Below are positions 1-64,000 of a DNA stretch of 64,000 nt, in pieces. The stretch is from positions 55,100-119,099 of the forward strand of contig JAFQSX010000005.1 in the NCBI GenBank assembly GCA_017409345.1, given 5' to 3'. Every line of letters begins with the position of its first letter. Position 1 is the first letter of the stretch. The notes beneath the pieces were generated by a model. The model did not search any database. It saw only the letters and a program-made list of their open reading frames with translations, and was not told where the DNA came from. The stretch is from Muribaculaceae bacterium (lineage in GTDB: Bacteria; Bacteroidota; Bacteroidia; Bacteroidales; Muribaculaceae). Both the position numbers and the translations under genes were made by a program.

Positions 1-2463
1 CTGTTGAGTGAGACAGAGGACGTGGCACGAGAAGACCAAATATTCTTGATGGAGAATAGTGGCGTGAGTGCGATGGCTGAAGGCGAAATAAATGATTTGA
101 TTTCTCAAATGAAAGCAAATGCTTCAGTTGAACCTATTGTTGAAATTTCCGAAGAGAATTGGGTAGATAAGATTGTAACACCCATTGGCGAGGTTAAGAT
201 GGGGGAACATCAAAAGTCAAAACTATTCAACAAGGGACGAGAAAAACAATACGGAATGTTGCTTGAGACATTAAGTAACCCCGATATTGTATTAGAGGAA
301 CAAAGCAAAGAAGATACAACGCATGAAAGGGATTCGGTATATCTTTTCATTAAGACATTCCAAAAAGAAGATGGCTCAAAATATGTTCATTTTGAGAGTG
401 TAACGGTCAAACAAGATGGATTGGAAGTTTCGATTAGTTCTCATATTATAAGAGAGAACCAGTTGAGAAATAAAATGAAGAGTGATAGATTGCTTTATAA
501 AGCGACTGCACTCGACCAATCTACCAATTCGTCCGCAGAGCAATCTATCAAAGGTGGTAGCCTCTCTTCTACCGACAAAGGTAGTGATAATATTGGAGAT
601 GTGCAAGGGTTAGAGGATTATAGTGCCGAAGAAATAAAGGAAATTGCCCGGGGCTATATTGAAGATGTGATTGCCGAGAATGGATTTGATGCAGAGGTTG
701 TAGATTTGGCTATCTATGGATCTCGACGCAGAGGTGATGCCCGGGATGATTCGGATTTGGATATAGTGGTTGAATACTCGGGCAATGCTCGTGAAGATGA
801 CTTATTTAATGCTCTTAATGATGCAGAAACTCAACTTGAGATAGATGGAGTGAAGGTTGACATCAATCCTATTACAAAGAGTAAATCGGGGACTTTGGGT
901 GAGTTCATGGAGCGAGTAAGGGAGTATGATGAGGGGAATGGGTCTAATGGGTCAACTAAGAAGTCTCAACCCCTCACGAACCCCTCCGCCTTCGGCACCT
1001 CTCCTAAAACAGGGGAGGAATCGGGGGGCAGTTTGGAGGACGATGGCTTGTTGTTTAGAGAGGGTGATGGGGAGATGAATGATGCTGAGGTGAGTATGGC
1101 TAATGACCCAATTGCAAAGATTATGGGCAAGAGTCAACGCAGCAAGAAGCAACAGGCGAAGTTTGCCGAGCGAGAACGCAAGTATATGCGAAACACCAAT
1201 GAGTTAGGCGAAAAAATTGCAGAAGCCGAGTCGGAGGTAAACACCAACCCGACAGATAAACAAAAGGAGGCAGGCAACTACAAGAAAGGACACGTTAAGG
1301 TAGGGCCGTTCAATATAACGATAGAGCAGCCGAAAGGGAGTGTGCGCAGAGGTGTAGATGCAGACGGCAACAAGTGGGAGACCGAGATGCAGAACACCTA
1401 CGGCTACATTCGTGGCACAGAGGGTGTCGATGGCGACCATATAGACGTGTTCCTGTCTGATGATATTGACGGTTGGGACGGGCACAAAGTGTTCGTAGTG
1501 GACCAACGTAATGCTGACGGCAGCTTCGATGAACATAAGGTTATGCTTGGCTTCAATGACATCAACGATGCCGAGGCAGCCTATATGAGCAACTATGAAG
1601 AGGGTTGGCAGGGACTTGGAGCCATTACAGGTGTTGCCATAGAGGAGTTCGGGAAGTGGATAGCTTCCTCACATCGCAAGACCAAAGCGTTTGCGGAGTA
1701 CAAGAGTGTCAAAACCACCGAGGGACAAAGTACCGACGAGGGAATTTTGTTCCGCGATGGGGAGAGTGATGGGACGAGAGAGGAGTATGATAGGAGAGTG
1801 CGTCGTCCTAATCGCAGTGGCAGTGTAGGTAAGTGGGATAACCTTGGATGGCGCATGAAGGAGGCTTATCAAGACTCTATGCTATCGTTGAAGGAGTTGC
1901 AGGAAGTTATCGCCAAGAAGTATGGGTTGCAGGAGATACCATCGTGGATGAATGCTTATCTGCAAGAGAACTTAATGAGCAGTCGCAACAAGGCGGCAAG
2001 CGATGTGTATATGCGTGACTTCTACAATCCGATGATGAAAGAGGTGCAAGCCTTAATCAAGAAAGGGGTGAAGTATGAGGACTTGGTGAACTATATGATA
2101 GCGAAGCATGGGCTTGAACGCAACGTGGTGATGGCTGAGCGAGACGCCAAAAGGGCTGCTGACGAAGCGAAGGAAAAGGGAGAGGATTGGCAAAAGGCAT
2201 ACGATGAGGCGTTGAAGGAGAACCGAAAACGAGACTATTCGGGTTTAACCGCGTTGACCGGTGAGGAGAGTGTGGTGGACGCCGAGAAGGTGGCAGAAAA
2301 GATGGCGTTGGCAAAGTGCGACTATGACACAACTTTTAGCCCGATGATAGAAGCGAAGAGTGTGAAGATGAAAAATAAGCGAAGAAAGTTTGTGGGCTCT
2401 TTAAAAACGAAGATGCCTATTAGGGCAGTTCCGAGTGCGCCAATGCCCGTCCAAATGGCATAG
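1..2463 (+). CDS. Truncated polyvalent protein of a mobile element (nuclease-like, nucleotidyltransferase, pyrophosphatase-like domains)
   Basis: The frame is open at the left edge, so the true start lies outside the window; a TTG at position 4 is only the first possible start. About 819 codons are visible. Domains in order: residues 45-172 resemble the phage/ICE Barnase-EndoU-ColicinE5-RelE-like (PBECR) nuclease fold and end in LLYKA; residues 205-310 are a MNT-type nucleotidyltransferase with GSRRRG (239-244) and DSDLDI (249-254); residues 412-565 resemble the inorganic-pyrophosphatase-like domain of polyvalent proteins (GDHIDVFL, 477-484); residues 600-770 are a charged helical region. Such proteins are known from conjugative elements and phages, where they are thought to enter the recipient with the DNA; that role is inferred here. 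From about residue 773 the frame reads the antisense of the SMR gene, so the natural C-terminus is missing. Confidence 0.8.
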   Translation: MLSETEDVAREDQIFLMENSGVSAMAEGEINDLISQMKANASVEPIVEISEENWVDKIVTPIGEVKMGEHQKSKLFNKGREKQYGMLLETLSNPDIVLEEQSKEDTTHERDSVYLFIKTFQKEDGSKYVHFESVTVKQDGLEVSISSHIIRENQLRNKMKSDRLLYKATALDQSTNSSAEQSIKGGSLSSTDKGSDNIGDVQGLEDYSAEEIKEIARGYIEDVIAENGFDAEVVDLAIYGSRRRGDARDDSDLDIVVEYSGNAREDDLFNALNDAETQLEIDGVKVDINPITKSKSGTLGEFMERVREYDEGNGSNGSTKKSQPLTNPSAFGTSPKTGEESGGSLEDDGLLFREGDGEMNDAEVSMANDPIAKIMGKSQRSKKQQAKFAERERKYMRNTNELGEKIAEAESEVNTNPTDKQKEAGNYKKGHVKVGPFNITIEQPKGSVRRGVDADGNKWETEMQNTYGYIRGTEGVDGDHIDVFLSDDIDGWDGHKVFVVDQRNADGSFDEHKVMLGFNDINDAEAAYMSNYEEGWQGLGAITGVAIEEFGKWIASSHRKTKAFAEYKSVKTTEGQSTDEGILFRDGESDGTREEYDRRVRRPNRSGSVGKWDNLGWRMKEAYQDSMLSLKELQEVIAKKYGLQEIPSWMNAYLQENLMSSRNKAASDVYMRDFYNPMMKEVQALIKKGVKYEDLVNYMIAKHGLERNVVMAERDAKRAADEAKEKGEDWQKAYDEALKENRKRDYSGLTALTGEESVVDAEKVAEKMALAKCDYDTTFSPMIEAKSVKMKNKRRKFVGSLKTKMPIRAVPSAPMPVQMA
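970..1027. repeat. GC-rich palindromic repeat inserted in frame in the polyvalent gene
   Basis: A GC-rich block stands out in AT-rich surroundings. It contains the small hairpin CCGCCTTCGG (about 987-996) and a larger imperfect inverted repeat CCTCTCCT (998-1005) / AGGGGAGG (1011-1018) around AAAAC. It looks like the dispersed intergenic palindromes seen in many Bacteroidota genomes (from memory, not checked). Here it is translated in frame, as the Pro/Gly/Ser-rich linker (about residues 323-342) between the nucleotidyltransferase and pyrophosphatase-like domains. Confidence 0.5.
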
Positions 2464-2645
2464 GCTGTGCCGATGGGTAGTGTCTGGATGGCCTTGGCTA
2501 ATAGTCCCATGCTCAATATTGTAGATATTATGAAACCTACTATCCACAAGTATAATTCTATTCCTTCAGTATTTTTAGTCTTGCCAAGACAAAATGTCAT
2601 GGAAACTTCAAATAATCCGGCAATAAAAAGTATTATCCAATTCAT
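2322..2645 (-). CDS. Small multidrug resistance (SMR) family exporter, SugE/Gdx-like
   Basis: Four-helix SMR protein of 107 residues from the ATG at 2645. An ATG at 2678 would give 118 residues and overlap the upstream glycosyltransferase stop, but the MNWIILFIAG start matches the family N-terminus. The conserved membrane Glu lies in LFEVSMTF. The signature GTAYAIWTGIGA is of the SugE/Gdx (guanidinium exporter) type rather than the EmrE type. The C-terminus (IGLKVVS) is full length, so this gene is intact although the polyvalent reading frame runs antisense through its last 140 bases. It lies 17 bases behind the glycosyltransferase and is probably cotranscribed with it. Substrate is not predictable beyond the guanidinium/cation class. 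Confidence 0.85.
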   Translation of the reverse strand: MNWIILFIAGLFEVSMTFCLGKTKNTEGIELYLWIVGFIISTILSMGLLAKAIQTLPIGTAYAIWTGIGALGTALIGIFVFKEPTNFLRLFFIFTLFASIIGLKVVS

Positions 2646-2662
2646 TGATGAGATTGTTGGTT

Positions 2663-3904
2663 TTATTTTTTTATCCAAGTGTGGTTGCGACGATAGTTGC
2701 GCTTGCTGTTGAGTTTATATATTGCGTTGTAGAATGGACGAGTCATTATAAACCATGGGATAGTGAGTCGTAAAAGTCGCGATTTTAATGCTTGTGCAGC
2801 TCCTCGCCAAGTATAGATGATGGGAAGCCATAAAATAAGTCCTAAAATGGCAACAATGGTTGCTGGAAATAGGTTTGGTAATGATATGAAGATTGTAGAG
2901 ATGGATAGTAATAACCAAATCCAAAGAAGAATAGAGTAGAATGCAAATAATGTGCGATAACCTTTTCGTAGGTATTTTGAGGTGTAACTATATCTGCGTT
3001 TGAGTATTTTATGTGATTCAATCGGATCATAAAAATGACATTCAACGATTGAATCATTTGAGAGTTCTACTTTAGTGTTTTTTTGAGTGGTTATTTCATT
3101 AATAAATACATCATCTTCGCCAAAATGTAGATTTAGTGATCGAGAAAAACCTTTGTTGTCAAAGAAGCATTGGCGACGATAAGCAAGGTTGTAACTAAAC
3201 CCTCGATAGGGAGAGTGGTTGATTGCTGCAGAAAGGTAAACTGTGGCTTCGGCAATGCGGTCAAATGCGCGACGACGATATCCTTTGATGGTGTCAGAAT
3301 CGGGGCTAGGGGTTGCGTATCCTATGACAACATCGGTTTGCTCGTCAAAGTTGCGAGTGATGAGTGATAGCCATTGAGGTGAATTGATGCGAGAATTGGC
3401 ATTAACTGTAACGATGACTTCGTGTCGTGCGGCTTTAATGCCTAGTGTGAGCGCAAGTTTCTTGCGTGAAAGGCTGCGTGAGCGATCGGGGGTGTATGTG
3501 AGATATAGGTTGTGATAAGTCATTTCTAGTTGATTGACAACATCGCTTGTTGACTCTACTGAACCATCATTAACTACGATAACTTCAAATGGGGCGGGAT
3601 AATCTTGTTCAAGAATTTGTGGGAGTAATTGAGCGAGATTGGTGGCGTCATCGTTGCAATATACAATGACGGAAGCTGAAGGAAGTGTTGAGGGTGAAAG
3701 ATCAAATCCGCTATCAGAATGATAAAAATCATCGGACGAATAGCCGGTTGGGAGATTTTCTGCATTATTGCACTGCTTTTGGTGTTTGGCTACGCAAGAA
3801 ATGCTCTTGCGATAGAAAATCAGCAAGAACAAAATGCATATTGCCAAAGTTGAGAGCAATATAATCGTAGTTAAGGATATGTCGAAATTGAAAAATTGGG
3901 TCAT
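2663..3904 (-). CDS. Membrane glycosyltransferase family 2 protein
   Basis: 413 residues. An N-terminal membrane segment (about 12-30) is followed by a GT-A domain: SASVIVYCNDD (about 77-87) and FEVIVVNDGS bind the nucleotide-sugar. The usual DxD position reads VNANS, which lacks the metal-binding aspartates. An acidic GEDDVF follows near residue 268, and the acceptor-side motif is KRRYSYT. At least two membrane helices lie near the C-terminus (about 320-375). This layout fits membrane GT2 enzymes that build surface glycans. It is divergent from the exopolysaccharide locus that starts 220 bases away and has its own promoter. It is not of the initiating phosphoglycosyltransferase type. Sugar donor unknown. 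Confidence 0.8.
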   Translation of the reverse strand: MTQFFNFDISLTTIILLSTLAICILFLLIFYRKSISCVAKHQKQCNNAENLPTGYSSDDFYHSDSGFDLSPSTLPSASVIVYCNDDATNLAQLLPQILEQDYPAPFEVIVVNDGSVESTSDVVNQLEMTYHNLYLTYTPDRSRSLSRKKLALTLGIKAARHEVIVTVNANSRINSPQWLSLITRNFDEQTDVVIGYATPSPDSDTIKGYRRRAFDRIAEATVYLSAAINHSPYRGFSYNLAYRRQCFFDNKGFSRSLNLHFGEDDVFINEITTQKNTKVELSNDSIVECHFYDPIESHKILKRRYSYTSKYLRKGYRTLFAFYSILLWIWLLLSISTIFISLPNLFPATIVAILGLILWLPIIYTWRGAAQALKSRLLRLTIPWFIMTRPFYNAIYKLNSKRNYRRNHTWIKK

Positions 3905-3931
3905 TTTATCGGATGAGATTTTTTAGGACTG

Positions 3932-3961
3932 CAAAGTTACAAACATATCCTTAAAATCAAA
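3932..3961 (-). promoter_or_regulatory. Promoter of the GT2-SMR pair
   Basis: On the minus strand the -7 element TAACTTTG (3939-3932) fits TAnnTTTG, with TTTG at 3961-3958 and an 18-base spacer. It lies about 28 bases before the GT2 start codon. Confidence 0.55.
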
Positions 3962-4034
3962 ATAGAAAAATGTCGAGAATGTGATTTTTACTAATATTAA
4001 GGTGGAAAACGTTTTTTTTTGCAAAGGAAATGCC

Positions 4035-4093
4035 TATCTTTGCACCCGAAAAAATGTTAACGAGGATATAATATAAATCAAGTATACTCGTTA
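4035..4093 (+). promoter_or_regulatory. -7 element and leader hairpin of the exopolysaccharide operon
   Basis: TATCTTTG at 4035-4042 matches the Bacteroidota -7 consensus. The nearest TTTG (4018-4021) is only 13 bases upstream, so the -33 element is uncertain. The leader then has an inverted repeat TAACGAG (4058-4064) / CTCGTTA (4087-4093) that can form a stem in the 5' UTR about 37 bases before the first gene. No UpxY/NusG-like antiterminator gene, common at Bacteroides capsule loci, precedes it. Confidence 0.5.
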
Positions 4094-4130
4094 TAAAAAT
4101 AATAATGAATATAAATTTGAAAAAGTGAAT

Positions 4131-4934
4131 ATGAAAAAATGTTTGCTATATGTGGTGGCTATTATGGCTATTGCATTTTCTTCGTGTACGACATATAATA
4201 CTTCATTGCCTTATTTTAGTGATATTAGTGATTCGCAATCGGGAGAATTTACGCAAGGCGATTATGGAATAAAGATTATACCCGATGATGAGTTGTTGAT
4301 TACTGTAACGTCTATGGTGCCATCTGCAACAGCGATGTATAATCTCTCATTGAGTAACCCTGCGATGAGAGAGGAACTTTTGTCAGTTTCGCAACCACAA
4401 CAACAAACATATATCGTAGATGCAAATGGGGATATTCAATTTCCGGTATTGGGAAAATTACATGTGGCTGGATTGTCAACTCAAGAATTGAGAAAAGAAC
4501 TTGAAAATCGGATTAGTAAAGATGTTCAAGATCCGATTGTGAGAGTTCAATTGGTTAATTTTAGAATAAATGTGCTTGGCGAGGTGAAGAATCCCGGAGC
4601 GATATCAGTGAAAAAAGAAAGATATTCGTTGCTTGATGCTCTTGCCGACGCAGGCGATTTGACCGAATATGGTGAACGAAGTAATGTGATGTTGATTCGT
4701 GAGGTTGATGGAAAACGGATTTATCACCGATTGAATTTAAATAATTCAGAGGTATTGTCCTCTCCATATTTCTACTTGCAACAAAATGATGTTGTGTATG
4801 TGGAACCAAACGAAATCCGTCGAGAAAACGCAAAATATAATCAAAATAACTCATATAAAATTTCAGTAGTGTCAACAATCGTAAGTGCATGTTCGGTAAT
4901 CGCATCACTTATAATCGCCTTGACAGTTAAATAA
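4131..4934 (+). CDS. wza: Outer-membrane polysaccharide export lipoprotein (Wza-like)
   Basis: 267 residues from the ATG at 4131; a GTG two codons upstream is less likely. The signal peptide ends in the lipobox FSSC (Cys about 19), so it is a lipoprotein. The Poly_export domain spans about residues 45-145 (DANGDIQFPVLGKLHVAGL) and an SLBB-type beta-grasp domain about 145-235 (INVLGEVKNPGAISV). A C-terminal hydrophobic helix (about 245-266) resembles the membrane-inserting helix of Wza. First gene of the locus, 17 bases before the BY-kinase gene. It should form the outer-membrane exit channel for the polysaccharide. Confidence 0.9.
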   Translation: MKKCLLYVVAIMAIAFSSCTTYNTSLPYFSDISDSQSGEFTQGDYGIKIIPDDELLITVTSMVPSATAMYNLSLSNPAMREELLSVSQPQQQTYIVDANGDIQFPVLGKLHVAGLSTQELRKELENRISKDVQDPIVRVQLVNFRINVLGEVKNPGAISVKKERYSLLDALADAGDLTEYGERSNVMLIREVDGKRIYHRLNLNNSEVLSSPYFYLQQNDVVYVEPNEIRRENAKYNQNNSYKISVVSTIVSACSVIASLIIALTVK

Positions 4935-4951
4935 CTTTTTGAATTCTTGCA

Positions 4952-7273
4952 ATGGAAAATAAAATAAAATCCAATGATCAAATAGATTTGGCGCAAATCG
5001 TAGATGTGTTGCGTCGCAATTGGTGGATGTTTGCTGTTTCAGTAGTTTTATGTGGCGCATTGGGCGTTGCGTATTTGTATGTGAAACATTCGGTATATGT
5101 TGTTCATGCAAAGGTGCTGGTGGCATATGATGAGGGTACTAGTTCAATGGGATCATCAATCATGCAGAGCCTATCATTGGGTGGAGTAGGAGGAAGTAAT
5201 GTTGAGGATGAGGTGCTTGTGATGGGAGCACATTCTATAAAAGAACAAGCAATAAAGGAACTAAAACTCAATCGCTCATATTACAGTCCTGATGGCTTTT
5301 TGAAGAAAAAATATTATTATAATAATAGCCCAATCGAAATTTCGGCCCCCGAAGAGGTGTTTGATACACTTTCAGTGGGGATGAAATTTAACATTAAAGC
5401 CAATAAAGATTTAAGCAAGATTGAAGTAGAAGTAAAGAAGGGCCGATTTACAACATTGGCCGAAGTTACTGGAGATAAATTGCCAATGGTGGTGAATACT
5501 CCTTATGGAATCTATTCAATTGATAAGACAAAATTTTATGTTCCGGGAGAAGAAGTTGAGGTAGTGGCAAATGTTACCGGTAATTCAATATATGCCGAGG
5601 CCATAACAAATGATTTGACTGTCCAAAAATCGGAGAAGAAAGCAAATGGTATCTCATTATATTATGAAGATATAAATATAAAGAGGGGTAAAGATTTGCT
5701 TAATAAAATGGTAGAGTTGTATAATCGTCGAGGTCAAAAAGAAAAAGATGAAATGGCAGTAAATACAGGTCGTTTCATTGATGAACGCCTTGATACATTA
5801 TATATTTCTCTTGCAGATGCTGAACGAAAAATTCAAAATTATAAGCAAAATAAAAATATAGTAGATGTATCAAGCGAAGCTCGTTATTTAATGCAGAAGA
5901 AAGGGACGCTTGAAAACGCATTGTTGTCGGCTGAAACACAATATGAAGTGTTGAAAATGGCTGATGATTTCTTTAGTAATCCAAAGAACAATTACGCGAT
6001 GATGCCTTTTGCACCAGAACTATCCGGAGTTGAAGATGCGATTACTTTGTATAATGAGATGATTGCCAAACGCATGGAGATAGAAACAAACGCAAAAGGT
6101 GACAACCCGGCATTATTGGCAATTAATGAACAGATTGATGCAATGCGCGAAAATGTAAAGAAATCAATCAATCGCGCAGTGTCAAGCGCATCTGTACGCC
6201 TTAAAGAGTTAAAAGCCGAGTCAAGTGCATCTGAAAATAAATTGAGCTCAATTCCGGCGCAAGAACGTGAATATCTTGAATTGCAGCGCGATCAAACGAT
6301 TAAAAATCAGTTATATAGTTTCTTGTTGCAAAAAAGAGAAGAAAATCAACTAGTTCTTGCTGCAACTACACCAAAAGGTAAGATAATAGATAAGGCTTTT
6401 GCTTATAATGAGCCGGTTGCACCTAAAAAAATGATGATAATAGTTGTAGCATTGTTCTTCGGCTTGATTATACCTGCTCTTTGGTTATATGTAAAAAATC
6501 TGATGAGCAACAAGTTTGATTCAGTTGAATCATTGACTCGCCTCACCACTCTACCTATTATCGGTGAAATATGTCATTCTCGTAGAGCAAAAGAAAATCC
6601 TATCGTAGTGAGTGAGACATCAACGCGTCCTATTGCGGAGTTGTTCCGATTGTTGCGTAGTAATTTGCAATTTATGTTCCCTATAAAAGGTGTAGAAAAC
6701 GGACAAGTTGCAATGATTACCTCAAGTTGTAGCGGTGAGGGTAAAACATTTGTTTCGATGAATGTGGCAGAATCATTGGCGTTGTTGGATAAGAAGGTCG
6801 TATTGGTGGGATTGGATATTCGCTTGCCTATGTTGGCTCAAAATCTATGCTTGCCAAGTTCGCCAGGTGTAACAAATTATTTGTCGGGAGCAATAGATGA
6901 TGTTGATTCATTAATAAATCATCATAGTAATTGTGATATAATCGTTGCCGGACCGGTGCCACCTAATCCATCTGAATTGCTATTGTCAGATAGAACCGAG
7001 TTACTTATAAAAGAGTTGAAGCAGCGATATGATTTTGTGATTATCGACTCTGCTCCAATAGGACTTGTTTCTGATTCATTTTCATTGACTAAATTTAGTG
7101 ACGTTACACTTTATGTGTCGCGTGCTAATTATACGAAAAAGAGTTTCATAAAATATCTCAATTCTGTAGTTGAGAGAGGACAACTTAAAAATGTTGCAGT
7201 TGTTGTAAACGACACAAATCCAAAACTTTCTCATGGCTATGGTTATGGCTATGGCTCAAAAGAGGATAATTAA
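4952..7273 (+). CDS. wzc: Polysaccharide co-polymerase with BY-type tyrosine kinase domain (Wzc-like)
   Basis: 773 residues. A Wzz domain begins near residue 10; the first membrane helix lies at 25-46, a long periplasmic part with coiled coil (GNVR-type region) follows, and the second helix lies at about 493-513. The cytoplasmic kinase domain has Walker A GEGKT (about 593-597), Walker A' VVLVGLDIRLP and Walker B FVIIDSAP (about 694-701). The C-terminus has a short tyrosine cluster, GYGYGYG, near 763-769, the usual autophosphorylation tail but with only three tyrosines. Chain length control and export gating of the polysaccharide are the known family roles. No separate phosphatase gene is in the locus. 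Confidence 0.92.
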   Translation: MENKIKSNDQIDLAQIVDVLRRNWWMFAVSVVLCGALGVAYLYVKHSVYVVHAKVLVAYDEGTSSMGSSIMQSLSLGGVGGSNVEDEVLVMGAHSIKEQAIKELKLNRSYYSPDGFLKKKYYYNNSPIEISAPEEVFDTLSVGMKFNIKANKDLSKIEVEVKKGRFTTLAEVTGDKLPMVVNTPYGIYSIDKTKFYVPGEEVEVVANVTGNSIYAEAITNDLTVQKSEKKANGISLYYEDINIKRGKDLLNKMVELYNRRGQKEKDEMAVNTGRFIDERLDTLYISLADAERKIQNYKQNKNIVDVSSEARYLMQKKGTLENALLSAETQYEVLKMADDFFSNPKNNYAMMPFAPELSGVEDAITLYNEMIAKRMEIETNAKGDNPALLAINEQIDAMRENVKKSINRAVSSASVRLKELKAESSASENKLSSIPAQEREYLELQRDQTIKNQLYSFLLQKREENQLVLAATTPKGKIIDKAFAYNEPVAPKKMMIIVVALFFGLIIPALWLYVKNLMSNKFDSVESLTRLTTLPIIGEICHSRRAKENPIVVSETSTRPIAELFRLLRSNLQFMFPIKGVENGQVAMITSSCSGEGKTFVSMNVAESLALLDKKVVLVGLDIRLPMLAQNLCLPSSPGVTNYLSGAIDDVDSLINHHSNCDIIVAGPVPPNPSELLLSDRTELLIKELKQRYDFVIIDSAPIGLVSDSFSLTKFSDVTLYVSRANYTKKSFIKYLNSVVERGQLKNVAVVVNDTNPKLSHGYGYGYGSKEDN

Positions 7274-7286
7274 TGCTTGAATATAA

Positions 7287-7323
7287 TGCATAGAGATAAT
7301 CATGATTTGATTGTCTCTATGCA
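7287..7323 (+). other. Intercistronic hairpin between wzc and wzy
   Basis: TGCATAGAGA pairs perfectly with TCTCTATGCA, and the inner TAATCA/TGATTG extends the stem to about 16 pairs (one G-U) around a TGATT loop. It fills the 62-base gap before the polymerase gene and is followed by an AT-rich stretch, not a clean T-run. It could be a partial terminator or an mRNA processing or stability element that sets polymerase expression. Confidence 0.55.
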
Positions 7324-7335
7324 ATTTAATATATA

Positions 7336-8643
7336 ATGCTATTAAGTAAAGCAAAAATAGTAATGAATGTGGTGCTCGCACTCTTTTGGGTGTGGTGCAC
7401 TTTTGGTTTTATAAGTGAAGAGATTGCACCTTTCTTGTTGAGCCTGAAATCAGGAATTTTTTTCTTGGTGGATGTGGTTTTAATGGTTACAGGGGTATTA
7501 GTGTTAAAGAATAAGTGGGATAAAATTTTTATTGGATCATTTTTGGCATTGAGCTTTTGGGTAACATGTATTTATAATGGTTATAGCATAATCTTTTATC
7601 TCAATGGTTTGCGAGAATTCATTTATCTATTGTGGCTTGTTCCATTGTTGCGGTTCATTTACAATAGTGATTATGGTGATGAGTTTGTAAAAAGATTTGA
7701 CAAGCATTTGTTTGTATTCTTAATTGTACAAGCAATATGTATTACGTTCCAATTTGTCAAATATGGGGCAAATGACCATGGTGGAGGCTCAATGGGTAAT
7801 GGGTTCTCTGGTATAGTTTCTATATTGATTTATCTAATTTCATTTTATTTAATGAAAAAAAAGATGAATCCTGAAAGTTATTGGAAGACAATACTAAACA
7901 ATAAATGGTTAATTATATTGTTATATCCAACACTTTTAAATGAAACAAAAATTAGTTTTATTTTATTGGCACTTTATTTCGTGTTATTGTTGCCATTGAC
8001 GAAAAAAACTACAATGAAACTGGTATTTTTATTTCCGGTAATTTGTGTGTTAATGTACTTTGTCTTTAATGTATATATGACGACTACCGATAGCCAATTT
8101 GATATAACAAGTCGGGATTTCTTAGAGGCATATTTTTATGCTGAAGAAGATGACGATATTATAGAATGGGTGTCAGTATTGCAAGAGAGAGGAGAAGATT
8201 TTGTCGCAGATGGTACTTTGGATATCCCCCGTTTTACAAAATACATTATGATTCCGGAATTAAATGAGTATTATCCAGGACATACAATAACGGGGTATGG
8301 ATTGGGTCACTTTAAAGGGGGGACAATGATTGAAAATTCCAAATTTTATATTGAAAATGAGTGGCTGCTTCGAGGGTCAATCCCATATGGATACCATGCT
8401 TATATTCAATTTGGTTTTTTTTCAATATTTTATTTTATATGGTTATGGTTCAGGTTTGTTAGTCTTAAATTAGATGTCAAAGCAAACAAGGAGATAATAA
8501 TATATATAATATTAATTACATTTATAATAATGTTATATAACGATTTCTTTAGGTGCGGAATATTATGTATTGCGTTTTTCTATATATTTACGCAAGCATT
8601 GCGATGGAATTCAGAAGAAAATAAAACGATTGAAACAACATAA
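7336..8643 (+). CDS. wzy: Putative O-antigen/exopolysaccharide polymerase (Wzy-like)
   Basis: 435 residues with about ten or more hydrophobic segments, rich in Phe, Leu and Ile. A large hydrophilic loop (about residues 245-350) lies between membrane blocks, as in Wzy and O-antigen ligase family proteins. There is no strong sequence motif, as is normal for polymerases, so the call rests on topology and on position between the BY-kinase and the sugar-nucleotide genes. Very AT-rich codon use compared with its neighbours, typical of the variable part of such loci. A ligase-type protein is the alternative. Confidence 0.7.
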   Translation: MLLSKAKIVMNVVLALFWVWCTFGFISEEIAPFLLSLKSGIFFLVDVVLMVTGVLVLKNKWDKIFIGSFLALSFWVTCIYNGYSIIFYLNGLREFIYLLWLVPLLRFIYNSDYGDEFVKRFDKHLFVFLIVQAICITFQFVKYGANDHGGGSMGNGFSGIVSILIYLISFYLMKKKMNPESYWKTILNNKWLIILLYPTLLNETKISFILLALYFVLLLPLTKKTTMKLVFLFPVICVLMYFVFNVYMTTTDSQFDITSRDFLEAYFYAEEDDDIIEWVSVLQERGEDFVADGTLDIPRFTKYIMIPELNEYYPGHTITGYGLGHFKGGTMIENSKFYIENEWLLRGSIPYGYHAYIQFGFFSIFYFIWLWFRFVSLKLDVKANKEIIIYIILITFIIMLYNDFFRCGILCIAFFYIFTQALRWNSEENKTIETT

Positions 8644-8648
8644 TAATT

Positions 8649-9626
8649 ATGCGCAAGATATTAGTAACCGGAGGAGCCGGATTTATTGGTTCAAATTTAT
8701 GTGAATACCTTTTGGCAAAAGGTGATTATGTGGTGTGTCTTGATAATTTTGCAACAGGACATATCGAAAATTTGTTGCCACTTATTGAGCAATATCCCGA
8801 TACGTTTAAATTAATCGTAGGGGATATTCGCAATCTTGAAGATTGTCGCAAGTCTGTTGAAGGAATGGAATATGTGCTTCACGAAGCGGCTTTAGGTTCA
8901 GTGCCTCGTTCGGTTAAGGACCCAATCACATCAAATGATGTGAATGTGGGCGGATTTTTGAATATGCTTGTCGCATCGCGCGATGCCGGAGTGAAACGAT
9001 TTGTATTCGCTGCAAGTTCGTCAACCTATGGCGATAGTGAGTCGTTGCCAAAGGTGGAAGATGTTATCGGACGTCCGCTTTCGCCTTATGCAATTACTAA
9101 ATATGTCAATGAACTATATGCCGATGTGTTTGCTCGCACTTATGGCCTCGAATTCATAGGCTTGCGCTATTTCAATGTGTTTGGACGCCGTCAAGACCCC
9201 AATGGCGCTTATGCAGCGGTAATTCCTTTGTTTGTGAAGAAATTTATGGCTCACGAAGCTCCTAATATCAATGGTGATGGTGAGTATAGCCGTGACTTCA
9301 CTTATATCGATAATGTGATACAAATGAATGACCTCGCTCTTCAAGCCGAAGCAGGCAGCGATGCTGTAAACCAAATCTATAACACGGCTTATGGTGAGCG
9401 CACAACATTGAATCAATTAGTAGAATATTTAAAAGAATACTTGTCGCAATACGATGCCGAAATTGCTAACGTTATACCTACACATGGTCCTAATCGAGTG
9501 GGAGATATCCCTCATTCACTTGCGTGTGTGGATAAGGCAAAACGATTATTGGGCTACAATCCTAAATTCAGCATGAAACAAGGATTGAAAGAAGCGTGTG
9601 GATGGTATTGGAATAACCTTAAATAA
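8649..9626 (+). CDS. tviC: UDP-N-acetylglucosamine/glucuronate-type 4-epimerase (WbpP/TviC family)
   Basis: 325 residues, an extended short-chain dehydrogenase/reductase. The Rossmann motif is GGAGFIGS (8-15) and the catalytic YxxxK is YAITK. The signature [13 protein letters not shown], the DNFATGH segment and [19 protein letters not shown] follow the WbpP/TviC family very closely. It interconverts UDP-GlcNAc and UDP-GalNAc (or the corresponding uronates) using bound NAD. It sits 5 bases after wzy and 10 bases before the matching dehydrogenase, as in Vi-antigen-type loci, so the pair should supply UDP-GalNAcA to the polymer. Confidence 0.9.
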
Positions 9627-9636
9627 AAGTATAGTT

Positions 9637-10905
9637 ATGAATAAAGAAATTAAGATTGCGGTAATAGGTCTTGGTTATGTGGGATTGCCATTGGCCCGCC
9701 TATTCTCTACAAAATATACAACAGTGGGCTTTGATATGAACAAAGCTCGTGTTGATGCATTGATGCAAGGTCATGATGCGACACTTGAAGTGGCCGATGA
9801 TTTGTTGCAAAGTGCAATAGCCAACGGATTTAAATGTACTGCCGATGTGGAAGACATTCGCGACTGCAATTTCTATGTGGTGGCAGTGCCTACTCCTGTC
9901 GACCGTGATAATAATCCTGATTTGACTCCTCTCTATGGAGCAAGTGAAACTGTGGGTAAAGTTATTGCTAAAGATGATATCGTGGTTTATGAATCAACTG
10001 TATATCCCGGAGTGACTGAAGATGAATGTATCCCTGTGGTGGAACGTGTATCGGGGTTGAAATATAATGTTGATTTCTATGCCGGTTATTCTCCCGAGCG
10101 CATTAACCCGGGCGATAAGCTACACACCGTAGAAAAAATTAAAAAGGTGACATCGGGCTCAACTCCCGAAATTGGTAAGATTGTCGATGAGGTGTATTCA
10201 TCGGTGATCACAGCCGGCACACATCTTGCACCCACAATCAAAGTGGCAGAAGCCGCTAAAGTTATCGAAAATTCACAACGTGATATAAATATAGCCTTCG
10301 TAAATGAATTGGCGAAAATTTTCAATCTCATGGGTATTGATACACAAGCTGTGCTTGAGGCTGCCGGAACAAAATGGAATTTCTTGCCATTCCGTCCCGG
10401 ATTGGTTGGCGGTCACTGTATCGGTGTCGACCCATATTATTTGGCCATGTGTGCTCAACGTTATGGCTATAACCCCGAAATTATTCTTGCCGGACGTCGC
10501 ATGAATGATAGTATGGGCGAATATGTGGCCTCGCAAGTGGTGAAGTTGATGATTAAGAAGGGGCTCCAAGTTAATGGTAGTCGTATAGCGTTGTTGGGCT
10601 TCACTTTCAAAGAAAATTGCCCCGATGTTCGTAATACTAAGGTGATAGATATCTATAACGCTCTAAAAGAGTATAATATTGAAATAATGGTCTATGACCC
10701 ATGGGCCAATACTGTTGTCGCTCAACGCGAATATGGTGTGGAAATTCACAATGAATTGCCTGCCGGCGAAAAATACGACGCAGCTATCGTGGCAGTAGCG
10801 CATAATGAGTTCAAGTCGCTCGATGTCAAATCGTTGTTGAAAGAGAATAGCGTTGTTTACGATGTGAAGTGGATGCTTGATGGCGCGGCTGATGGTAAAT
10901 TATAA
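9637..10905 (+). CDS. tviB: UDP-HexNAc 6-dehydrogenase (TviB/WbpA family)
   Basis: 422 residues from the ATG at 9637, after the epimerase stop; an upstream in-frame GTG at 9598 would overlap the epimerase. N-terminal Rossmann motif [10 protein letters not shown] and the segment [27 protein letters not shown] are typical. The catalytic Cys is in [12 protein letters not shown]. Residues [23 protein letters not shown] and [16 protein letters not shown] follow TviB strongly. It oxidises UDP-GlcNAc or UDP-GalNAc at C6 with two NAD to the uronic acid. Acts with the epimerase just upstream; the product makes the exopolysaccharide acidic. Confidence 0.92.
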
Positions 10906-10920
10906 TTGAAAGAAACAGAA

Positions 10921-12378
10921 ATGTCGCAAGAGGATATAAAGCAAAAGGCCGTCAAAGGTATATTCTGGAGTTTTTGTGAACGCTTTGGCTCATTGTTGAT
11001 TCTATTTACAGCCAATATAGTATTGGCACGAATACTCACACCCGATGATTTTGGTCTTGTGGGTATTTTGATGGCATTTGTGATGATTTCTCAAATACTG
11101 ATTGATGGAGGCCTAGGTAATGCATTAATTCAGCGACAAAAAATTACTACTGTTGATTGCTCTACCGTCTTTTTCACTAATTTGGCAGTAGCGGTGGTGT
11201 GTTATGCCGCATTATATTTTGGAGCCGATGCGATAGCTTCATTTTATAATCAAATATTGTTGTCCCAACTCATAAAAGTGTTGGGGGTGGTTGTGATTAT
11301 TGATGCATTTGGAGCAGTGCAGAATAATCTGTTGATGAAGAATATTGACTTTAAACGCATCACAATAGTAAAGGTAGTTGCTGCATTGATTTCTACTATT
11401 GCAGCTATTGTCGCAGCAATAGTAGGTGTGGGGGTGTGGTCGTTGGTTGTTCAATATGTTGTTAATAGCGTCGTTAAAAGTGCGCTTTTGTGGATATTGT
11501 CTTCATGGCGACCGGTATTGGTGTTTAGTAAAGCATCTTTTAGGACATTGTTTGGCTATGGGTCAAAGTTGTTGTTGGCAAATGTGTTGAGTGAGGCATA
11601 TCGTAATTTACAAGTACTCATTATCGGCAAGTTTTTTCCAAAAGCAGAAGTGGGATATTATTCACAAGCCAAACATCTACAAGATGTGCCTGTCACAACA
11701 ATTTTGACAGTAGTAAATCAAGTGACATTTCCGGTTTTTTCTCAATTGCAAGATGATAAAGAACAATTAGTGAGAGGATTGAGACGAAGCCTTAAAATAT
11801 TGACATTTTTGAACTTTCCATTGATGATGTGTCTTGTGATTATGGCTGAGCCAATCTTTAGACTGTTATTTGGAGAGCAATGGATGTCTTCGGTGCCTTA
11901 TTTTCAATGGTTGTGTGGTGGCTTTGGATTATTATTGGTAATCCATAATACTAATATTAATGCAATAAAAGCGGTAGGAAGAAGTGAGATTGTATTATAT
12001 CTTGAGATAATAAAGAAGGTGCTTGGTTTAGGAATGATTTTTGGATTTATATTGCTTGGCTATGGAGCAATGAGCATAATGTGGGCCTTGGCGATAAACT
12101 CATTTGTTGAATTTTTCTTGAACGGATATTTTACGGGGAAATATATCGGTTATGGAATAATTAGTCAAGCACGAGATGTAATGCCCAATTTGATTGTTAC
12201 TGCGATTGCATCGGTGGCGGCATATTCACTATCTTTTGTAAATATGCATTACATGTTATTGCTTGTGGCTCAAGCAATATGTTTCATTGGGGTGTATTTG
12301 GCCGTTATGAAAGTTGCCAAAGTCGAAATTTTTGAGTATCTTGCAGTCGAATTAAAATCAAGACTCAAGAAGAAATGA
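10921..12378 (+). CDS. wzx: Wzx-type polysaccharide flippase (MOP/MVF superfamily)
   Basis: 485 residues from the ATG at 10921; a TTG five codons earlier is less likely. N-terminal GIFWSFCERFGSLLILF followed by VLARILTPDDFGLVGI is the hallmark of the polysaccharide-transporter branch of the MOP exporters. About 14 hydrophobic segments run through the protein. Flips undecaprenyl-linked repeat units to the periplasmic face for Wzy. Its last four bases (ATGA) overlap the start of the next gene, so the two are probably translationally coupled. Confidence 0.9.
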   Translation: MSQEDIKQKAVKGIFWSFCERFGSLLILFTANIVLARILTPDDFGLVGILMAFVMISQILIDGGLGNALIQRQKITTVDCSTVFFTNLAVAVVCYAALYFGADAIASFYNQILLSQLIKVLGVVVIIDAFGAVQNNLLMKNIDFKRITIVKVVAALISTIAAIVAAIVGVGVWSLVVQYVVNSVVKSALLWILSSWRPVLVFSKASFRTLFGYGSKLLLANVLSEAYRNLQVLIIGKFFPKAEVGYYSQAKHLQDVPVTTILTVVNQVTFPVFSQLQDDKEQLVRGLRRSLKILTFLNFPLMMCLVIMAEPIFRLLFGEQWMSSVPYFQWLCGGFGLLLVIHNTNINAIKAVGRSEIVLYLEIIKKVLGLGMIFGFILLGYGAMSIMWALAINSFVEFFLNGYFTGKYIGYGIISQARDVMPNLIVTAIASVAAYSLSFVNMHYMLLLVAQAICFIGVYLAVMKVAKVEIFEYLAVELKSRLKKK

Positions 12379-13592
12379 AAAAAATAGCAAAAGCGATTTT
12401 GCGTCCCCCTTACGCCTATGCGCGTTATGTTTATTTTAGATACATAAAACAAGGTTTTTATACTTCTACTGAGGTGGTGTCTCAAGAATTGAATTTGAAC
12501 GCTGTCTCAGATTTCCCTATGTCGTATTTTGGCTATTACAATGTATCGCCCGAAAACAATAAAGGGCAAGTGCTTTATTGTGTGCCTACGGGAAAGGATT
12601 GCATCGCGCTTTATTATCGTGACGCCAATGGTGAACATGAGATAGGGGAGACTAAAGCATATAACTTGCAACAAGGTTGTATGTCGCAATGGGGCTATAC
12701 CAATCCCAATCGCGCATACTATAATAGATATAATCAATCTACCGATAAATATGAAGGGGTAGTCTATGATGTCGATGCTCAAAAAGAAATTGACACATTG
12801 CCCATGCCTATATATGCGCTCTCAAAGCAAGAAGATTTTGCGTTGTCGCTCAATTTTGACCGATTGGCGGTGATGCGTCCCGATTACGGGTATTTCTGCC
12901 ATAAAAATCTTGAGATGCCTATGAATGATGCCGATGGTATATGGCATGTTGATGTGGCAACAAAAGATGTGAAATTGATAATCACTTTGCAGCAATTAAT
13001 CGATCTTAAGCCCGTCGAAACTATGGAGGGAGCTCGACATAAGGTTAATCATATAGACATCTCTCCAGATGGCAAGCGCTTCATGTTCCTACATCGTTGG
13101 GTAGGCCCTAAGGGACGTTATATGCGTTTGATAACAGCTAATGCCGATGGCTCGGATATGTATATCCTCAATGGCGACAAAATGACTTCTCACTCATATT
13201 GGGTTGATAATAACCGGATAGTCTCATTTTGCCACACTCCCGAAACAGGAGATGCTTATGTGATGTTTGAGGATAAAACCGATAACCGCAAATTGTTGTC
13301 AAAAAAACTCCCAGTAACCGATGGTCACCCATCAACAATCAATCAAGGGGAGTGGATGGTAACTGATAGTTATCCAGGTTATGATGCGATGTCGCGATTG
13401 TATCTTTACAATATTAAAACTGATAAACTCATTTGTCTTGGTCGTTTCTATCAACCTTTGAAATATAAAGGACCGGGGCGAATTGACCTGCACCCAAAAT
13501 GGAATATGCAAGGCACTCATGTATATTTCGAATCGGGACATGATGGCAAGCGCAGATTGTATTCAATAAATGTTGAGCCGTTGCTAAAATAG
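12375..13592 (+). CDS. WD40/TolB-like beta-propeller protein of unknown function in the exopolysaccharide locus
   Basis: 405 residues without a classical signal peptide; the N-terminus is basic and aromatic (Arg, Tyr). The body has propeller-type blades such as HIDISPDGKRFMFLHRW and IDLHPKWNMQGTHVYFESG with SPDGK and HPKW turns, like TolB/oligogalacturonate-lyase-type seven-blade propellers. It overlaps wzx by ATGA and is followed 7 bases later by a GT4 gene, so it belongs to the operon. Possible roles are an enzyme (propeller lyase or sugar-binding enzyme) or a scaffold for the assembly enzymes. No catalytic residues are assigned. Confidence 0.6.
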   Translation: MKKIAKAILRPPYAYARYVYFRYIKQGFYTSTEVVSQELNLNAVSDFPMSYFGYYNVSPENNKGQVLYCVPTGKDCIALYYRDANGEHEIGETKAYNLQQGCMSQWGYTNPNRAYYNRYNQSTDKYEGVVYDVDAQKEIDTLPMPIYALSKQEDFALSLNFDRLAVMRPDYGYFCHKNLEMPMNDADGIWHVDVATKDVKLIITLQQLIDLKPVETMEGARHKVNHIDISPDGKRFMFLHRWVGPKGRYMRLITANADGSDMYILNGDKMTSHSYWVDNNRIVSFCHTPETGDAYVMFEDKTDNRKLLSKKLPVTDGHPSTINQGEWMVTDSYPGYDAMSRLYLYNIKTDKLICLGRFYQPLKYKGPGRIDLHPKWNMQGTHVYFESGHDGKRRLYSINVEPLLK

Positions 13593-13599
13593 GATAGAT

Positions 13600-14664
13600 A
13601 TGAATATATTGATGATAAATCAAGACCAATTTGGATATAAGGCAGGTTATTACCACTATTGTAAACATTTGGTGAAGCAAGGGCATAAGATAACTTATTT
13701 ATGTAATGACCATGGTTTGCCAAAAATGAATATTGATGGAATTCGTGTAATTTATGTCAAAGAATCAAGTAGCATAAAATGGCGTAAGATATTCCTCTCA
13801 AAAATCAAAGAACTCAAAGCGGAAGAAACAATAGATATTGCGTTATGTTCCTATTTTAGGGGGTGTAGTATATTGAAAACTATTTCAAAGGGATTGCCAA
13901 TAGTGATTGATGTTAGATCGGGTGATTTGTCAAAAAATGAGATAAAACGCAAATTATATAATAGAATCATAAAGTTTGAGGCGTCTTTATTTAGTCATAT
14001 AATGATTTTAAGTGGATCATTGGCAAAATTACTTAAGTTAAAGGAGGGTTCTTATGATGTAGTCCCATTGGGAGCCGATGAGATAAGTGATGCGTCACGA
14101 CAATATGAAGCAATAAAAATGTTATATGTGGGTACGTTGCAACAACGTGATATCCATAAAACGGTTGAGGGATTGGCTGATTTTTGCAAGAAATATCCAG
14201 AGGCCGATATAGAATACGATATTATTGGTTTTGGTTTGCCAGAAGAAGAAGCCTTAATAAACCAGACGATTGTGAATAATGACCTTTCAAATAAAGTGTT
14301 TTTTCATGGTCGTGTAAATTATGAAAATCTAAAATCATTTTTTGATAAGGCAAATTTAGGTATTGCGTTTGTGCCAATGACTCCGTACTATGATTGTCAG
14401 CCTTCAACCAAAATCTATGAATATGTTTTGTCGGGAATGTATTGTATCGCAACTAATACATACGAAAATAGGATATTAATAGAGCCTATTAATGGATTGA
14501 TATGTGATGATAATCCCGAATCATTTAGTGAGGCATTAGTGCGATATTATAAAATGAATAAAATATCGTTTGATTCAGAAAAGATAAAGCAGTCAATGTC
14601 GCAGTATTTATGGGAGAGCGTGATTAAAGATAAATTATTGCAATTGTTAAATAGATTTTGTTAG
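13600..14664 (+). CDS. Glycosyltransferase family 4 (GT-B fold)
   Basis: 354 residues. N-terminal MINQDQFGYKAGYYHYCKHL is an acceptor-side Rossmann start. The donor side has MLYVGTLQQRD, YDIIGFGLPEEE, FFHGRVNYENL and the segment PSTKIYEYVLSGMYCIATN in place of the usual EGFGLP..EAMACG motif. This fits a GT4-like retaining transferase with a divergent donor loop. Operon gene, 7 bases after the propeller gene; its stop is 128 bases before the most likely start of the next GT4. Very AT-rich. Sugar specificity unknown. Confidence 0.8.
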   Translation: MNILMINQDQFGYKAGYYHYCKHLVKQGHKITYLCNDHGLPKMNIDGIRVIYVKESSSIKWRKIFLSKIKELKAEETIDIALCSYFRGCSILKTISKGLPIVIDVRSGDLSKNEIKRKLYNRIIKFEASLFSHIMILSGSLAKLLKLKEGSYDVVPLGADEISDASRQYEAIKMLYVGTLQQRDIHKTVEGLADFCKKYPEADIEYDIIGFGLPEEEALINQTIVNNDLSNKVFFHGRVNYENLKSFFDKANLGIAFVPMTPYYDCQPSTKIYEYVLSGMYCIATNTYENRILIEPINGLICDDNPESFSEALVRYYKMNKISFDSEKIKQSMSQYLWESVIKDKLLQLLNRFC

Positions 14665-14792
14665 GCATTGAAAGGAGGTTCGCATTAGTTGAAAAGATTG
14701 TTTGGGTTGAATGCATAAATAATAAGAAGAAGAAATATTTGAGTGCTTTTTTCGTTAGAAATATAGATATATATTTTAATATTCTTATTTTT

Positions 14793-15977
14793 ATGAAAAA
14801 GGTCCTAATCGTTAATAAATTTTATTATCCACGAGGTGGAGATTGTATATGTGCAATAAATTTGGAGAAATTGTTGCGTCAAAAGGGTCATGAAGTTGCA
14901 GTGTTTGCAATGAAATATGATGAAAATATACAATCGGAATATTCTAAATATTTTGCCTCCAATGTGGATTTTGCCGGAGGAATTGGCTCGAAATTAAATG
15001 CTGCACAACGAATATTTGGCAAAGGTTCGATTAAAAAAGAATTTGCGCGTATGTTAAATGAGTTCAACCCCGATGTCGTGCATCTTCATAATATACATTC
15101 ATATCTTTCTCCTATTGTGGCAAAGATGGCGAAACAATATGGAGCAAAGGTAGTATGGACATTGCATGATTATAAGTTATTATGTCCGTCATATGCCTGT
15201 CTAAATAATGGAGCACCATGTGAGTTATGTTATGATGATAAGAAATGGGTGTTGAAAAACAGATGTATGAAAGGAAGTTTGGTGGCGAGTGCTCTTGCTT
15301 ATTTAGAAGCTAAATATTGGAATCGAACCAAGCTTGAAAAATATGTAGATGCATTTGTGTGCCCAAGTGCTTTTATGCAAAGTCGCATGAAATTAGGAAA
15401 TTTTGGAAAGTTAAATGTGGTGTGTAACTTTGTAGACCCTGTTAAGTTGGAATTGTTTAAGTCTCAAGATGTAAATTATCGACAGGATTATTATGTGTAT
15501 GTTGGCCGACTCTCAGAGGAAAAAGGTATCGCTACATTGGTAAATGTTGCAAAGGAGATTGATTTTAATCTAAAAATCGTTGGAGGAGGGCCACTTGAGA
15601 ATCAATTAAGGCAAATTTGTGAAAATAATCCACAAATAGAGTTCTTGGGGCATCAAAATGCTGAGGCTGTTGCAAAATTGTTATCATCTGCACGTTGTTC
15701 GGTAGTGCCTTCGGTGTGCTATGAAAACAATCCATTAAGTGTAATAGAGTCTTTATGTGCCGGCACTCCTGTAGTCGGTTCTAAAATAGCCGGTATCCCG
15801 GAGTTGATTGACGATAATTGTGGGGCGGTTTTTGAGCCTGGCGGAGAAGAGTCGTTAAGACAATCTTTGCGTATTATGCTTTCGAAAAATTGGCAATATG
15901 ATAGAATAAAACAAGATGCATTGGAAAAGTTCTCGCCAGAAATTCATTATCAAAAATTAATTGAAATTTATGGTTGA
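14793..15977 (+). CDS. Glycosyltransferase family 4 (GT-B fold)
   Basis: 394 residues from the ATG at 14793 (MKKVLIVNKFYYPRGG). The frame stays open to 14658, but the extra 45 residues are AT-rich and unlike the family. The N-terminal glycine loop YPRGGDC, the acceptor-site HLHNIHSYLSP and TLHDYKLLCPSY, and a Cys-rich insertion (CLNNGAPCELC) are typical of WcaI/RfaB-type GT4 enzymes. Donor motifs: VYVGRLSEEKG, VGGGPLE, and NPLSVIESLCAGTPVVGS with Glu-x7-Glu-like spacing. The 128-base gap upstream is the largest inside the locus. Confidence 0.88.
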   Translation: MKKVLIVNKFYYPRGGDCICAINLEKLLRQKGHEVAVFAMKYDENIQSEYSKYFASNVDFAGGIGSKLNAAQRIFGKGSIKKEFARMLNEFNPDVVHLHNIHSYLSPIVAKMAKQYGAKVVWTLHDYKLLCPSYACLNNGAPCELCYDDKKWVLKNRCMKGSLVASALAYLEAKYWNRTKLEKYVDAFVCPSAFMQSRMKLGNFGKLNVVCNFVDPVKLELFKSQDVNYRQDYYVYVGRLSEEKGIATLVNVAKEIDFNLKIVGGGPLENQLRQICENNPQIEFLGHQNAEAVAKLLSSARCSVVPSVCYENNPLSVIESLCAGTPVVGSKIAGIPELIDDNCGAVFEPGGEESLRQSLRIMLSKNWQYDRIKQDALEKFSPEIHYQKLIEIYG

Positions 15978-16003
15978 GAATAATGACATAATTATTATCT
16001 TTG
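15974..16003 (+). promoter_or_regulatory. Internal promoter before the radical SAM gene
   Basis: TATCTTTG (15996-16003) matches the -7 consensus, and GTTG/TTG at 15974-15976 lies 19 bases upstream, overlapping the stop codon of the preceding GT4. The start codon is 20 bases downstream. The spacing is near ideal, so the radical SAM gene and the last GT4 can probably be transcribed separately from the main operon. Confidence 0.6.
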
Positions 16004-16022
16004 CAAATAAAAATATATTATA

Positions 16023-17030
16023 ATGAAAAATATAGTACAAGGAAGCTTAATAACTACATTCCGATGTAACGCAAAGTGTAATATGTGTAATATTTGGCAA
16101 CATCAAACTCGCCCAGAGGAAGAGATTGATGCATCATATTATGAGAAATTGCCTCCTGGGTTGCGTATAAATATTACAGGTGGCGAAGCTACTATTAGAA
16201 AAGATATTGATAAGATTTTCGAGATACTTTATCCAAAAGCATCATTGTTGGAACTTAGTACCAATGGTTATAATACAGAGAAAATTGTAGAATTGGCAAA
16301 TAAATATCCAAATATACTTATTCGTGTAAGTGTAGAAGGGTTGCCAAAAATAAATGACTCTAAACGTGGATTGGTAAATGGTTTTGATCATGCGCTTCGC
16401 ACAATGTTGGAGTTAAAGAAAACCAAGTGTAAAAATATTGGATTTTCAGTAGTAATCTCACCCGACAATTATAAGGATTTGGTTCATTTATATGAATTAT
16501 GTGTGGCATTGGATGTAGAATTAGGTAATTCAACAGTGCATAATTCATGGTATTTCCATAAAGATGATAATATTATTGAAAGTGAAGGCGCTTTAGAACA
16601 ACATGAATTATTTGTAAAAGCATTATTGACATCAAAACGTCGAGGCTTTAAAAATCGTTTGAAAGACTATGGTCGTGCATTTTTCAATCGTTCGATTCAT
16701 CGTCGCCTTCGTGGAGATAAACCTGGTTATCGCCCCGCGTGTGGAGCTATGACCGATTTCTTCTTTATTGACCCATGGGGAAATGTGTCACCATGTAATG
16801 GCTCGGGTGAAGAATGGGTAGTAGGAAATATTAAAGAAGATTCATTTGAAAATATTATGGCTTCGGATAAAGCTAAAGCTGTAATGGAAAAAGTGAATAA
16901 TTGTAATCGCAATTGTGCGTTCATTGTAACAGAGCGTCATGATATGGTGCGTCGCCCATGGATTCCTATTAAATGGGTGTTGAAAAATAAATGGCGCATT
17001 TATCGCGGCAAAGATATTTGCTGGGATTAA
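16023..17030 (+). CDS. Radical SAM protein with SPASM/Twitch-like C-terminus
   Basis: 335 residues. The cluster motif is Cys15-x3-Cys19-x2-Cys22 (RCNAKCNMC), followed by the SAM-binding ITGGEATIR. The C-terminal part has Cys240, Cys258, Cys294 and Cys298 with WGNVSPCNG and VVGNI, as in SPASM/Twitch domains that bind an auxiliary Fe-S cluster. No peptide substrate gene is nearby, so a sugar, lipid carrier or unlinked peptide substrate is open. It lies inside a polysaccharide operon but behind its own promoter, and the next GT4 starts directly at its stop codon. Clearly a radical SAM enzyme; the reaction is unknown. Confidence 0.85.
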   Translation: MKNIVQGSLITTFRCNAKCNMCNIWQHQTRPEEEIDASYYEKLPPGLRINITGGEATIRKDIDKIFEILYPKASLLELSTNGYNTEKIVELANKYPNILIRVSVEGLPKINDSKRGLVNGFDHALRTMLELKKTKCKNIGFSVVISPDNYKDLVHLYELCVALDVELGNSTVHNSWYFHKDDNIIESEGALEQHELFVKALLTSKRRGFKNRLKDYGRAFFNRSIHRRLRGDKPGYRPACGAMTDFFFIDPWGNVSPCNGSGEEWVVGNIKEDSFENIMASDKAKAVMEKVNNCNRNCAFIVTERHDMVRRPWIPIKWVLKNKWRIYRGKDICWD

Positions 17031-18098
17031 ATGAGAATAGCGGTAATAGGCACAAGGGGATTCCCGGATATTCAAGGGGGGGTGGAGCGACACTGCGAAT
17101 ATTTGTATCCACGCTTTGGCGGTTTTGTTGAAGCGATTAGGGTATATCGTCGTCGTCCATATTTGTCTTCGATGTCCAAATCGGCTCATTATCCTAAAAT
17201 CTCATTTGTAGATATTCCTTCAACTCGCATCAAAGGTTTTGAGGCGGTGTTTCATACTTTTTTATGTTGTATGCATTTGTTATTTCATCGTGTTGATGTA
17301 GTGCATATTCATAATATTGGGCCGGGCATGTTTACTCCTCTATTGAGATTGTTTGGCTTAAAAGTGGTGATAACATATCATAGCCCCAATTATGAACACA
17401 AAAAATGGGGTGCTGTAGCCAAAATGATACTTCGTATGAGTGAGTCTTTGTCATTTGGATTTGCGAATAAGATTATATTTGTAAACAAATTTCAGATGGA
17501 GAAGGCACCTGCATCAATACAAAAGAAATCAGTGTATATCCCCAATGGAATAGATCCAATCACTCGTAGCGAAGCGACCAACTATCTTAAAAAAATAGGT
17601 GCGTTAAAAGGAGAGTATATTCTTGGAGTGGGGCGTCTTACTCCGGAAAAGGGATTCGAATATCTTGTTGAGGCTGTGAATAACCTTGATTGTGTGAAAC
17701 AATTGGTAATTGCCGGAGCAGCCGATCATGGAGATGGATATTTGCAACGACTCAAGGAGTTGGATGTTAATAAAAAGGTGATTTTTGCCGGTTTTGTAGG
17801 AGGTGAAAATCTTCGTCAGTTATATAGCCATGCGCGCATGTTTGTGCTGTCTTCTGAAAATGAAGGATTCCCCTTGGTTATGCTTGAAGCGATGAATTAT
17901 GGCTTGCCTATGGTAGTGTCAGATATCCCGGCAACGCATCTGATTGAATTGTCTCAAGAATGTTATGCTAAGAAGTGTGACGCTAATGATTTAGCCGATA
18001 AAATAGAGAAAACCTATTCCAACGAGCAAGCATATGAATATGATTTGTCGGGTTATGATTGGGATAATGTCGCTCGGCAAACAATTGAGGCATATTAA
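17031..18098 (+). CDS. Glycosyltransferase family 4 with DUF1972-type N-terminus
   Basis: 355 residues. The ATG follows the TAA of the radical SAM gene with no gap. N-terminal IAVIGTRGFPDIQGGVERHCE is the DUF1972/rhamnosyl- and galactosyltransferase-type acceptor domain. Donor motifs are GVGRLTPEKGFEYLVEA, VIAGAADHGDGY and SENEGFPLVMLEAMNYGLP, the classical E-x7-E motif. It ends in AYEYDLSGYDWDNVARQTIE, with no C-terminal extension. Last gene of the locus, before a strong terminator. Substrate not predictable. Confidence 0.9.
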   Translation: MRIAVIGTRGFPDIQGGVERHCEYLYPRFGGFVEAIRVYRRRPYLSSMSKSAHYPKISFVDIPSTRIKGFEAVFHTFLCCMHLLFHRVDVVHIHNIGPGMFTPLLRLFGLKVVITYHSPNYEHKKWGAVAKMILRMSESLSFGFANKIIFVNKFQMEKAPASIQKKSVYIPNGIDPITRSEATNYLKKIGALKGEYILGVGRLTPEKGFEYLVEAVNNLDCVKQLVIAGAADHGDGYLQRLKELDVNKKVIFAGFVGGENLRQLYSHARMFVLSSENEGFPLVMLEAMNYGLPMVVSDIPATHLIELSQECYAKKCDANDLADKIEKTYSNEQAYEYDLSGYDWDNVARQTIEAY

Positions 18099-18120
18099 TC
18101 GTAATGAAATTATAATAAAA

Positions 18121-18153
18121 CGCAAGATTTCGTTATAAATCTTGCGTTTTTTT
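18121..18153 (+). terminator. Rho-independent terminator of the exopolysaccharide operon
   Basis: A perfect 10-bp stem CGCAAGATTT (18121-18130) / AAATCTTGCG (18137-18146) is followed by seven Ts. A short A-run precedes it, so it may also serve the convergent histidine kinase operon on the other strand. Confidence 0.92.
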
Positions 18154-18170
18154 GTTATATATTTCGCTGA

Positions 18171-19574
18171 TTAAAATTTGGGTAGGGTGAAAGTGAATTC
18201 GAGGCCGCCTTGAGGACGATTTCTTACTGTTATTTTTCCCCCGTGAGTGAGTATTGTGTTCTTTACGATGGGTAGCCCTAACCCGGTGCCTCCGGCTTTG
18301 CGTGAACGACCGGCGTCAATGCGATAGAAACGGTCGAAGAGGTAGGGGATGTGTTCCTCTTCTACGCCAGTGCCATTGTCGTAATATCTAAAAGTGTAAG
18401 AGTCAAACGAGTCATTTAATGTAAACAGACGAATCTGTGTGCCTCGAGAATATGCTACTGAATTTTTTATGAGGTTTAGAATCGTACTATTTAAAAGTGC
18501 ATTATTGCCATTAATGTAGCAGTTGAGTGGAATGTCAAAAGAAAACTCCATCCCTTTTAACATACCCGATTCTTTCACATCGTTGGCAATCGTGTAAACA
18601 ATATCGTGAAAATTGAGTTTCTCGGTAGGGATTGCTTGGGTAGTTTCGCTTAATCGTGTTATGGTTGAAATGTCGTTGAGCAAATCGCACAATCTATTTA
18701 TTTGTTCTTGTGTCTTGGTTATAAAATGATTTTTAGTGTCGTCAGACATATTCGGATCATCGGCTATAGTATCAATATATCCTTTTATGATGCCTACAGG
18801 AGTCTTGATTTCGTGGCTGATATTGTTTGTAAGCTCACGTTTCATGCGACTTTTTTCTTCTATGGCTGCTAATGCCACTTTGTGCTCTTTTTCGCTATCT
18901 TCAATTGCTTTTGTTTTACTATTAAAAAGATTAATTATCTGTTGCGACACATCACCCAATTCATCTTTGGGGAATTTATACGTCGTAGTCAAGTCTTTTT
19001 CGGTGGCGGCTTGTTTTGCAAAATCGCGTAGGAATTTTACTGTTTTCCCGATATAATATGTTGAGCCAAATGCGATAATTGTAACGATTATAGCTAGAGT
19101 TATAATGGTAATCCACATAGTACTATCGGGGGCAAGTGCTTCGGCAAGACTCACCGTGTAGGGCATGGCAGTATAGACAATTACATTGCCATCGTGACTG
19201 ACTTGTTCTGAATAATAGAAATTTGGACGTTTATCTGCCTCGGTTTTTTTGTGCTTAATAGGATCTCCAAATGAGAATAAGAGATTGTCGGTTTTTGTGT
19301 TGTAAACCGATACTCTCACATCTTTATATACCGAATGAGAGAAATAATCATTTATAAAGCGATTAAAAGGAGTAATGTCGGCATTATGCTCATAAGCAAA
19401 TACTACCCGGCTATTAATAAACTCAAGTTGCTGTTTTATTGTTTCGCTACGATATGTTTTTTCTCGTTTATGTTGAAAAGTCACCATTGCTGCGATTGTG
19501 AACCACAGCAATGCGACAAGGGGGAAAAATAGTCGCCATTGGTAACTAGTTGGTTTCTTTAAACCCATATCCAA
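18171..19574 (-). CDS. Membrane sensor histidine kinase
   Basis: 467 residues. Membrane helices at about 15-33 and 152-175 enclose a periplasmic sensor of about 115 residues. A HAMP-like linker and coiled coil follow (about 178-245), then HisKA with NNISHEIKTP (His254) and HATPase_c with NLIKNSVAYS, YDNGTGVEEE, LFDRFYR and GGTGLGLPIVK. The start overlaps the response-regulator stop by 29 bases, so the pair is translationally coupled. It ends just after the exopolysaccharide terminator; control of that locus is possible but not shown. Not a hybrid kinase. Confidence 0.92.
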   Translation of the reverse strand: MDMGLKKPTSYQWRLFFPLVALLWFTIAAMVTFQHKREKTYRSETIKQQLEFINSRVVFAYEHNADITPFNRFINDYFSHSVYKDVRVSVYNTKTDNLLFSFGDPIKHKKTEADKRPNFYYSEQVSHDGNVIVYTAMPYTVSLAEALAPDSTMWITIITLAIIVTIIAFGSTYYIGKTVKFLRDFAKQAATEKDLTTTYKFPKDELGDVSQQIINLFNSKTKAIEDSEKEHKVALAAIEEKSRMKRELTNNISHEIKTPVGIIKGYIDTIADDPNMSDDTKNHFITKTQEQINRLCDLLNDISTITRLSETTQAIPTEKLNFHDIVYTIANDVKESGMLKGMEFSFDIPLNCYINGNNALLNSTILNLIKNSVAYSRGTQIRLFTLNDSFDSYTFRYYDNGTGVEEEHIPYLFDRFYRIDAGRSRKAGGTGLGLPIVKNTILTHGGKITVRNRPQGGLEFTFTLPKF

Positions 19575-20256
19575 ATCCCAATCGGGTTATAATATTGTTG
19601 CCATATTCGCCGAGTTTTTTGCGTAGGCGAGTGATATTTGTATCAATCGTGCGATTAGTAACCACAACATCACATCCCCATACATGGCGAATGATTTCTT
19701 CGCGAGAGTAAATGCGATTGCGGTGTGTAAGGAAGAATAATAAAATGTCGAATTCGGTTTTGGTCAGTTGCATATCTTCGCCATTTACATAGGCTAATTT
19801 CTCATTTCTATCTACGCGAAGATTTTTGAAAGTGATATCAGGCTCGTATATGCTTTTGGAAATATTGTATGCATGATGATGAGTTATGTGCGATCTGCGC
19901 AACACGGCTCTTACACGAGCGAGAACTTCACTAATTACAAACGGTTTGGTAATATAATCATCTCCTCCGATATTTAGTCCCATCACAGTGTCATCTTCGC
20001 CGTCAAGAGCTGAGCAGAAAATGATAGGTGTATTTTCGGTGGAATTGTTGTTCTTAAGACGTTTGGCAAAATCAAATCCACTTAATCTATCCATCATTAT
20101 GTCAAGAATGAAAATAGAATATCCGGCAAGGTCATGCGCTAATGCTTCTTCAGCACTATAGGCACAATCAACTTCATAACCTTCTTTTTCAAGATTGTAT
20201 TTTAGGATTTCGCAAATTGACTCTTCGTCATCAACAACAAGTATTTTTACTCTCAT
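19546..20256 (-). CDS. OmpR/PhoB-family response regulator
   Basis: 236 residues. Receiver domain 1-120 with the acidic pair Asp9/Asp10, phosphoacceptor Asp52 (FILDIMM), Ser80 and Lys102 (ITKPF). Winged-helix output domain about 135-235 with LTKTEFDILLFFL and SREEIIRHVWG, ending in DTNITRLRKKLG, the DNA-recognition region. First gene of a two-gene operon with the histidine kinase. Targets unknown. Confidence 0.93.
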   Translation of the reverse strand: MRVKILVVDDEESICEILKYNLEKEGYEVDCAYSAEEALAHDLAGYSIFILDIMMDRLSGFDFAKRLKNNNSTENTPIIFCSALDGEDDTVMGLNIGGDDYITKPFVISEVLARVRAVLRRSHITHHHAYNISKSIYEPDITFKNLRVDRNEKLAYVNGEDMQLTKTEFDILLFFLTHRNRIYSREEIIRHVWGCDVVVTNRTIDTNITRLRKKLGEYGNNIITRLGFGYGFKETN

Positions 20257-20420
20257 GGTTTATTCGTATTTTAGTTTGGTTGTTAAAGTTACAAACTAAA
20301 GATTTAATTTAGGGTTAAAATTAGTTAAGAAGTAAACCAAATGGTGAATTTAGGTGTTTTGTTGGCAAATTACTATATTGCACTGTGTTTTCATGGTATT
20401 AGATTTAAGGTTAAAACCAC

Positions 20421-20451
20421 CCACAGGGTTGTCGCGATGACAACCCTGTGG
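20421..20451 (-). terminator. Strong hairpin terminator after the secreted-protein gene
   Basis: A perfect 13-bp stem CCACAGGGTTGTC (20421-20433) / GACAACCCTGTGG (20439-20451) with a 5-base loop. On the minus strand it is followed by GTGGTTTTAACC, a modest T-tract, 35 bases past the stop of the 20486-21328 gene. It separates that gene from the response regulator. Confidence 0.75.
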
Positions 20452-20485
20452 ACGTTATAATGGGGATTAATTTGTGAGATAGAAA

Positions 20486-21328
20486 TTAATATTTGAAATG
20501 GCTCAATGAGGCCGATCCGTTTCGAATGATTATTTGGTAGTAAGTGTTTTGATTTTTTGGTAGTATTGATCTTTTATATTTTTCTGATTCAAAAATTGAC
20601 GGCATTGATGGCTTATTCCAATTGTCAAATAGATTTTGTTCCAATGGGATTGTCTCATTTCGGTCGAAATAGGGTGGGACTGATCCGTCATAAATGTGAA
20701 TGTTGTCACAACTGCTCCATGCTTTAATTGAAATGGCTTGCATATCGTGGTGTGCAATCTTTACATAAATGGTATCGCTGATTGTGGAATATTTTAATGA
20801 ATCCAATTCTTTTATTTCTGGAAATTTTGGCTCAATTGCATTCAATCCGTTGTCTCCCGAAATTATAATATTGGCAATGCCGGTAAACTTATGTTGTTTA
20901 TATATAATAGGGCTATATTCAATAATGAGTCTTTTTTGTAGATATGTGTCATCGCGATGTCCATAGCTTCCGATTGAATCAATAGGGGAGAATGTGGCAT
21001 ATTGGTAATCAAAATCAAATGTTATGGGATAAGAATTATCTCCAACTATTAAGCGTCGGTTGCTCTTGTCCCCTAAAATATCAGATTTGCTTGTTCGCAA
21101 GTAGATGCTTTCCGAATTAGCATCGCGAGTGATATGAAAATAAATGTTTTTTTGTTCGGTATTAATGCCTAATTTATTGAGCCTGTTATTTAATATCTCT
21201 AATCTGTCAATATGCTTTTTGATAATAGGCTCTTCATTGGGCATAAGATAGTAAATGCTATCATCTTGTGCATGGCATAACATGGAGGCTATAATCGCAA
21301 AAAGTATGGAGATAAGTATTTTTCTCAT
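20486..21328 (-). CDS. Secreted protein of unknown function
   Basis: 280 residues from the ATG at 21328; the frame extends 15 codons further but without a better start, and the promoter -7 element lies in that extension. Signal peptide MRKILISILFAIIASMLCHA with cleavage after CHA. The mature part is rich in Ile, Ser, Asp and Tyr with alternating strands, suggesting a beta-sandwich exported protein. No known family was recognised. It is a single-gene unit between the ApbE gene and a hairpin terminator. Confidence 0.65.
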   Translation of the reverse strand: MRKILISILFAIIASMLCHAQDDSIYYLMPNEEPIIKKHIDRLEILNNRLNKLGINTEQKNIYFHITRDANSESIYLRTSKSDILGDKSNRRLIVGDNSYPITFDFDYQYATFSPIDSIGSYGHRDDTYLQKRLIIEYSPIIYKQHKFTGIANIIISGDNGLNAIEPKFPEIKELDSLKYSTISDTIYVKIAHHDMQAISIKAWSSCDNIHIYDGSVPPYFDRNETIPLEQNLFDNWNKPSMPSIFESEKYKRSILPKNQNTYYQIIIRNGSASLSHFKY

Positions 21329-21343
21329 GGTATTGCTTTTTTG

Positions 21344-21351
21344 CAAATATA
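21344..21351 (-). promoter_or_regulatory. -7 element of the secreted-protein gene
   Basis: TATATTTG on the minus strand fits TAnnTTTG and lies about 16 bases before the ATG at 21328, supporting that start over the upstream TTG. Confidence 0.45.
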
Positions 21352-21386
21352 AGGATAAAATGCAAAAGAACAAGATGTTAAGAGCT

Positions 21387-22400
21387 TTATTTTATGATTC
21401 GAGGAAATTGAGAAGTGGTTGCTATGTTCCATTGCCCGGAGATGGAATCGGCAGTTATGAGCGTTGCTGAAGTTGAGGGGATTGCTTCAATCATTTTTAA
21501 GGCTTCGCTGTGAGGCATTGCCATGCAAGCAGTGGCAAGAGCATCGGCCATCATGGCATTGGGCGCTATCACGGTAGCACTTAATGTGGAGGTGATAACC
21601 GGATGCCCGGTTTTAGGATTGATAGTATGTCCGGTTTTCTTGCCGTTTTTGCCTTTTCGGAAGTTGCGATAATTGCCCGAGGTTGCTATGCCGCAATCGC
21701 TAACCTCGATTATTGCAGCCGATGAGTGGGTTATAGACGTGTCGTTGTCGATAGGTGCATCTATCATCACACGCCACGGCTTTCCTTGGGGATTCTTTCC
21801 GGCAATAACCATATCACCACCAATCTCAATCATGAAATCATTACAACCATTGCGACGCATCATCGAAGCTATCATGTCGCAACCATAGCCTTTGGTGATG
21901 GCACTGAAATTAAACTCGGTGCGAGGGTGTTTTTTCTTAATGCGATTATCAACTATGAAGCAAGAGTCGATTCCTACAAACATTAATGCGCTATCTATCT
22001 GTGATTGGGTAGGGGGAGTACCATAATTTTTGTAGCCAAATCCCCAAAGGTTGATAAGTGGAGAAACTGAAGGGTCAAATGCTCCGCCACTCCATCGGTT
22101 GACTTGCTTTGACGTTTCAAATACTGTTGCTAACATTGAGTCAACTTCAGCATCTTCGCCATTGTTGATGCGAGTAATTAAGGAGTTGGGGCAGAAAGGC
22201 GACAACGACAATTCCACCTCTCGCAACACCGGCTGAATGGAATCATCAAGCGTTTTCGGCGCCATATAAGTGATGTGATATTGAGTATTCCACACCACCC
22301 CCTCTATCTTATATTGCTGATTGCTATCGGAGCAAGATGCAAATATTAATAAACAACAAATAGAGGTTAATATAGTCGATATATATGTCGTAATTTTCAT
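21387..22400 (-). CDS. apbE: ApbE-family FAD:protein FMN transferase lipoprotein
   Basis: 337 residues with a lipobox LIFASC (Cys about 23). ApbE motifs in order: VWNTQYHITY, NRWSGGAFDPSVSPL, FSAITKGYGCDMI, the FAD/Mg site MIEIGGDMVIAGKNP, ATSGNYRNF, GHTINPKTG and the metal-binding NAMMADALATA. It transfers FMN from FAD to Thr of flavoproteins such as NqrB/NqrC or RnfG/RnfD in the periplasm. Those partners are not in this window. Monocistronic, with its own -7 element. Confidence 0.92.
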   Translation of the reverse strand: MKITTYISTILTSICCLLIFASCSDSNQQYKIEGVVWNTQYHITYMAPKTLDDSIQPVLREVELSLSPFCPNSLITRINNGEDAEVDSMLATVFETSKQVNRWSGGAFDPSVSPLINLWGFGYKNYGTPPTQSQIDSALMFVGIDSCFIVDNRIKKKHPRTEFNFSAITKGYGCDMIASMMRRNGCNDFMIEIGGDMVIAGKNPQGKPWRVMIDAPIDNDTSITHSSAAIIEVSDCGIATSGNYRNFRKGKNGKKTGHTINPKTGHPVITSTLSATVIAPNAMMADALATACMAMPHSEALKMIEAIPSTSATLITADSISGQWNIATTSQFPRIIK

Positions 22401-22416
22401 GGGTGATAAATTTCTT

Positions 22417-22424
22417 CAAAAGTA
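22417..22424 (-). promoter_or_regulatory. -7 element of apbE
   Basis: TACTTTTG on the minus strand fits TAnnTTTG, 16 bases before the start codon. A good -33 element was not found at standard spacing. Confidence 0.4.
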
Positions 22425-22528
22425 ATAAATTAAACCGAAACAAAAAAGATTTTATCATTGTATAGGTTTTACCATAGGTCGATTAAAAATTATTAAGAAA
22501 TATCTTAAGGGGGATTAAACAAAAAGGG

Positions 22529-22559
22529 TTTGAGATGTGTTATTTTTTATATAACTTTA
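22529..22559 (+). promoter_or_regulatory. Promoter of the DJ-1/YajL-like gene
   Basis: TTTG (22529-22532), 19-base spacer, then TAACTTTA (22552-22559), one base off the -7 consensus. It gives a leader of about 45 bases. Confidence 0.5.
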
Positions 22560-22610
22560 CGAAGTTGAAAAAACAATCAATTATTAACCTACAAACTTAA
22601 TGTAAATTTT

Positions 22611-23186
22611 ATGAAGCGATCATTTTTATTTTTAGCCGAAGGATTTGAGGAAATAGAAGCGTTGACTGTTGTTGATGTGATGCGTCGTGCCGGTATGGAT
22701 TTAAAGACAGTGTCGATTACTGACGACCATAAAGTGCTTGGCGCTCATGGTATTCCTGTATTGGCCGATATGCTTATCGCTGAGGCTGATTTGGCTAATG
22801 CCGAATGGCTCATTGCTCCCGGTGGCATGCCCGGCTCAACCAATTTGGCCAATAGCGAAACTCTCAGCAAAGCTCTCAAAGCTCATGCACAAGCCGGTGG
22901 TAAAATTGCCGCAATATGTGCAGCTCCTGCTGTGGTGCTTTATCCTCTCGGTATTCTTGATGGAAAAGAAGCGACTTGCTATCCCGGTTTTGAAGGCGAA
23001 TGTGTGAAAGCAGTGATGCGCGACACTCCTGTCGTGGCTCTCGATAATATTATTACGGCCAACGGACCAGCCACCGCATTACGTTTTGCATTGGCTATTG
23101 TGGCTAATTCAATGGGCGAAGGTGTGGCTCAAGAAGTGGGCAGTGGAATGTTGCATTACACTCGCTCAATGAACTTTTATTTCTAA
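22611..23186 (+). CDS. DJ-1/PfpI family protein (YajL-like)
   Basis: 191 residues. The nucleophile elbow AAICAAPAVVL has Cys103, and the acidic partner is Glu16 in GFEEIEA, together the DJ-1 active pair. APGGMPGS is the family oxyanion loop. Length and motifs match YajL and human DJ-1, described as glyoxalase, deglycase or chaperone-like oxidative-stress proteins; which activity applies here is not clear from sequence. Single-gene unit with its own promoter and a hairpin 23 bases after the stop. Confidence 0.92.
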   Translation: MKRSFLFLAEGFEEIEALTVVDVMRRAGMDLKTVSITDDHKVLGAHGIPVLADMLIAEADLANAEWLIAPGGMPGSTNLANSETLSKALKAHAQAGGKIAAICAAPAVVLYPLGILDGKEATCYPGFEGECVKAVMRDTPVVALDNIITANGPATALRFALAIVANSMGEGVAQEVGSGMLHYTRSMNFYF

Positions 23187-23209
23187 AAAGGTATAAATAC
23201 ATAGAGTAT

Positions 23210-23250
23210 AAGGTGCATAGTAGTATAATATAAGAACTATTGTGCACCTT
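23210..23250 (+). terminator. Probable terminator after the DJ-1-like gene
   Basis: AAGGTGCA...AGT pairs with ACT...TGTGCACCTT in an imperfect stem, followed by TTATTATTT. The T-run is interrupted, so strength is uncertain. The -33 element of the next promoter begins in this T-rich tail. Confidence 0.5.
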
Positions 23251-23255
23251 TATTA

Positions 23256-23287
23256 TTTGCAAAAACGATGTTTTTGAACTAAATTTG
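23256..23287 (+). promoter_or_regulatory. Promoter of the tamB-tamL operon
   Basis: TTTG (23256-23259), 20-base spacer, TAAATTTG (23280-23287), both perfect. It predicts a start of transcription only about 10 bases before the TTG start codon of tamB, a very short leader. Confidence 0.6.
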
Positions 23288-23303
23288 TCTGATTATAAGT
23301 GAC

Positions 23304-26300
23304 TTGATTTTGAAACGCGTCGTCATTAAGATATTCAAAGTACTATCATGGACGATAGTGGCATTGCTACTATTGCTCTTTGGTATGATTCAAGTCGTTT
23401 ATACAGATTGGTTTCAAGATAAATTGAGAACCGAATTTGTGTCACGAGTAAATGCCTCCGGAGAATTAAAATTTACTCTTGATGAATTATCGATTGACTT
23501 TCCGTTGAATGTCTCGTTGGCAGGGCTTTCGGTTGTTGAGCCACAAAATGATACTCTTATTGCTGCGAAAAAAGTGATGGCCGATGTTGGGGTGTTGCCA
23601 TTGCTGCGAGGAGTAGTGGCTGTTGATGATGCCATCCTGTCAGATGCTCATTATCGTATGGGTAATGCCGACTCGGTAATGTTTATGAAAATCGTAGCCT
23701 CATCGTTAAGTATAACGGACGCTGAAGTGTCGCTTATCTCAAACACTATAGATTTACATCAGTCAGAGATTCAAGGAGGACGAATAGATTTATTATTGAA
23801 AAATGATACAACATCTACACCTGCCGATAGTAGTCAATCTACCCCATGGACTATAAATGCTAAAGATGTGTTGTTGAACGATTTTACTTACCACATGGCA
23901 ATAGAGTCGTCAATAGATTCGCTTTCAACGCATTTTATTGATGCCATGATTTCAAATGTGGCAGTTAATTTAGGAGCACAAACTCTCACGGTTGAATTAT
24001 TAAAGGGAGAAGGTCTTGATGCCGCATTTATTGCATCGGACGCACCGGCATCGCCTCAAAAAGAGGATGAACAGCCGTCAAAACCATGGACGATAATGAT
24101 TGACTCGATTGATTTTATCCAGTCAAAAGCATTATATGCAATGCCTAATGTTAATCCTTTGCCGGGAATGGATTTTAATTATCTATCGTTTGATAGTCTA
24201 GAACTTAAAGTTGCATCGTTTTATAATAAAGCGTCAGAGATATCAATCCCTATTAGGGGGTTAACGGCTCGAGAACGAAGTGGTATTGAATTGATGGCCA
24301 AGGGTGAATTTGCAATGGATAACGATGCGATGTATTTGCGTCAGTTTGATGTTAAAACTAAAAACTCGCATCTTAAAGCCGATGGAAAATTGGGAATGTC
24401 AAGTCATATTCAACAATCACAAATGTTGCTTATAGGGAATGGCGATGTGGGAATGGCTGATATTGCAATGATGTTTCCCGCTTATAAGCCTATGATGCAA
24501 GGTGTGCCGATGCATGATAAATTACAAATTGATGTAAATATAGCCGGATCGTTAAATGATCTTGCGATAAATAAATTACACGCCGATTTAGGTGGGCGTG
24601 TGACGGCAGATGCAAAAGGACATATTGCGTATATTACTGACTTTAATCGTGTGCGAGGGACAATGTCGGTAAGTGGCGAAATTGTTGACGCAGATTTTGT
24701 TAATGCCATAATCTCCGACGATGCCAATGATGATATTGTATTGCCGGTGATGACGCTGTCGGGAGATGTGGATCTGTCCCCCGGATTAATTGCAGGAAAT
24801 ATTGATGCACATACAGGAGATGGCGATATGGCATTGAATGCAAAATGGAATAGTAGATCCGAAGGGTATGATGTGGATTTGGCATTGGATGAATTCCCGA
24901 TTGATGCATTTTTGCCTCGTATGGGGATTGAAAATGTATCGGGACGATTGAAAGCAAATGGTAGATTGCTAAATCCGTTTAATCGGAATATGGTAGTTGA
25001 TGCTGAAGCCGATATCACGCACGTGGTGTATCATGGAGTGACTTATAATGATATTTCGACTCATGCAAAAATGAAAAACCATAATGCCGAAATTGCACTG
25101 AGTTCGGATAATAAAGGAGCCGACTTTGATATAATGGCTTGTTGTAAATTTGATAAATCATCACTCCAATGGGATGTAAATGCCGATATCCGAAAATTTG
25201 ATTTATATGCATTCAAGTTAATGGAGCAACAAGCATCATTAGAGGCATTGTTTAATAGTAATGGAGTGCTTGATGTTGAAAAACGTGAACTGCGAGGAGT
25301 GTTACAAATAGATGATGTTGATTGGCGAAGTGATTCGTTAAATCTCGCAGTAAAGGATATTAATACCAAATTGATGGCATCGGATTCGGTGATTAATGTT
25401 GCTTTGCGCAATAATGACATGTATGCGTTTATGAGTACTCCCGATAAGATTGACTCATTACCTATAAAAGTGGGAAATCTTACAGAAATATTGTCTCAAC
25501 AAATAAATGCGCGAAAGGTGGATGTGGTGCAGATACAGCAAGCAATGCCACGCTTTAATTTAATTATGAAAGCCGGACCTAAAAATTTGTTGTCTCAATA
25601 TTTGTCAACGATGGATCAATCGTTTAATCGCTTATCATTAAAGATGAGTAACGATTCGTTGATTAACTTGTCGGCTCAAGTAAATGAATATAAGATGGGC
25701 ACCACACGAATAGATACAATAAATCTGTCGGCCAATCAATATGATAAGATTTTAATGTATAATGCCTCAATAGGTAATAGTCCCGGAACACTTGATGATT
25801 TTGCACGAGTAACATTGGATGGATATTTGGCCGATGATTTAGTATCGGCTCATCTACAACAACAAAATATTGCCGGTGAAGAGGGGTATAATATTGGAGC
25901 ACTAGCACAAGTGGGCGATTCAATAGTGAGATTTGAATTATTCCCCGAAGAACCCATGTTGGCCTATAAATTGTGGGAGATTAATGATGAGAATTATATT
26001 GAATATAATATATTTACTCATCATGTTGATGCTGATGTTGAAATGCAAAATGCCACAAGTGCGATAAAAATATATACCGAGCATGATGAAACACATGAAG
26101 GGCATCAAGAAGATGTGATTGTTAATGTGAGAGATTTAAAACTTGCAGAAATAATCGCCTTTAATCCGTATGCGCCATCAATAAAAGGTGACTTGTCGGC
26201 CGATATGAGAATAAATTGGGGTGGAGGCCGGCTAAATGGAAGCGGCATAGTCTCGCTTGATGAGTTCGTTGTAGGGAAGGAGCGAGTGGGCTCTTTTGTC

Positions 26301-27986
26301 GCTGATTTGGGAGTTTCTACCAATGCTTCAGGACAGATAAAAGCAAATGCTGCATTAATGGTTGATGGTGTAAAAACGATGTCAATATCAGGCAATCTAA
26401 ATGATAGTACCAGCCTGTCTCCATTGATGCTTGATTTCTCAATGATTCATTTCCCATTGAAAGTTCTCAATCCAATGCTCCCCAATAATATCGCAACATT
26501 AAGTGGAACTCTTAATGGCGCAATGAAAATTTCGGGCGAGAGTGATGCTCCGATTATAAATGGAAAAATTGACTTTGATTCAACTGCAGTATTGGTGGGA
26601 ATGACTGCCACACCATTGAAATTTTCAGAGATTGAAATCCTTGTCGTTGATAATGTTGTGAAATTTAACGATTTTGCTATTACCGGTGTAAATAATAACC
26701 CATTGAAAGTGAATGGAAATGTTGATTTGACAGATATGTCAACGCCTAAAATTGATTTGACATTAAAGGCTCGTAATATGCAGATTGTGGGTAGTAATAA
26801 GTCACGACGAGCCGATGTTTATGGCAAAGGTTTTATTGATTTTGATGCCGATGTGTATGGTAACATGTCAAATCTAAATGTAGATGCAACGATTGATCTA
26901 TTGTCGGGATCAAATGTTACATATATAATGCCGGCATCATCATCGGCGATTACTTCCTATAGCACAGAAGATCTTGTTAGTTTTGTGAAATTTTCAGACA
27001 CCACTTCGGTAATGACTGAAGAACAAGTCGTGGCTGCAATGAAGATGAATCTAGATGTGGCGTTGATAGTATCGGAAGGTACTACAATCAATGTGGATTT
27101 ATCAGCTGATGGGAAAAATAAAGTGCAACTGCAAGGAAGTGGAACACTCAACTATTCCCTTGATAAAATGGAAGATAGTCATATAACCGGACGTTATACG
27201 ATTAATAAAGGATTCGTGCGGTATACACCACCATTGATGTCGGAAAAACTGTTTAATTTTGTTGATGGTAGTTATGTGGCATTTAATGGTGACATGCTAA
27301 ACCCGGTATTGAGTTTGTCGGCAATAGATAAATTAAAAGCCAATGTAACCAGAGAGGGACAAGATTCACGATTAGTTGACTTTGAAGTTAAACTTTCGGT
27401 AACGAATAGTTTAAATAATATGAATGTGGCATTTGATTTATCATCTCCCGATGATTTGACAATTGCCAACGAATTATCTTCAATGAGTGCCGAACAAAGA
27501 GCCAATCAGGCAATGAATATGTTACTGTATAATGTTTATACCGGATCCGGCTCAAAAGGCAATTCAAATCTATCGGGAAATCCATTATATTCATTTGTGG
27601 AGTCAAAGTTGAATACTTGGGCAGCAAATAATATAGGCTTTGTAGATGTGTCGTTTGGAATTGATCAATACGATAAAACGATTGATGGGAATAAATCAAA
27701 GACCACAAGTTATAGTTACAAAGTGTCAAAAACATTGTTTAATGAAAGATTTAAAATCGTAGTGGGTGGAAACTATTCAACCGATGCCGATGCCGACGAG
27801 AATTTCTCTCAAAATCTGATTAACGATATTTCGTTTGAATATATGCTCAATCGTAGTGGAACAATGTATGTTAAACTATTCCGTCAGATAGGCTTTGAAA
27901 GTATTCTGGAAGGGGAAGTGACACAAACAGGTGTGGGTTTTGTTTATAAACGAAAGATTAGATCACTTCGAGATTTGTTTAGATAA
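23304..27986 (+). CDS. tamB: TamB-like translocation and assembly module protein
   Basis: 1560 residues starting at TTG (23304; another TTG two codons on is possible; no ATG fits). An N-terminal membrane anchor (about 12-35) is followed by a very long repetitive beta-strand region typical of AsmA/TamB bridge proteins, and the C-terminal DUF490/TamB domain (about 1330-1560) ending in MNRSGTMYVKLFRQIGF and VGFVYKRKIRSL. It spans the periplasm and works in outer-membrane protein insertion and phospholipid transport. The tamL gene follows after 2 bases, so they form one unit. Confidence 0.92.
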   Translation: MILKRVVIKIFKVLSWTIVALLLLLFGMIQVVYTDWFQDKLRTEFVSRVNASGELKFTLDELSIDFPLNVSLAGLSVVEPQNDTLIAAKKVMADVGVLPLLRGVVAVDDAILSDAHYRMGNADSVMFMKIVASSLSITDAEVSLISNTIDLHQSEIQGGRIDLLLKNDTTSTPADSSQSTPWTINAKDVLLNDFTYHMAIESSIDSLSTHFIDAMISNVAVNLGAQTLTVELLKGEGLDAAFIASDAPASPQKEDEQPSKPWTIMIDSIDFIQSKALYAMPNVNPLPGMDFNYLSFDSLELKVASFYNKASEISIPIRGLTARERSGIELMAKGEFAMDNDAMYLRQFDVKTKNSHLKADGKLGMSSHIQQSQMLLIGNGDVGMADIAMMFPAYKPMMQGVPMHDKLQIDVNIAGSLNDLAINKLHADLGGRVTADAKGHIAYITDFNRVRGTMSVSGEIVDADFVNAIISDDANDDIVLPVMTLSGDVDLSPGLIAGNIDAHTGDGDMALNAKWNSRSEGYDVDLALDEFPIDAFLPRMGIENVSGRLKANGRLLNPFNRNMVVDAEADITHVVYHGVTYNDISTHAKMKNHNAEIALSSDNKGADFDIMACCKFDKSSLQWDVNADIRKFDLYAFKLMEQQASLEALFNSNGVLDVEKRELRGVLQIDDVDWRSDSLNLAVKDINTKLMASDSVINVALRNNDMYAFMSTPDKIDSLPIKVGNLTEILSQQINARKVDVVQIQQAMPRFNLIMKAGPKNLLSQYLSTMDQSFNRLSLKMSNDSLINLSAQVNEYKMGTTRIDTINLSANQYDKILMYNASIGNSPGTLDDFARVTLDGYLADDLVSAHLQQQNIAGEEGYNIGALAQVGDSIVRFELFPEEPMLAYKLWEINDENYIEYNIFTHHVDADVEMQNATSAIKIYTEHDETHEGHQEDVIVNVRDLKLAEIIAFNPYAPSIKGDLSADMRINWGGGRLNGSGIVSLDEFVVGKERVGSFVADLGVSTNASGQIKANAALMVDGVKTMSISGNLNDSTSLSPLMLDFSMIHFPLKVLNPMLPNNIATLSGTLNGAMKISGESDAPIINGKIDFDSTAVLVGMTATPLKFSEIEILVVDNVVKFNDFAITGVNNNPLKVNGNVDLTDMSTPKIDLTLKARNMQIVGSNKSRRADVYGKGFIDFDADVYGNMSNLNVDATIDLLSGSNVTYIMPASSSAITSYSTEDLVSFVKFSDTTSVMTEEQVVAAMKMNLDVALIVSEGTTINVDLSADGKNKVQLQGSGTLNYSLDKMEDSHITGRYTINKGFVRYTPPLMSEKLFNFVDGSYVAFNGDMLNPVLSLSAIDKLKANVTREGQDSRLVDFEVKLSVTNSLNNMNVAFDLSSPDDLTIANELSSMSAEQRANQAMNMLLYNVYTGSGSKGNSNLSGNPLYSFVESKLNTWAANNIGFVDVSFGIDQYDKTIDGNKSKTTSYSYKVSKTLFNERFKIVVGGNYSTDADADENFSQNLINDISFEYMLNRSGTMYVKLFRQIGFESILEGEVTQTGVGFVYKRKIRSLRDLFR

Positions 27987-27988
27987 AG

Positions 27989-30286
27989 ATGGCGAGGCAA
28001 ATAAAAATATCTATATATCGAACAATTATTGTAGTGTCGTTGGCAATAATTGTTGGAGCGTGCTCAACAACAAAGCGATTGAGTGCCGATGATCCTCTTT
28101 ATACAGGTGTAAAACGGATTACAATTGAGGCTGCCGAAAATGAGAAGTTGCCATCAGAGGTGAAATCTCAAGTAAAAGAGGCAGTAAACGTAGCGCCTAA
28201 TAATAGTTTAATATCTCCAACAATACGCCATCCGTTCCCGATTGGTTTGTGGGTATTTAATAATTGGGATAGCGAGGCAACCGGAGTAAAGGGGTGGCTT
28301 TATGAAAAATTAGTTGAGCAACCGGTGTTGCTATCCGATGTGCGTCCCGAATTAAGGGTGAAAATGATTGATGAAATATTGGAAAATAATGGATATTTCA
28401 GTTCGGATGTGAAATATGAATTGATTCAAGGAAAAAATCCTAAAAAGGTGAGAGTGGCTTATGATGTGAAAACCGGTCCGGCTTATCTAATTGATTCAAT
28501 TGAGTTATTGCCCGATACCAATCATTTAAATCATATTATTGACTCAATAACCATAAAGTCAAAAATGCTTGTTAAAGGGTCGCGTTATTGCACAGATTCG
28601 CTTGTGGAATTACGTACCGTAATAGCCAATCAGGTTAGAAATCGAGGATATTATTTCTTTCGTCCCGATTATATTAAGTATTTAGCCGATAGTACGATAA
28701 CCCCAAGACATATTGCCTTGAGACTGGTGTATGCCGATGATATTCCTGCCGACGCACTTAAACGATATGTTACGGGGCGAGTGTTGGTAAATGTACATCG
28801 TAATGAGGGTGGAGGTACGCCTGATACAATTATGACTCGACGGGCAACGATTGTGCAGATGCAACCATCAAAATTTAGACATCAAATAATTCCTGAATGT
28901 GTAACATTTAGAGAGGGGCGAACATTCTCCGTGCGAGACATGAATCGTACGCAAACCTATCTATCACGATTGGGTATATTTAAAGATATAAGTATAAATG
29001 TAAGTCCCGACTCTCTCAATTCGGGAAATAGGCTGGATGTAGTGATTGATTGTACTCAAGATTCTCCACTTGAGGCAAGTATTGAGGTAAATGCGACATC
29101 AAAGTCAAATAGTTATTTGGGCCCGGGATTGTCTATCGGTGTGACAAATAAGAATTTATTTGGGGGAGGAGAGCAATTTAATATAAGCTTAATTGGAGCG
29201 TATGAGTGGCAGACCGGACGAAATCGTAACTCAATTTTCAATTCCTATGAATTTGGTATTAATACATCTCTTTCGTTTCCACGTTTGCTTGCGCCACGGT
29301 TTATACCACGAAGTCGTCGTGCATTAAACTGGACCCGATTATCTCTTGATGCAGAAATACTCAATCGTCCCCATTATTTCAAAATGGCTCAATTTGATGC
29401 TGCAATGAGTTATGATTGGCAAGCAACAAGATATTCAACAAATACTCTTACTATTGGAAAGGTAACTTATACAAAATTGATTAATACAACAGTTGAGTTT
29501 GATTCAATTATGAATGAGAATTTGGCCGTTGCTCAAAGTTTTAGAGATCAATTTGTGCCTCAAATTGCATATACCTATACCTATGATCGCAAAATAGATA
29601 GAAATAATGCGATAAATTGGCAATTTACTGTGCAAGAAGCCGGAAATCTATGTTGGGCTATATGGGAATTAGCCGGCAGTAAAGGAGAAAAACAACTATT
29701 TAATACACCATTTTCTCAGTTTATCAAAGGTACGACTCAATTAGTGTTTAATTGTCGTCTTGGGGGAAATCATTGGTTCTATACAAGAGCGGTAGTGGGC
29801 GCAGCACATGCCTATGGCAACTCTTCGCAAGTGCCTTATAGCGAGCAGTTCTATGTGGGTGGGGCAAACTCGGTGAGAGCATTTGCTGTGCGTAGTATTG
29901 GCCCGGGTTCCTATCGAGTGCCGGGGGCTTCGGCCAATAATTATTTTGACCAAACCGGTACATTTAAGTTTGAAGCGAATGCTGAATATCGTTTCCCAAT
30001 ATACGGGATGTTTAAAGGTGCATTTTTTGTTGATGCAGGAAATGTATGGTTGCTTGAAGAGGATCCACAACGCCCCGGAGGGACGCTTAAAGGGTCGCGA
30101 TTTTTACGAGATCTTGCACTTGGCACAGGATTAGGATTGCGTTTAGATATTGAAATGCTGGTAGTGCGTGCCGACTTGGGGATAGGGCTTCATGCTCCAT
30201 ACGATACAGGTAAACGAGGATACTTTAATATGCGATCATTTAAAGATTCTTTGGCTTTTCACTTGGCAATAGGATATCCTTTTTAG
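27989..30286 (+). CDS. tamL: TamL: lipoprotein form of the Omp85 protein TamA
   Basis: 765 residues. The signal peptide ends in a lipobox IVGACSTTKR (Cys about 25), which is the feature separating Bacteroidota TamL from proteobacterial TamA. POTRA-like domains span about 85-390 (VRVAYDVKTGPAYLIDSIEL; GRTFSVRDMNRTQTYLSRLGIF), and a C-terminal 16-strand Omp85 barrel about 390-765 contains GGANSVRAFAVRSIGPGSY, the VRGF/Y-type lid-lock motif. It ends in AFHLAIGYPF with the usual terminal Phe. It partners TamB, encoded 2 bases upstream. Confidence 0.92.
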   Translation: MARQIKISIYRTIIVVSLAIIVGACSTTKRLSADDPLYTGVKRITIEAAENEKLPSEVKSQVKEAVNVAPNNSLISPTIRHPFPIGLWVFNNWDSEATGVKGWLYEKLVEQPVLLSDVRPELRVKMIDEILENNGYFSSDVKYELIQGKNPKKVRVAYDVKTGPAYLIDSIELLPDTNHLNHIIDSITIKSKMLVKGSRYCTDSLVELRTVIANQVRNRGYYFFRPDYIKYLADSTITPRHIALRLVYADDIPADALKRYVTGRVLVNVHRNEGGGTPDTIMTRRATIVQMQPSKFRHQIIPECVTFREGRTFSVRDMNRTQTYLSRLGIFKDISINVSPDSLNSGNRLDVVIDCTQDSPLEASIEVNATSKSNSYLGPGLSIGVTNKNLFGGGEQFNISLIGAYEWQTGRNRNSIFNSYEFGINTSLSFPRLLAPRFIPRSRRALNWTRLSLDAEILNRPHYFKMAQFDAAMSYDWQATRYSTNTLTIGKVTYTKLINTTVEFDSIMNENLAVAQSFRDQFVPQIAYTYTYDRKIDRNNAINWQFTVQEAGNLCWAIWELAGSKGEKQLFNTPFSQFIKGTTQLVFNCRLGGNHWFYTRAVVGAAHAYGNSSQVPYSEQFYVGGANSVRAFAVRSIGPGSYRVPGASANNYFDQTGTFKFEANAEYRFPIYGMFKGAFFVDAGNVWLLEEDPQRPGGTLKGSRFLRDLALGTGLGLRLDIEMLVVRADLGIGLHAPYDTGKRGYFNMRSFKDSLAFHLAIGYPF

Positions 30287-30359
30287 TTTGATTGTATTAA
30301 AAAAACTAATTTTAGTGGTTAAAATGAGATTAAAGAGTGCGTAATCCCTTACGATTTAC

Positions 30360-30367
30360 TATCTTTG
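30360..30367 (+). promoter_or_regulatory. -7 element before lptD
   Basis: TATCTTTG is a perfect match to TAnnTTTG, 28 bases before the TTG start of lptD. No TTTG is at the expected -33 spacing. Confidence 0.5.
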
Positions 30368-30395
30368 CACTTTGGAAATAAAGTGAATAAATCAT

Positions 30396-33119
30396 TTGAG
30401 ACGCTCTCAATTCTATATATTAATATTTTTGATGTTATTTGCATTCAATGTTGGCGCGCAAGTTCATGTAAATGAGGTTGGTAGTGCCGATGTTGATTCA
30501 ATAACTATTATTGATACTATAGATGTTGATTCAATTATAAAAAAGAATCCTTCAGTCACAAAAGATACAACTCAACAATCACGTATTCGCCGAGTTAAAG
30601 TTGATTTGGATAATCAAGTCGTGTTTTCATCACAAGATTCGATTGTGATGACAGGTGATAATCGGGTATATATGTATGGTAAAGGGGCTGTTACGTATGG
30701 AAAACTGAAACTTGATGCCGACCAAATTGATATGGATATGAAAAACAGTTTGGTCTATGCTGTTGGTCGTAAAGATTCGTTAGGGGAATGGGTGGGCAAG
30801 CCTGTGTTTGATGAAGGAGGTGCCACTTATGAGACCGAAACGATGAAATATAATTTCAAAACAAAGAGGGGTTATATCACAAATGTAATTACTGAACAAG
30901 GCGAAGGGTATCTCACCGGTGGAGAAACAAAGAAAATGGAGGATGATACCTATTACTTGAAAAATGGTCGTTACACTACATGTGATCAACATGATTGCCC
31001 TCACTTTTATTTCCAATTAACAAAAGCAAAGGTGCGTCCTAATAAAGATATTGTTACAGGACCGGCTTATATGGTCTTATCGGGATTGCCTTTGCCATTG
31101 GCTGTCCCATTTGGCTATTTCCCATTTTCAAAGAAGTATTCATCGGGTATAATTGTGCCTACTTTTGGAGACGATTATCAGCGTGGTTTCTATCTGAGCG
31201 ATGGGGGATATTATTTTGCAATTAATGATAATATTGATTTGGCTTTGACAGGCGAAATCTACACCAAAGGCTCATGGGGGGTAAAGGCACGTTCCAATTA
31301 TGTGAAGCGTTATAAGTTCTCAGGTAATTTTGATATCAGTTACTTGAAATCGATATACGGAGATAAGGGGATGCCTGACTATTCAAAACAAACCAACTTC
31401 CAAATCCTATGGAGTCATACTCAAGATGCCAAGGCTAATCCTAATCTAAATTTCTCGGCAAGTGTAAACTTCACAACAAGTGGTTATTCGCGTAATGACT
31501 TGAATAGTTATTATAGCAGTGCTTTTACCGAAAATACCAAGAGTAGTTCGGTCAACTTAACATATCGCTTCCCCCAATCAAAATGGTCATTGTCAACGAC
31601 ATTAAATGTGTCGCAACGCACACAAGACTCTACATTGAGCGTGTCGTTCCCTAACTTTACATTGACAATGTCGCAAATATATCCATTTAAGCGAAAGAAG
31701 GCTGTGGGAGATGAGAAATGGTATGAGAAAATACGCATGTCATATTCGGGTCAATTCCAAAATTCATTGACAGCAAAACAAGATGAATTTTTCAAGAAGA
31801 ATATTATAAAAGATTGGCGAAATGGAATGAAACATTCAATCCCTATTTCTGCTACATTCAACTTGTTTAAATACATAAACTTTACTCCACAAATCTCATT
31901 TACCGACCGTATGTACACCAATAAGGTGCGTCGTCAATGGGATCCAAATGCCGCTGCCGAAGTGTGTGACACAACATATAATTTCTATAACGTGTGGGAC
32001 TTCTCTGCATCGATGTCTCTTGATACAAAAATATATGGTTTCTATCAACCGTTGCCATTCCTTGGTAATAAAGTGAAGATGATACGCCATGTGTTAACGC
32101 CTACAATTTCATTCTCGGCCTCACCCGATTTCTCTTCAAGTTTCTTTGGGTATTATGGTACATATCAATATGTTGATGTTAACGGTAAGGAACAGACTCG
32201 TAAATATTCTCTTTTCCCAAATAGTATGTTTGGTGTGCCGGGTCAAGGTAAAACCGGTGCGGTAACAGTGTCATTGGCAAATAATGTAGAGATGAAAGTG
32301 CGTGATGATAATGATAGTATAGGGGAGAAAAAGATTTCTCTTATTGAGAACTTCACTGTCTCACAAAGTTATAACTTTGCTGCCGACTCGTTGAATTGGA
32401 GTAACATCAATACATCGTTAAATCTTCGATTAATAAAGAATTTTAATCTCAACCTATCGGCAGTGTGGGATGTCTATACATATCAACTAAATGAATATGG
32501 AAATCCGGTGAGAGTGAATATCCCTCGTTGGGAAGTTGGGAAAGGATTAGGACGATTATCAAGTACCGGAACTTCGTTCTCATATACATTTAACAACGAT
32601 ACATTTAAACGAAAGAAAAAAGAAGGATCATCTCCTGCTGAGGACGAAAATAATACATCGACCGATGCCGATGCCTCTGCAACTGAGAATGAAAGTCGTT
32701 CTCCATTCTCAAAGAAAAAAGGAGAGGTAGCAACTGATGCCGATGGTTATATGAAGTGGACTGTGCCTTGGAACTTGACCGTTAACTATTCGGTAAGTTA
32801 CGGATATGGAGCATTTGACAAAGAAAAACTTGAATATAAAGGGAAGATTACTCAAAATTTAAGTTTTTCGGGGAATATTAGGCCTACAAAGAATTGGAAC
32901 TTTGGATTCTCTGCAAGTTATAACTTTGATACAGGCAAAATCGCATATATGAATTGTAATATCTCGCGCGACCTTCACTGCTTCTCAATGCGTGCTAGTT
33001 TTGTGCCGGTAGGACCTTACAAATCTTATAACTTCCATATCGCAGTTAAATCATCAATGCTATCCGATCTCAAATATCAAAAACGCTCATCAATGTCAAA
33101 CGGCGTGAATTGGTATTAA
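30396..33119 (+). CDS. lptD: LPS assembly protein LptD-like outer-membrane protein
   Basis: 907 residues beginning at TTG (30396), followed by a signal peptide ending GAQ; the only nearby ATG lies inside the signal peptide. A jellyroll/OstA-type region (about 60-200) has DADQIDMDMKNSLVYAVGRKD and the segment TTCDQHDCPHFYF. A large C-terminal barrel with PFGYFPFSKKYSSGIIVPTFG follows, the Bacteroidota LptD hallmark. An Asp/Glu/Ser-rich insertion sits near 745-785. It inserts lipopolysaccharide in the outer leaflet. Downstream of tamL with its own -7 element. Confidence 0.9.
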   Translation: MRRSQFYILIFLMLFAFNVGAQVHVNEVGSADVDSITIIDTIDVDSIIKKNPSVTKDTTQQSRIRRVKVDLDNQVVFSSQDSIVMTGDNRVYMYGKGAVTYGKLKLDADQIDMDMKNSLVYAVGRKDSLGEWVGKPVFDEGGATYETETMKYNFKTKRGYITNVITEQGEGYLTGGETKKMEDDTYYLKNGRYTTCDQHDCPHFYFQLTKAKVRPNKDIVTGPAYMVLSGLPLPLAVPFGYFPFSKKYSSGIIVPTFGDDYQRGFYLSDGGYYFAINDNIDLALTGEIYTKGSWGVKARSNYVKRYKFSGNFDISYLKSIYGDKGMPDYSKQTNFQILWSHTQDAKANPNLNFSASVNFTTSGYSRNDLNSYYSSAFTENTKSSSVNLTYRFPQSKWSLSTTLNVSQRTQDSTLSVSFPNFTLTMSQIYPFKRKKAVGDEKWYEKIRMSYSGQFQNSLTAKQDEFFKKNIIKDWRNGMKHSIPISATFNLFKYINFTPQISFTDRMYTNKVRRQWDPNAAAEVCDTTYNFYNVWDFSASMSLDTKIYGFYQPLPFLGNKVKMIRHVLTPTISFSASPDFSSSFFGYYGTYQYVDVNGKEQTRKYSLFPNSMFGVPGQGKTGAVTVSLANNVEMKVRDDNDSIGEKKISLIENFTVSQSYNFAADSLNWSNINTSLNLRLIKNFNLNLSAVWDVYTYQLNEYGNPVRVNIPRWEVGKGLGRLSSTGTSFSYTFNNDTFKRKKKEGSSPAEDENNTSTDADASATENESRSPFSKKKGEVATDADGYMKWTVPWNLTVNYSVSYGYGAFDKEKLEYKGKITQNLSFSGNIRPTKNWNFGFSASYNFDTGKIAYMNCNISRDLHCFSMRASFVPVGPYKSYNFHIAVKSSMLSDLKYQKRSSMSNGVNWY

Positions 33120-33133
33120 TAAGTAAAAAGAAT

Positions 33134-34144
33134 ATGACAAAGCAAGAATCAACAATGTTGAAAGGTGTGGCGATCTTATTTATGATATTTGGTCACTTAT
33201 TCCTTTATCCTGAGTTGGCAAATGAAATGTATATCCCATTGTTTTGTTTGAATGGACTTTCTATTGAAAATATAATGACAAGAGCAACAGGTCCAGTCGC
33301 TTTCTATCTTTTATTGGGAGGATATGGTATGTATTATATATATAAGAATAGGGGGGTAAAGAATCAGTTGCCTCGAATTCGTAATTTATATATTAATTTT
33401 TGGATAGTATTATTACTATTTGTTTTAATTGGATATTTTATTCACCCTAATGCATATCCTGGTTCATTTGGATTATTTATAAATAATGCTACTGGATTCA
33501 ATACAACTTATAATGGAGAATGGTGGTTCTTGTTGCCATATTCATTGTTGGTGTTATCGTCATATTGGGTGTTTCAGATTGTGGATAAATATAATCCATT
33601 ATTGGTTGTACTATGTTGTTTGCTTGGTTTGTTTGCCACATCATTTGTCATAAGCCGTTTTGGCGCGGATTATTTGTATTCACATAAGTTAAGGTATAAT
33701 TTGTTTTTGTATTTTCATTTATTGTGGGAATTTGTTATCGGAGCAATGTTGTTGAAAATGGATTTCTTTGGCAAGTCGAAGACAAAAATACAGAAATACT
33801 TAACAAAAGATATATACATACTAATTGCACTTATTTTATTGATTGCAGTTCGATGCATATTTGATACAAGTGCAGTTCATATCTTCTACGTTGTTACATT
33901 TATTGCGTTATTCCTATCAATATCTCGATGGAGCTTTATAGACAAAAGCTTGTCATTTTTGGGGACATATTCGATGAATATGTGGTTTATTCATACTTGT
34001 ATTTGCTATTACCTGTTTAAAGATTTTATATATGGATTTAAATATCCAATAATTATTTACACGGTAGTTGTAGTATTGAGTTTAATATTTGCAATATTTG
34101 TTACAAAAATTGCAAATATTGTAATCCCTAAAGCTCGTAAATAA
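33134..34144 (+). CDS. Membrane acyltransferase family 3 (OafA/WecH-like)
   Basis: 336 residues from the ATG at 33134; a TTG at 33110 would overlap lptD. The active-site His is in IFGHLF near the N-terminus (LKGVAILFMIFGHLF), with about ten membrane helices. Family members O-acetylate LPS or exopolysaccharide sugars using acetyl-CoA. It lies 14 bases after lptD and is much more AT-rich than lptD, suggesting a surface-glycan modification gene that was acquired later. Target sugar unknown. Confidence 0.8.
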   Translation: MTKQESTMLKGVAILFMIFGHLFLYPELANEMYIPLFCLNGLSIENIMTRATGPVAFYLLLGGYGMYYIYKNRGVKNQLPRIRNLYINFWIVLLLFVLIGYFIHPNAYPGSFGLFINNATGFNTTYNGEWWFLLPYSLLVLSSYWVFQIVDKYNPLLVVLCCLLGLFATSFVISRFGADYLYSHKLRYNLFLYFHLLWEFVIGAMLLKMDFFGKSKTKIQKYLTKDIYILIALILLIAVRCIFDTSAVHIFYVVTFIALFLSISRWSFIDKSLSFLGTYSMNMWFIHTCICYYLFKDFIYGFKYPIIIYTVVVVLSLIFAIFVTKIANIVIPKARK

Positions 34145-34150
34145 TACGGA

Positions 34151-34690
34151 TTATTTAAACAGTTTATGTAATTCGTTGAAGCGGGAGAGACTTTCGGTGG
34201 AGTGACGGGCCATTGATGCTCTTATTTTGTCAAGAGGCTTTTCTTGCATTGTGCCACTTTTGGAGTAGAATTTATCGGCATAGCAGATGAGTTTTTCAAG
34301 CATTGTTTCAGGGAGGTAGTCTTTCCGGGGTAATGGCAGTTGTTGACGATCTATGTCATCTATTGTAAGCCCGGCACCGGTGTGCCTTTCGGCAACTCGT
34401 GCTATTGCTTCATCTACTCCTTCTTGGCGTAGCAAGTCGGCACCTAATATGCCGTGACAGATGTAATGTTCCGAGCCATGACACTCGATATCGGGAGCGT
34501 TGGTGAGGAATATGCCTATATCGTGGAGCATAGCGGCCGCTTCTACTATGTCAAGAGGAATGTCGAGGTTGCATCTACGAGCTGTCTCAAGAGCTTTATC
34601 TGCCACTTGGCGACTATGTAGAATAAAAATCCCGCGGCACTTAGTGCCGGCGGGATAATATTTATCAATAATAGCTTGATAATCCATCAT
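34151..34690 (-). CDS. HD-domain phosphohydrolase
   Basis: 179 residues. The metal-binding residues are visible in order: His in HSRQVADKALE, His-Asp in AAMLHDIGIF, His in ICHGILGADLL and His in AERHTGAGL, followed by DDIDRQQLPLPRKDYLPETMLEKLICYADKF. This matches small HDIG proteins related to the YqeK and phosphodiesterase groups. It ends 6 bases from the convergent acyltransferase. Substrate unknown. Confidence 0.85.
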   Translation of the reverse strand: MMDYQAIIDKYYPAGTKCRGIFILHSRQVADKALETARRCNLDIPLDIVEAAAMLHDIGIFLTNAPDIECHGSEHYICHGILGADLLRQEGVDEAIARVAERHTGAGLTIDDIDRQQLPLPRKDYLPETMLEKLICYADKFYSKSGTMQEKPLDKIRASMARHSTESLSRFNELHKLFK

Positions 34691-34695
34691 TTTTA

Positions 34696-34723
34696 ATTAT
34701 GCATTATGAACTATGCATTATGA
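34696..34723. repeat. Two copies of a 14-bp unit shared with the ilvD-ilvB gap
   Basis: ATTATGCATTATGA and ACTATGCATTATGA are tandem 14-bp units between the HD gene and ilvE. The same unit, in another phase, is present three times at 51453-51494. Confidence 0.6.
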
Positions 34724-34733
34724 ATTGAAAAGA

Positions 34734-35756
34734 TTACTCTACGATTGTGTTCCAACCATGAATATCCTCTTCTTCGCCGAGTTGAATGCCACGAAGTTTG
34801 TTGTAAAGAGCTGTTACCACAGGACCGGGTTCGCCGTTTTTTGAAACAATATATTTCTTGTTGAGGTCAAGGTCGTGAATTTCACCGATAGGCGATGCTA
34901 CTGCGGCAGTACCACAAGCAGCGGCTTCTTGAATTGAATCAAGTTCTTCAAGAGGTATTTGACGACATTCCACCTCAATGCCCATATCTTTAGCGATTTG
35001 TTGAAGGCTCATGTTGGTGATAGAGGGGAGAATTGATTCAGAAGCGGGAGTGATATATTTACCATCTTTAATCGCCAAGAAGTTGGCAGGACCACATTCG
35101 TCGATATATTTCTTTTCTTTAGGGTCAAGGTAAAGCACTGCTGAATATCCAAGTTCGTGAGCCTTTTCGCCGGCTTCAAGACTTGCAGCATAGTTCCCAC
35201 CCACTTTCCAACGGCCTGTGCCTTTAGGGGCCACACGGTCAAATTCGCGCATGATGCAGATGTTGGTATTTTTAAATCCACCTTTGAAGTATGGACCTAC
35301 GGGAGTAACAAGAACGAGGAATAGATATTCGCTTGAAGGTTTTACGCCTACTTGGGCAGAAATCCCTATTTCAAGTGGACGAATATAGAGTGATGCGCCG
35401 CTACCATAGGGAGGAACGAAACGCTCGTTAAGTTTAACAACACGTTTCACCATGTCGCAGAATAATTCAACAGGGATAGGTTGCATTTTAATACCTTCGG
35501 CCGAAGAGATGATGCGTTTGGCATTTTCTTCAAGACGGAAGATGCGCACTTTGCCATCTTTGCCACGGAATGCCTTCAACCCTTCAAAGATTTCTTGGCC
35601 ATAGTGGAGGCATGTAGATGCCATGTGTATGTTGATTGACTCAGAGGTTGATTCTTCGATTTCGCCCCATTTCCCATCTTTGTAGTAACAACGTACGTTG
35701 TAGTCGGTGGGGATATATCCAAATGATAGGTTGCCCCAATCTAATTCTTGTGCCAT
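34734..35756 (-). CDS. ilvE: Branched-chain amino acid aminotransferase
   Basis: 340 residues from the ATG at 35756; an upstream in-frame TTG at 35792 lies in the promoter. PLP fold type IV. The catalytic Lys lies in RWKVGGNYAASL, and the phosphate-binding loop and end of the domain show ECGPANFLAI and CGTAAVASPIG. It transfers amino groups between 2-oxoglutarate and Val, Leu or Ile. It lies outside the ilvD-ilvC operon some 11 kb away and has its own -7 element. Confidence 0.94.
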   Translation of the reverse strand: MAQELDWGNLSFGYIPTDYNVRCYYKDGKWGEIEESTSESINIHMASTCLHYGQEIFEGLKAFRGKDGKVRIFRLEENAKRIISSAEGIKMQPIPVELFCDMVKRVVKLNERFVPPYGSGASLYIRPLEIGISAQVGVKPSSEYLFLVLVTPVGPYFKGGFKNTNICIMREFDRVAPKGTGRWKVGGNYAASLEAGEKAHELGYSAVLYLDPKEKKYIDECGPANFLAIKDGKYITPASESILPSITNMSLQQIAKDMGIEVECRQIPLEELDSIQEAAACGTAAVASPIGEIHDLDLNKKYIVSKNGEPGPVVTALYNKLRGIQLGEEEDIHGWNTIVE

Positions 35757-35780
35757 AATGATTGTAAATTTATTCTTTTG

Positions 35781-35788
35781 CAAATTTA
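35781..35788 (-). promoter_or_regulatory. -7 element of ilvE
   Basis: TAAATTTG on the minus strand, a perfect TAnnTTTG, 25 bases before the ilvE ATG. It excludes the longer reading frame start. Confidence 0.5.
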
Positions 35789-35831
35789 GCAAATTATCAC
35801 GATATATAGCCGTTTTGTGGCAAAAAATACA

Positions 35832-36035
35832 TTAAATATCCGATTTTGATTTATTTTTCCAAAATTTAATGATATCTGCAATGTTAAATATTAAAAGCAA
35901 ACTAAAAATCGCTACTCTCCAATATTGTTTTTCTATAAATATTGAATCATAAATGATAATAATACATAGTATCGAAACTATGGTGTTAAGAATTGGGCTG
36001 AGATACTTCTTTTTAGAAGTTGGCGACTTTGACAT
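35832..36035 (-). CDS. Small two-helix membrane protein of unknown function
   Basis: 67 residues. A basic Ser/Lys N-terminus (KSPTSKKK), two hydrophobic helices (about 12-30 and 40-57) and a basic C-terminus. The -7 element TAAATTTG lies 29 bases upstream, and a strong hairpin terminator precedes that, so the gene has its own transcription unit and is probably real. No family recognised. Confidence 0.55.
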   Translation of the reverse strand: MSKSPTSKKKYLSPILNTIVSILCIIIIYDSIFIEKQYWRVAIFSLLLIFNIADIIKFWKNKSKSDI

Positions 36036-36063
36036 GTTTGATGTGATTTGATTAATATTACTG

Positions 36064-36071
36064 CAAATTTA
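36064..36071 (-). promoter_or_regulatory. -7 element of the small membrane protein gene
   Basis: TAAATTTG on the minus strand, identical to the ilvE and ilvC elements, 29 bases before the ATG at 36035. Confidence 0.45.
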
Positions 36072-36107
36072 GCGATTAATAGTGAAATAGAGCAGTGAGG
36101 TTATAAA

Positions 36108-36141
36108 AAAGTGCGATACTCACAACCGAGTATCGCACTTT
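36108..36141 (-). terminator. Terminator of the B12 uptake operon
   Basis: A perfect 14-bp stem AAAGTGCGATACTC (36108-36121) / GAGTATCGCACTTT (36128-36141). On the minus strand it is followed by a T-run (TTTTTTATAA). Nearly the same sequence, with the same flank TGCGTTATTT, forms the terminator of the ilv operon at 47192-47225. Confidence 0.9.
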
Positions 36142-36173
36142 GCGTTATTTCAACAAATGAAGTGCCGGTAAAT

Positions 36174-39100
36174 TTACTTTACTGAAATTTTTGCCTTCAT
36201 ATTGTTTGTTGTAACAATGTAAATACCGTGGTTGAGATGTAAATTAGTTGAGTAATTATCGCTATTTACATAGAAACTGTTGATGAGATTTCCAGCTACA
36301 TCGTAGATGCTTGCAGTTGCTCCACCACAATTATTGATGAATAGAGCGCCATCAAAGTAGTAGATGTTGCGGTTATCAGAGTTGATATTTTCAATGCTCG
36401 AAGGTAATTTGCTTTCCAAAATCACAGGAATCATAGCGGAGAATGTTTTTGTTCCGTAGGTTTTGTGAGAAATGGTTTGGGCAACTTCAATTTCAGTACA
36501 TCCTTTGGCATTTTCCACTGCAGTGATAACGAGATTACCATCAGCGTCAATAACGGCATTGTCAATGAGATTGTTGTCATTGATGTTTTTTACTTCGGTA
36601 GTGAATGTCAAATTGGTTTTAGACGCAGTGTAGTTGAAGATATCGGTAACAGGGATAGTCCCAACGAGAACAGAATCGGTGATAATTGTAATTTCTGGCT
36701 CGGTAATCGCAGGTTTATAGATGCGAGGAGTGATTGACAAAGAAGCTGTTGTTTTAGCTGAAGCTCCATTTTTGTCGATACATTCCAATGTGAAAATAAA
36801 CTCAGTTTTAGCATCAACATCGCCAGTGTATTTCACTTTTGGTGTGATATTGCCGTTTGTAGCATAAGTCAAATCAAGCCATTCAACATCTTCGCGAATA
36901 TACATTGCGATGTTATCGGTGCCTGTGCCTTGTGCGTCGTTAAAGCATGTCGTGAGTTTGGCTGCAGTACAGCTTTTTACCGATGTTGCGCGTTCGTAGA
37001 TAGCTGATGTATAACTATATGCTTTCTTAACAGTTGGGGCTTCGTTTTGAGAAGTTGCAGCCATCATGCTCATTGCCGACGGAATCGCATTGAATGTTAT
37101 CACAGGTTGAGTCAAATCAGATGATTCAAACATGGCCATACCTTGAGAGTAACCTACATAGAAGCGTTCGTAAGAATTGGTGGTTTCGCCAACGGCAACA
37201 GTAGGAATCATCATTTCGTTGAAAATCATCATAGTTTCGTCACCGAATGATTCTGTTTCAAGGTTATAGACTATAAATCCACAGCCACGAGATACTATAA
37301 TATTGTTGCCTGCAAGAGCTGAAACACTATGAGGAACAATCACATTACCCTCAAATACTGCCGACGCTATAGTGCTTGTGTTGTCCGTTGGATTAAACAC
37401 AACCATCGAAGCAGCTTCGCCATTTACTTCGCCAGTAGCAATATATAGTTTGTCATTGTAGAGATACATTCCCGATGCATTGTTGCCACCGTCAATTTCT
37501 AAATTGGTTTCGGTTAATGCCCAAGTTGCAAGATTAATCTTGTTCATCATAGCGTTGTCTTCTTTTGCACATAAGATGTATGCAACATCATCATCAAGAA
37601 CTAATTGCTTGATTGTGCCGTTCAATTTGATAGCCTTGAACGCTTCAAGGTCGGTGCGATAGAATACTTTGAGTGAATCTCCGTCGCTAACAAGGATTTT
37701 GTCTTTATAAGAGGCAAGTTGATGCTTGTAGGTTGAGGTCAATGTGGCGTTTGCAATAGTTTTTCCCCATTCAACATCATAACGAGTGAGGGTAGCGCCT
37801 TGAGTGAGGTATGCATAAGCACCATCAGGAAGAATGTTGTCGGTTGGGAATTCGTTAGTGGTTGGCTCATTGGCAAGCTCTTCAACGTATGTTTTGCTTT
37901 CAAATGTTTCGGCATCAATACCTTGAAGTTGAGTAATGCCTAATTCGCTACCATTTTCATCGGTGCCATTAATCATCAACAATTTTTTGCGAGAAGCCAA
38001 GTTGTAAGGGCCGTATGTGATAGGCACTTCAATAGTTTTTTGTTGGCCATAGCAAGTTACTTCAAACACGAGAACGTCGGTAAGATATTCCCCTTCGGTA
38101 AATTGATATGAAAGGTGGTTGTTGTAAAGCGAAACGTTTGCCAATCCTTTCTTTGCAGTTACTTTATCCATATACACTGTCGCTCCATTGCCAGTTGAGA
38201 AGATGTCGCTATTGAGCAACTCTCCAGTGGGGCTAGTTGATGCAATTTGTATAGGAGTTACTGTAATTTCGGGAATATCAATAACTGTTATTGCAATTTT
38301 GTCGCTTAATGATGGGTTAATTCCCGACACTGCAGTGAGAGTGGTAGTTCCAGGTTTCAATGCGATAAAGTTCCCATTATCTATTGTCCCTACATCGGGA
38401 TTGCTGTTTAACCAAGTGTAATTGTCGTAGATAAAGCGATTAGATTTTGTTTCGTTTACGTTTTCGGCGTTTTCGTCTTCACTTTCAACATTGATATAAA
38501 CACGTTCGCCCACTACACACGACAAAGCATCACTTTCGGCACCAGTATTCCCTTCAAGACTGATTACTACTGCAGTGAGATTGCATACTGATACTTCAAA
38601 TGCCTCTTCAGGAATGCCGTCCATTGCCGAGAAGTGTACCCACACTGTTCCTTTTCCTTTAGATGTAAGGAAACCAGTGTTATCGATTTCGGCAATAGCA
38701 TCAACACCATCGGTTATAAGCCCCTCTTTATCCATTGTAAGCCACCAACGTTGATTTGCATCTTTTACGGGGCGACCATTTTTGAATAAGAAACCTTCAT
38801 ATTGGCAAGTGTGGCCAAGTGGAACTTGTAATTGAGTAATACCCACATAATTGTAGTAATAATCTTGTGGCACATATTCGGGGTCGGGGAGAGTAATAGC
38901 ACAATCCAATACTTCGGTTGACCATTCGCCAAGCCAACCAGCGATAACTTGTCCGGCAGTATATACTTTTACGAAATCAATCTTTTCAAGGTCAACATAA
39001 TTGCCATCTTTGTCAACAGCCCAACTGATATCCATACCATCACCCGCTGTTTCGCCAAGAGTTGGACGGCCATATGGATTTTGTGCGATACGAGCATCAT

Positions 39101-40490
39101 CTTTCACGAAACCTTTATTGTCGCAATATCCAAATCCTGAATAAGAATAAAATTCGATATAACTTGGAGAGCGCATATCAATGCAACCGCGAATGTTGGT
39201 CATGCCGGTGAATGTTATTGAGTCGCGTGATACACTTGGGTTATACCATCGCTTTGATTCGTCGGGGTTGTCTTGATTATAGTAATAATCGGGGTAGAAT
39301 GTGTGTTTGTGGAAATTGTTTGTTACCACAGCGCCATATTCATATTTAGTTTCGCCATTTTCTTCCCATTTCATAGCCCAGGGCACAGTGTAGCGATCGT
39401 TGTAGTGTGGATTGTAGTAGGTGAGCTCTACATTGCGTTTGGTTGTGCTTAACCAATAGTCGCTACCGGCAAGTTCATACCATTCACCATCATCGGGAAG
39501 TCCGTTGCCGTTTTTGTCTTCCATTACTTGCACGGCACCAGGTTCGGTCCATACCCCTTTTTCGGCAGCAACAAATGAGTTCCCTTCGACAGTGAAATCC
39601 ACACCATAAGGGTTTTGTGGGTTGTTATAGATAGGTTGGTCAAAACCAAGCACTACATATCCACCTAATGCACCGAGGCTTAACCCTCTTTCTCTATTCT
39701 CAAAAAACTCCACAGGATTATCCCACGCCACTTCGCTACGGAATTGCCCAGCTGCAGGTTGGTATTCCAATATTTTTGTAGCATAGCAATTGCGAGTTGC
39801 GTAAGTGATAACTTTATTTGATGAGGATTCTGTGCCGTCAGATAAAGTGATGGTATATTTGATTGCATCTGAAACGATTTGTTGAGGAGTGCCATTGAGG
39901 GTATATTTGATGACTTTATATCCGTTTTCTCCGTCAACCAATTCGGCAGTGCCATGTTTTAACTCATCGGCATTGTCAAGTGTTAAAGTACAAGTTGTTT
40001 TCTCGTCAGTTTTATAGAAACTTGTATTGGCAATGACATCATATGTTTGTGGCTCAACGATTTCGGGATCTATATAAGACTTAATTGAAGAAGTTGTCAA
40101 TCCCAGTATTTTTACAGGAAAAGTGTTAGTAATAGTCTCTCCGTTATAAGTAATAGAAACAGTGAATGTCGTTTCGCCTTTTACTCCACCCAAACGTGTG
40201 AGTTGCATTCTTGTTTGGTTCATGTGAGCGTTTATGGTGCTCAATTTTATGATTGAGTTATCGCCCGAAGATGTGGTGATTGTAATACCTTCCATTTTTG
40301 ATATATCGGTTTTAGTCGAAATCTCATCGGGATAGGTAAATAGGTCGTAGAAATAGATATAGGAACTCTTACTTGCATCAGAGCCGACTTCCTCATAAGA
40401 ATACTCTTTAGGGACAAATTGAGACCCTGCATGAATGGTAAATGCTGTTGCCAATAACATAAACAGCATTGTAAAACAAAACTTTTTCAT
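36174..40490 (-). CDS. Giant secreted BtuH-like/propeller fusion protein with T9SS sorting tail
   Basis: 1438 residues. Signal peptide 1-21. Residues 236-535 are homologous to the 409-residue BtuH-like protein of the same operon: LEYQPAAGQF, GGYVVLGFD, GNSFVAAEKG, NGNGLPDDGEWYELAGSDYW and AGWLGEWSTEV all have counterparts. Residues 545-735 look like Ig-like (BIG2-type) domains, 835-1150 like a beta-propeller (GMYLYNDKLYIATGEV), 1150-1360 again Ig-like. The last 70 residues (ASIYDVAGNLINSFYV, GIYIVTTNNMKAKISVK) form a T9SS type A sorting domain. It is the last gene of the riboswitch-controlled operon, 1 base after the previous gene. Surface capture of cobalamin is inferred from operon and domain homology. 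Confidence 0.75.
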   Translation of the reverse strand: MKKFCFTMLFMLLATAFTIHAGSQFVPKEYSYEEVGSDASKSSYIYFYDLFTYPDEISTKTDISKMEGITITTSSGDNSIIKLSTINAHMNQTRMQLTRLGGVKGETTFTVSITYNGETITNTFPVKILGLTTSSIKSYIDPEIVEPQTYDVIANTSFYKTDEKTTCTLTLDNADELKHGTAELVDGENGYKVIKYTLNGTPQQIVSDAIKYTITLSDGTESSSNKVITYATRNCYATKILEYQPAAGQFRSEVAWDNPVEFFENRERGLSLGALGGYVVLGFDQPIYNNPQNPYGVDFTVEGNSFVAAEKGVWTEPGAVQVMEDKNGNGLPDDGEWYELAGSDYWLSTTKRNVELTYYNPHYNDRYTVPWAMKWEENGETKYEYGAVVTNNFHKHTFYPDYYYNQDNPDESKRWYNPSVSRDSITFTGMTNIRGCIDMRSPSYIEFYSYSGFGYCDNKGFVKDDARIAQNPYGRPTLGETAGDGMDISWAVDKDGNYVDLEKIDFVKVYTAGQVIAGWLGEWSTEVLDCAITLPDPEYVPQDYYYNYVGITQLQVPLGHTCQYEGFLFKNGRPVKDANQRWWLTMDKEGLITDGVDAIAEIDNTGFLTSKGKGTVWVHFSAMDGIPEEAFEVSVCNLTAVVISLEGNTGAESDALSCVVGERVYINVESEDENAENVNETKSNRFIYDNYTWLNSNPDVGTIDNGNFIALKPGTTTLTAVSGINPSLSDKIAITVIDIPEITVTPIQIASTSPTGELLNSDIFSTGNGATVYMDKVTAKKGLANVSLYNNHLSYQFTEGEYLTDVLVFEVTCYGQQKTIEVPITYGPYNLASRKKLLMINGTDENGSELGITQLQGIDAETFESKTYVEELANEPTTNEFPTDNILPDGAYAYLTQGATLTRYDVEWGKTIANATLTSTYKHQLASYKDKILVSDGDSLKVFYRTDLEAFKAIKLNGTIKQLVLDDDVAYILCAKEDNAMMNKINLATWALTETNLEIDGGNNASGMYLYNDKLYIATGEVNGEAASMVVFNPTDNTSTIASAVFEGNVIVPHSVSALAGNNIIVSRGCGFIVYNLETESFGDETMMIFNEMMIPTVAVGETTNSYERFYVGYSQGMAMFESSDLTQPVITFNAIPSAMSMMAATSQNEAPTVKKAYSYTSAIYERATSVKSCTAAKLTTCFNDAQGTGTDNIAMYIREDVEWLDLTYATNGNITPKVKYTGDVDAKTEFIFTLECIDKNGASAKTTASLSITPRIYKPAITEPEITIITDSVLVGTIPVTDIFNYTASKTNLTFTTEVKNINDNNLIDNAVIDADGNLVITAVENAKGCTEIEVAQTISHKTYGTKTFSAMIPVILESKLPSSIENINSDNRNIYYFDGALFINNCGGATASIYDVAGNLINSFYVNSDNYSTNLHLNHGIYIVTTNNMKAKISVK

Positions 40491-40491
40491 A

Positions 40492-42324
40492 TTATAAAAC
40501 TATTTTATAAGATTGATTTGAAATTTTTACGATATATAGGTTGCCCTTGGCAAGACTGGTGATTTGTTCGCCATTGTTAACGATGGCTGATTTAACGAGC
40601 GCACCTTGAGCATTGAAAATTTCTACTTGTTGAGGTGTGTCGATGCCAGTAACCATAATGTTGCCTGATACAGCAAAAACATTTGCTCGTTCAATGTCAA
40701 TAACGTCAATCGAACTAATATCGGCAGTAACTGATACGTTTACATTTCCAGTAACTACTTTGCCATTAGAGTTAAAGGCAATTTCTACGGTTGTATTACC
40801 TTTTTTCAATGGAGTTAGCACCAAATTTCCTTTAATGATTTCGGCTTTTACGATTGATTCATCAGCAATATTGCTTATGCTTTTCACGATAGCAGCATTG
40901 CGTGAATCACTGTCGGTTACTTTGTCGGCAAGTGTGATTTCTACTGGATTTTTATCCTCGATAGTTACATCGTCAAAGTTTTCAACTATCGGGGCCTCAT
41001 TGTCGGGGAAAATAAACATTGCTGGGTACCAATAGCGTTTAATAGGTTCTTGATATTGAATCATTTCCCCTTCAGGATTTAAAATGGCATAAATCCATTC
41101 TTGTGTAGCAATATTTTCGCCTACATAAAATGATGCATAAAGATTACCATCTTTAGGATTGCATTGGAGTGCACCACCATAAAAATATAAATCGTCAAAT
41201 GAACTGTCATATATTTCTTCGCAAGCACCTTCGGCATATGCTTCATCGGGGTTTGAAAGATCTATATTATCCCAATCTACTGCATCGATATTAAATCGAT
41301 ATAACACACAGTTTCTAAACCAGTTGATTTGACCAAGGCTTGGGTCGGTATACACGAAGTAAATCGCATTTTCGGTCTCACTAGCAGTCAACGAACCGGC
41401 TGTCCAAGCATACCATGATTGGGGGATACCTCCTGTATCGATGCGCACTTTTTTTGTTTCGAGAGTATATTGGTCAATACACATGAGTTGTGAGCCATTC
41501 CACGCATCACCATTCCAGCCGTAGGGATAATTAAGATTTTCTTCATTCCCTTCTTCTTGATAGTTTACGCCTACCCATATATCTCCATCTTTGCTTTGCG
41601 CCATGGTTGAAAAACAACCTTCAATAATTTTTATTATTTCATCGGTTTTGGGGTCAATAATGAGTACACCCAAATCTTGTTTGATTGCAAAAACATAATC
41701 TTGGGTGCGTAGCATCATTCCTATTTGGTTTTGGTATAGTGGACCAAGTCCATCGGCATTGCTTACTTCGTCGCCAGTGATTAGGGGATTTCCAGTGCCT
41801 GGAATAATTTTTTCAGAATCCCAAGTAAAGATTTTGCCTTGTTCGTTCCATTTGAATACATATATGCCGTTAGAGGTGCCTACATAAAACTTTTCGTTGT
41901 CAACGAAGCACACTCCACGACCATCAGCGTCAGATTTATCTCTTTCATTAACTGAAATTAGTGGGTGAACTTCATCGCCAACAGGTTTAAGGGTGTTCTT
42001 ATGCAAAATTGCAACGCGTCCCGACTTCATATCGCCTGGTTCGCCTGGGTCTTTGTCTTGTTTGCCTGTAATTACGATAAAATCGCCATAAAGTTGGCCA
42101 TATTGTGATGTACAACCGAGTGAATACTCATAATTGTTGGCCATTTGCATGATGAGATAGTCGATAGTCTCTGTTTCAGGATTCCAGAAGTTTAAAGTAC
42201 TATTGTTATGTCCATACCAGTCTTCGTTGAGGACATAAACACCATTTGTGTAATTTTGTGCAATAGATTGCAATGAACAGCCGGCAATCAATGCACATGT
42301 GATTAAAGAGTAAATCGTTTTCAT
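40492..42324 (-). CDS. Secreted BtuG-like beta-propeller protein with T9SS sorting tail
   Basis: 610 residues. The signal peptide ends SIAQ. The region 23-440 is a DUF5074/YncE-type propeller: GVYVLNEDWYGHNNSTLNFWNPE resembles the LNEGN..SNKASIDFVD start of the BtuG protein of the operon, and repeated blade motifs include VFAIKQDLGVLIIDPKT and GDIWVGVNY. An Ig-like domain (about 440-535, ITLADKVTDSDSRN) and a T9SS type A tail (VEIFNAQGALVKSAIV, GNLYIVKISNQSYKIVL) follow. It is probably a surface cobalamin-binding or docking protein. No lipobox is used if the T9SS tail is functional, although AGC at residues 14-16 resembles one. Confidence 0.75.
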   Translation of the reverse strand: MKTIYSLITCALIAGCSLQSIAQNYTNGVYVLNEDWYGHNNSTLNFWNPETETIDYLIMQMANNYEYSLGCTSQYGQLYGDFIVITGKQDKDPGEPGDMKSGRVAILHKNTLKPVGDEVHPLISVNERDKSDADGRGVCFVDNEKFYVGTSNGIYVFKWNEQGKIFTWDSEKIIPGTGNPLITGDEVSNADGLGPLYQNQIGMMLRTQDYVFAIKQDLGVLIIDPKTDEIIKIIEGCFSTMAQSKDGDIWVGVNYQEEGNEENLNYPYGWNGDAWNGSQLMCIDQYTLETKKVRIDTGGIPQSWYAWTAGSLTASETENAIYFVYTDPSLGQINWFRNCVLYRFNIDAVDWDNIDLSNPDEAYAEGACEEIYDSSFDDLYFYGGALQCNPKDGNLYASFYVGENIATQEWIYAILNPEGEMIQYQEPIKRYWYPAMFIFPDNEAPIVENFDDVTIEDKNPVEITLADKVTDSDSRNAAIVKSISNIADESIVKAEIIKGNLVLTPLKKGNTTVEIAFNSNGKVVTGNVNVSVTADISSIDVIDIERANVFAVSGNIMVTGIDTPQQVEIFNAQGALVKSAIVNNGEQITSLAKGNLYIVKISNQSYKIVL

Positions 42325-42352
42325 ATATTGAGTTTTAATTTGTAATAATCAA

Positions 42353-43582
42353 TTAAGGATTAGGAAGATATGAGTTGTCTATATGAAGGTCTTCGGCACG
42401 ACATATTTCAGTTGAGGTTTCGCCAAGCCAACCACATGCTTGGTTTACGCCTGTGAAAACACGAATAAAATCCACTGCATCGAGATGAACATGGTTGCCA
42501 TTCTGGTCAACAGCCCAATCGATGTTGAAGCAACTTTTATCTTCAACTTCATTAGGGTGATTGTCGGCATATCCCCAATCATAGGCATAGAGAACATAGT
42601 AACTACCAGTACCACTTTCATCGATGCCATTCGATGGCAATAGAGTCCCGGTAAATGTCATCTCATCGGCCTCAATCCATTTAGGAAAGTAGTCTTGACG
42701 GTGATATGAGTTCTTTTCAATATAACCTGTTGTACCATTGTTGGCAATCCATTGAATATAGGTGGAGTCGGTAATTGGAGTTTGTTTAATAGGTGTTGCA
42801 ACATGGTCGGCAGGAGTGCGATAATATGTTACTGAATAGTTGTGAGTAGTTGTAGGTTTATAGTATTCGCTACCTGCAAGTTCATACCATTCATCATCGG
42901 GTTTGCCATTACCATTTCGGTCGATTGAAACCATTACGATACCAGGTTCGGCACTCCCTCCTGATTCGGGTGCATTGGGGTTAGGATTAGCTTCGGCATA
43001 GAATGAATTACCGAGAATTTTGAAGTCCATTTCTCCAGGCACATTCACTACTGCATGGTCAAAGCCAAATGTTACATAACCACCATATCCACCGAGCGAT
43101 ATGAGAACATCATTTTTGTCGGAAATGCATTCCAATACTTTTTTTAGCATAGACTCCTCGGTGTCGCCCTCTTTGTATTTTGGTAGTTCGTTGACAAACT
43201 GTCCAGGCGCAGGACGATATTCATAAACATTAGTAATGTATTTGCTATATGCAACTTGCTCGCTCCATACAACGACTTTTATATAGTGCTCAACGGGGTC
43301 GGTATCGTCGATGATATTTAGTCGAAGATTATATATGCCGGGTTCTTTTCGTGCGAAATATAAATCTCGTTCGGTTGAGATAACTGAATCATTGCCAAGG
43401 CTATCAATTATCGACCAACGATATGCTTCGCCAAGAAATTCGGGGTGAAGATGCAAAATTCTCATTCGCTCAATGGCATATTCTTCATCAATGCCAAGGC
43501 TCACCATCTCTATCTCGGGTTCACATGCCGAAAGTGTGGTGGATAGAATTGCAGCAGTTAATATTTTGTATAAGTTTTTCAT
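42353..43582 (-). CDS. btuH: BtuH-like surface lipoprotein
   Basis: 409 residues with a lipobox LSAC (Cys about 20). A PKD-like N-terminal domain (about 25-110) is followed by a domain of about 280 residues with EYRPAPGQFVNE, GGYGGYVTFGFDHAV, GNSFYAEANPN, NGNGKPDDEWYELAGSEYY and GWLGETSTEICRA. NGNGxPDDEW looks like a Ca-binding loop. The same domain is in the 1438-residue protein. Its place after BtuB and BtuG behind a cobalamin riboswitch matches the BtuH proteins of Bacteroides, which bind B12 at the cell surface; the name is given on that basis. Confidence 0.72.
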   Translation of the reverse strand: MKNLYKILTAAILSTTLSACEPEIEMVSLGIDEEYAIERMRILHLHPEFLGEAYRWSIIDSLGNDSVISTERDLYFARKEPGIYNLRLNIIDDTDPVEHYIKVVVWSEQVAYSKYITNVYEYRPAPGQFVNELPKYKEGDTEESMLKKVLECISDKNDVLISLGGYGGYVTFGFDHAVVNVPGEMDFKILGNSFYAEANPNPNAPESGGSAEPGIVMVSIDRNGNGKPDDEWYELAGSEYYKPTTTHNYSVTYYRTPADHVATPIKQTPITDSTYIQWIANNGTTGYIEKNSYHRQDYFPKWIEADEMTFTGTLLPSNGIDESGTGSYYVLYAYDWGYADNHPNEVEDKSCFNIDWAVDQNGNHVHLDAVDFIRVFTGVNQACGWLGETSTEICRAEDLHIDNSYLPNP

Positions 43583-43591
43583 TGTGAGTTA

Positions 43592-44749
43592 TTATTTATA
43601 TAGGAATACCATGTGGGCGGGAATATCGCCAGTGCGTACACTCCACTTTTTTTTCCCTTCGCGACTATAGCAGTGCAAAGCACCACTTGAAACATAATTT
43701 TTTGCGTCGGTTACATATATGTCACCAGTAATGGGGTGCACGTTTATGCCGTAGGGGATCTCAATTTCTTTTTCAGTACCATCAGTGATGAAATGGTCGG
43801 TAACGAGTTCTTTTGTTCGCACATCAATAATGCCGTAGGCAATATGGTTTTTTTCTTCTTGATTGCTCCACTCCACGCTATAGAAATAGAGTGAATCGCC
43901 TTGAATATGCATTTCGGAGCAAGGAATCTCGAGCGTGTCAGTAACTACCATTTTGCGAGAGAATCGGCTCTCTTTTTCGAGTACAAATATTTTAGAGCGA
44001 ACCGACCCATAATTGCCACGAGATGTAACCCAAAGTTTGCCATACTTGTCGGCTTCGATGCGATGAAGGTTGATGCCCACGGGAATTTTTTCAACTTGTG
44101 TCATGCTAAATTTTTCTACAACCGAAATGGTGTAGTCATATTTAGGTACGCGATATCCGCCTGAATTTGCGACATAGATATATTCTCCTACGATTTCCAA
44201 TTCGTCGGGTTGGTATCCTACGGTACATTTGCCTGTAATCGCAAGTGAAGTGGTGTCGATGCGATATACTGCTCCTAATTGTGCATCAGGGTCAATTGCA
44301 ACGGGCCCTACATAGGCTGATACATAGGCATTGCCTTTATCAAATTTAATGTATCGGCAGTTAGGTATGTCTATTTGTCCTATGCGAACTAATGAGTGTG
44401 CATCCATTACCTCGACTTTGTGTGAGCAGTTTATAACGGCATATATTTTGTCGCCATATATTTGAATATCGTTGCCCACGTCGCCTAATTCTTTGATGAT
44501 GGTAGGGTTGCGCTCAGGATACATGTTTCGCACATAGTAGGCATTTTTGAAATCTACAAAGTCGATTGAGGCTTTGTTGCTACCCATATTGCCCTCGTTA
44601 AGTAGGTACATGCCAATGGGATTGACCTCGGTACTGGGTTCAAATGGGAGAATGTCATACTCTGTAGGTACCACCAACTCATCTTCTCGACAACCGGTGG
44701 CACAACAGAGTAATAATGAAAAGAGTATGAATAGAGAATGATTTTTCAT
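43592..44749 (-). CDS. btuG: BtuG-like surface cobalamin-binding beta-propeller lipoprotein
   Basis: 385 residues with lipobox CATGC (Cys about 20). Seven-blade YncE/DUF5074-type propeller: LLNEGNMGSNKASIDFVD, GNDIQIYGDKIYAVINCS, YQPDELEIVGEYIYVANSGG, GINLHRIEADKYGKLWVTSRG and GINVHPITGDIYVTDAKN. In Bacteroides BtuG binds B12 with very high affinity and caps BtuB. Here it lies 11 bases after btuB, as expected. Assignment rests on fold, lipidation and riboswitch context. Confidence 0.85.
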   Translation of the reverse strand: MKNHSLFILFSLLLCCATGCREDELVVPTEYDILPFEPSTEVNPIGMYLLNEGNMGSNKASIDFVDFKNAYYVRNMYPERNPTIIKELGDVGNDIQIYGDKIYAVINCSHKVEVMDAHSLVRIGQIDIPNCRYIKFDKGNAYVSAYVGPVAIDPDAQLGAVYRIDTTSLAITGKCTVGYQPDELEIVGEYIYVANSGGYRVPKYDYTISVVEKFSMTQVEKIPVGINLHRIEADKYGKLWVTSRGNYGSVRSKIFVLEKESRFSRKMVVTDTLEIPCSEMHIQGDSLYFYSVEWSNQEEKNHIAYGIIDVRTKELVTDHFITDGTEKEIEIPYGINVHPITGDIYVTDAKNYVSSGALHCYSREGKKKWSVRTGDIPAHMVFLYK

Positions 44750-44760
44750 TAATTCAAATG

Positions 44761-46767
44761 TTAAAGTTCAACAACAAGGCCGAATCGGTAATTGCGTTTT
44801 GGCATAGGGTAGTTCAAAATCACATCATAATCTTGTGAAAATAGGTTGTTTACCTCTGCAGTTGCTTTGAAATCTACTTTGCCTATTTTAAATGATTTCA
44901 TTAGAGAAATGTCGCTTGTGTACCAAGGTTGGGTGTGATTGTAACGAATGTTTTCTTGTTGGTTATAGCGTTCACCGGTGTAAATGAAACTATAATTCAA
45001 GTGCCAACCTTTCCAATCGAGCATGAGAATAGCCGAACCACTATGCCAAGGGATATAGGGTATTTGGTGTCGATAATAGTTATCGGCAGGGTTTGTCACA
45101 TCAATAGCTTCTTGATAAGTATATTGGAATTTTGCAGTGAAATCAATGTCGCAAGGCAACCCAAAAGTGCCACCTATTTGAGCGTCAATACCTTTAATCT
45201 CAACTTTGCCGAGATTGAGCATTGTCCAACGGAATTGTTGCCCTTTGGGATATGCTACAATCTTGTCTTTTACGTCGTTATAGTATATGTCGGTTCCAAC
45301 TTTGAAGTATTTGAACCAACTTTTTTCTCTAACTATATCATATAATACTCCCACATTATATTGTATTGCAGTTTCGGGCTTAAGATAAGCATTGCCCATA
45401 TCGGTATAATATAGGTCGTTAAAAGTAGGCATGCGATAACTGTGTTTGTAAAATGCTCTTATGACAAAGTTAGGGCGTTTAAAAGGTTTGTATGAAGCAA
45501 ATATGCCTGGAGTGATTTTGAATTTATCAGGAGCTTCATCGCGATCTCGTTGTTCTTCATTTACATATGTTATCAATCCCGATGCTTGCAATTTGAAACA
45601 GTCCCACAATGATAGTGCTGTAGCCAATGATGCCCAATGGGTAGTGCGGTCGACATCCATATATTCCGACAATCCATTCCATTGAAAATCATATGCTAAC
45701 GATAAATCCCAATTTGGTAAAATCCTATATCTGTTTGCCCAAGATAGATACACCTCTCTTTGCTTATATATGTTGTCGACATGAATAAGTTTGTCATCGT
45801 TATTTACATATCTTGTGTAGTCAAAAGCATATTTGGCGTTTATTTTTGAACTGAATTTATGAGTAAAATTATATTCAAACATTCCTTGAGCAAAGGAGTT
45901 GCGGTCCCAAAGCCTTTCACCGCGTCGCCATACATTGTTTACGATAGCACCAGGCACTCCTCGTTCAGAATTGTAGTGATATAGATATACTTTCCATCGA
46001 CCTTTGGGTAGAAAACCATGTAATCCACCCTCAAGACGTACAGCATCAATATCTCCATTCTCACGAACGGCTGTAGTGTCGTAGGCGAGTTCGCCCGATG
46101 GAGTTACACGACGATAACGAAATTTGTATTTGCCCGACGAACTAACCCACTCGGTGTTAAAACTCATGCTTATGGTTTCATTGAGTTTGTGGTCAAAAGT
46201 AAGTGACGGGTTGAAAAGGTCGAATGAGCCAGCTCGCAATCCCACTCGTAAGTGGCTCGTTTCACTCTCTTTAAATTTGGGAAATCGAGTGTTGAGGTAT
46301 ATTGACCCAGCTGAACCAAATTCGCGTGCTGATTGGAAAATTTCGCTCTTTTGACCATTATATAGCGATACTGATTCGATATTTTCAAGTGAATATTTTC
46401 CAAGGTCTACTTGACCATTTTGTGCATTACCTAACTCGATGCCATTGTAATATACACCCATATGGTTTGTACCCATTGAACGTATATTGACTGTTTTAAT
46501 GCCACCAACGCCTCCATAGTCCTTGAGTTGTACTCCCGAAAAATACCTTAAAGCATCGGCTACACTATGAGAACGCAATGCTTCTAATTCTTGTCCACCT
46601 AATGTTTGTGCTGGAATGACCTCCTTGTAGGATTGTGCAGTGACTATGACCTCATTGAGAAGTGTGCTGTCGAGGGGTGAATATTCATCATCTGTAGGTG
46701 ATGTGGCTGAAACTGAATGTGCTAGCAAAAGAAAAATGAATGAGCCTGTAAAAATGCGTCTTACCAT
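44761..46767 (-). CDS. btuB: BtuB-like TonB-dependent cobalamin receptor
   Basis: 668 residues. Signal peptide ending SVSA, then a TonB-box-like LLNEVIVTAQ (about 35-44), a plug domain (about 45-165; ALRYFSGVQLKDYGGVGGIKTVNIRSMGTN with the usual MGVYYNGI) and a 22-strand barrel ending in RNYRFGLVVEL. There is no carboxypeptidase-like extension, as is usual for cobalamin and siderophore receptors rather than SusC. First gene after the cobalamin riboswitch, so it is repressed when B12 is plentiful. Confidence 0.92.
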   Translation of the reverse strand: MVRRIFTGSFIFLLLAHSVSATSPTDDEYSPLDSTLLNEVIVTAQSYKEVIPAQTLGGQELEALRSHSVADALRYFSGVQLKDYGGVGGIKTVNIRSMGTNHMGVYYNGIELGNAQNGQVDLGKYSLENIESVSLYNGQKSEIFQSAREFGSAGSIYLNTRFPKFKESETSHLRVGLRAGSFDLFNPSLTFDHKLNETISMSFNTEWVSSSGKYKFRYRRVTPSGELAYDTTAVRENGDIDAVRLEGGLHGFLPKGRWKVYLYHYNSERGVPGAIVNNVWRRGERLWDRNSFAQGMFEYNFTHKFSSKINAKYAFDYTRYVNNDDKLIHVDNIYKQREVYLSWANRYRILPNWDLSLAYDFQWNGLSEYMDVDRTTHWASLATALSLWDCFKLQASGLITYVNEEQRDRDEAPDKFKITPGIFASYKPFKRPNFVIRAFYKHSYRMPTFNDLYYTDMGNAYLKPETAIQYNVGVLYDIVREKSWFKYFKVGTDIYYNDVKDKIVAYPKGQQFRWTMLNLGKVEIKGIDAQIGGTFGLPCDIDFTAKFQYTYQEAIDVTNPADNYYRHQIPYIPWHSGSAILMLDWKGWHLNYSFIYTGERYNQQENIRYNHTQPWYTSDISLMKSFKIGKVDFKATAEVNNLFSQDYDVILNYPMPKRNYRFGLVVEL

Positions 46768-46848
46768 TTTGTTAATTAATAATTTATGTAATTAATCAAA
46801 ATAGCTTTGAGGAGACACTTTGTCAAGCCTGAAAATGTGAGCGCACTC

Positions 46849-46926
46849 CTATCTTGTATAGGGTGGCAGAAACAAAGAAAAAAGAAGACGAGTGCTAACT
46901 ACATGTCTTAACTTTTCAAAGCTCAT
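46849..46926 (-). CDS. Possible 25-codon upstream ORF in the btuB leader
   Basis: ATG at 46926, stop at 46849, sequence beginning MSFEKLRHVV and ending LPPYTR. It lies between the riboswitch and btuB, and GAGG precedes the ATG. Coding potential is unproven and no homologue is known to me; it may be chance. It spans the segment that can pair with the riboswitch P1 strand. Confidence 0.25.
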   Translation of the reverse strand: MSFEKLRHVVSTRLLFSLFLPPYTR

Positions 46927-46948
46927 ACCTCGTAAGCTATTGAAATAA

Positions 46949-47133
46949 ATGTAGTGGCAGGTCTTCTGACTCGTTTCCTCATCCCGACGCCTTCCCAAGG
47001 ACTTTCGCCTCAGTGGCAGGTTTTGAATGTCGGTGAGTGATAATGAAACTCACAGCAGCGGGGACTGTCCAGGATTTACACCTGATTCCCTATTAAGTGG
47101 AGTGACCCGGTTGGGTATCCACACCATTACATT
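46949..47133 (-). ncRNA. Cobalamin (B12) riboswitch
   Basis: Read on the minus strand, the conserved segments appear in order: GGGAATCAGGTG, AATCCTGGACAGTCCCCGCTGCTGTGA, GCCACTGAGGCG, TGGGAAGGC and the B12 box GTCAGAAGACCTGCC (about 46957-46971). The closing stem P1 is AATGTAATGG with CCACTACATT (one mismatch), starting at the predicted transcription start. About 180 bases separate it from the btuB start codon. It switches the five-gene B12 uptake operon off when cobalamin binds. Confidence 0.96.
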
Positions 47134-47135
47134 GA

Positions 47136-47167
47136 CAAAGGTAGATGTTATAAATTAATTAACCAAA
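47136..47167 (-). promoter_or_regulatory. Promoter of the B12 uptake operon
   Basis: On the minus strand TTTG (47167-47164), 20-base spacer, TACCTTTG (47143-47136): both elements are perfect. Transcription would start within a few bases of the riboswitch P1 strand. Confidence 0.75.
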
Positions 47168-47191
47168 TAATTAGTGTGTTTTCTTAAAGAA

Positions 47192-47225
47192 AAAGTGCGA
47201 CACTCAACGTTGAGTATCGCACTTT
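47192..47225 (-). terminator. Terminator of the ilv operon
   Basis: A 16-bp stem with one mismatch, AAAGTGCGACACTCAA (47192-47207) / TTGAGTATCGCACTTT (47210-47225), 30 bases after the ilvC stop; the minus strand continues with TTTTCTTTAAG. Shares sequence and flank with the terminator at 36108-36141. Confidence 0.9.
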
Positions 47226-47255
47226 GCGTTATTTATATCTCTGAGAGATTGTAGA

Positions 47256-48299
47256 TTAGTTGTTTTCGGGACGAAGTTTGCGAACAGTAACTGCTGCTTG
47301 CCACATTTCGCTTTCACGAAGAGCCTTGAGTTCTTCTTCGAGTTTTTCGCGATAGTCGGGTTGAGAGTTGCTGTCGATTGAGATTTGAGCTTCGTTACCT
47401 GATTTTACACTTGCATAAAGTTTTTCAACAACAGGCTTGATTGCATCGTGGAATGGGCCCATCCAGTCAAGAGCACCACGTTGAGCGGTAGTAGAGCAGT
47501 TAGCATACATCCAGTCCATACCGTTTTTAGCGAAGAGAGGCATCAATGATTGAGTCAATTCTTCAACTGTTTCGTTGAATGCTTCAGAAGGAGTGTGACC
47601 GTTTTCACGGAGTACTTCGTATTGAGCGAGCAACAAACCTTGGATAGCACCCATCAATGAACCACGTTCACCAGTGAGGTCAGAAGTTGCTTCACGTTCG
47701 ATAGTAGTTTCGAAGAGGTAACCTGAACCGATACCGATACCGAGTGCAAGAGCACGATCAGTTGCACGACCTGTAACATCTTGAGATACTGCGTATGAAG
47801 AGTTCAAACCACGACCTTCGAGGAACATAGTACGCAATGATGTACCTGAACCTTTAGGAGCAACGAGGATAACGTCAACATCAGCAGGAGGAACTACGCC
47901 TGTGCGGTCGCTCCATGTGAGTGCGAAACCATGAGAGAAGTAAAGCGCTTTGCCTGGAGTAAGATATTGTTTGATAGTAGGCCATACCGACATAACTGCA
48001 GCGTCAGAAAGAAGACACATGATGATAGTACCTTTTTCGCATGCTTCTTCGATGCTGAAAAGTGTTTCGCCGGGAACCCAACCGTCGTTGATTGCTTTTT
48101 CAAATGTTTTACCTTGACGTTGACCAACGATTACATTGAAACCATTGTCACGAAGGTTCATACTTTGACCGGGGCCTTGAACACCATAACCGATCACTGC
48201 TATAGTTTCATCTTTTAAGATTTCACGAGCCTTTTCCAAAGGAAATTCTTCGCGGAGGATTACATTTTCTTCAACTCCGCCAAAATTCATTTTTGCCAT
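47256..48299 (-). CDS. ilvC: Ketol-acid reductoisomerase
   Basis: 347 residues, class I. NAD(P)-binding GYGVQGPGQSMNLRDNGF with the following VGQRQGKTFEKA, where Arg and Lys suggest NADPH use. Metal and substrate residues are in DLTGERGSLMGAIQGLL and in FNETVEELTQSL. It converts acetolactate to dihydroxyisovalerate (or the Ile-branch equivalent). Last gene of the ilv operon, 91 bases after the thioesterase, with a -7 element of its own in that gap. Confidence 0.96.
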   Translation of the reverse strand: MAKMNFGGVEENVILREEFPLEKAREILKDETIAVIGYGVQGPGQSMNLRDNGFNVIVGQRQGKTFEKAINDGWVPGETLFSIEEACEKGTIIMCLLSDAAVMSVWPTIKQYLTPGKALYFSHGFALTWSDRTGVVPPADVDVILVAPKGSGTSLRTMFLEGRGLNSSYAVSQDVTGRATDRALALGIGIGSGYLFETTIEREATSDLTGERGSLMGAIQGLLLAQYEVLRENGHTPSEAFNETVEELTQSLMPLFAKNGMDWMYANCSTTAQRGALDWMGPFHDAIKPVVEKLYASVKSGNEAQISIDSNSQPDYREKLEEELKALRESEMWQAAVTVRKLRPENN

Positions 48300-48329
48300 A
48301 ATTGAATATTGTTAGTTATAATTTTGTTG

Positions 48330-48337
48330 CAAATTTA
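48330..48337 (-). promoter_or_regulatory. Possible internal promoter of ilvC
   Basis: TAAATTTG on the minus strand, 31 bases before the ilvC ATG; a TTTG lies 23 bases further upstream, slightly long. It would let ilvC escape leader control of the operon. Confidence 0.4.
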
Positions 48338-48390
48338 CTGCTTTTATTGTGAATTAGCAACAAAATGCAATTAAATATTTAATTTTTGTG

Positions 48391-49134
48391 TCAATTTTTA
48401 TTTTTAAACTCTATTTTTGCTCTACAAGATGCATTTTCGCCAACACAAATCTCAGCTTCGGCAATATTTTCTGTGATTTTAGTTTTTATCACGGCATTAT
48501 CGCCAAAGTGTGTCTCGTGAAGATATTGAATTTCAAAACGACTGATTTCGTTGTTGTCAAAATACTCTAAATCCCATTGGTCAAGAATTGCATCCATGTA
48601 TCTCACACTATTTACATGGCGATTGAAATCAATGTCGCTTACTTTAAATTGATGTTGTGTAGTCATTGTTGCTTCCTCATCTTTAACTGCCATCAATCTA
48701 CTTTGTTTTGCAATGGGGCAAGAGCGGTCGTTTATTGTTTCGGCAAGCCATGAAATGCTTGACAAGTCAGAAGGACGGCGTGTATCCATGTCAATGGCTA
48801 CCCATATTGTGCGCACATATCCTATTGTTTCGCCATTGCCGTCTTGGATTTCCATATTTCGTTCAGAATATAGGCGATTGAAACCTTCAATCCAAGTAGT
48901 GAGGCTGTATTCCTCGTTTACTCCGGGATAGCGAGTCATTTCGATTGACATGCGGCTCAATACCCAACCTGAGTTGAACTTAATCATGTCGCTATACCCA
49001 ACACCTAGGATATTGGCATGTTCGGTAGCAATCTCTATCACGCGTTGAGCAATGAGAGTGATAGGCATTTGGCGCTGAGCATTGCATTCGCCTGCGGTGA
49101 GAAAATGTTTATGAGTGTGTTCTTTAGGTCTCAT
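48391..49134 (-). CDS. Acyl-ACP thioesterase
   Basis: 247 residues, double hot-dog fold of the acyl-ACP thioesterase family (FatA/FatB-like). N-terminal half: VGYSDMIKFNSGWVLSRMSIEM and TTWIEGFNRLYSERN; C-terminal half: the conserved DIDFNRHVNSVRYMDAILD with Asp, Asn and His active residues. It releases fatty acids from ACP. It lies 10 bases after ilvN and before ilvC, so it is in the branched-chain amino acid operon; a link to branched-chain fatty acid supply is inference. Confidence 0.9.
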   Translation of the reverse strand: MRPKEHTHKHFLTAGECNAQRQMPITLIAQRVIEIATEHANILGVGYSDMIKFNSGWVLSRMSIEMTRYPGVNEEYSLTTWIEGFNRLYSERNMEIQDGNGETIGYVRTIWVAIDMDTRRPSDLSSISWLAETINDRSCPIAKQSRLMAVKDEEATMTTQHQFKVSDIDFNRHVNSVRYMDAILDQWDLEYFDNNEISRFEIQYLHETHFGDNAVIKTKITENIAEAEICVGENASCRAKIEFKNKN

Positions 49135-49144
49135 ATAAAAAATC

Positions 49145-49693
49145 TTAAATTAACCCTTCGGCACGGCGGCGGGCTTGCTCTTCAAGGAACATTGTTACAT
49201 ATTCTTGAGTTGATTTCGTGATTGCAACACGACCGCTACGCACAAATTGACGAATGTCATAGTTTTTCAACTCTTCAAATAGTGCTTCAGTTTCATCATT
49301 ATGCCCCGATTTCTCAATTACGGTATATTCTTTGGTGATTTCAAGAATTCGTGCATTGTGACGACGAATGATTCCTTCAAGGTTCTTTTCGTTGAGAAGT
49401 TGCTCGGTAGGTACTTTGTATAGTGCAATTTCTTGATACACAATCTCGTCATCAGTGTAAAGGAATGATTTCAACACATCGATGCGTTTCTCGATTTGTT
49501 TTACTACTTTTTCCATTGTCACACGATCACTCCAAGTTGTGATTGTAAATTTGTGGATACCTTCTATAGAAGAAGGGCTCACCGAAAGACTCTCGATGTT
49601 GAGACAACGGCGAGTATATATGATTGAAATCTGGTTGAGCAACCCAACTTGATTTTCGGAGAATACGGTAACTGTAAATAATTGTTTTTCCAT
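49145..49693 (-). CDS. ilvN: Acetolactate synthase small (regulatory) subunit
   Basis: 182 residues. N-terminal ACT domain (about 5-75: FTVTVFSENQVGLLNQISIIYTRR, RCLNIESLSVSPS) that binds valine for feedback inhibition, and the ALS_ss_C domain (about 90-165). It lies 15 bases after the large subunit. It activates the catalytic subunit and confers valine sensitivity. Also called ilvH in some nomenclature. Confidence 0.93.
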   Translation of the reverse strand: MEKQLFTVTVFSENQVGLLNQISIIYTRRCLNIESLSVSPSSIEGIHKFTITTWSDRVTMEKVVKQIEKRIDVLKSFLYTDDEIVYQEIALYKVPTEQLLNEKNLEGIIRRHNARILEITKEYTVIEKSGHNDETEALFEELKNYDIRQFVRSGRVAITKSTQEYVTMFLEEQARRRAEGLI

Positions 49694-49708
49694 ATCGGTT
49701 ACAGCGAA

Positions 49709-51424
49709 TTAATTGATTTGAAACTTCTCATTTGCGTTGAGCATAATATCATCAACGGCCGCTCCGGCAGGAGTCATTGGGAATATCATGTCGGTGGGGT
49801 CGATGTTCACGTTGAGCATATATGCTCCTTTGTGGTTGAGCATACGTGCAATAGCATCATCAAGTTGTTCGCGAGTCTCAACATTTTCAGCAGCAATGCC
49901 ATAAGCATTGGCAATTGCTACGAAATCGGGGTTTACCATTGGAGTTTGTGAGAAACGGCTATTAAAGAAAAGTTCTTGCCATTGACGCACATTGCCAAGG
50001 AAATTATTATTGAGAAGTATGATTTTTACATCGGTACCATATTCCATGATGGTTCCGAGTTCTTGGATAGTCATTTGTAATCCACCATCACCGGTGAAGA
50101 AGCATACAGTGCGCTCGGGTGCTCCCATTTTTGCTCCTATAGAGGCAGGTAGCCCAAATCCCATAGTCCCGAGTCCTCCTGAGGTGAGAATGCTCTTAGG
50201 GTCGGTGTAACGGAAATAGCGTGACGAGAACATTTGATTTTGTCCCACATCTGTTACTAATACGGCTTTATCGCCGGTGGCTTTTGATACTTTATGTGCC
50301 ACTTCGCCCATTGTCATAGTGCCTTCGGTGCGGAATACCTCGCGTTCGATAACTTTTTCGCGTTCCACTTTGGCACATTCGTCAAATGTCTTGAGCCATT
50401 CGCTGTGTTCGGCAGGGTTGATGAGTGGCAGAAGTTTCTCAAGCACTTCGCGAGCATCGCCATGAATTGTGGCATCGGTTTTGATATTTTTATCAAATTC
50501 CGATGAGTCGATGTCAATATGTACTATTTTGGCTTGAGGAGCATATTTTGAAGTGTCACCGGTTACACGGTCATCAAAACGCATACCTATCGCAATAATC
50601 ACGTCACTGCGGTTGGTGTTTATGTTAGGCCCTATATTGCCATGCATACCGAGCATGCCTTTATATAGACGGTGGTCGCTTGGCATGGTTGAAAGTCCGA
50701 GAAGTGTTGCTGTTACCGGAATGTCGGCTTTTTCAGCAAAAGCGGCAAGCTCTTTTTCTGCCCCTGAAATCATCACACCATGTCCCGAAAGGATCATAGG
50801 ACGTTTTGCGGCATTGATAATATCGGCAGCGGCCTTTAAATCCTCATCGTTGATTTTGGGGTAGGGGATATAACTACGTATATATGTGCATTTTTGGTGA
50901 CTCCATTCGAGTAACCCGTTTTGAGCATCTTTGGCGATGTCAAGCACTACCGGGCCGGGCCGACCGGTGTTGGCTATATAGAATGCACGAGCCACAGCCC
51001 AAGGAATATCTTCGGCACGACGAATTTGATAGGCCCATTTTGTGATTGGTTGAGTAATGCCCACCACGTCGGTTTCTTGGAATGCATCGCTACCAAGGAA
51101 TGAAGAGGCAACTTGACCGGTTATTACTACCAATGGAGTGCTATCCATCAATGCGTCACTTAATCCTGTGATTACATTTGTTGCAGCCGGACCCGAAGTT
51201 ACGATAACAACACCGGGACGACCGGTTACGCGAGCATAACCTTGTGCGGCATGTGTAGCACCTTGTTCATGGCGAACGAGTATATGTTTTAATTGATCGG
51301 TATAATCATATAGTTTATCATATACCGGAATGATTGCTCCACCGGGATAACCGAATACGAGATTTACTCCCTCTGCAATCAATGACTTAATTAAAGCCTC
51401 GGCGCCAGTTATTCTCTCATTCAT
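49709..51424 (-). CDS. ilvB: Acetolactate synthase large (catalytic) subunit
   Basis: 571 residues. ThDP enzyme with the catalytic Glu in VRHEQGATHAAQGYAR, FAD/central domain with IGMRFDDRVTGD, and the ThDP motif GDGGLQMTIQELGT followed by NNNFLGNVRQWQELFF. It condenses two pyruvates, or pyruvate and 2-oxobutyrate. It is separated from ilvD by 75 bases containing a triple 14-bp repeat. Confidence 0.96.
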   Translation of the reverse strand: MNERITGAEALIKSLIAEGVNLVFGYPGGAIIPVYDKLYDYTDQLKHILVRHEQGATHAAQGYARVTGRPGVVIVTSGPAATNVITGLSDALMDSTPLVVITGQVASSFLGSDAFQETDVVGITQPITKWAYQIRRAEDIPWAVARAFYIANTGRPGPVVLDIAKDAQNGLLEWSHQKCTYIRSYIPYPKINDEDLKAAADIINAAKRPMILSGHGVMISGAEKELAAFAEKADIPVTATLLGLSTMPSDHRLYKGMLGMHGNIGPNINTNRSDVIIAIGMRFDDRVTGDTSKYAPQAKIVHIDIDSSEFDKNIKTDATIHGDAREVLEKLLPLINPAEHSEWLKTFDECAKVEREKVIEREVFRTEGTMTMGEVAHKVSKATGDKAVLVTDVGQNQMFSSRYFRYTDPKSILTSGGLGTMGFGLPASIGAKMGAPERTVCFFTGDGGLQMTIQELGTIMEYGTDVKIILLNNNFLGNVRQWQELFFNSRFSQTPMVNPDFVAIANAYGIAAENVETREQLDDAIARMLNHKGAYMLNVNIDPTDMIFPMTPAGAAVDDIMLNANEKFQIN

Positions 51425-51452
51425 ATAATTGTGAATTTTTAATTTTAAATTT

Positions 51453-51494
51453 ATGAATTACGCATTATGAATTACGCATTATGAATTATGCATT
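51453..51494. repeat. Three tandem 14-bp repeats between ilvD and ilvB
   Basis: ATGAATTACGCATT twice and ATGAATTATGCATT once, exactly tandem. The unit is self-complementary in part (AATTACGCATT/AATGCGTAATT), so it can fold. Two similar units lie at 34696-34723. The same kind of repeat at two unlinked intergenic sites points to a dispersed element. Confidence 0.7.
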
Positions 51495-51499
51495 ATTAA

Positions 51500-53323
51500 T
51501 TATTCTCTCACTCCGCCTTTGTCGGCCGATGTAACCATTGACGCATAAGCGCGCAAGGCTTTTGAAATCACACGGTCACGATTGCGAGGAGTGAATGCTT
51601 CTTTACCGCGAGCCTCTTCTTCTTTGCGACGATTGGCCATCTCTTCATCACTGATTTCTACACTGATAGTGCGTTGAGGAATGTTGATATCAATGATGTC
51701 GCCATCGCGAACAAGTCCGATATTGCCACCTGCTGCTGCTTCGGGAGAAATGTGACCAATAGACAATCCTGATGTTCCGCCTGAGAAACGACCATCGGTA
51801 ATCAATGCGCACTCTTTACCCAAATGTTTGCTTTTGATATAACTTGTTGGGTATAGCATTTCTTGCATACCGGGACCACCTTTGGGACCTTCATGAGTGA
51901 TAACAACAATATCGCCTGATACAACTTTGTCACGAAGGATTCCTTCAACGGCATCTTCTTGTGATTCGAATACTTTTGCCGGACCACGGAAGTGGAAGAT
52001 GCTTTCATCAACACCTGCTGTTTTTACAACGCAACCATCAAGAGCGATGTTGCCACGCAACACAGCAAGGCCTCCATCTTTTACATAGGCATGTTCAAAG
52101 TCACGAATGCAACCTTTCTCACGGTCGGTGTCAAGAGTGTCGTAAGTGCAGTTCTGAGAGCCGAGAACGATATTTTTCTTTTCTCCGGGAGCACTTTTCC
52201 ACATTGCTTCGGCTTCTGCATCAAAATTTTTGCCACCGATAGCATATTTTTCAATAGCATCACCGAGAGTTAATCCATCAACTCGTTTGACCGAAGTGTC
52301 AACTATACCTTGTTCGGCAAGAACTTTCATAATTGAGATGATACCACCGGCACGGTTCACATCTTGAATGTGATATTTTGAGTTAGGTGCCACTTTGCAC
52401 AATACAGGAGTTTTGCGTGAAAGAGCATCAATATCGGCCATTGTGAAGTTGGCTTCAGCCTCATGAGCAATAGCAAGAAGGTGAAGAACTGTATTTGTAG
52501 AACCACCCATGGCAATATCAAGAGTCATGGCATTGAGCATGGCTTGACGAGTGGCGATGCTACGGGGTAACACGCTATCATCGTCATCATTGTAATATGC
52601 ATAGGTGTTTTTAACGATTTGTTGAGCCGCTTTTTTGAATAACTCTGTGCGATTGGCATGAGTTGCTACAATAGTTCCGTTTCCGGGAAGAGCCAATCCG
52701 ATTGCTTCGTTAAGAGAGTTCATAGAGTTGGCGGTAAACATGCCTGAACAAGAGCCACAAGTGGGGCAACCACATTGTTCAAGTTTGGTCACTGTTTCAT
52801 CATCAACACTTTCATCGGCAGCATCAATCATGATGTCGATTAGGTCAAGAGGACGATCTCCAAGACGACCGGCTTCCATAGGGCCTCCTGATACGAATAT
52901 TGCAGGGATGTTTAGTCGCATGGCAGCCATAAGCATACCGGGAGTTACTTTATCGCAGTTAGAGATACACACCATAGCGTCGGCCTTGTGTGCATTTACC
53001 ATATACTCAACCGAGTCAGCGATAAGATCGCGTGAGGGTAGAGAATATAACATGCCGTCGTGTCCCATTGCGATACCATCATCAATAGCGATGGTGTTAA
53101 ATTCGGCAGCAAAGCAACCAAGTTTTTCTATTTCGGCTTTTACTATTTGCCCTATTTCGTGGAGATGAGTGTGTCCGGGCACAAATTGTGTGAATGAATT
53201 GACGACAGCAATGATAGGCTTGCCTATTTGTTCTTCTTTCATTCCATTGGCACGCCATAGGGCTCGAGCCCCTGCCATTCTTCTTCCTTGTGTGCTTGCG
53301 GCACTTCTGAGTGGTTTACTCAT
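51500..53323 (-). CDS. ilvD: Dihydroxy-acid dehydratase
   Basis: 607 residues. The Fe-S cluster region has [19 protein letters not shown] (about 183-200) and [11 protein letters not shown]-terminal domain with [17 protein letters not shown]. It converts dihydroxyisovalerate to 2-oxoisovalerate. First gene of the operon behind a leader peptide and attenuator. The ATG at 53323 is preceded at 7 bases by GGAGGA, an unusually strong Shine-Dalgarno sequence for this phylum, which supports the start. Confidence 0.95.
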
Positions 53324-53330
53324 AATTTTG

Positions 53331-53336
53331 TCCTCC
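53331..53336 (-). promoter_or_regulatory. Strong Shine-Dalgarno of ilvD
   Basis: GGAGGA, 7 bases before the ilvD ATG. It is complementary to the CCTCC of the attenuator stem (53381-53390), so its access may depend on leader folding. Confidence 0.65.
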
Positions 53337-53351
53337 GTTTTTTTAACTGCA

Positions 53352-53390
53352 AAGCCTCCCGAGTGCGTTTAATGCATGGTGGGGAGGCTT
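53352..53390 (-). terminator. Attenuator hairpin in the ilv leader
   Basis: On the minus strand the 5' arm AAGCCTCCC (53390-53382) pairs perfectly with the 3' arm GGGAGGCTT (53360-53352), loop 21 bases. The T-run after it is poor (TGCAGTT), so it may stop transcription weakly or act on translation. The upstream GGGAGGG (53449-53443) can compete for the same CCTCCC. Confidence 0.7.
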
Positions 53391-53453
53391 CGTGTTATAT
53401 GTTTATTGTTTTATTTAATGTGTAATATATACAATCATTTTTCCCTCCCTTGA

Positions 53454-53498
53454 TTAAAGGACGTTGACGACGACCACTGATAGGTGCAGTTGAGTCAT
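53454..53498 (-). CDS. ilv operon leader peptide (Val/Leu-rich)
   Basis: A 14-codon ORF, MTQLHLSVVVVNVL, ATG at 53498 and TAA at 53456-53454. It has four consecutive Val codons (GTG GTC GTC GTC), a fifth Val and three Leu. It lies about 50 bases after a predicted transcription start and about 60 bases before the attenuator hairpin of the Val/Leu biosynthetic operon. Composition, length and place match leader peptides of ribosome-mediated attenuators such as the E. coli ilvB leader. GTC appears less used for Val in neighbouring genes than GTG, GTT or GTA (by eye). Confidence 0.82.
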   Translation of the reverse strand: MTQLHLSVVVVNVL

Positions 53499-53555
53499 TG
53501 TGAATACTGATTGCAAATATTGACGATTCATCTAACATTTTTGTTGAATTGGTTG

Positions 53556-53587
53556 CAAAATTATGCTTTTTAACAACAAAATGCAAA
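53556..53587 (-). promoter_or_regulatory. Promoter of the ilv operon
   Basis: On the minus strand TTTG (53587-53584), 20-base spacer, TAATTTTG (53563-53556). Predicted leader about 225 bases, with the leader peptide ATG some 50 bases from the start. Confidence 0.65.
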
Positions 53588-53732
53588 TAAAATAGGATAA
53601 ATTTTAATTAAGTGAATCATTATGACTATAATTCGAATAGTAACTGCCAATATTATTCGGAGTATTTATTGCCAAAATAAGTACGATAAAAATGTATATG
53701 TGGTGTATTTGTGGTTAAGGAATGTTAAAAAT

Positions 53733-53770
53733 GGGGGGGGTAAATAGTTGGATTATTGATTATATCTTTG
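53733..53770 (+). promoter_or_regulatory. -7 element with adjacent G-tract before the barrel receptor gene
   Basis: TATCTTTG at 53763-53770 is a perfect -7 element. A run of about eight Gs (53733-53740) ends 22 bases upstream, where the -33 element would be. The leader to the ATG at 53898 is about 120 bases and shows nothing else recognisable. No gene lies between the ilv promoter and this point. Confidence 0.5.
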
Positions 53771-53897
53771 TGCCGAGAATATTTTTAAGGTAAAATAATA
53801 ATAAATTTAAAAATCTTTTGCAACAAAATGGATAGTATGTGCGTCTAATGATTGAATCGCGATAAAAACAAATGAATAATAGACAAATTAAGTATTA

Positions 53898-56351
53898 ATG
53901 AGTAAAATGAGAAGAACAAAAATATTTTTAGTAGTGTTGGGATTGATAATCTCATACACCACTGCACATGCCACTGATTATGGCGTAAAGGTTATGGTGG
54001 TAGATTCGCTTGGTGAAAGTGAAATGTTTGCGACTGTGCGACTATTCAACGACCTCGATACAATAAAACCTATTTATGTGGGAGTTACTGATGAAAACGG
54101 ATTGTTTGACTATAAGATTAATAAGGCAGGGCGTTATCAATTGAAAATACAATCTACCGGTAAAAATGAATTGGTGAATCCGTTTTCGGTAGATGATGCA
54201 ACACCTATTGCCGATTTGGGTACATTGGTAATGCAAGATAATGCTGAAGTGCTTGGCGAAGTGACCGTAATGGCGCAACGCCCCCTCGTGACCAAAGATA
54301 TCGACCGTATAGGATATGATGTGCAAGCCGATGAGAGTTCTAAAACTTCATCTATTATTGAAATGCTTCGCAAGGTGCCTATGGTGAATGTTGATGCACA
54401 AAACAATATCACCGTTAAAGGCTCAACAAGTTTCAAGGTATATAAAAATGGACGTCCCAACAATTCATTTACAAACAATCCCAAAGAAGTGTTGTCGGCA
54501 ATCCCTGCATCAATGATAAAACGCATCGAGGTTATTACCGAACCGGGTGCGAAATACGATGCTGAAGGAGTAGGGGCTATCCTTAATATTGTAACACTTG
54601 AAAATACTTCGATTAAAGGTGTAATGGGAAATGTGTCGGCTCAGATTAATAGTTTGGGGACTCCTCAAGGCTCGCTATGGTTGTCGTCTCAAATCGATAA
54701 AGTGACGGTGTCGGCTTATGCTGGAACTCATTATATGAATAAGGGGATTAGTAAAAGTGAAACATTTACTCACTATGATTATAAAGATAGTGGTTCTTCA
54801 ATGGATTATGTGTCAAAAGGATATTATAAAGGTAGTGGCACATGGTTTGGTGCCGATGCAAGTTGGGAACCCGACACGCTTAACCTCTTTAACCTTTCAT
54901 TCAACGGCTATTGGCACGACCTTGATGTGCCCGGCTCAACATCAACAATTATGTCAGCTGCCGATGGCTCGACAATCTATTCTTATAAATCAAAATATTC
55001 TTATCCTCAAAGTTATCTCGACTTTACCGGAAATATCAGCTATCAACGTTCCACACATCGAAAGGGTGAAACATTCAACCTCTCTTATCTTGTGTCAACA
55101 ACCGACCAAGACCGTGACCAATCGCAAGAATACTTCGACATGGTGAATATGCCCGTGAATTATACCGGCACACACTCGGTGTTTGACCTCAAATTTATCG
55201 AACATACATTCCAAGCCGACTGGACTCGTCCATTTGGCAAAATCCATACACTCGACGTGGGTGCAAAATATATCTATCGCGACAATCACAGTACCACTAC
55301 AAACGAATATATCGGAGTGGGTGAAACGTTCAGTGACTTCTCTCACATCACCCAAGTGTTGGCAGGATATGGCGAATATAGATTGAGATTAGGTCGTTGG
55401 AGCGCAAAGGCCGGTATCAGATATGAGTATTCTTATCTCAAAGCCGATTTTGAGGACGGAACGCAACCGGGATTTAGCCAAAACCTCAGCGATTGGGTGC
55501 CATCGGCTGCGATATCATGGCAAGCCAACGATGCCAATAGCTTTACATTCAACTATGCTACACGCATCAATCGTCCGGGTATTAGTTATCTTAATCCGGC
55601 TATTGAAGAGGGCCCTAATTCCACAAGTCAAGGGAATCCCGACTTGGCAAGCGCACGCCACAACTCACTAAAGTTGACATATATGTATATCAAACCATTG
55701 TTCAACCTCAACCTCTCGGCCAATTATGAATTCTCTAACGATATGATTGCCGCATATAAAACCGTTGAGTCAATCGATGGAGTGGATCACATATTCTCAA
55801 CCTATGGCAATGTGGGCGACCGTCGTCACTTCTTTGTCAATGCCAATATGCAATGGTCACTCACTCCCAAAACTCAATTCGTGCTTAATGGTATGGCTTC
55901 ATGGACTCAATATAAAGTCGATCGTCAAGGCCTGAGCCTCGCTCGTTGGGGCTGGGGAGGATTTGCCCGATTAAGTCATCAATTGCCATGGAAATTACGT
56001 GCCGAACTTGCCGGAGGCAAAAATCAAGTGTATGTAAATGATGTGTATAGCTACACCGAACCAAAAACAAATTCGGGCTGGAACTATTACCTTTCACTTC
56101 AACGCTCGTTCTTGAAAGAAGACCGCTTGTCGGTGAGCGTGTATGTATTAAATCCATTTGGTTCAAAAGTTAACAGCACCTATCAATATTATGTCAATGG
56201 CGATTATACCGGATATTCCGACACGCGAATGCTAAACGTTGGTAAAATGGCGATGCTTCGTGTAGCCTATCGTTTCGGCTCGGTCAATGCTCAAGTGAAA
56301 AAGACCGCGAAATCGATCTCTAACGACGACATCATAGGCCGTAAGTTATAA
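53898..56351 (+). CDS. Outer-membrane beta-barrel receptor (TonB-dependent receptor-like, OMP_b-brl_3 type)
   Basis: 817 residues. Signal peptide ending AHA (about 25). A carboxypeptidase-like/CNA-B-type beta-sandwich (about 28-115) is followed by LGEVTVMAQRPLVTKDIDRIGYDV, a plug-like domain (about 125-235) with EMLRKVPMVNVD and MIKRIEVITEPGAKYDAEGVGAILNI, and a C-terminal barrel. The last residues (SNDDIIGRKL) follow the final strand FGSVNAQV and are not a typical C-terminal Phe. Family members import unknown substrates or act in surface signalling. Monocistronic, between a promoter and a hairpin terminator. Confidence 0.85.
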   Translation: MSKMRRTKIFLVVLGLIISYTTAHATDYGVKVMVVDSLGESEMFATVRLFNDLDTIKPIYVGVTDENGLFDYKINKAGRYQLKIQSTGKNELVNPFSVDDATPIADLGTLVMQDNAEVLGEVTVMAQRPLVTKDIDRIGYDVQADESSKTSSIIEMLRKVPMVNVDAQNNITVKGSTSFKVYKNGRPNNSFTNNPKEVLSAIPASMIKRIEVITEPGAKYDAEGVGAILNIVTLENTSIKGVMGNVSAQINSLGTPQGSLWLSSQIDKVTVSAYAGTHYMNKGISKSETFTHYDYKDSGSSMDYVSKGYYKGSGTWFGADASWEPDTLNLFNLSFNGYWHDLDVPGSTSTIMSAADGSTIYSYKSKYSYPQSYLDFTGNISYQRSTHRKGETFNLSYLVSTTDQDRDQSQEYFDMVNMPVNYTGTHSVFDLKFIEHTFQADWTRPFGKIHTLDVGAKYIYRDNHSTTTNEYIGVGETFSDFSHITQVLAGYGEYRLRLGRWSAKAGIRYEYSYLKADFEDGTQPGFSQNLSDWVPSAAISWQANDANSFTFNYATRINRPGISYLNPAIEEGPNSTSQGNPDLASARHNSLKLTYMYIKPLFNLNLSANYEFSNDMIAAYKTVESIDGVDHIFSTYGNVGDRRHFFVNANMQWSLTPKTQFVLNGMASWTQYKVDRQGLSLARWGWGGFARLSHQLPWKLRAELAGGKNQVYVNDVYSYTEPKTNSGWNYYLSLQRSFLKEDRLSVSVYVLNPFGSKVNSTYQYYVNGDYTGYSDTRMLNVGKMAMLRVAYRFGSVNAQVKKTAKSISNDDIIGRKL

Positions 56352-56413
56352 GTTGTGTAATGTAAAAACTAAATACACATTATTATATATTATATAGAAA
56401 CAGTCTTTTTTGA

Positions 56414-56451
56414 GGGAGATGTGTCAATATCCAATTAATGACACATCTCCC
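56414..56451 (+). terminator. Hairpin terminator after the barrel receptor gene
   Basis: A perfect 13-bp stem GGGAGATGTGTCA (56414-56426) / TGACACATCTCCC (56439-56451), loop 12, followed by TTTAACATTATT. A T-run also precedes it, so it is stronger on the other strand's complement; still the best end signal for 53898-56351. Confidence 0.7.
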
Positions 56452-56549
56452 TTTAACATTATTAAAAAGTCGGTATTGTTTATCGGTAAAATCAATATGA
56501 TAACAAATCGGCGATTTTGCTAACTTAATGTAATTTAAAATGTGAGAAG

Positions 56550-56564
56550 TGTGCAATTTGCACA
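56550..56564. promoter_or_regulatory. Palindrome upstream of the susC promoter, possible operator
   Basis: TGTGCAA-T-TTGCACA is a perfect 7-bp inverted repeat with a 1-base centre, about 86 bases upstream of the -7 element. Size and place fit an activator site. Regulator unknown. Confidence 0.35.
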
Positions 56565-56623
56565 TAAAATTGAAGAAAAAGACTAAAGTGTTAAATGTTA
56601 AAACCGAAGAAAAAGTGCCAATA

Positions 56624-56657
56624 TTTGTTTAAGAATAGATATTTTTATATATCTTTG
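56624..56657 (+). promoter_or_regulatory. Promoter of the susC-susD operon
   Basis: TATCTTTG (56650-56657) is a perfect -7 element; TTTG lies at 56624-56627 with a rather long 22-base spacer. The AT-rich leader is about 105 bases. The rest of the 419-base gap holds the terminator and palindrome listed separately. Confidence 0.6.
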
Positions 56658-56770
56658 CAAATTATTAGGTGTATTATGACGTAATGTACCGAAATGAATA
56701 TAAGAGAAATGATAAAAATAAATAATAAAAATAAATAACAATTATTCTATGTTTAATTAATTATTAATTT

Positions 56771-59700
56771 ATGAAAAAGCTGTTTCTATTACTTTTGACA
56801 GTCCTTTCGATTAGCCTATGCGCTTCTGCTCAGAATCGTACGGTGAAGGGAGTTGTCGTGTATGCCGGAGACCAAGAGCCACTTCCTGGCGCTACTATTC
56901 TTCCGGTTGGCGGCGGTAATGGTGTAGCAACCGACCTCGATGGTAAATTTACTCTCGAAGTGCCCGCTAAAGTAACAAAATTGAATGTATCTTACGTTGG
57001 TATGGTTACCAAGCAAGTTACAATCACTTCAGGCGAAATGCGTATCGAGTTGACAAACTCTGAAAACAACCTCGACGAAGTGATGGTTGTTGCTTATGGT
57101 ACTGCTAAAAAGTCAACCTATACAGGTTCGGCTGCAGTAGTAAAAGCTGACGACATCAACAAGGTACAAACTTCAAATGCTGTTAACGCATTGAATGGTA
57201 AAGTATCGGGTGTTCAATTGAACAACGCTACAGGTCAACCAGGTTCTAACAATCCCACAATCCTTATTCGTGGTATTTCTTCAATCAACGCCGGTTCACA
57301 ACCATTGTATATCGTCGATGGTGCACCTTATGATGGAGATATCAACAATATCTCTACTCAAGATATCGAGTCTATGACAGTGTTGAAAGACGCTGCTTCA
57401 AATGCTCTTTATGGTGCTCGTGGTGCTAACGGTGTTATCGTAATCACTACTAAAAAAGGTAAACAAGGTGATGCCAAAGTAACTCTTGATGCTAAATGGG
57501 GTGCTAACACTCGCGCTACTCAAGATTACAACACTATCCAAGATCCAGCTCAATACTACGAAATGTATTATGGCGCATTGAAGGGTTATATGATGAATAC
57601 CCTTGGCTATGGCGAAGCTGCTGCTCATGCCCAAGCTAATGCTGCTATGACAGGTAATGGTTCTTACGGTCTTGGTTACAATGTTTACAATGTACCCGAT
57701 GGTCAATTCCTTATCGGCACAGATGGTAAACTTAACCCAAATGCATCTCTTGGTAACTTGGTAAATTATAAAGGTACTGACTATTATTTGACTCCTGATA
57801 ACTGGTTGGACGAAGCATATAAATCAAGCCTCCGTCAAGAATACAACTTGGCTATCAACGGTGGTACTGATCGTTCTTCATTCTATGCTTCTTTGAGCTA
57901 CCTTGACAACGAAGGTATCACAGCTAACTCTGACTACGAACGTTTCACCGGTCGTTTGAAAGCTGATTACCAAGTTAAAAACTGGTTGAAAGTTGGTGCT
58001 AACATGTCTTACACTCACTTCGACGCTAATTCACTTGGTGAAGACGGTGCTTCAAACTCTTCTGGTAACATCTTCGCATACGCTACTCGCGTAGCTCCTA
58101 TCTATCCCCTTTATATCCGCGATGCTCAAGGTAACATTCGCAAAGATGATATGGGATTCCCAATGTATGACTTCGGTGAAGGTGATAATGGTGGTAGCCA
58201 ACGTATGATGCTTTCAGGTGCTAACCCTTATGCTGAAAATCAACTTAACACTGACAACTACGAAGGTAACGCTTTCACTGCTCAAGGTTTCGCTGAAATC
58301 AAATTCCTCAAAGATTTCAAATTTACTTGGAACAGTGGTGTAACAGTTGACGAAACTCGTACTAACGCGTTTACTAACCCTTACTATGGTCAATATGCTT
58401 CTTCAAACGGTATGTCATATAAATATCATACTCGTTCAGTTGCTCAAAACCATCAACAATTGTTGACTTGGGGTCGTCAATTTGGCAAACACAATGTTGA
58501 CGTAATGCTCGGTCACGAATACTACTTGCGTGATTACTACTACTTGTATGCTTCTAAAACTAACTTCTTAGATCCTAACAACCAAGAATTGGCAGGTGGT
58601 ATCTCTGAAAATGGTTCTAACTCATACACTACTAAATATAATACAGAAGGTTATTTCGGTCGTGCTCAATATGACTTCGATGGTAAATACTTCGCTTCTG
58701 CTTCTTATCGTCGTGATGCTTCTTCTCGTTTCCACCCAGATAACCGTTGGGGTAACTTCTGGTCAGCAGGTATCGCTTGGAACATTGCAAAAGAAAACTT
58801 CTTCACTGCAGAATGGATTGACCTTTTGAAATTAAAAGCATCTTATGGTTCACAAGGTAACGATAATATCGGAAACTACCTTTATGTAAATACATTTGAT
58901 ATCGTAAACTCTAATGGTAACCCTGCTGCTGTTCCTGCAATGATGGGTAATAAAGAAATCACTTGGGAAACTCAAGGAAACTTTAATACCGGTGTTGACT
59001 TCGGTATGTGGAACGGTCGCTTCAGTGGTACTGTTGAGTACTTCTATCGCAAAACAACTGATATGTTGTTCTCATTCCCATTGCCACCATCATTTGGTTA
59101 TAGCTCTTACTATGCTAACATCGGTGATATGCGTAACCAAGGTGTGGAACTTGAACTTCAAGGAACTCCTATCGTAACTCGTGATTTTTCTTGGAATCTT
59201 CGTTTGAACTTGACTTATTATAAGAACAAAATCACTTCTCTTCCTGAAGAACGTCGCACTATGACATGTGATGGCGTAGAAGGTTACTCAAGTGGTAATT
59301 ACTACTATGGTGAAGGTATTTCTCTTTACACATTCCGTATGCGCAAATATGCAGGTGTTGACGAAGAAGGTAATCCTCAATGGTGGAAAAATATCGAAAG
59401 GCCTCGCGTAGATGCTGCTGGTAATGCTGTTCTTGACAAGAATGGTTCTCCAATTATGGATGTAGTAGGTAAAGAAAAAACAACAGAATACTCAGATGCT
59501 GATTACTATCTTTGTGGTACTGCACTTCCTGATGTATATGGTGGCTTCGGTACTTCTCTTACTTACAAAGGATTTGATCTTTCTGTTGACTTTGGTTTCC
59601 AAATCGGTGGCCAAGTTTATGATAGTGACTATGCTTCATTCATGTCATCTCCAACAGCACGTAGCAAAGGTAACAATTTCCACGCTGACTTATTGAACGC

Positions 59701-60019
59701 ATGGGCTGCTGACAACAAAGGTTCAAATATTCCTCGTTTCCAATTTGGTGATGAATACACAGCATCTTCTTCTGATCGTTTCTTGACTGATGCTTCTTAC
59801 CTCAGCTTGAACAACATCAACTTTGGTTACACTTTGCCTTTGGCATTGACTCGTAAAGTCGGTATGGACAAAGTTCGTTTCTATCTATCTGCCGATAATA
59901 TTTGGGTATGGTCACAACGTCAAGGTCTTGACCCTCGCCAATCTATCACCGGTGGTGCTACAAGCGCTTACTATGCTCCTATCCGTACAATCTCTGGTGG
60001 TTTGACATTGACTTTCTAA
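56771..60019 (+). CDS. susC: SusC/RagA-family TonB-linked outer-membrane protein
   Basis: 1082 residues. Signal peptide ending SASA (about 20), a CarboxypepD_reg-like domain (about 23-105; VKGVVVYAGDQEPLPGATILPVGG), the SusC signature LDEVMVVAYGTAKKSTYTGSAAVV, a plug domain (about 112-225; LYIVDGAPYDGDINNI, TVLKDAASNALYGARGANGVIVITTKKGK) and a barrel ending GGLTLTF. With SusD it takes up an oligosaccharide or peptide. Codon use is strongly biased (C-ending Asn, Asp and Tyr codons; GGT, GCT), unlike AT-rich genes elsewhere in the window, suggesting high expression. No glycoside hydrolase gene is adjacent. Confidence 0.95.
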   Translation: MKKLFLLLLTVLSISLCASAQNRTVKGVVVYAGDQEPLPGATILPVGGGNGVATDLDGKFTLEVPAKVTKLNVSYVGMVTKQVTITSGEMRIELTNSENNLDEVMVVAYGTAKKSTYTGSAAVVKADDINKVQTSNAVNALNGKVSGVQLNNATGQPGSNNPTILIRGISSINAGSQPLYIVDGAPYDGDINNISTQDIESMTVLKDAASNALYGARGANGVIVITTKKGKQGDAKVTLDAKWGANTRATQDYNTIQDPAQYYEMYYGALKGYMMNTLGYGEAAAHAQANAAMTGNGSYGLGYNVYNVPDGQFLIGTDGKLNPNASLGNLVNYKGTDYYLTPDNWLDEAYKSSLRQEYNLAINGGTDRSSFYASLSYLDNEGITANSDYERFTGRLKADYQVKNWLKVGANMSYTHFDANSLGEDGASNSSGNIFAYATRVAPIYPLYIRDAQGNIRKDDMGFPMYDFGEGDNGGSQRMMLSGANPYAENQLNTDNYEGNAFTAQGFAEIKFLKDFKFTWNSGVTVDETRTNAFTNPYYGQYASSNGMSYKYHTRSVAQNHQQLLTWGRQFGKHNVDVMLGHEYYLRDYYYLYASKTNFLDPNNQELAGGISENGSNSYTTKYNTEGYFGRAQYDFDGKYFASASYRRDASSRFHPDNRWGNFWSAGIAWNIAKENFFTAEWIDLLKLKASYGSQGNDNIGNYLYVNTFDIVNSNGNPAAVPAMMGNKEITWETQGNFNTGVDFGMWNGRFSGTVEYFYRKTTDMLFSFPLPPSFGYSSYYANIGDMRNQGVELELQGTPIVTRDFSWNLRLNLTYYKNKITSLPEERRTMTCDGVEGYSSGNYYYGEGISLYTFRMRKYAGVDEEGNPQWWKNIERPRVDAAGNAVLDKNGSPIMDVVGKEKTTEYSDADYYLCGTALPDVYGGFGTSLTYKGFDLSVDFGFQIGGQVYDSDYASFMSSPTARSKGNNFHADLLNAWAADNKGSNIPRFQFGDEYTASSSDRFLTDASYLSLNNINFGYTLPLALTRKVGMDKVRFYLSADNIWVWSQRQGLDPRQSITGGATSAYYAPIRTISGGLTLTF

Positions 60020-60040
60020 ACTTAACAGTTGAAAATAAAA

Positions 60041-61690
60041 ATGCATAATATGAAAACTAAAATATCAACATTATTTGTAGGGTTCGGTCTTGCCGCTTCG
60101 TCTTTGTTGACTACCGGTTGTATCGAAGAAACTTTCCCTACCAGCGGAGCTACTGAAGATCAGCTTGGTTCTTCGGCTAAGGCTACTGAGGCTTTGGTGT
60201 GGGCTATGCCTGCTTATCTCAACACTCCACTTTCGCATGCTGAAAACCACTATGAGTGGGGTTATGGTGCGATGATGCACATTCGTGACGTGATGACTAC
60301 TGACTTTGCTGTAGTTGCTTCTGGTTACGACTGGTTCTCTTCTTGGGCTTTGAACGAAGGTCAAAGCAACAACAATATCTATCCTCAATACATTTGGAAC
60401 TTCTATTGGAAAAGTATCCAAACAACAAACAACCTTATTGCTGCTATCGATGAGGATAATGCAACTAATGCTCAATTAGGTATGCTCGGTAATGGTCTTG
60501 CATTCCGTGCTATGTATTATCTTGATATGGCTCAAATGTTTGAATTCTTGCCAAGCGATATTTTCCCTTCAGGTGTGAATGGCTCGGGTCACGATGTAAC
60601 AAACTACACTGTGCCCATCGTCCGCGAAGGTATGACTGAAGCAGATGCTCGTAAAAACCCTCGTGTGACTCGTGATTCAATGGCTATGTTCATTATTGAT
60701 GACTTGAACAAAGCAGAACAATATATCGCTAATTCTCCATTCAGTGGAAACAAGGCTCTTCCTAACCTTGCTTGTGTATATGGTCTTAAAGCTCGCCTCT
60801 ATATGTGGCTTGCCGGTGATGGCACAGGCGAAGAAAGTCCTGTTCCTTACTTGCAAAAGGCTAAAGAAAACGCTCGTTTGGCAATTAACCTTGCAGGTGC
60901 TCCTATGACAAAAGATCAATGTCTTAGCACTACAGCTGGCTTCAACACTCTCTCTGCTTGGATGTGGGGTTCTCAAATTGTGGCTGAAGATGATTGTGTG
61001 AAAACCGGTATCATCAACTGGACTTCTTGGATGTCAAACGAAACTGACTTCGGTTATGCTTCTGCCGGTGCTTACAATATGATCGACGCAAGCATGTATA
61101 ACCGTATGAGCGATACTGACTTCCGTAAACTTATGTGGAAAGCTCCTGCAGGTACTGCTCTTGATGGCAAATCTCAATGGTTGAAACCTGATTATGCAGA
61201 AAGTACTCCTGTATATGGTTCGTTGAAATTCCGTCCTGCTAATGGTGCTTACCAAACTCCTAACGAAGGTGCTGTATCGGCTTATCCTTTGATGCGTGTT
61301 GAAGAAATGTATTTCATCGAAGCTGAAGCTGCTGCTCGTCTTGGCGAAGGTACTGCTCTTCTTGTTGACTTTATGACTCAATATCGTGACCCTGAATATG
61401 TATGTCGTGCGACTGATTACGATGACATCATTGATGAAATCGTATTCCAAAAACGTGTAGAACTTTGGGGTGAAGGTCATTCGTTCTTCGATTTCAAACG
61501 TCTTAACATGTCGGTTACTCGCGGTTACGCAGGTACTAACCACCAAGACGCAAGTCGTTTCAATACTAACGGTCGTCCTGCTTGGATGAGCTTTAGCATC
61601 GTTGTTACTGAAGAAAACAACAATAGCGCCCTTAAAGGTTGGGAAAATCCTGACCCAAGTAGTAAATATACTCCATGGGTGGGCCAATAA
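60041..61690 (+). CDS. susD: SusD/RagB-family nutrient-binding lipoprotein
   Basis: 549 residues from the ATG at 60041 (an ATG three codons later is also possible; the TTG at 60029 is unlikely). Lipobox LTTGC. Alpha-helical TPR-like fold typical of SusD: YWKSIQTTNNLIAAID, GNGLAFRAMYYLDMAQMFEFLP, ARLYMWLAG, LMRVEEMYFIEAEAAARLG and the C-terminal IVFQKRVELWGEGHSFFDFKRL. It lids the SusC barrel. It shares the strong codon bias of susC and follows it by 21 bases. Confidence 0.94.
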   Translation: MHNMKTKISTLFVGFGLAASSLLTTGCIEETFPTSGATEDQLGSSAKATEALVWAMPAYLNTPLSHAENHYEWGYGAMMHIRDVMTTDFAVVASGYDWFSSWALNEGQSNNNIYPQYIWNFYWKSIQTTNNLIAAIDEDNATNAQLGMLGNGLAFRAMYYLDMAQMFEFLPSDIFPSGVNGSGHDVTNYTVPIVREGMTEADARKNPRVTRDSMAMFIIDDLNKAEQYIANSPFSGNKALPNLACVYGLKARLYMWLAGDGTGEESPVPYLQKAKENARLAINLAGAPMTKDQCLSTTAGFNTLSAWMWGSQIVAEDDCVKTGIINWTSWMSNETDFGYASAGAYNMIDASMYNRMSDTDFRKLMWKAPAGTALDGKSQWLKPDYAESTPVYGSLKFRPANGAYQTPNEGAVSAYPLMRVEEMYFIEAEAAARLGEGTALLVDFMTQYRDPEYVCRATDYDDIIDEIVFQKRVELWGEGHSFFDFKRLNMSVTRGYAGTNHQDASRFNTNGRPAWMSFSIVVTEENNNSALKGWENPDPSSKYTPWVGQ

Positions 61691-61730
61691 TGTTTGAGTA
61701 AATTGCTTAAATTGAAAAAAGAGAAAAATT

Positions 61731-63614
61731 ATGAAAAAAATTAATCTTATATTAGGTGCGTTGGTTTGCTTGTTTGCATTCTCAGCTTGTACCGAAGAGG
61801 TAGAATATACTCCTGCTACGCTTGAGGGCGCAAATGGCGTATATTTCCCCAGCACATCTCAAGCATCTGTTGCTCTAAAGTCTGATGCTAACACTTACGA
61901 TGTGCAAATTTGCCGTACTGACACTGCCGCTGAACAAACTGTTCAGTTGACAGTTGAAACTAATGACACTATTGGAGCATTGCAAATCCCTGATTCAGTA
62001 ACTTTCGCTGCTGGTCAATCTTCAGCAAATCTTACTATCAACTATGACTTCGAAAAAATGGGTTATGGTACTGAATTTGCTGTTCAAGTTTCTATTGACC
62101 CTGCTGTTGCTTCAACTGTAGGTCTTTCAAGCTATGCATTTACAGTTTCTGTTCCTGAACCTTGGAAATCTCTTGGTATGGCAACATTCTCTGACACATA
62201 TTTCTTCTTGGATTCTTACAAGGTAGAAATCCAACAAAATGAGCTTGACTCAACTTACTTCCGTTTGGTATATCCTTACCACGAAGCATTTGAAGTTGAT
62301 GATGATGGCTATTTTGGTGGCCCTTGGGAAAATACCGACGAATATTTGTATTTCCAACTCTTGCAACCAGGTAGCTCATTGGCCGGTGTGCCCATCACAA
62401 TGAATGACCTCATTTATTTCGAACCATTCATGACCGGATTTACTCATCCATCATATGGCGTTGATATGGAGTTGATTCACCCCGCACACTTCTCTTCTTT
62501 GGCTGCTGAATCAAATTTCACATATAACAAAGTATTAAGTTATCAAGAAAATGGCCTTCCTGCTGTAGTTCAAATCGCTCCTATGTATTATATGGATGGT
62601 GTAGGTGGTTTCAATTACACTCAAAATGAAGGAGTGGTAACAATCGTGTTCCCAGGTGTAGTAGTAAAAGACTATTCTGTAGGTATTGAATATACAGGCC
62701 GTTTCACAAATGCAAGCGACGAAACATTTGCAGACTTTAACGTAGCAATGGGTGAAGATGTTGCTTCTGTAAAAGTAGGTATGGCAATTTCTGCTGATCC
62801 TAATGCCGTTGTAGCAGGTATCTTGAATGGTTCAATTGAAGCAGTTGAAATCACTGAAGCAGGTACTGTTCGTTATCCTATGGCTACTCCTGGTGAATAT
62901 ATCGCTGTTGCAATCTCTTTCGATGCTGAAGGTAATGCAAAAGAAGCAGCAATAGCTGAATTTGAATATGTAGGTGGTAGCGGTCCTGTTTGGAATTCAC
63001 TTGGTATGGGTCAATATACTGAAGGATTCGTTTGCTGCAGGTTCAATGTTCAACCAGTTTCTTATGCAGTTGAAGTACAAGAATGCGAAGACAAGCCAGG
63101 TTTATATCGTATGGTAAATCCTTATGGTGAAGCTTATCCTCATAACCAAGCCGGTGACTGGGATACAAGCAAAGACTATTATCTCGAAATCAACGCTGAA
63201 GACCCTGAAGGAGTTTACATTGAAGCACAAAAACTTGGTTTTGACTGGGGTTATGGTATGTTCTCAGCAAGTAGTTATGCTTACATGTTGATGGCTAACT
63301 ACGATCTTGAAACAATCAAGGCAGCTGGTTACTGTGGTAAATTGCAAGATGGCGTGATCACATTCCCAACTCAAGGCTTGTTGGTTACAATGGAATCTGA
63401 TGATGGATGGTATTATGCAAATGTTGCATACGACGAAAATAACCAACCTATCCCAGGTAGCGGTTCATTCAAGTTAGTTCTTCCTTCTGCTGCTAAATCA
63501 AGCAAATCAGTAAAAGCAGTTGTTAACAAACAAAACGTTAACAAGAAGAAAACTTCAGGTCAAAAAATTAAAAAATTCGAAAGATCACTTCCTCAAAAAT
63601 TTCAAAAGAAATAA
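61731..63614 (+). CDS. Surface lipoprotein with internal duplication, third gene of the Sus-type operon
   Basis: 627 residues. Lipobox FSAC (Cys20). An N-terminal beta-sandwich (about 25-140) with DTYDVQICRTD-like and VTFAAGQSSANLTI segments resembles DUF4843/Calx-beta type domains. Two related modules follow: one from Trp145 (WKSLGM...YKVEIQQ...YFRLVYPYHEAF) and one from Trp421 (WNSLGM...YAVEVQE...LYRMVNPYGEAY). The last 40 residues form a Lys-rich tail (about 588-627) that looks unstructured. Position suggests a SusE/F-like surface glycan-binding protein; the family is not firmly known. Confidence 0.75.
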   Translation: MKKINLILGALVCLFAFSACTEEVEYTPATLEGANGVYFPSTSQASVALKSDANTYDVQICRTDTAAEQTVQLTVETNDTIGALQIPDSVTFAAGQSSANLTINYDFEKMGYGTEFAVQVSIDPAVASTVGLSSYAFTVSVPEPWKSLGMATFSDTYFFLDSYKVEIQQNELDSTYFRLVYPYHEAFEVDDDGYFGGPWENTDEYLYFQLLQPGSSLAGVPITMNDLIYFEPFMTGFTHPSYGVDMELIHPAHFSSLAAESNFTYNKVLSYQENGLPAVVQIAPMYYMDGVGGFNYTQNEGVVTIVFPGVVVKDYSVGIEYTGRFTNASDETFADFNVAMGEDVASVKVGMAISADPNAVVAGILNGSIEAVEITEAGTVRYPMATPGEYIAVAISFDAEGNAKEAAIAEFEYVGGSGPVWNSLGMGQYTEGFVCCRFNVQPVSYAVEVQECEDKPGLYRMVNPYGEAYPHNQAGDWDTSKDYYLEINAEDPEGVYIEAQKLGFDWGYGMFSASSYAYMLMANYDLETIKAAGYCGKLQDGVITFPTQGLLVTMESDDGWYYANVAYDENNQPIPGSGSFKLVLPSAAKSSKSVKAVVNKQNVNKKKTSGQKIKKFERSLPQKFQKK

Positions 63615-63639
63615 GGAATGATTAATCTCTGATATAAAA

Positions 63640-63667
63640 GCACGGCTCAACAAGCCGTGCTTTTTTT
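63640..63667 (+). terminator. Rho-independent terminator of the susC operon
   Basis: Stem GCACGGCT (63640-63647) / AGCCGTGC (63653-63660), loop CAACA, followed by seven Ts; flanking As extend the stem. 26 bases after the stop. Confidence 0.93.
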
Positions 63668-64000
63668 GTTTGCAAGCATCGACCCTAATAAGGTTCGTTT
63701 TTTGTTGTAATCTGTATCCGGAGATTTCGCCTATCGGCTCAATTAGCGTTGGCTTTCAATAGGCTGCATTCGTCAATAATCAATCAAGATTGATATATTG
63801 CACTCATTTGCACTATTGTCCCCGGCTATCGAGAACCATTCCTTCTGAATTCCCATTGTGGCTTAATGGTCATTTTAGTTGGTAAAACCTTTATAAGTTA
63901 CTGATAATGATTAACTTTGGGTATTTGAAAATTTATGAATAAAAAATCTGCTTTTTCTGTGGCTCAAAATCCACAATAAAATATGGTATTCAAAGAGGCA
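63668..64000. other. Gene-free stretch with a promoter-like element near the right edge
   Basis: No supported gene. TAACTTTG (63912-63919) fits the -7 consensus; a 14-codon ORF (MNKKSAFSVAQNPQ, ATG about 63935) follows, then an ATG near 63984 (MVFKEA...) that is open at the window edge. The next gene may therefore begin here. No tRNA, rRNA or insertion-sequence end was recognised. Confidence 0.4.

Follow-up and report, generated by a model that had tools for sequence, protein, structure and literature searches.

The question raised by this locus is what controls the biosynthetic operon headed by ilvD in the window, by which we mean the whole 64,000-nucleotide stretch of DNA that was analysed. 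Between 53587 and 53323 on the minus strand, a promoter-like TTTG-N20-TAATTTTG is followed by a short ORF with four valine codons, by GGGAGGG and by a G+C-rich hairpin, and then by ilvD; ilvB, ilvN, a thioesterase gene and ilvC continue the row on the same strand. The features on which the argument depends are the following.

53556–53587, minus strand: candidate promoter TTTG-N20-TAATTTTG, found by pattern match
53454–53531, minus strand: predicted leader ORF of 25 codons plus stop, MNRQYLQSVFTMTQLHLSVVVVNVL, from an in-frame ATG at 53531, a start shared by locus L002
53508–53521, minus strand: segment 1, leader codons 4–8, complementary to 53437–53424 (folding and swap test)
53466–53477, minus strand: putative regulatory Val run GTG GTC GTC GTC, read from the sequence
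53456–53454, minus strand: leader stop codon TAA
53443–53449, minus strand: segment 2, GGGAGGG, 5' arm of the antiterminator, pairing with CCTCCC of segment 3
53424–53437, minus strand: 3' partner of segment 1, shortly downstream of segment 2 (folding and swap test)
53382–53392, minus strand: segment 3, the shared arm, CGAAGCCTCCC
53350–53360, minus strand: segment 4, GGGAGGCTTTG, 3' arm of the terminator-like hairpin; the bases that follow, CAGTTAAAAA, hold no T-run
53323, minus strand: ATG start codon of ilvD
51500–53323, minus strand: ilvD, dihydroxy-acid dehydratase, first gene of the operon (Pfam PF00920, PF24877)
49709–51424, minus strand: ilvB, acetolactate synthase large subunit, a TPP enzyme (Pfam TPP enzyme domains), so named because the gene adjoins ilvN
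49145–49693, minus strand: ilvN, acetolactate synthase small subunit (Pfam PF10369, PF22629)
48391–49134, minus strand: acyl-ACP thioesterase, in the gene row (Pfam PF01643, PF20791)
47256–48299, minus strand: ilvC, ketol-acid reductoisomerase (Pfam PF07991, PF01450)

Two further observations concern the layout. The acyl-ACP thioesterase gene intervenes between ilvN and ilvC, and a cobalamin riboswitch (RF00174, 114.5 bits, 46939–47143, minus strand) lies just 3' of ilvC, upstream of a TonB-dependent receptor gene at 44761–46767.

We propose that the ilvD-ilvB-ilvN-thioesterase-ilvC operon is controlled by a ribosome-mediated transcription attenuator of the trp/his/ilv kind, a reading to which we give a probability of about 85 %. 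We observed directly that the leader, its codon run and three helices recur, that paired bases covary over the order and that the helices switch in silico; from these we infer ribosome stalling, termination and a response to valine. When Val-tRNA is scarce, the ribosome would stall on the Val run and cover segment 1, leaving segment 2 free to pair with segment 3, so that the 3:4 helix could not form in time and the operon would be transcribed. With Val-tRNA plentiful, the ribosome would proceed to the stop codon and cover segment 2, and 3:4 would form and end transcription. If the leader were not translated at all, 1:2 would hide segment 2 and 3:4 would likewise form.

In the initial annotation of this DNA, the promoter was described as good. 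The sequence TTTG-N20-TAATTTTG does match the pattern, but the pattern occurs five times in the window when both strands are counted and is by itself weak evidence. The match fits the TAnnTTTG box named in PMC9723704, and TAnnTTTG and then CAA can be seen by eye upstream in all 11 readable loci of the genus. Transcription would be expected to start near 53550.

The elements that had been described downstream of the promoter were all found at their minus-strand positions, and only the distance between GGGAGGG and the stop codon had to be amended: the motif does lie at 53449–53443, but 4 nt past the stop and not directly after it. The leader had been taken to be a 14-codon peptide with four consecutive Val codons. 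The four codons are there (53477–53466), but comparison with a related sequence indicates that the start is probably upstream in frame at 53531, which would give 25 codons, as the L002 leader read from the same start, MNRQYLQHIINHSPLLNVVVVVGRL, contains no internal ATG or Met. The peptide read from the sequence of L003 is identical to that of the window. With a start at 53531, segment 1 falls inside the leader. The predicted ORF carries a run of codons for an end-product amino acid of the operon, as the leader of an attenuator does.

A Val-rich short ORF could also lie beside a hairpin by chance and have no regulatory role. Taken alone, the window leaves some room for this, as its ILV-rich mini-ORF reaches a p of only 0.025 in 200 dinucleotide shuffles; in the same test p was 0.055 for L002 and 0.075 for L005, and in L003 a different ORF scored top. 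However, an ATG-initiated mini-ORF with at least seven I/L/V in 10 residues is present in 104 sense but only 8 antisense regions of 199 loci (those of the 204 with at least 200 nt upstream), and this recurrence, together with the swap tests over the order described below, makes a chance origin hardly credible.

The proposed pairing of GGGAGGG with CCTCCC was borne out, as the match between segments 2 and 3 in the window has a p of 0.003 against shuffles and the 2:3 helix was never equalled in 2000 permutations of the swap test. The 2:3 and 3:4 pairings of the initial annotation both stand, and are mutually exclusive with a common arm; a third helix, 1:2, had been missed, which overlaps the leader ORF (swap test 0/2000; folding 0.98). 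The set of 1:2, 2:3 and 3:4 is that of a trp/his-type attenuator.

For these tests, a loose criterion yielded 129 loci with leader and hairpin, 125 of them without near-duplicates, and 102 were kept, chosen by leader and hairpin strength alone. The stem was misplaced in L124 and L177, and in L080, L081, L104, L130 and some others an outer one was chosen; all of these stayed in the swap test of 102 loci, and L124 and L177 were skipped in the pooled folding. Ungapped 2:3 complementarity was significant at p ≤0.05 in 44 of the 125 loci and at ≤0.01 in 29. When region 2 was exchanged among the 102 loci, the own partner gave −13.32 versus −10.71 kcal/mol (sd 0.22) for 2:3 and −19.73 versus −15.99 kcal/mol (sd 0.33) for 1:2, with 0/2000 permutations reaching the own value in either case, the permutations leaving relatedness among loci in place. 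The own partner ranked in the best tenth at 31/102 loci for 2:3 and at 36/102 for 1:2, where about 10 would be expected, and mean pairing was weaker when region 2 was reversed or shuffled (−9.57 and −7.74 for 2:3; −14.75 and −14.86 for 1:2).

It had also been suggested that both helices should be checked for covariation, which we found for 3:4 and, over the order, for 2:3, but not for 2:3 within the close clade. An alignment of 15 sequences from the genus and near relatives gave ten 3:4 pairs that are 100 % paired, with double-sided change at five of the ten. The 2:3 helix is 89.9 % paired in the same alignment and shows no double-sided change there, and a control slid by +3 has a higher covariation score than the true register. 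In 28 sequences, part of 41 preselected for a significant 2:3 match, 2:3 is 94.4 % paired, and nine cells change on both sides where shuffles average 2.0, though the count of pairs changed in this way, three, is unremarkable (60/500 shuffles). Between clades the arms differ as a set, the window having GGGAGG/CCTCCC/GGGAGG and many order loci GAGAAAGG/CCTTTCTC/GAGAAAGG.

The logic of a ribosome that either stalls or reaches the stop codon, as put forward in the initial annotation, is reproduced in the window by constrained folding, in which the transcription start and the ribosome footprint were assumed. With the ribosome held on the Val run and segment 4 still to be transcribed, the model gives 2:3 a probability of 0.90; with the ribosome at the stop this falls to 0, and with no ribosome, again before segment 4, 1:2 is predicted at 0.98. 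Once segment 4 is present, 3:4 stands at 0.99 in all three folded states, including that with a stalled ribosome. Since 3:4 wins thermodynamically as soon as segment 4 exists, the switch must be kinetic.

Pooled over 100 of the 102 loci, upstream pairing of arm 3 was 0.71 with a stalled ribosome, 0.21 with the ribosome at the stop and 0.57 without a ribosome, the last only modestly under the stalled value. The stalled value was still 0.47 when region 2 was shuffled, and masking as such accounts for some of the fall at the stop. Pairing falls by more than 0.2 at the stop in 92 of the 100 loci and rises in one; the genus locus L009 goes the wrong way, with 0.20 stalled and 0.27 at the stop. Across the 43 loci with a significant 2:3 match, the end of the longest ILV run lies a median of 12 nt from segment 2 (interquartile range 11–16), which is about the reach of the leading edge of a ribosome. 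However, segment 2 also keeps a narrow range of distances from the end of the stop codon (median −2, interquartile range −4 to 3), so that the spacing does not single out the codon run.

Conservation in relatives, on which the initial annotation had made its reading depend, was found for the mini-ORF as well as for the pairing, both of which recur before ilvD across the Bacteroidales. We found ilvD in 12/12 genus, 87/148 family and 110/247 order genomes. By one automatic criterion, leader and hairpin are present ahead of ilvD in 10 of 11 readable genus loci (there are 12 upstream regions, and L004 is cut by a contig end), in 19 of 65 further family loci (17 further family matches were left out), in 38 of 47 further order loci (drawn from the higher places in the list and so biased to close relatives) and in 39 of 80 named loci (the best 80 of at least 596); the sets may overlap in species, and the automatic finder misses L083, where the leader is visible on inspection. 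Among the named loci are Bacteroides graminisolvens (L130), Phocaeicola faecalis (L132), a Tannerella (L133) and Alistipes (L194, L197), as well as Marinifilum (L186), Labilibaculum (L198) and Prolixibacteraceae (L170, L176), all carriers of the leader; the closest named relative, with 86 % in ilvD among the best 80 of at least 596, is Heminiphilus faecis, a hint that the window probably belongs to the Muribaculaceae. It seems that the leader switch is probably widespread in the Bacteroidales, as judged from sequence comparison.

The leader was not found in L010 of the genus nor in 46 of the 65 further family loci. Eight of ten loci with Prevotella or Prevotellaceae titles are without leader and hairpin, as are all 16 named loci with titles outside the Bacteroidota (among the best 80 of at least 596). 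In a sample from beyond the order, 20 of 88 other genomes with matches, a leader-like ORF with hairpin and T-run precedes ilvD in 3/20 upstream regions, and two of the 20 antisense regions reach the threshold of seven; the association of leader and ilvD looks patchy there. In L010, a promoter-like TAnnTTTG lies roughly 70–80 nt upstream of ilvD and there is no leader, which makes this locus a natural comparison for regulation.

A structured leader before a biosynthetic operon might instead bind a protein or a ligand, as a riboswitch or T-box does, and contain an ORF by chance. At gathering scores, though, Rfam gives a single match in the whole window, RF00174 at 46939–47143, and the ILV run recurs along with its codon bias, so that we hold this alternative to be very improbable. 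A T-box or known riboswitch was set aside, as no Rfam match falls in the leader at gathering scores.

Of 11 hisG loci in the same genus (L205–L215), 10 have a His-run leader ahead of the gene, and 9 of the 11 show three adjacent His; two ORFs with HHH on the opposite strand of L214 give the background level. Several of these loci have a hairpin and a T-run downstream of the leader, and in the genome of the window itself the his leader (L209), MIFNATHHHYHHLAL, has a hairpin and seven T after it. It would be another attenuator of this genome, built much like that of ilvD.

The step that concerns the fate of the transcript deserves separate consideration. The distance from the hairpin to the ilvD ATG varies from 14 to 222 nt over the 102 loci, a variation which termination fits better than masking of the start codon. 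A translational attenuator, in which the hairpin would mask the ribosome-binding site or start, was set aside, as the hairpin ends 24–27 nt before the ATG in 9 genus loci and 14–222 nt before it over the 102 loci. Outside the genus of the window, 76 of the 93 other kept order loci have a T-run of at least four, as a U-run terminator would. The initial annotation named the weak T-run as its main caveat, and this caveat is real: the window hairpin is stable but has no T-run after it and was not called by the terminator scan, and the longest T-run at the hairpin end is at most three in 8/9 kept genus loci versus 17/93 others (Mann–Whitney p = 0.0005, with relatedness left in). The T count in an 8-nt tail of fixed length, which averages 3.7 in the genus and 4.8 in the other loci, understates U-runs because stems extend into them, and the longest T-run was therefore used instead. 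Without a U-run at the window hairpin, termination is the least certain step in this genus.

It is conceivable, though we think it unlikely, that ribosome sensing has been kept in the genus but its 3:4 hairpin has ceased to be a proper terminator and works in some other way, for example as a pause or roadblock, through a Rho-linked stop or by lowering ilvD translation. The difference in T-runs just described speaks for this, and the seven T after the his hairpin of the same genome mean that U-runs are available to the organism. A GGAGG before ilvD in L001–L005 could in addition serve as an alternative partner of CCTCC; however, it was not seen in L006, L008, L009, L011 or L012. Furthermore, the hairpin stays at about 10 bp, G+C-rich and covarying, its end at 24–27 nt before the ATG in 9 genus loci leaves the start itself uncovered, and L005, which belongs to the same genus, has five T. 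Attenuation by transcription termination remains the reading we prefer.

The codons of the leader runs are strongly biased. Counted over the longest ILV run of each of the 102 leaders, Val codons are GTC 183, GTG 129, GTA 16 and GTT 12, that is, shares of 0.54 for GUC and 0.38 for GUG with 28/340 for GUU and GUA together, versus 0.18 (GTC), 0.33 (GTG), 0.26 (GTA) and 0.22 (GTT), with 0.48 for GUU and GUA together, in the 76 matching ilvD genes. GTC makes up 0.65 (30/46) of the Val codons in genus leaders versus 0.07 in nine window genes. For Ile, the runs have ATT 92, ATC 20 and ATA 2 (AUU 0.81 versus 0.36 in ilvD), and for His, the his leaders have CAT 39 and CAC 8 (39/47, from related loci) versus a CAT share of 0.49 in nine window genes. 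From the decoding rules, we take these preferred codons for Val, Ile and His to be read by wobble.

UAC is the only tRNA-Val anticodon found among the tRNA genes (loci L236–L338) of two Bacteroidales genomes, G064 (2/55; 55 places, all read) and G374 (3/66; 66 genes from 67 Rfam places), and a tRNA-Val with GAC was not found in either among the scored candidates (150 of 160 and 150 of 214). Selective charging of isoacceptors (PMC1183508) was weighed as a reason for the codon bias, and cannot explain the bias of an amino acid with a single tRNA. For Leu the picture may be different: CTA has a share of 0.30 in the runs versus 0.03 in ilvD, and selective charging may fit here, but the share outside the run is just as high (0.29), and the codon may serve helix 1:2. 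Leader Ser, Thr and Ala codons shift too, those of Thr and Ala mostly to A/T in the third position, which confounds the ATT and CAT preferences and opposes the gain of GTC. Wobble reading is a lead and not a proof. We tentatively suggest that attenuators of the Bacteroidales might gain their sensitivity to starvation from wobble-read codons, not from starvation-sensitive isoacceptors, and that the genus of the window may in addition have replaced U-run termination, a combined idea that we rate as possible but doubtful.

Leader-peptide attenuators of ilv, leu, his and trp operons are well known in Proteobacteria (ilvL, the ilvB leader, hisL and trpL). They share with the present locus a short leader ORF, runs of end-product codons, the 1:2/2:3/3:4 helices and a decision by ribosome position; the genus of the window differs in its dominant Val run, its Bacteroidota-type promoter and its weak U-run, and the likeness noted here is one of design. 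For amino acid operons of the Bacteroidetes/Chlorobi group, attenuators were reportedly listed by Vitreschak et al. in FEMS Microbiol Lett in 2004, which would mean that the same mechanism has already been predicted in the wider group. According to PMC2965389 (2010), leader-peptide systems were demonstrated in Proteobacteria and Actinobacteria but nowhere else until the Firmicutes case of that paper, a statement that agrees poorly with such a listing. In Flavobacterium psychrophilum, which belongs to the same phylum but another order, 'strong clues' for leader-peptide attenuation upstream of amino acid operons were described, with structured 5' elements named at pheA and hisG and 'ilv' absent from the main text (PMC9723704, 2021). 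Short ORFs in 5' UTRs of Bacteroides thetaiotaomicron, of the same order as the window, were said to be reminiscent of leader peptides, with BT_4401 as an example, and the main text again does not contain 'ilv' (PMC7366714). The Corynebacterium ilvBNC attenuator likewise has a leader ORF before an acetolactate synthase operon, but in Actinobacteria and with another gene order (PMC11857589, PMC10272879). The view that such attenuation is little described in the Bacteroidota needs to be qualified accordingly, since earlier reports exist (PMC9723704); on the ilvD leader, no paper was found among the matches listed. The kind of attenuator is already known, with Bacteroidota cases in print. Judged by titles and abstract openings, none of the matches listed is a paper on the Bacteroidales ilvD leader, its 1:2 helix or its codon pattern.

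Attenuation of the trp type requires that ribosomes follow RNA polymerase closely or that the polymerase waits for them. If the order-wide set of leaders is true, it would amount to genetic evidence for a coordinated timing of transcription and translation in the Bacteroidales; on such coupling, no paper devoted to Bacteroidota was found among the matches listed. The leaders would also serve as ready-made reporters for valine and histidine, and their codon bias would be a test of why attenuators pick particular synonymous codons.
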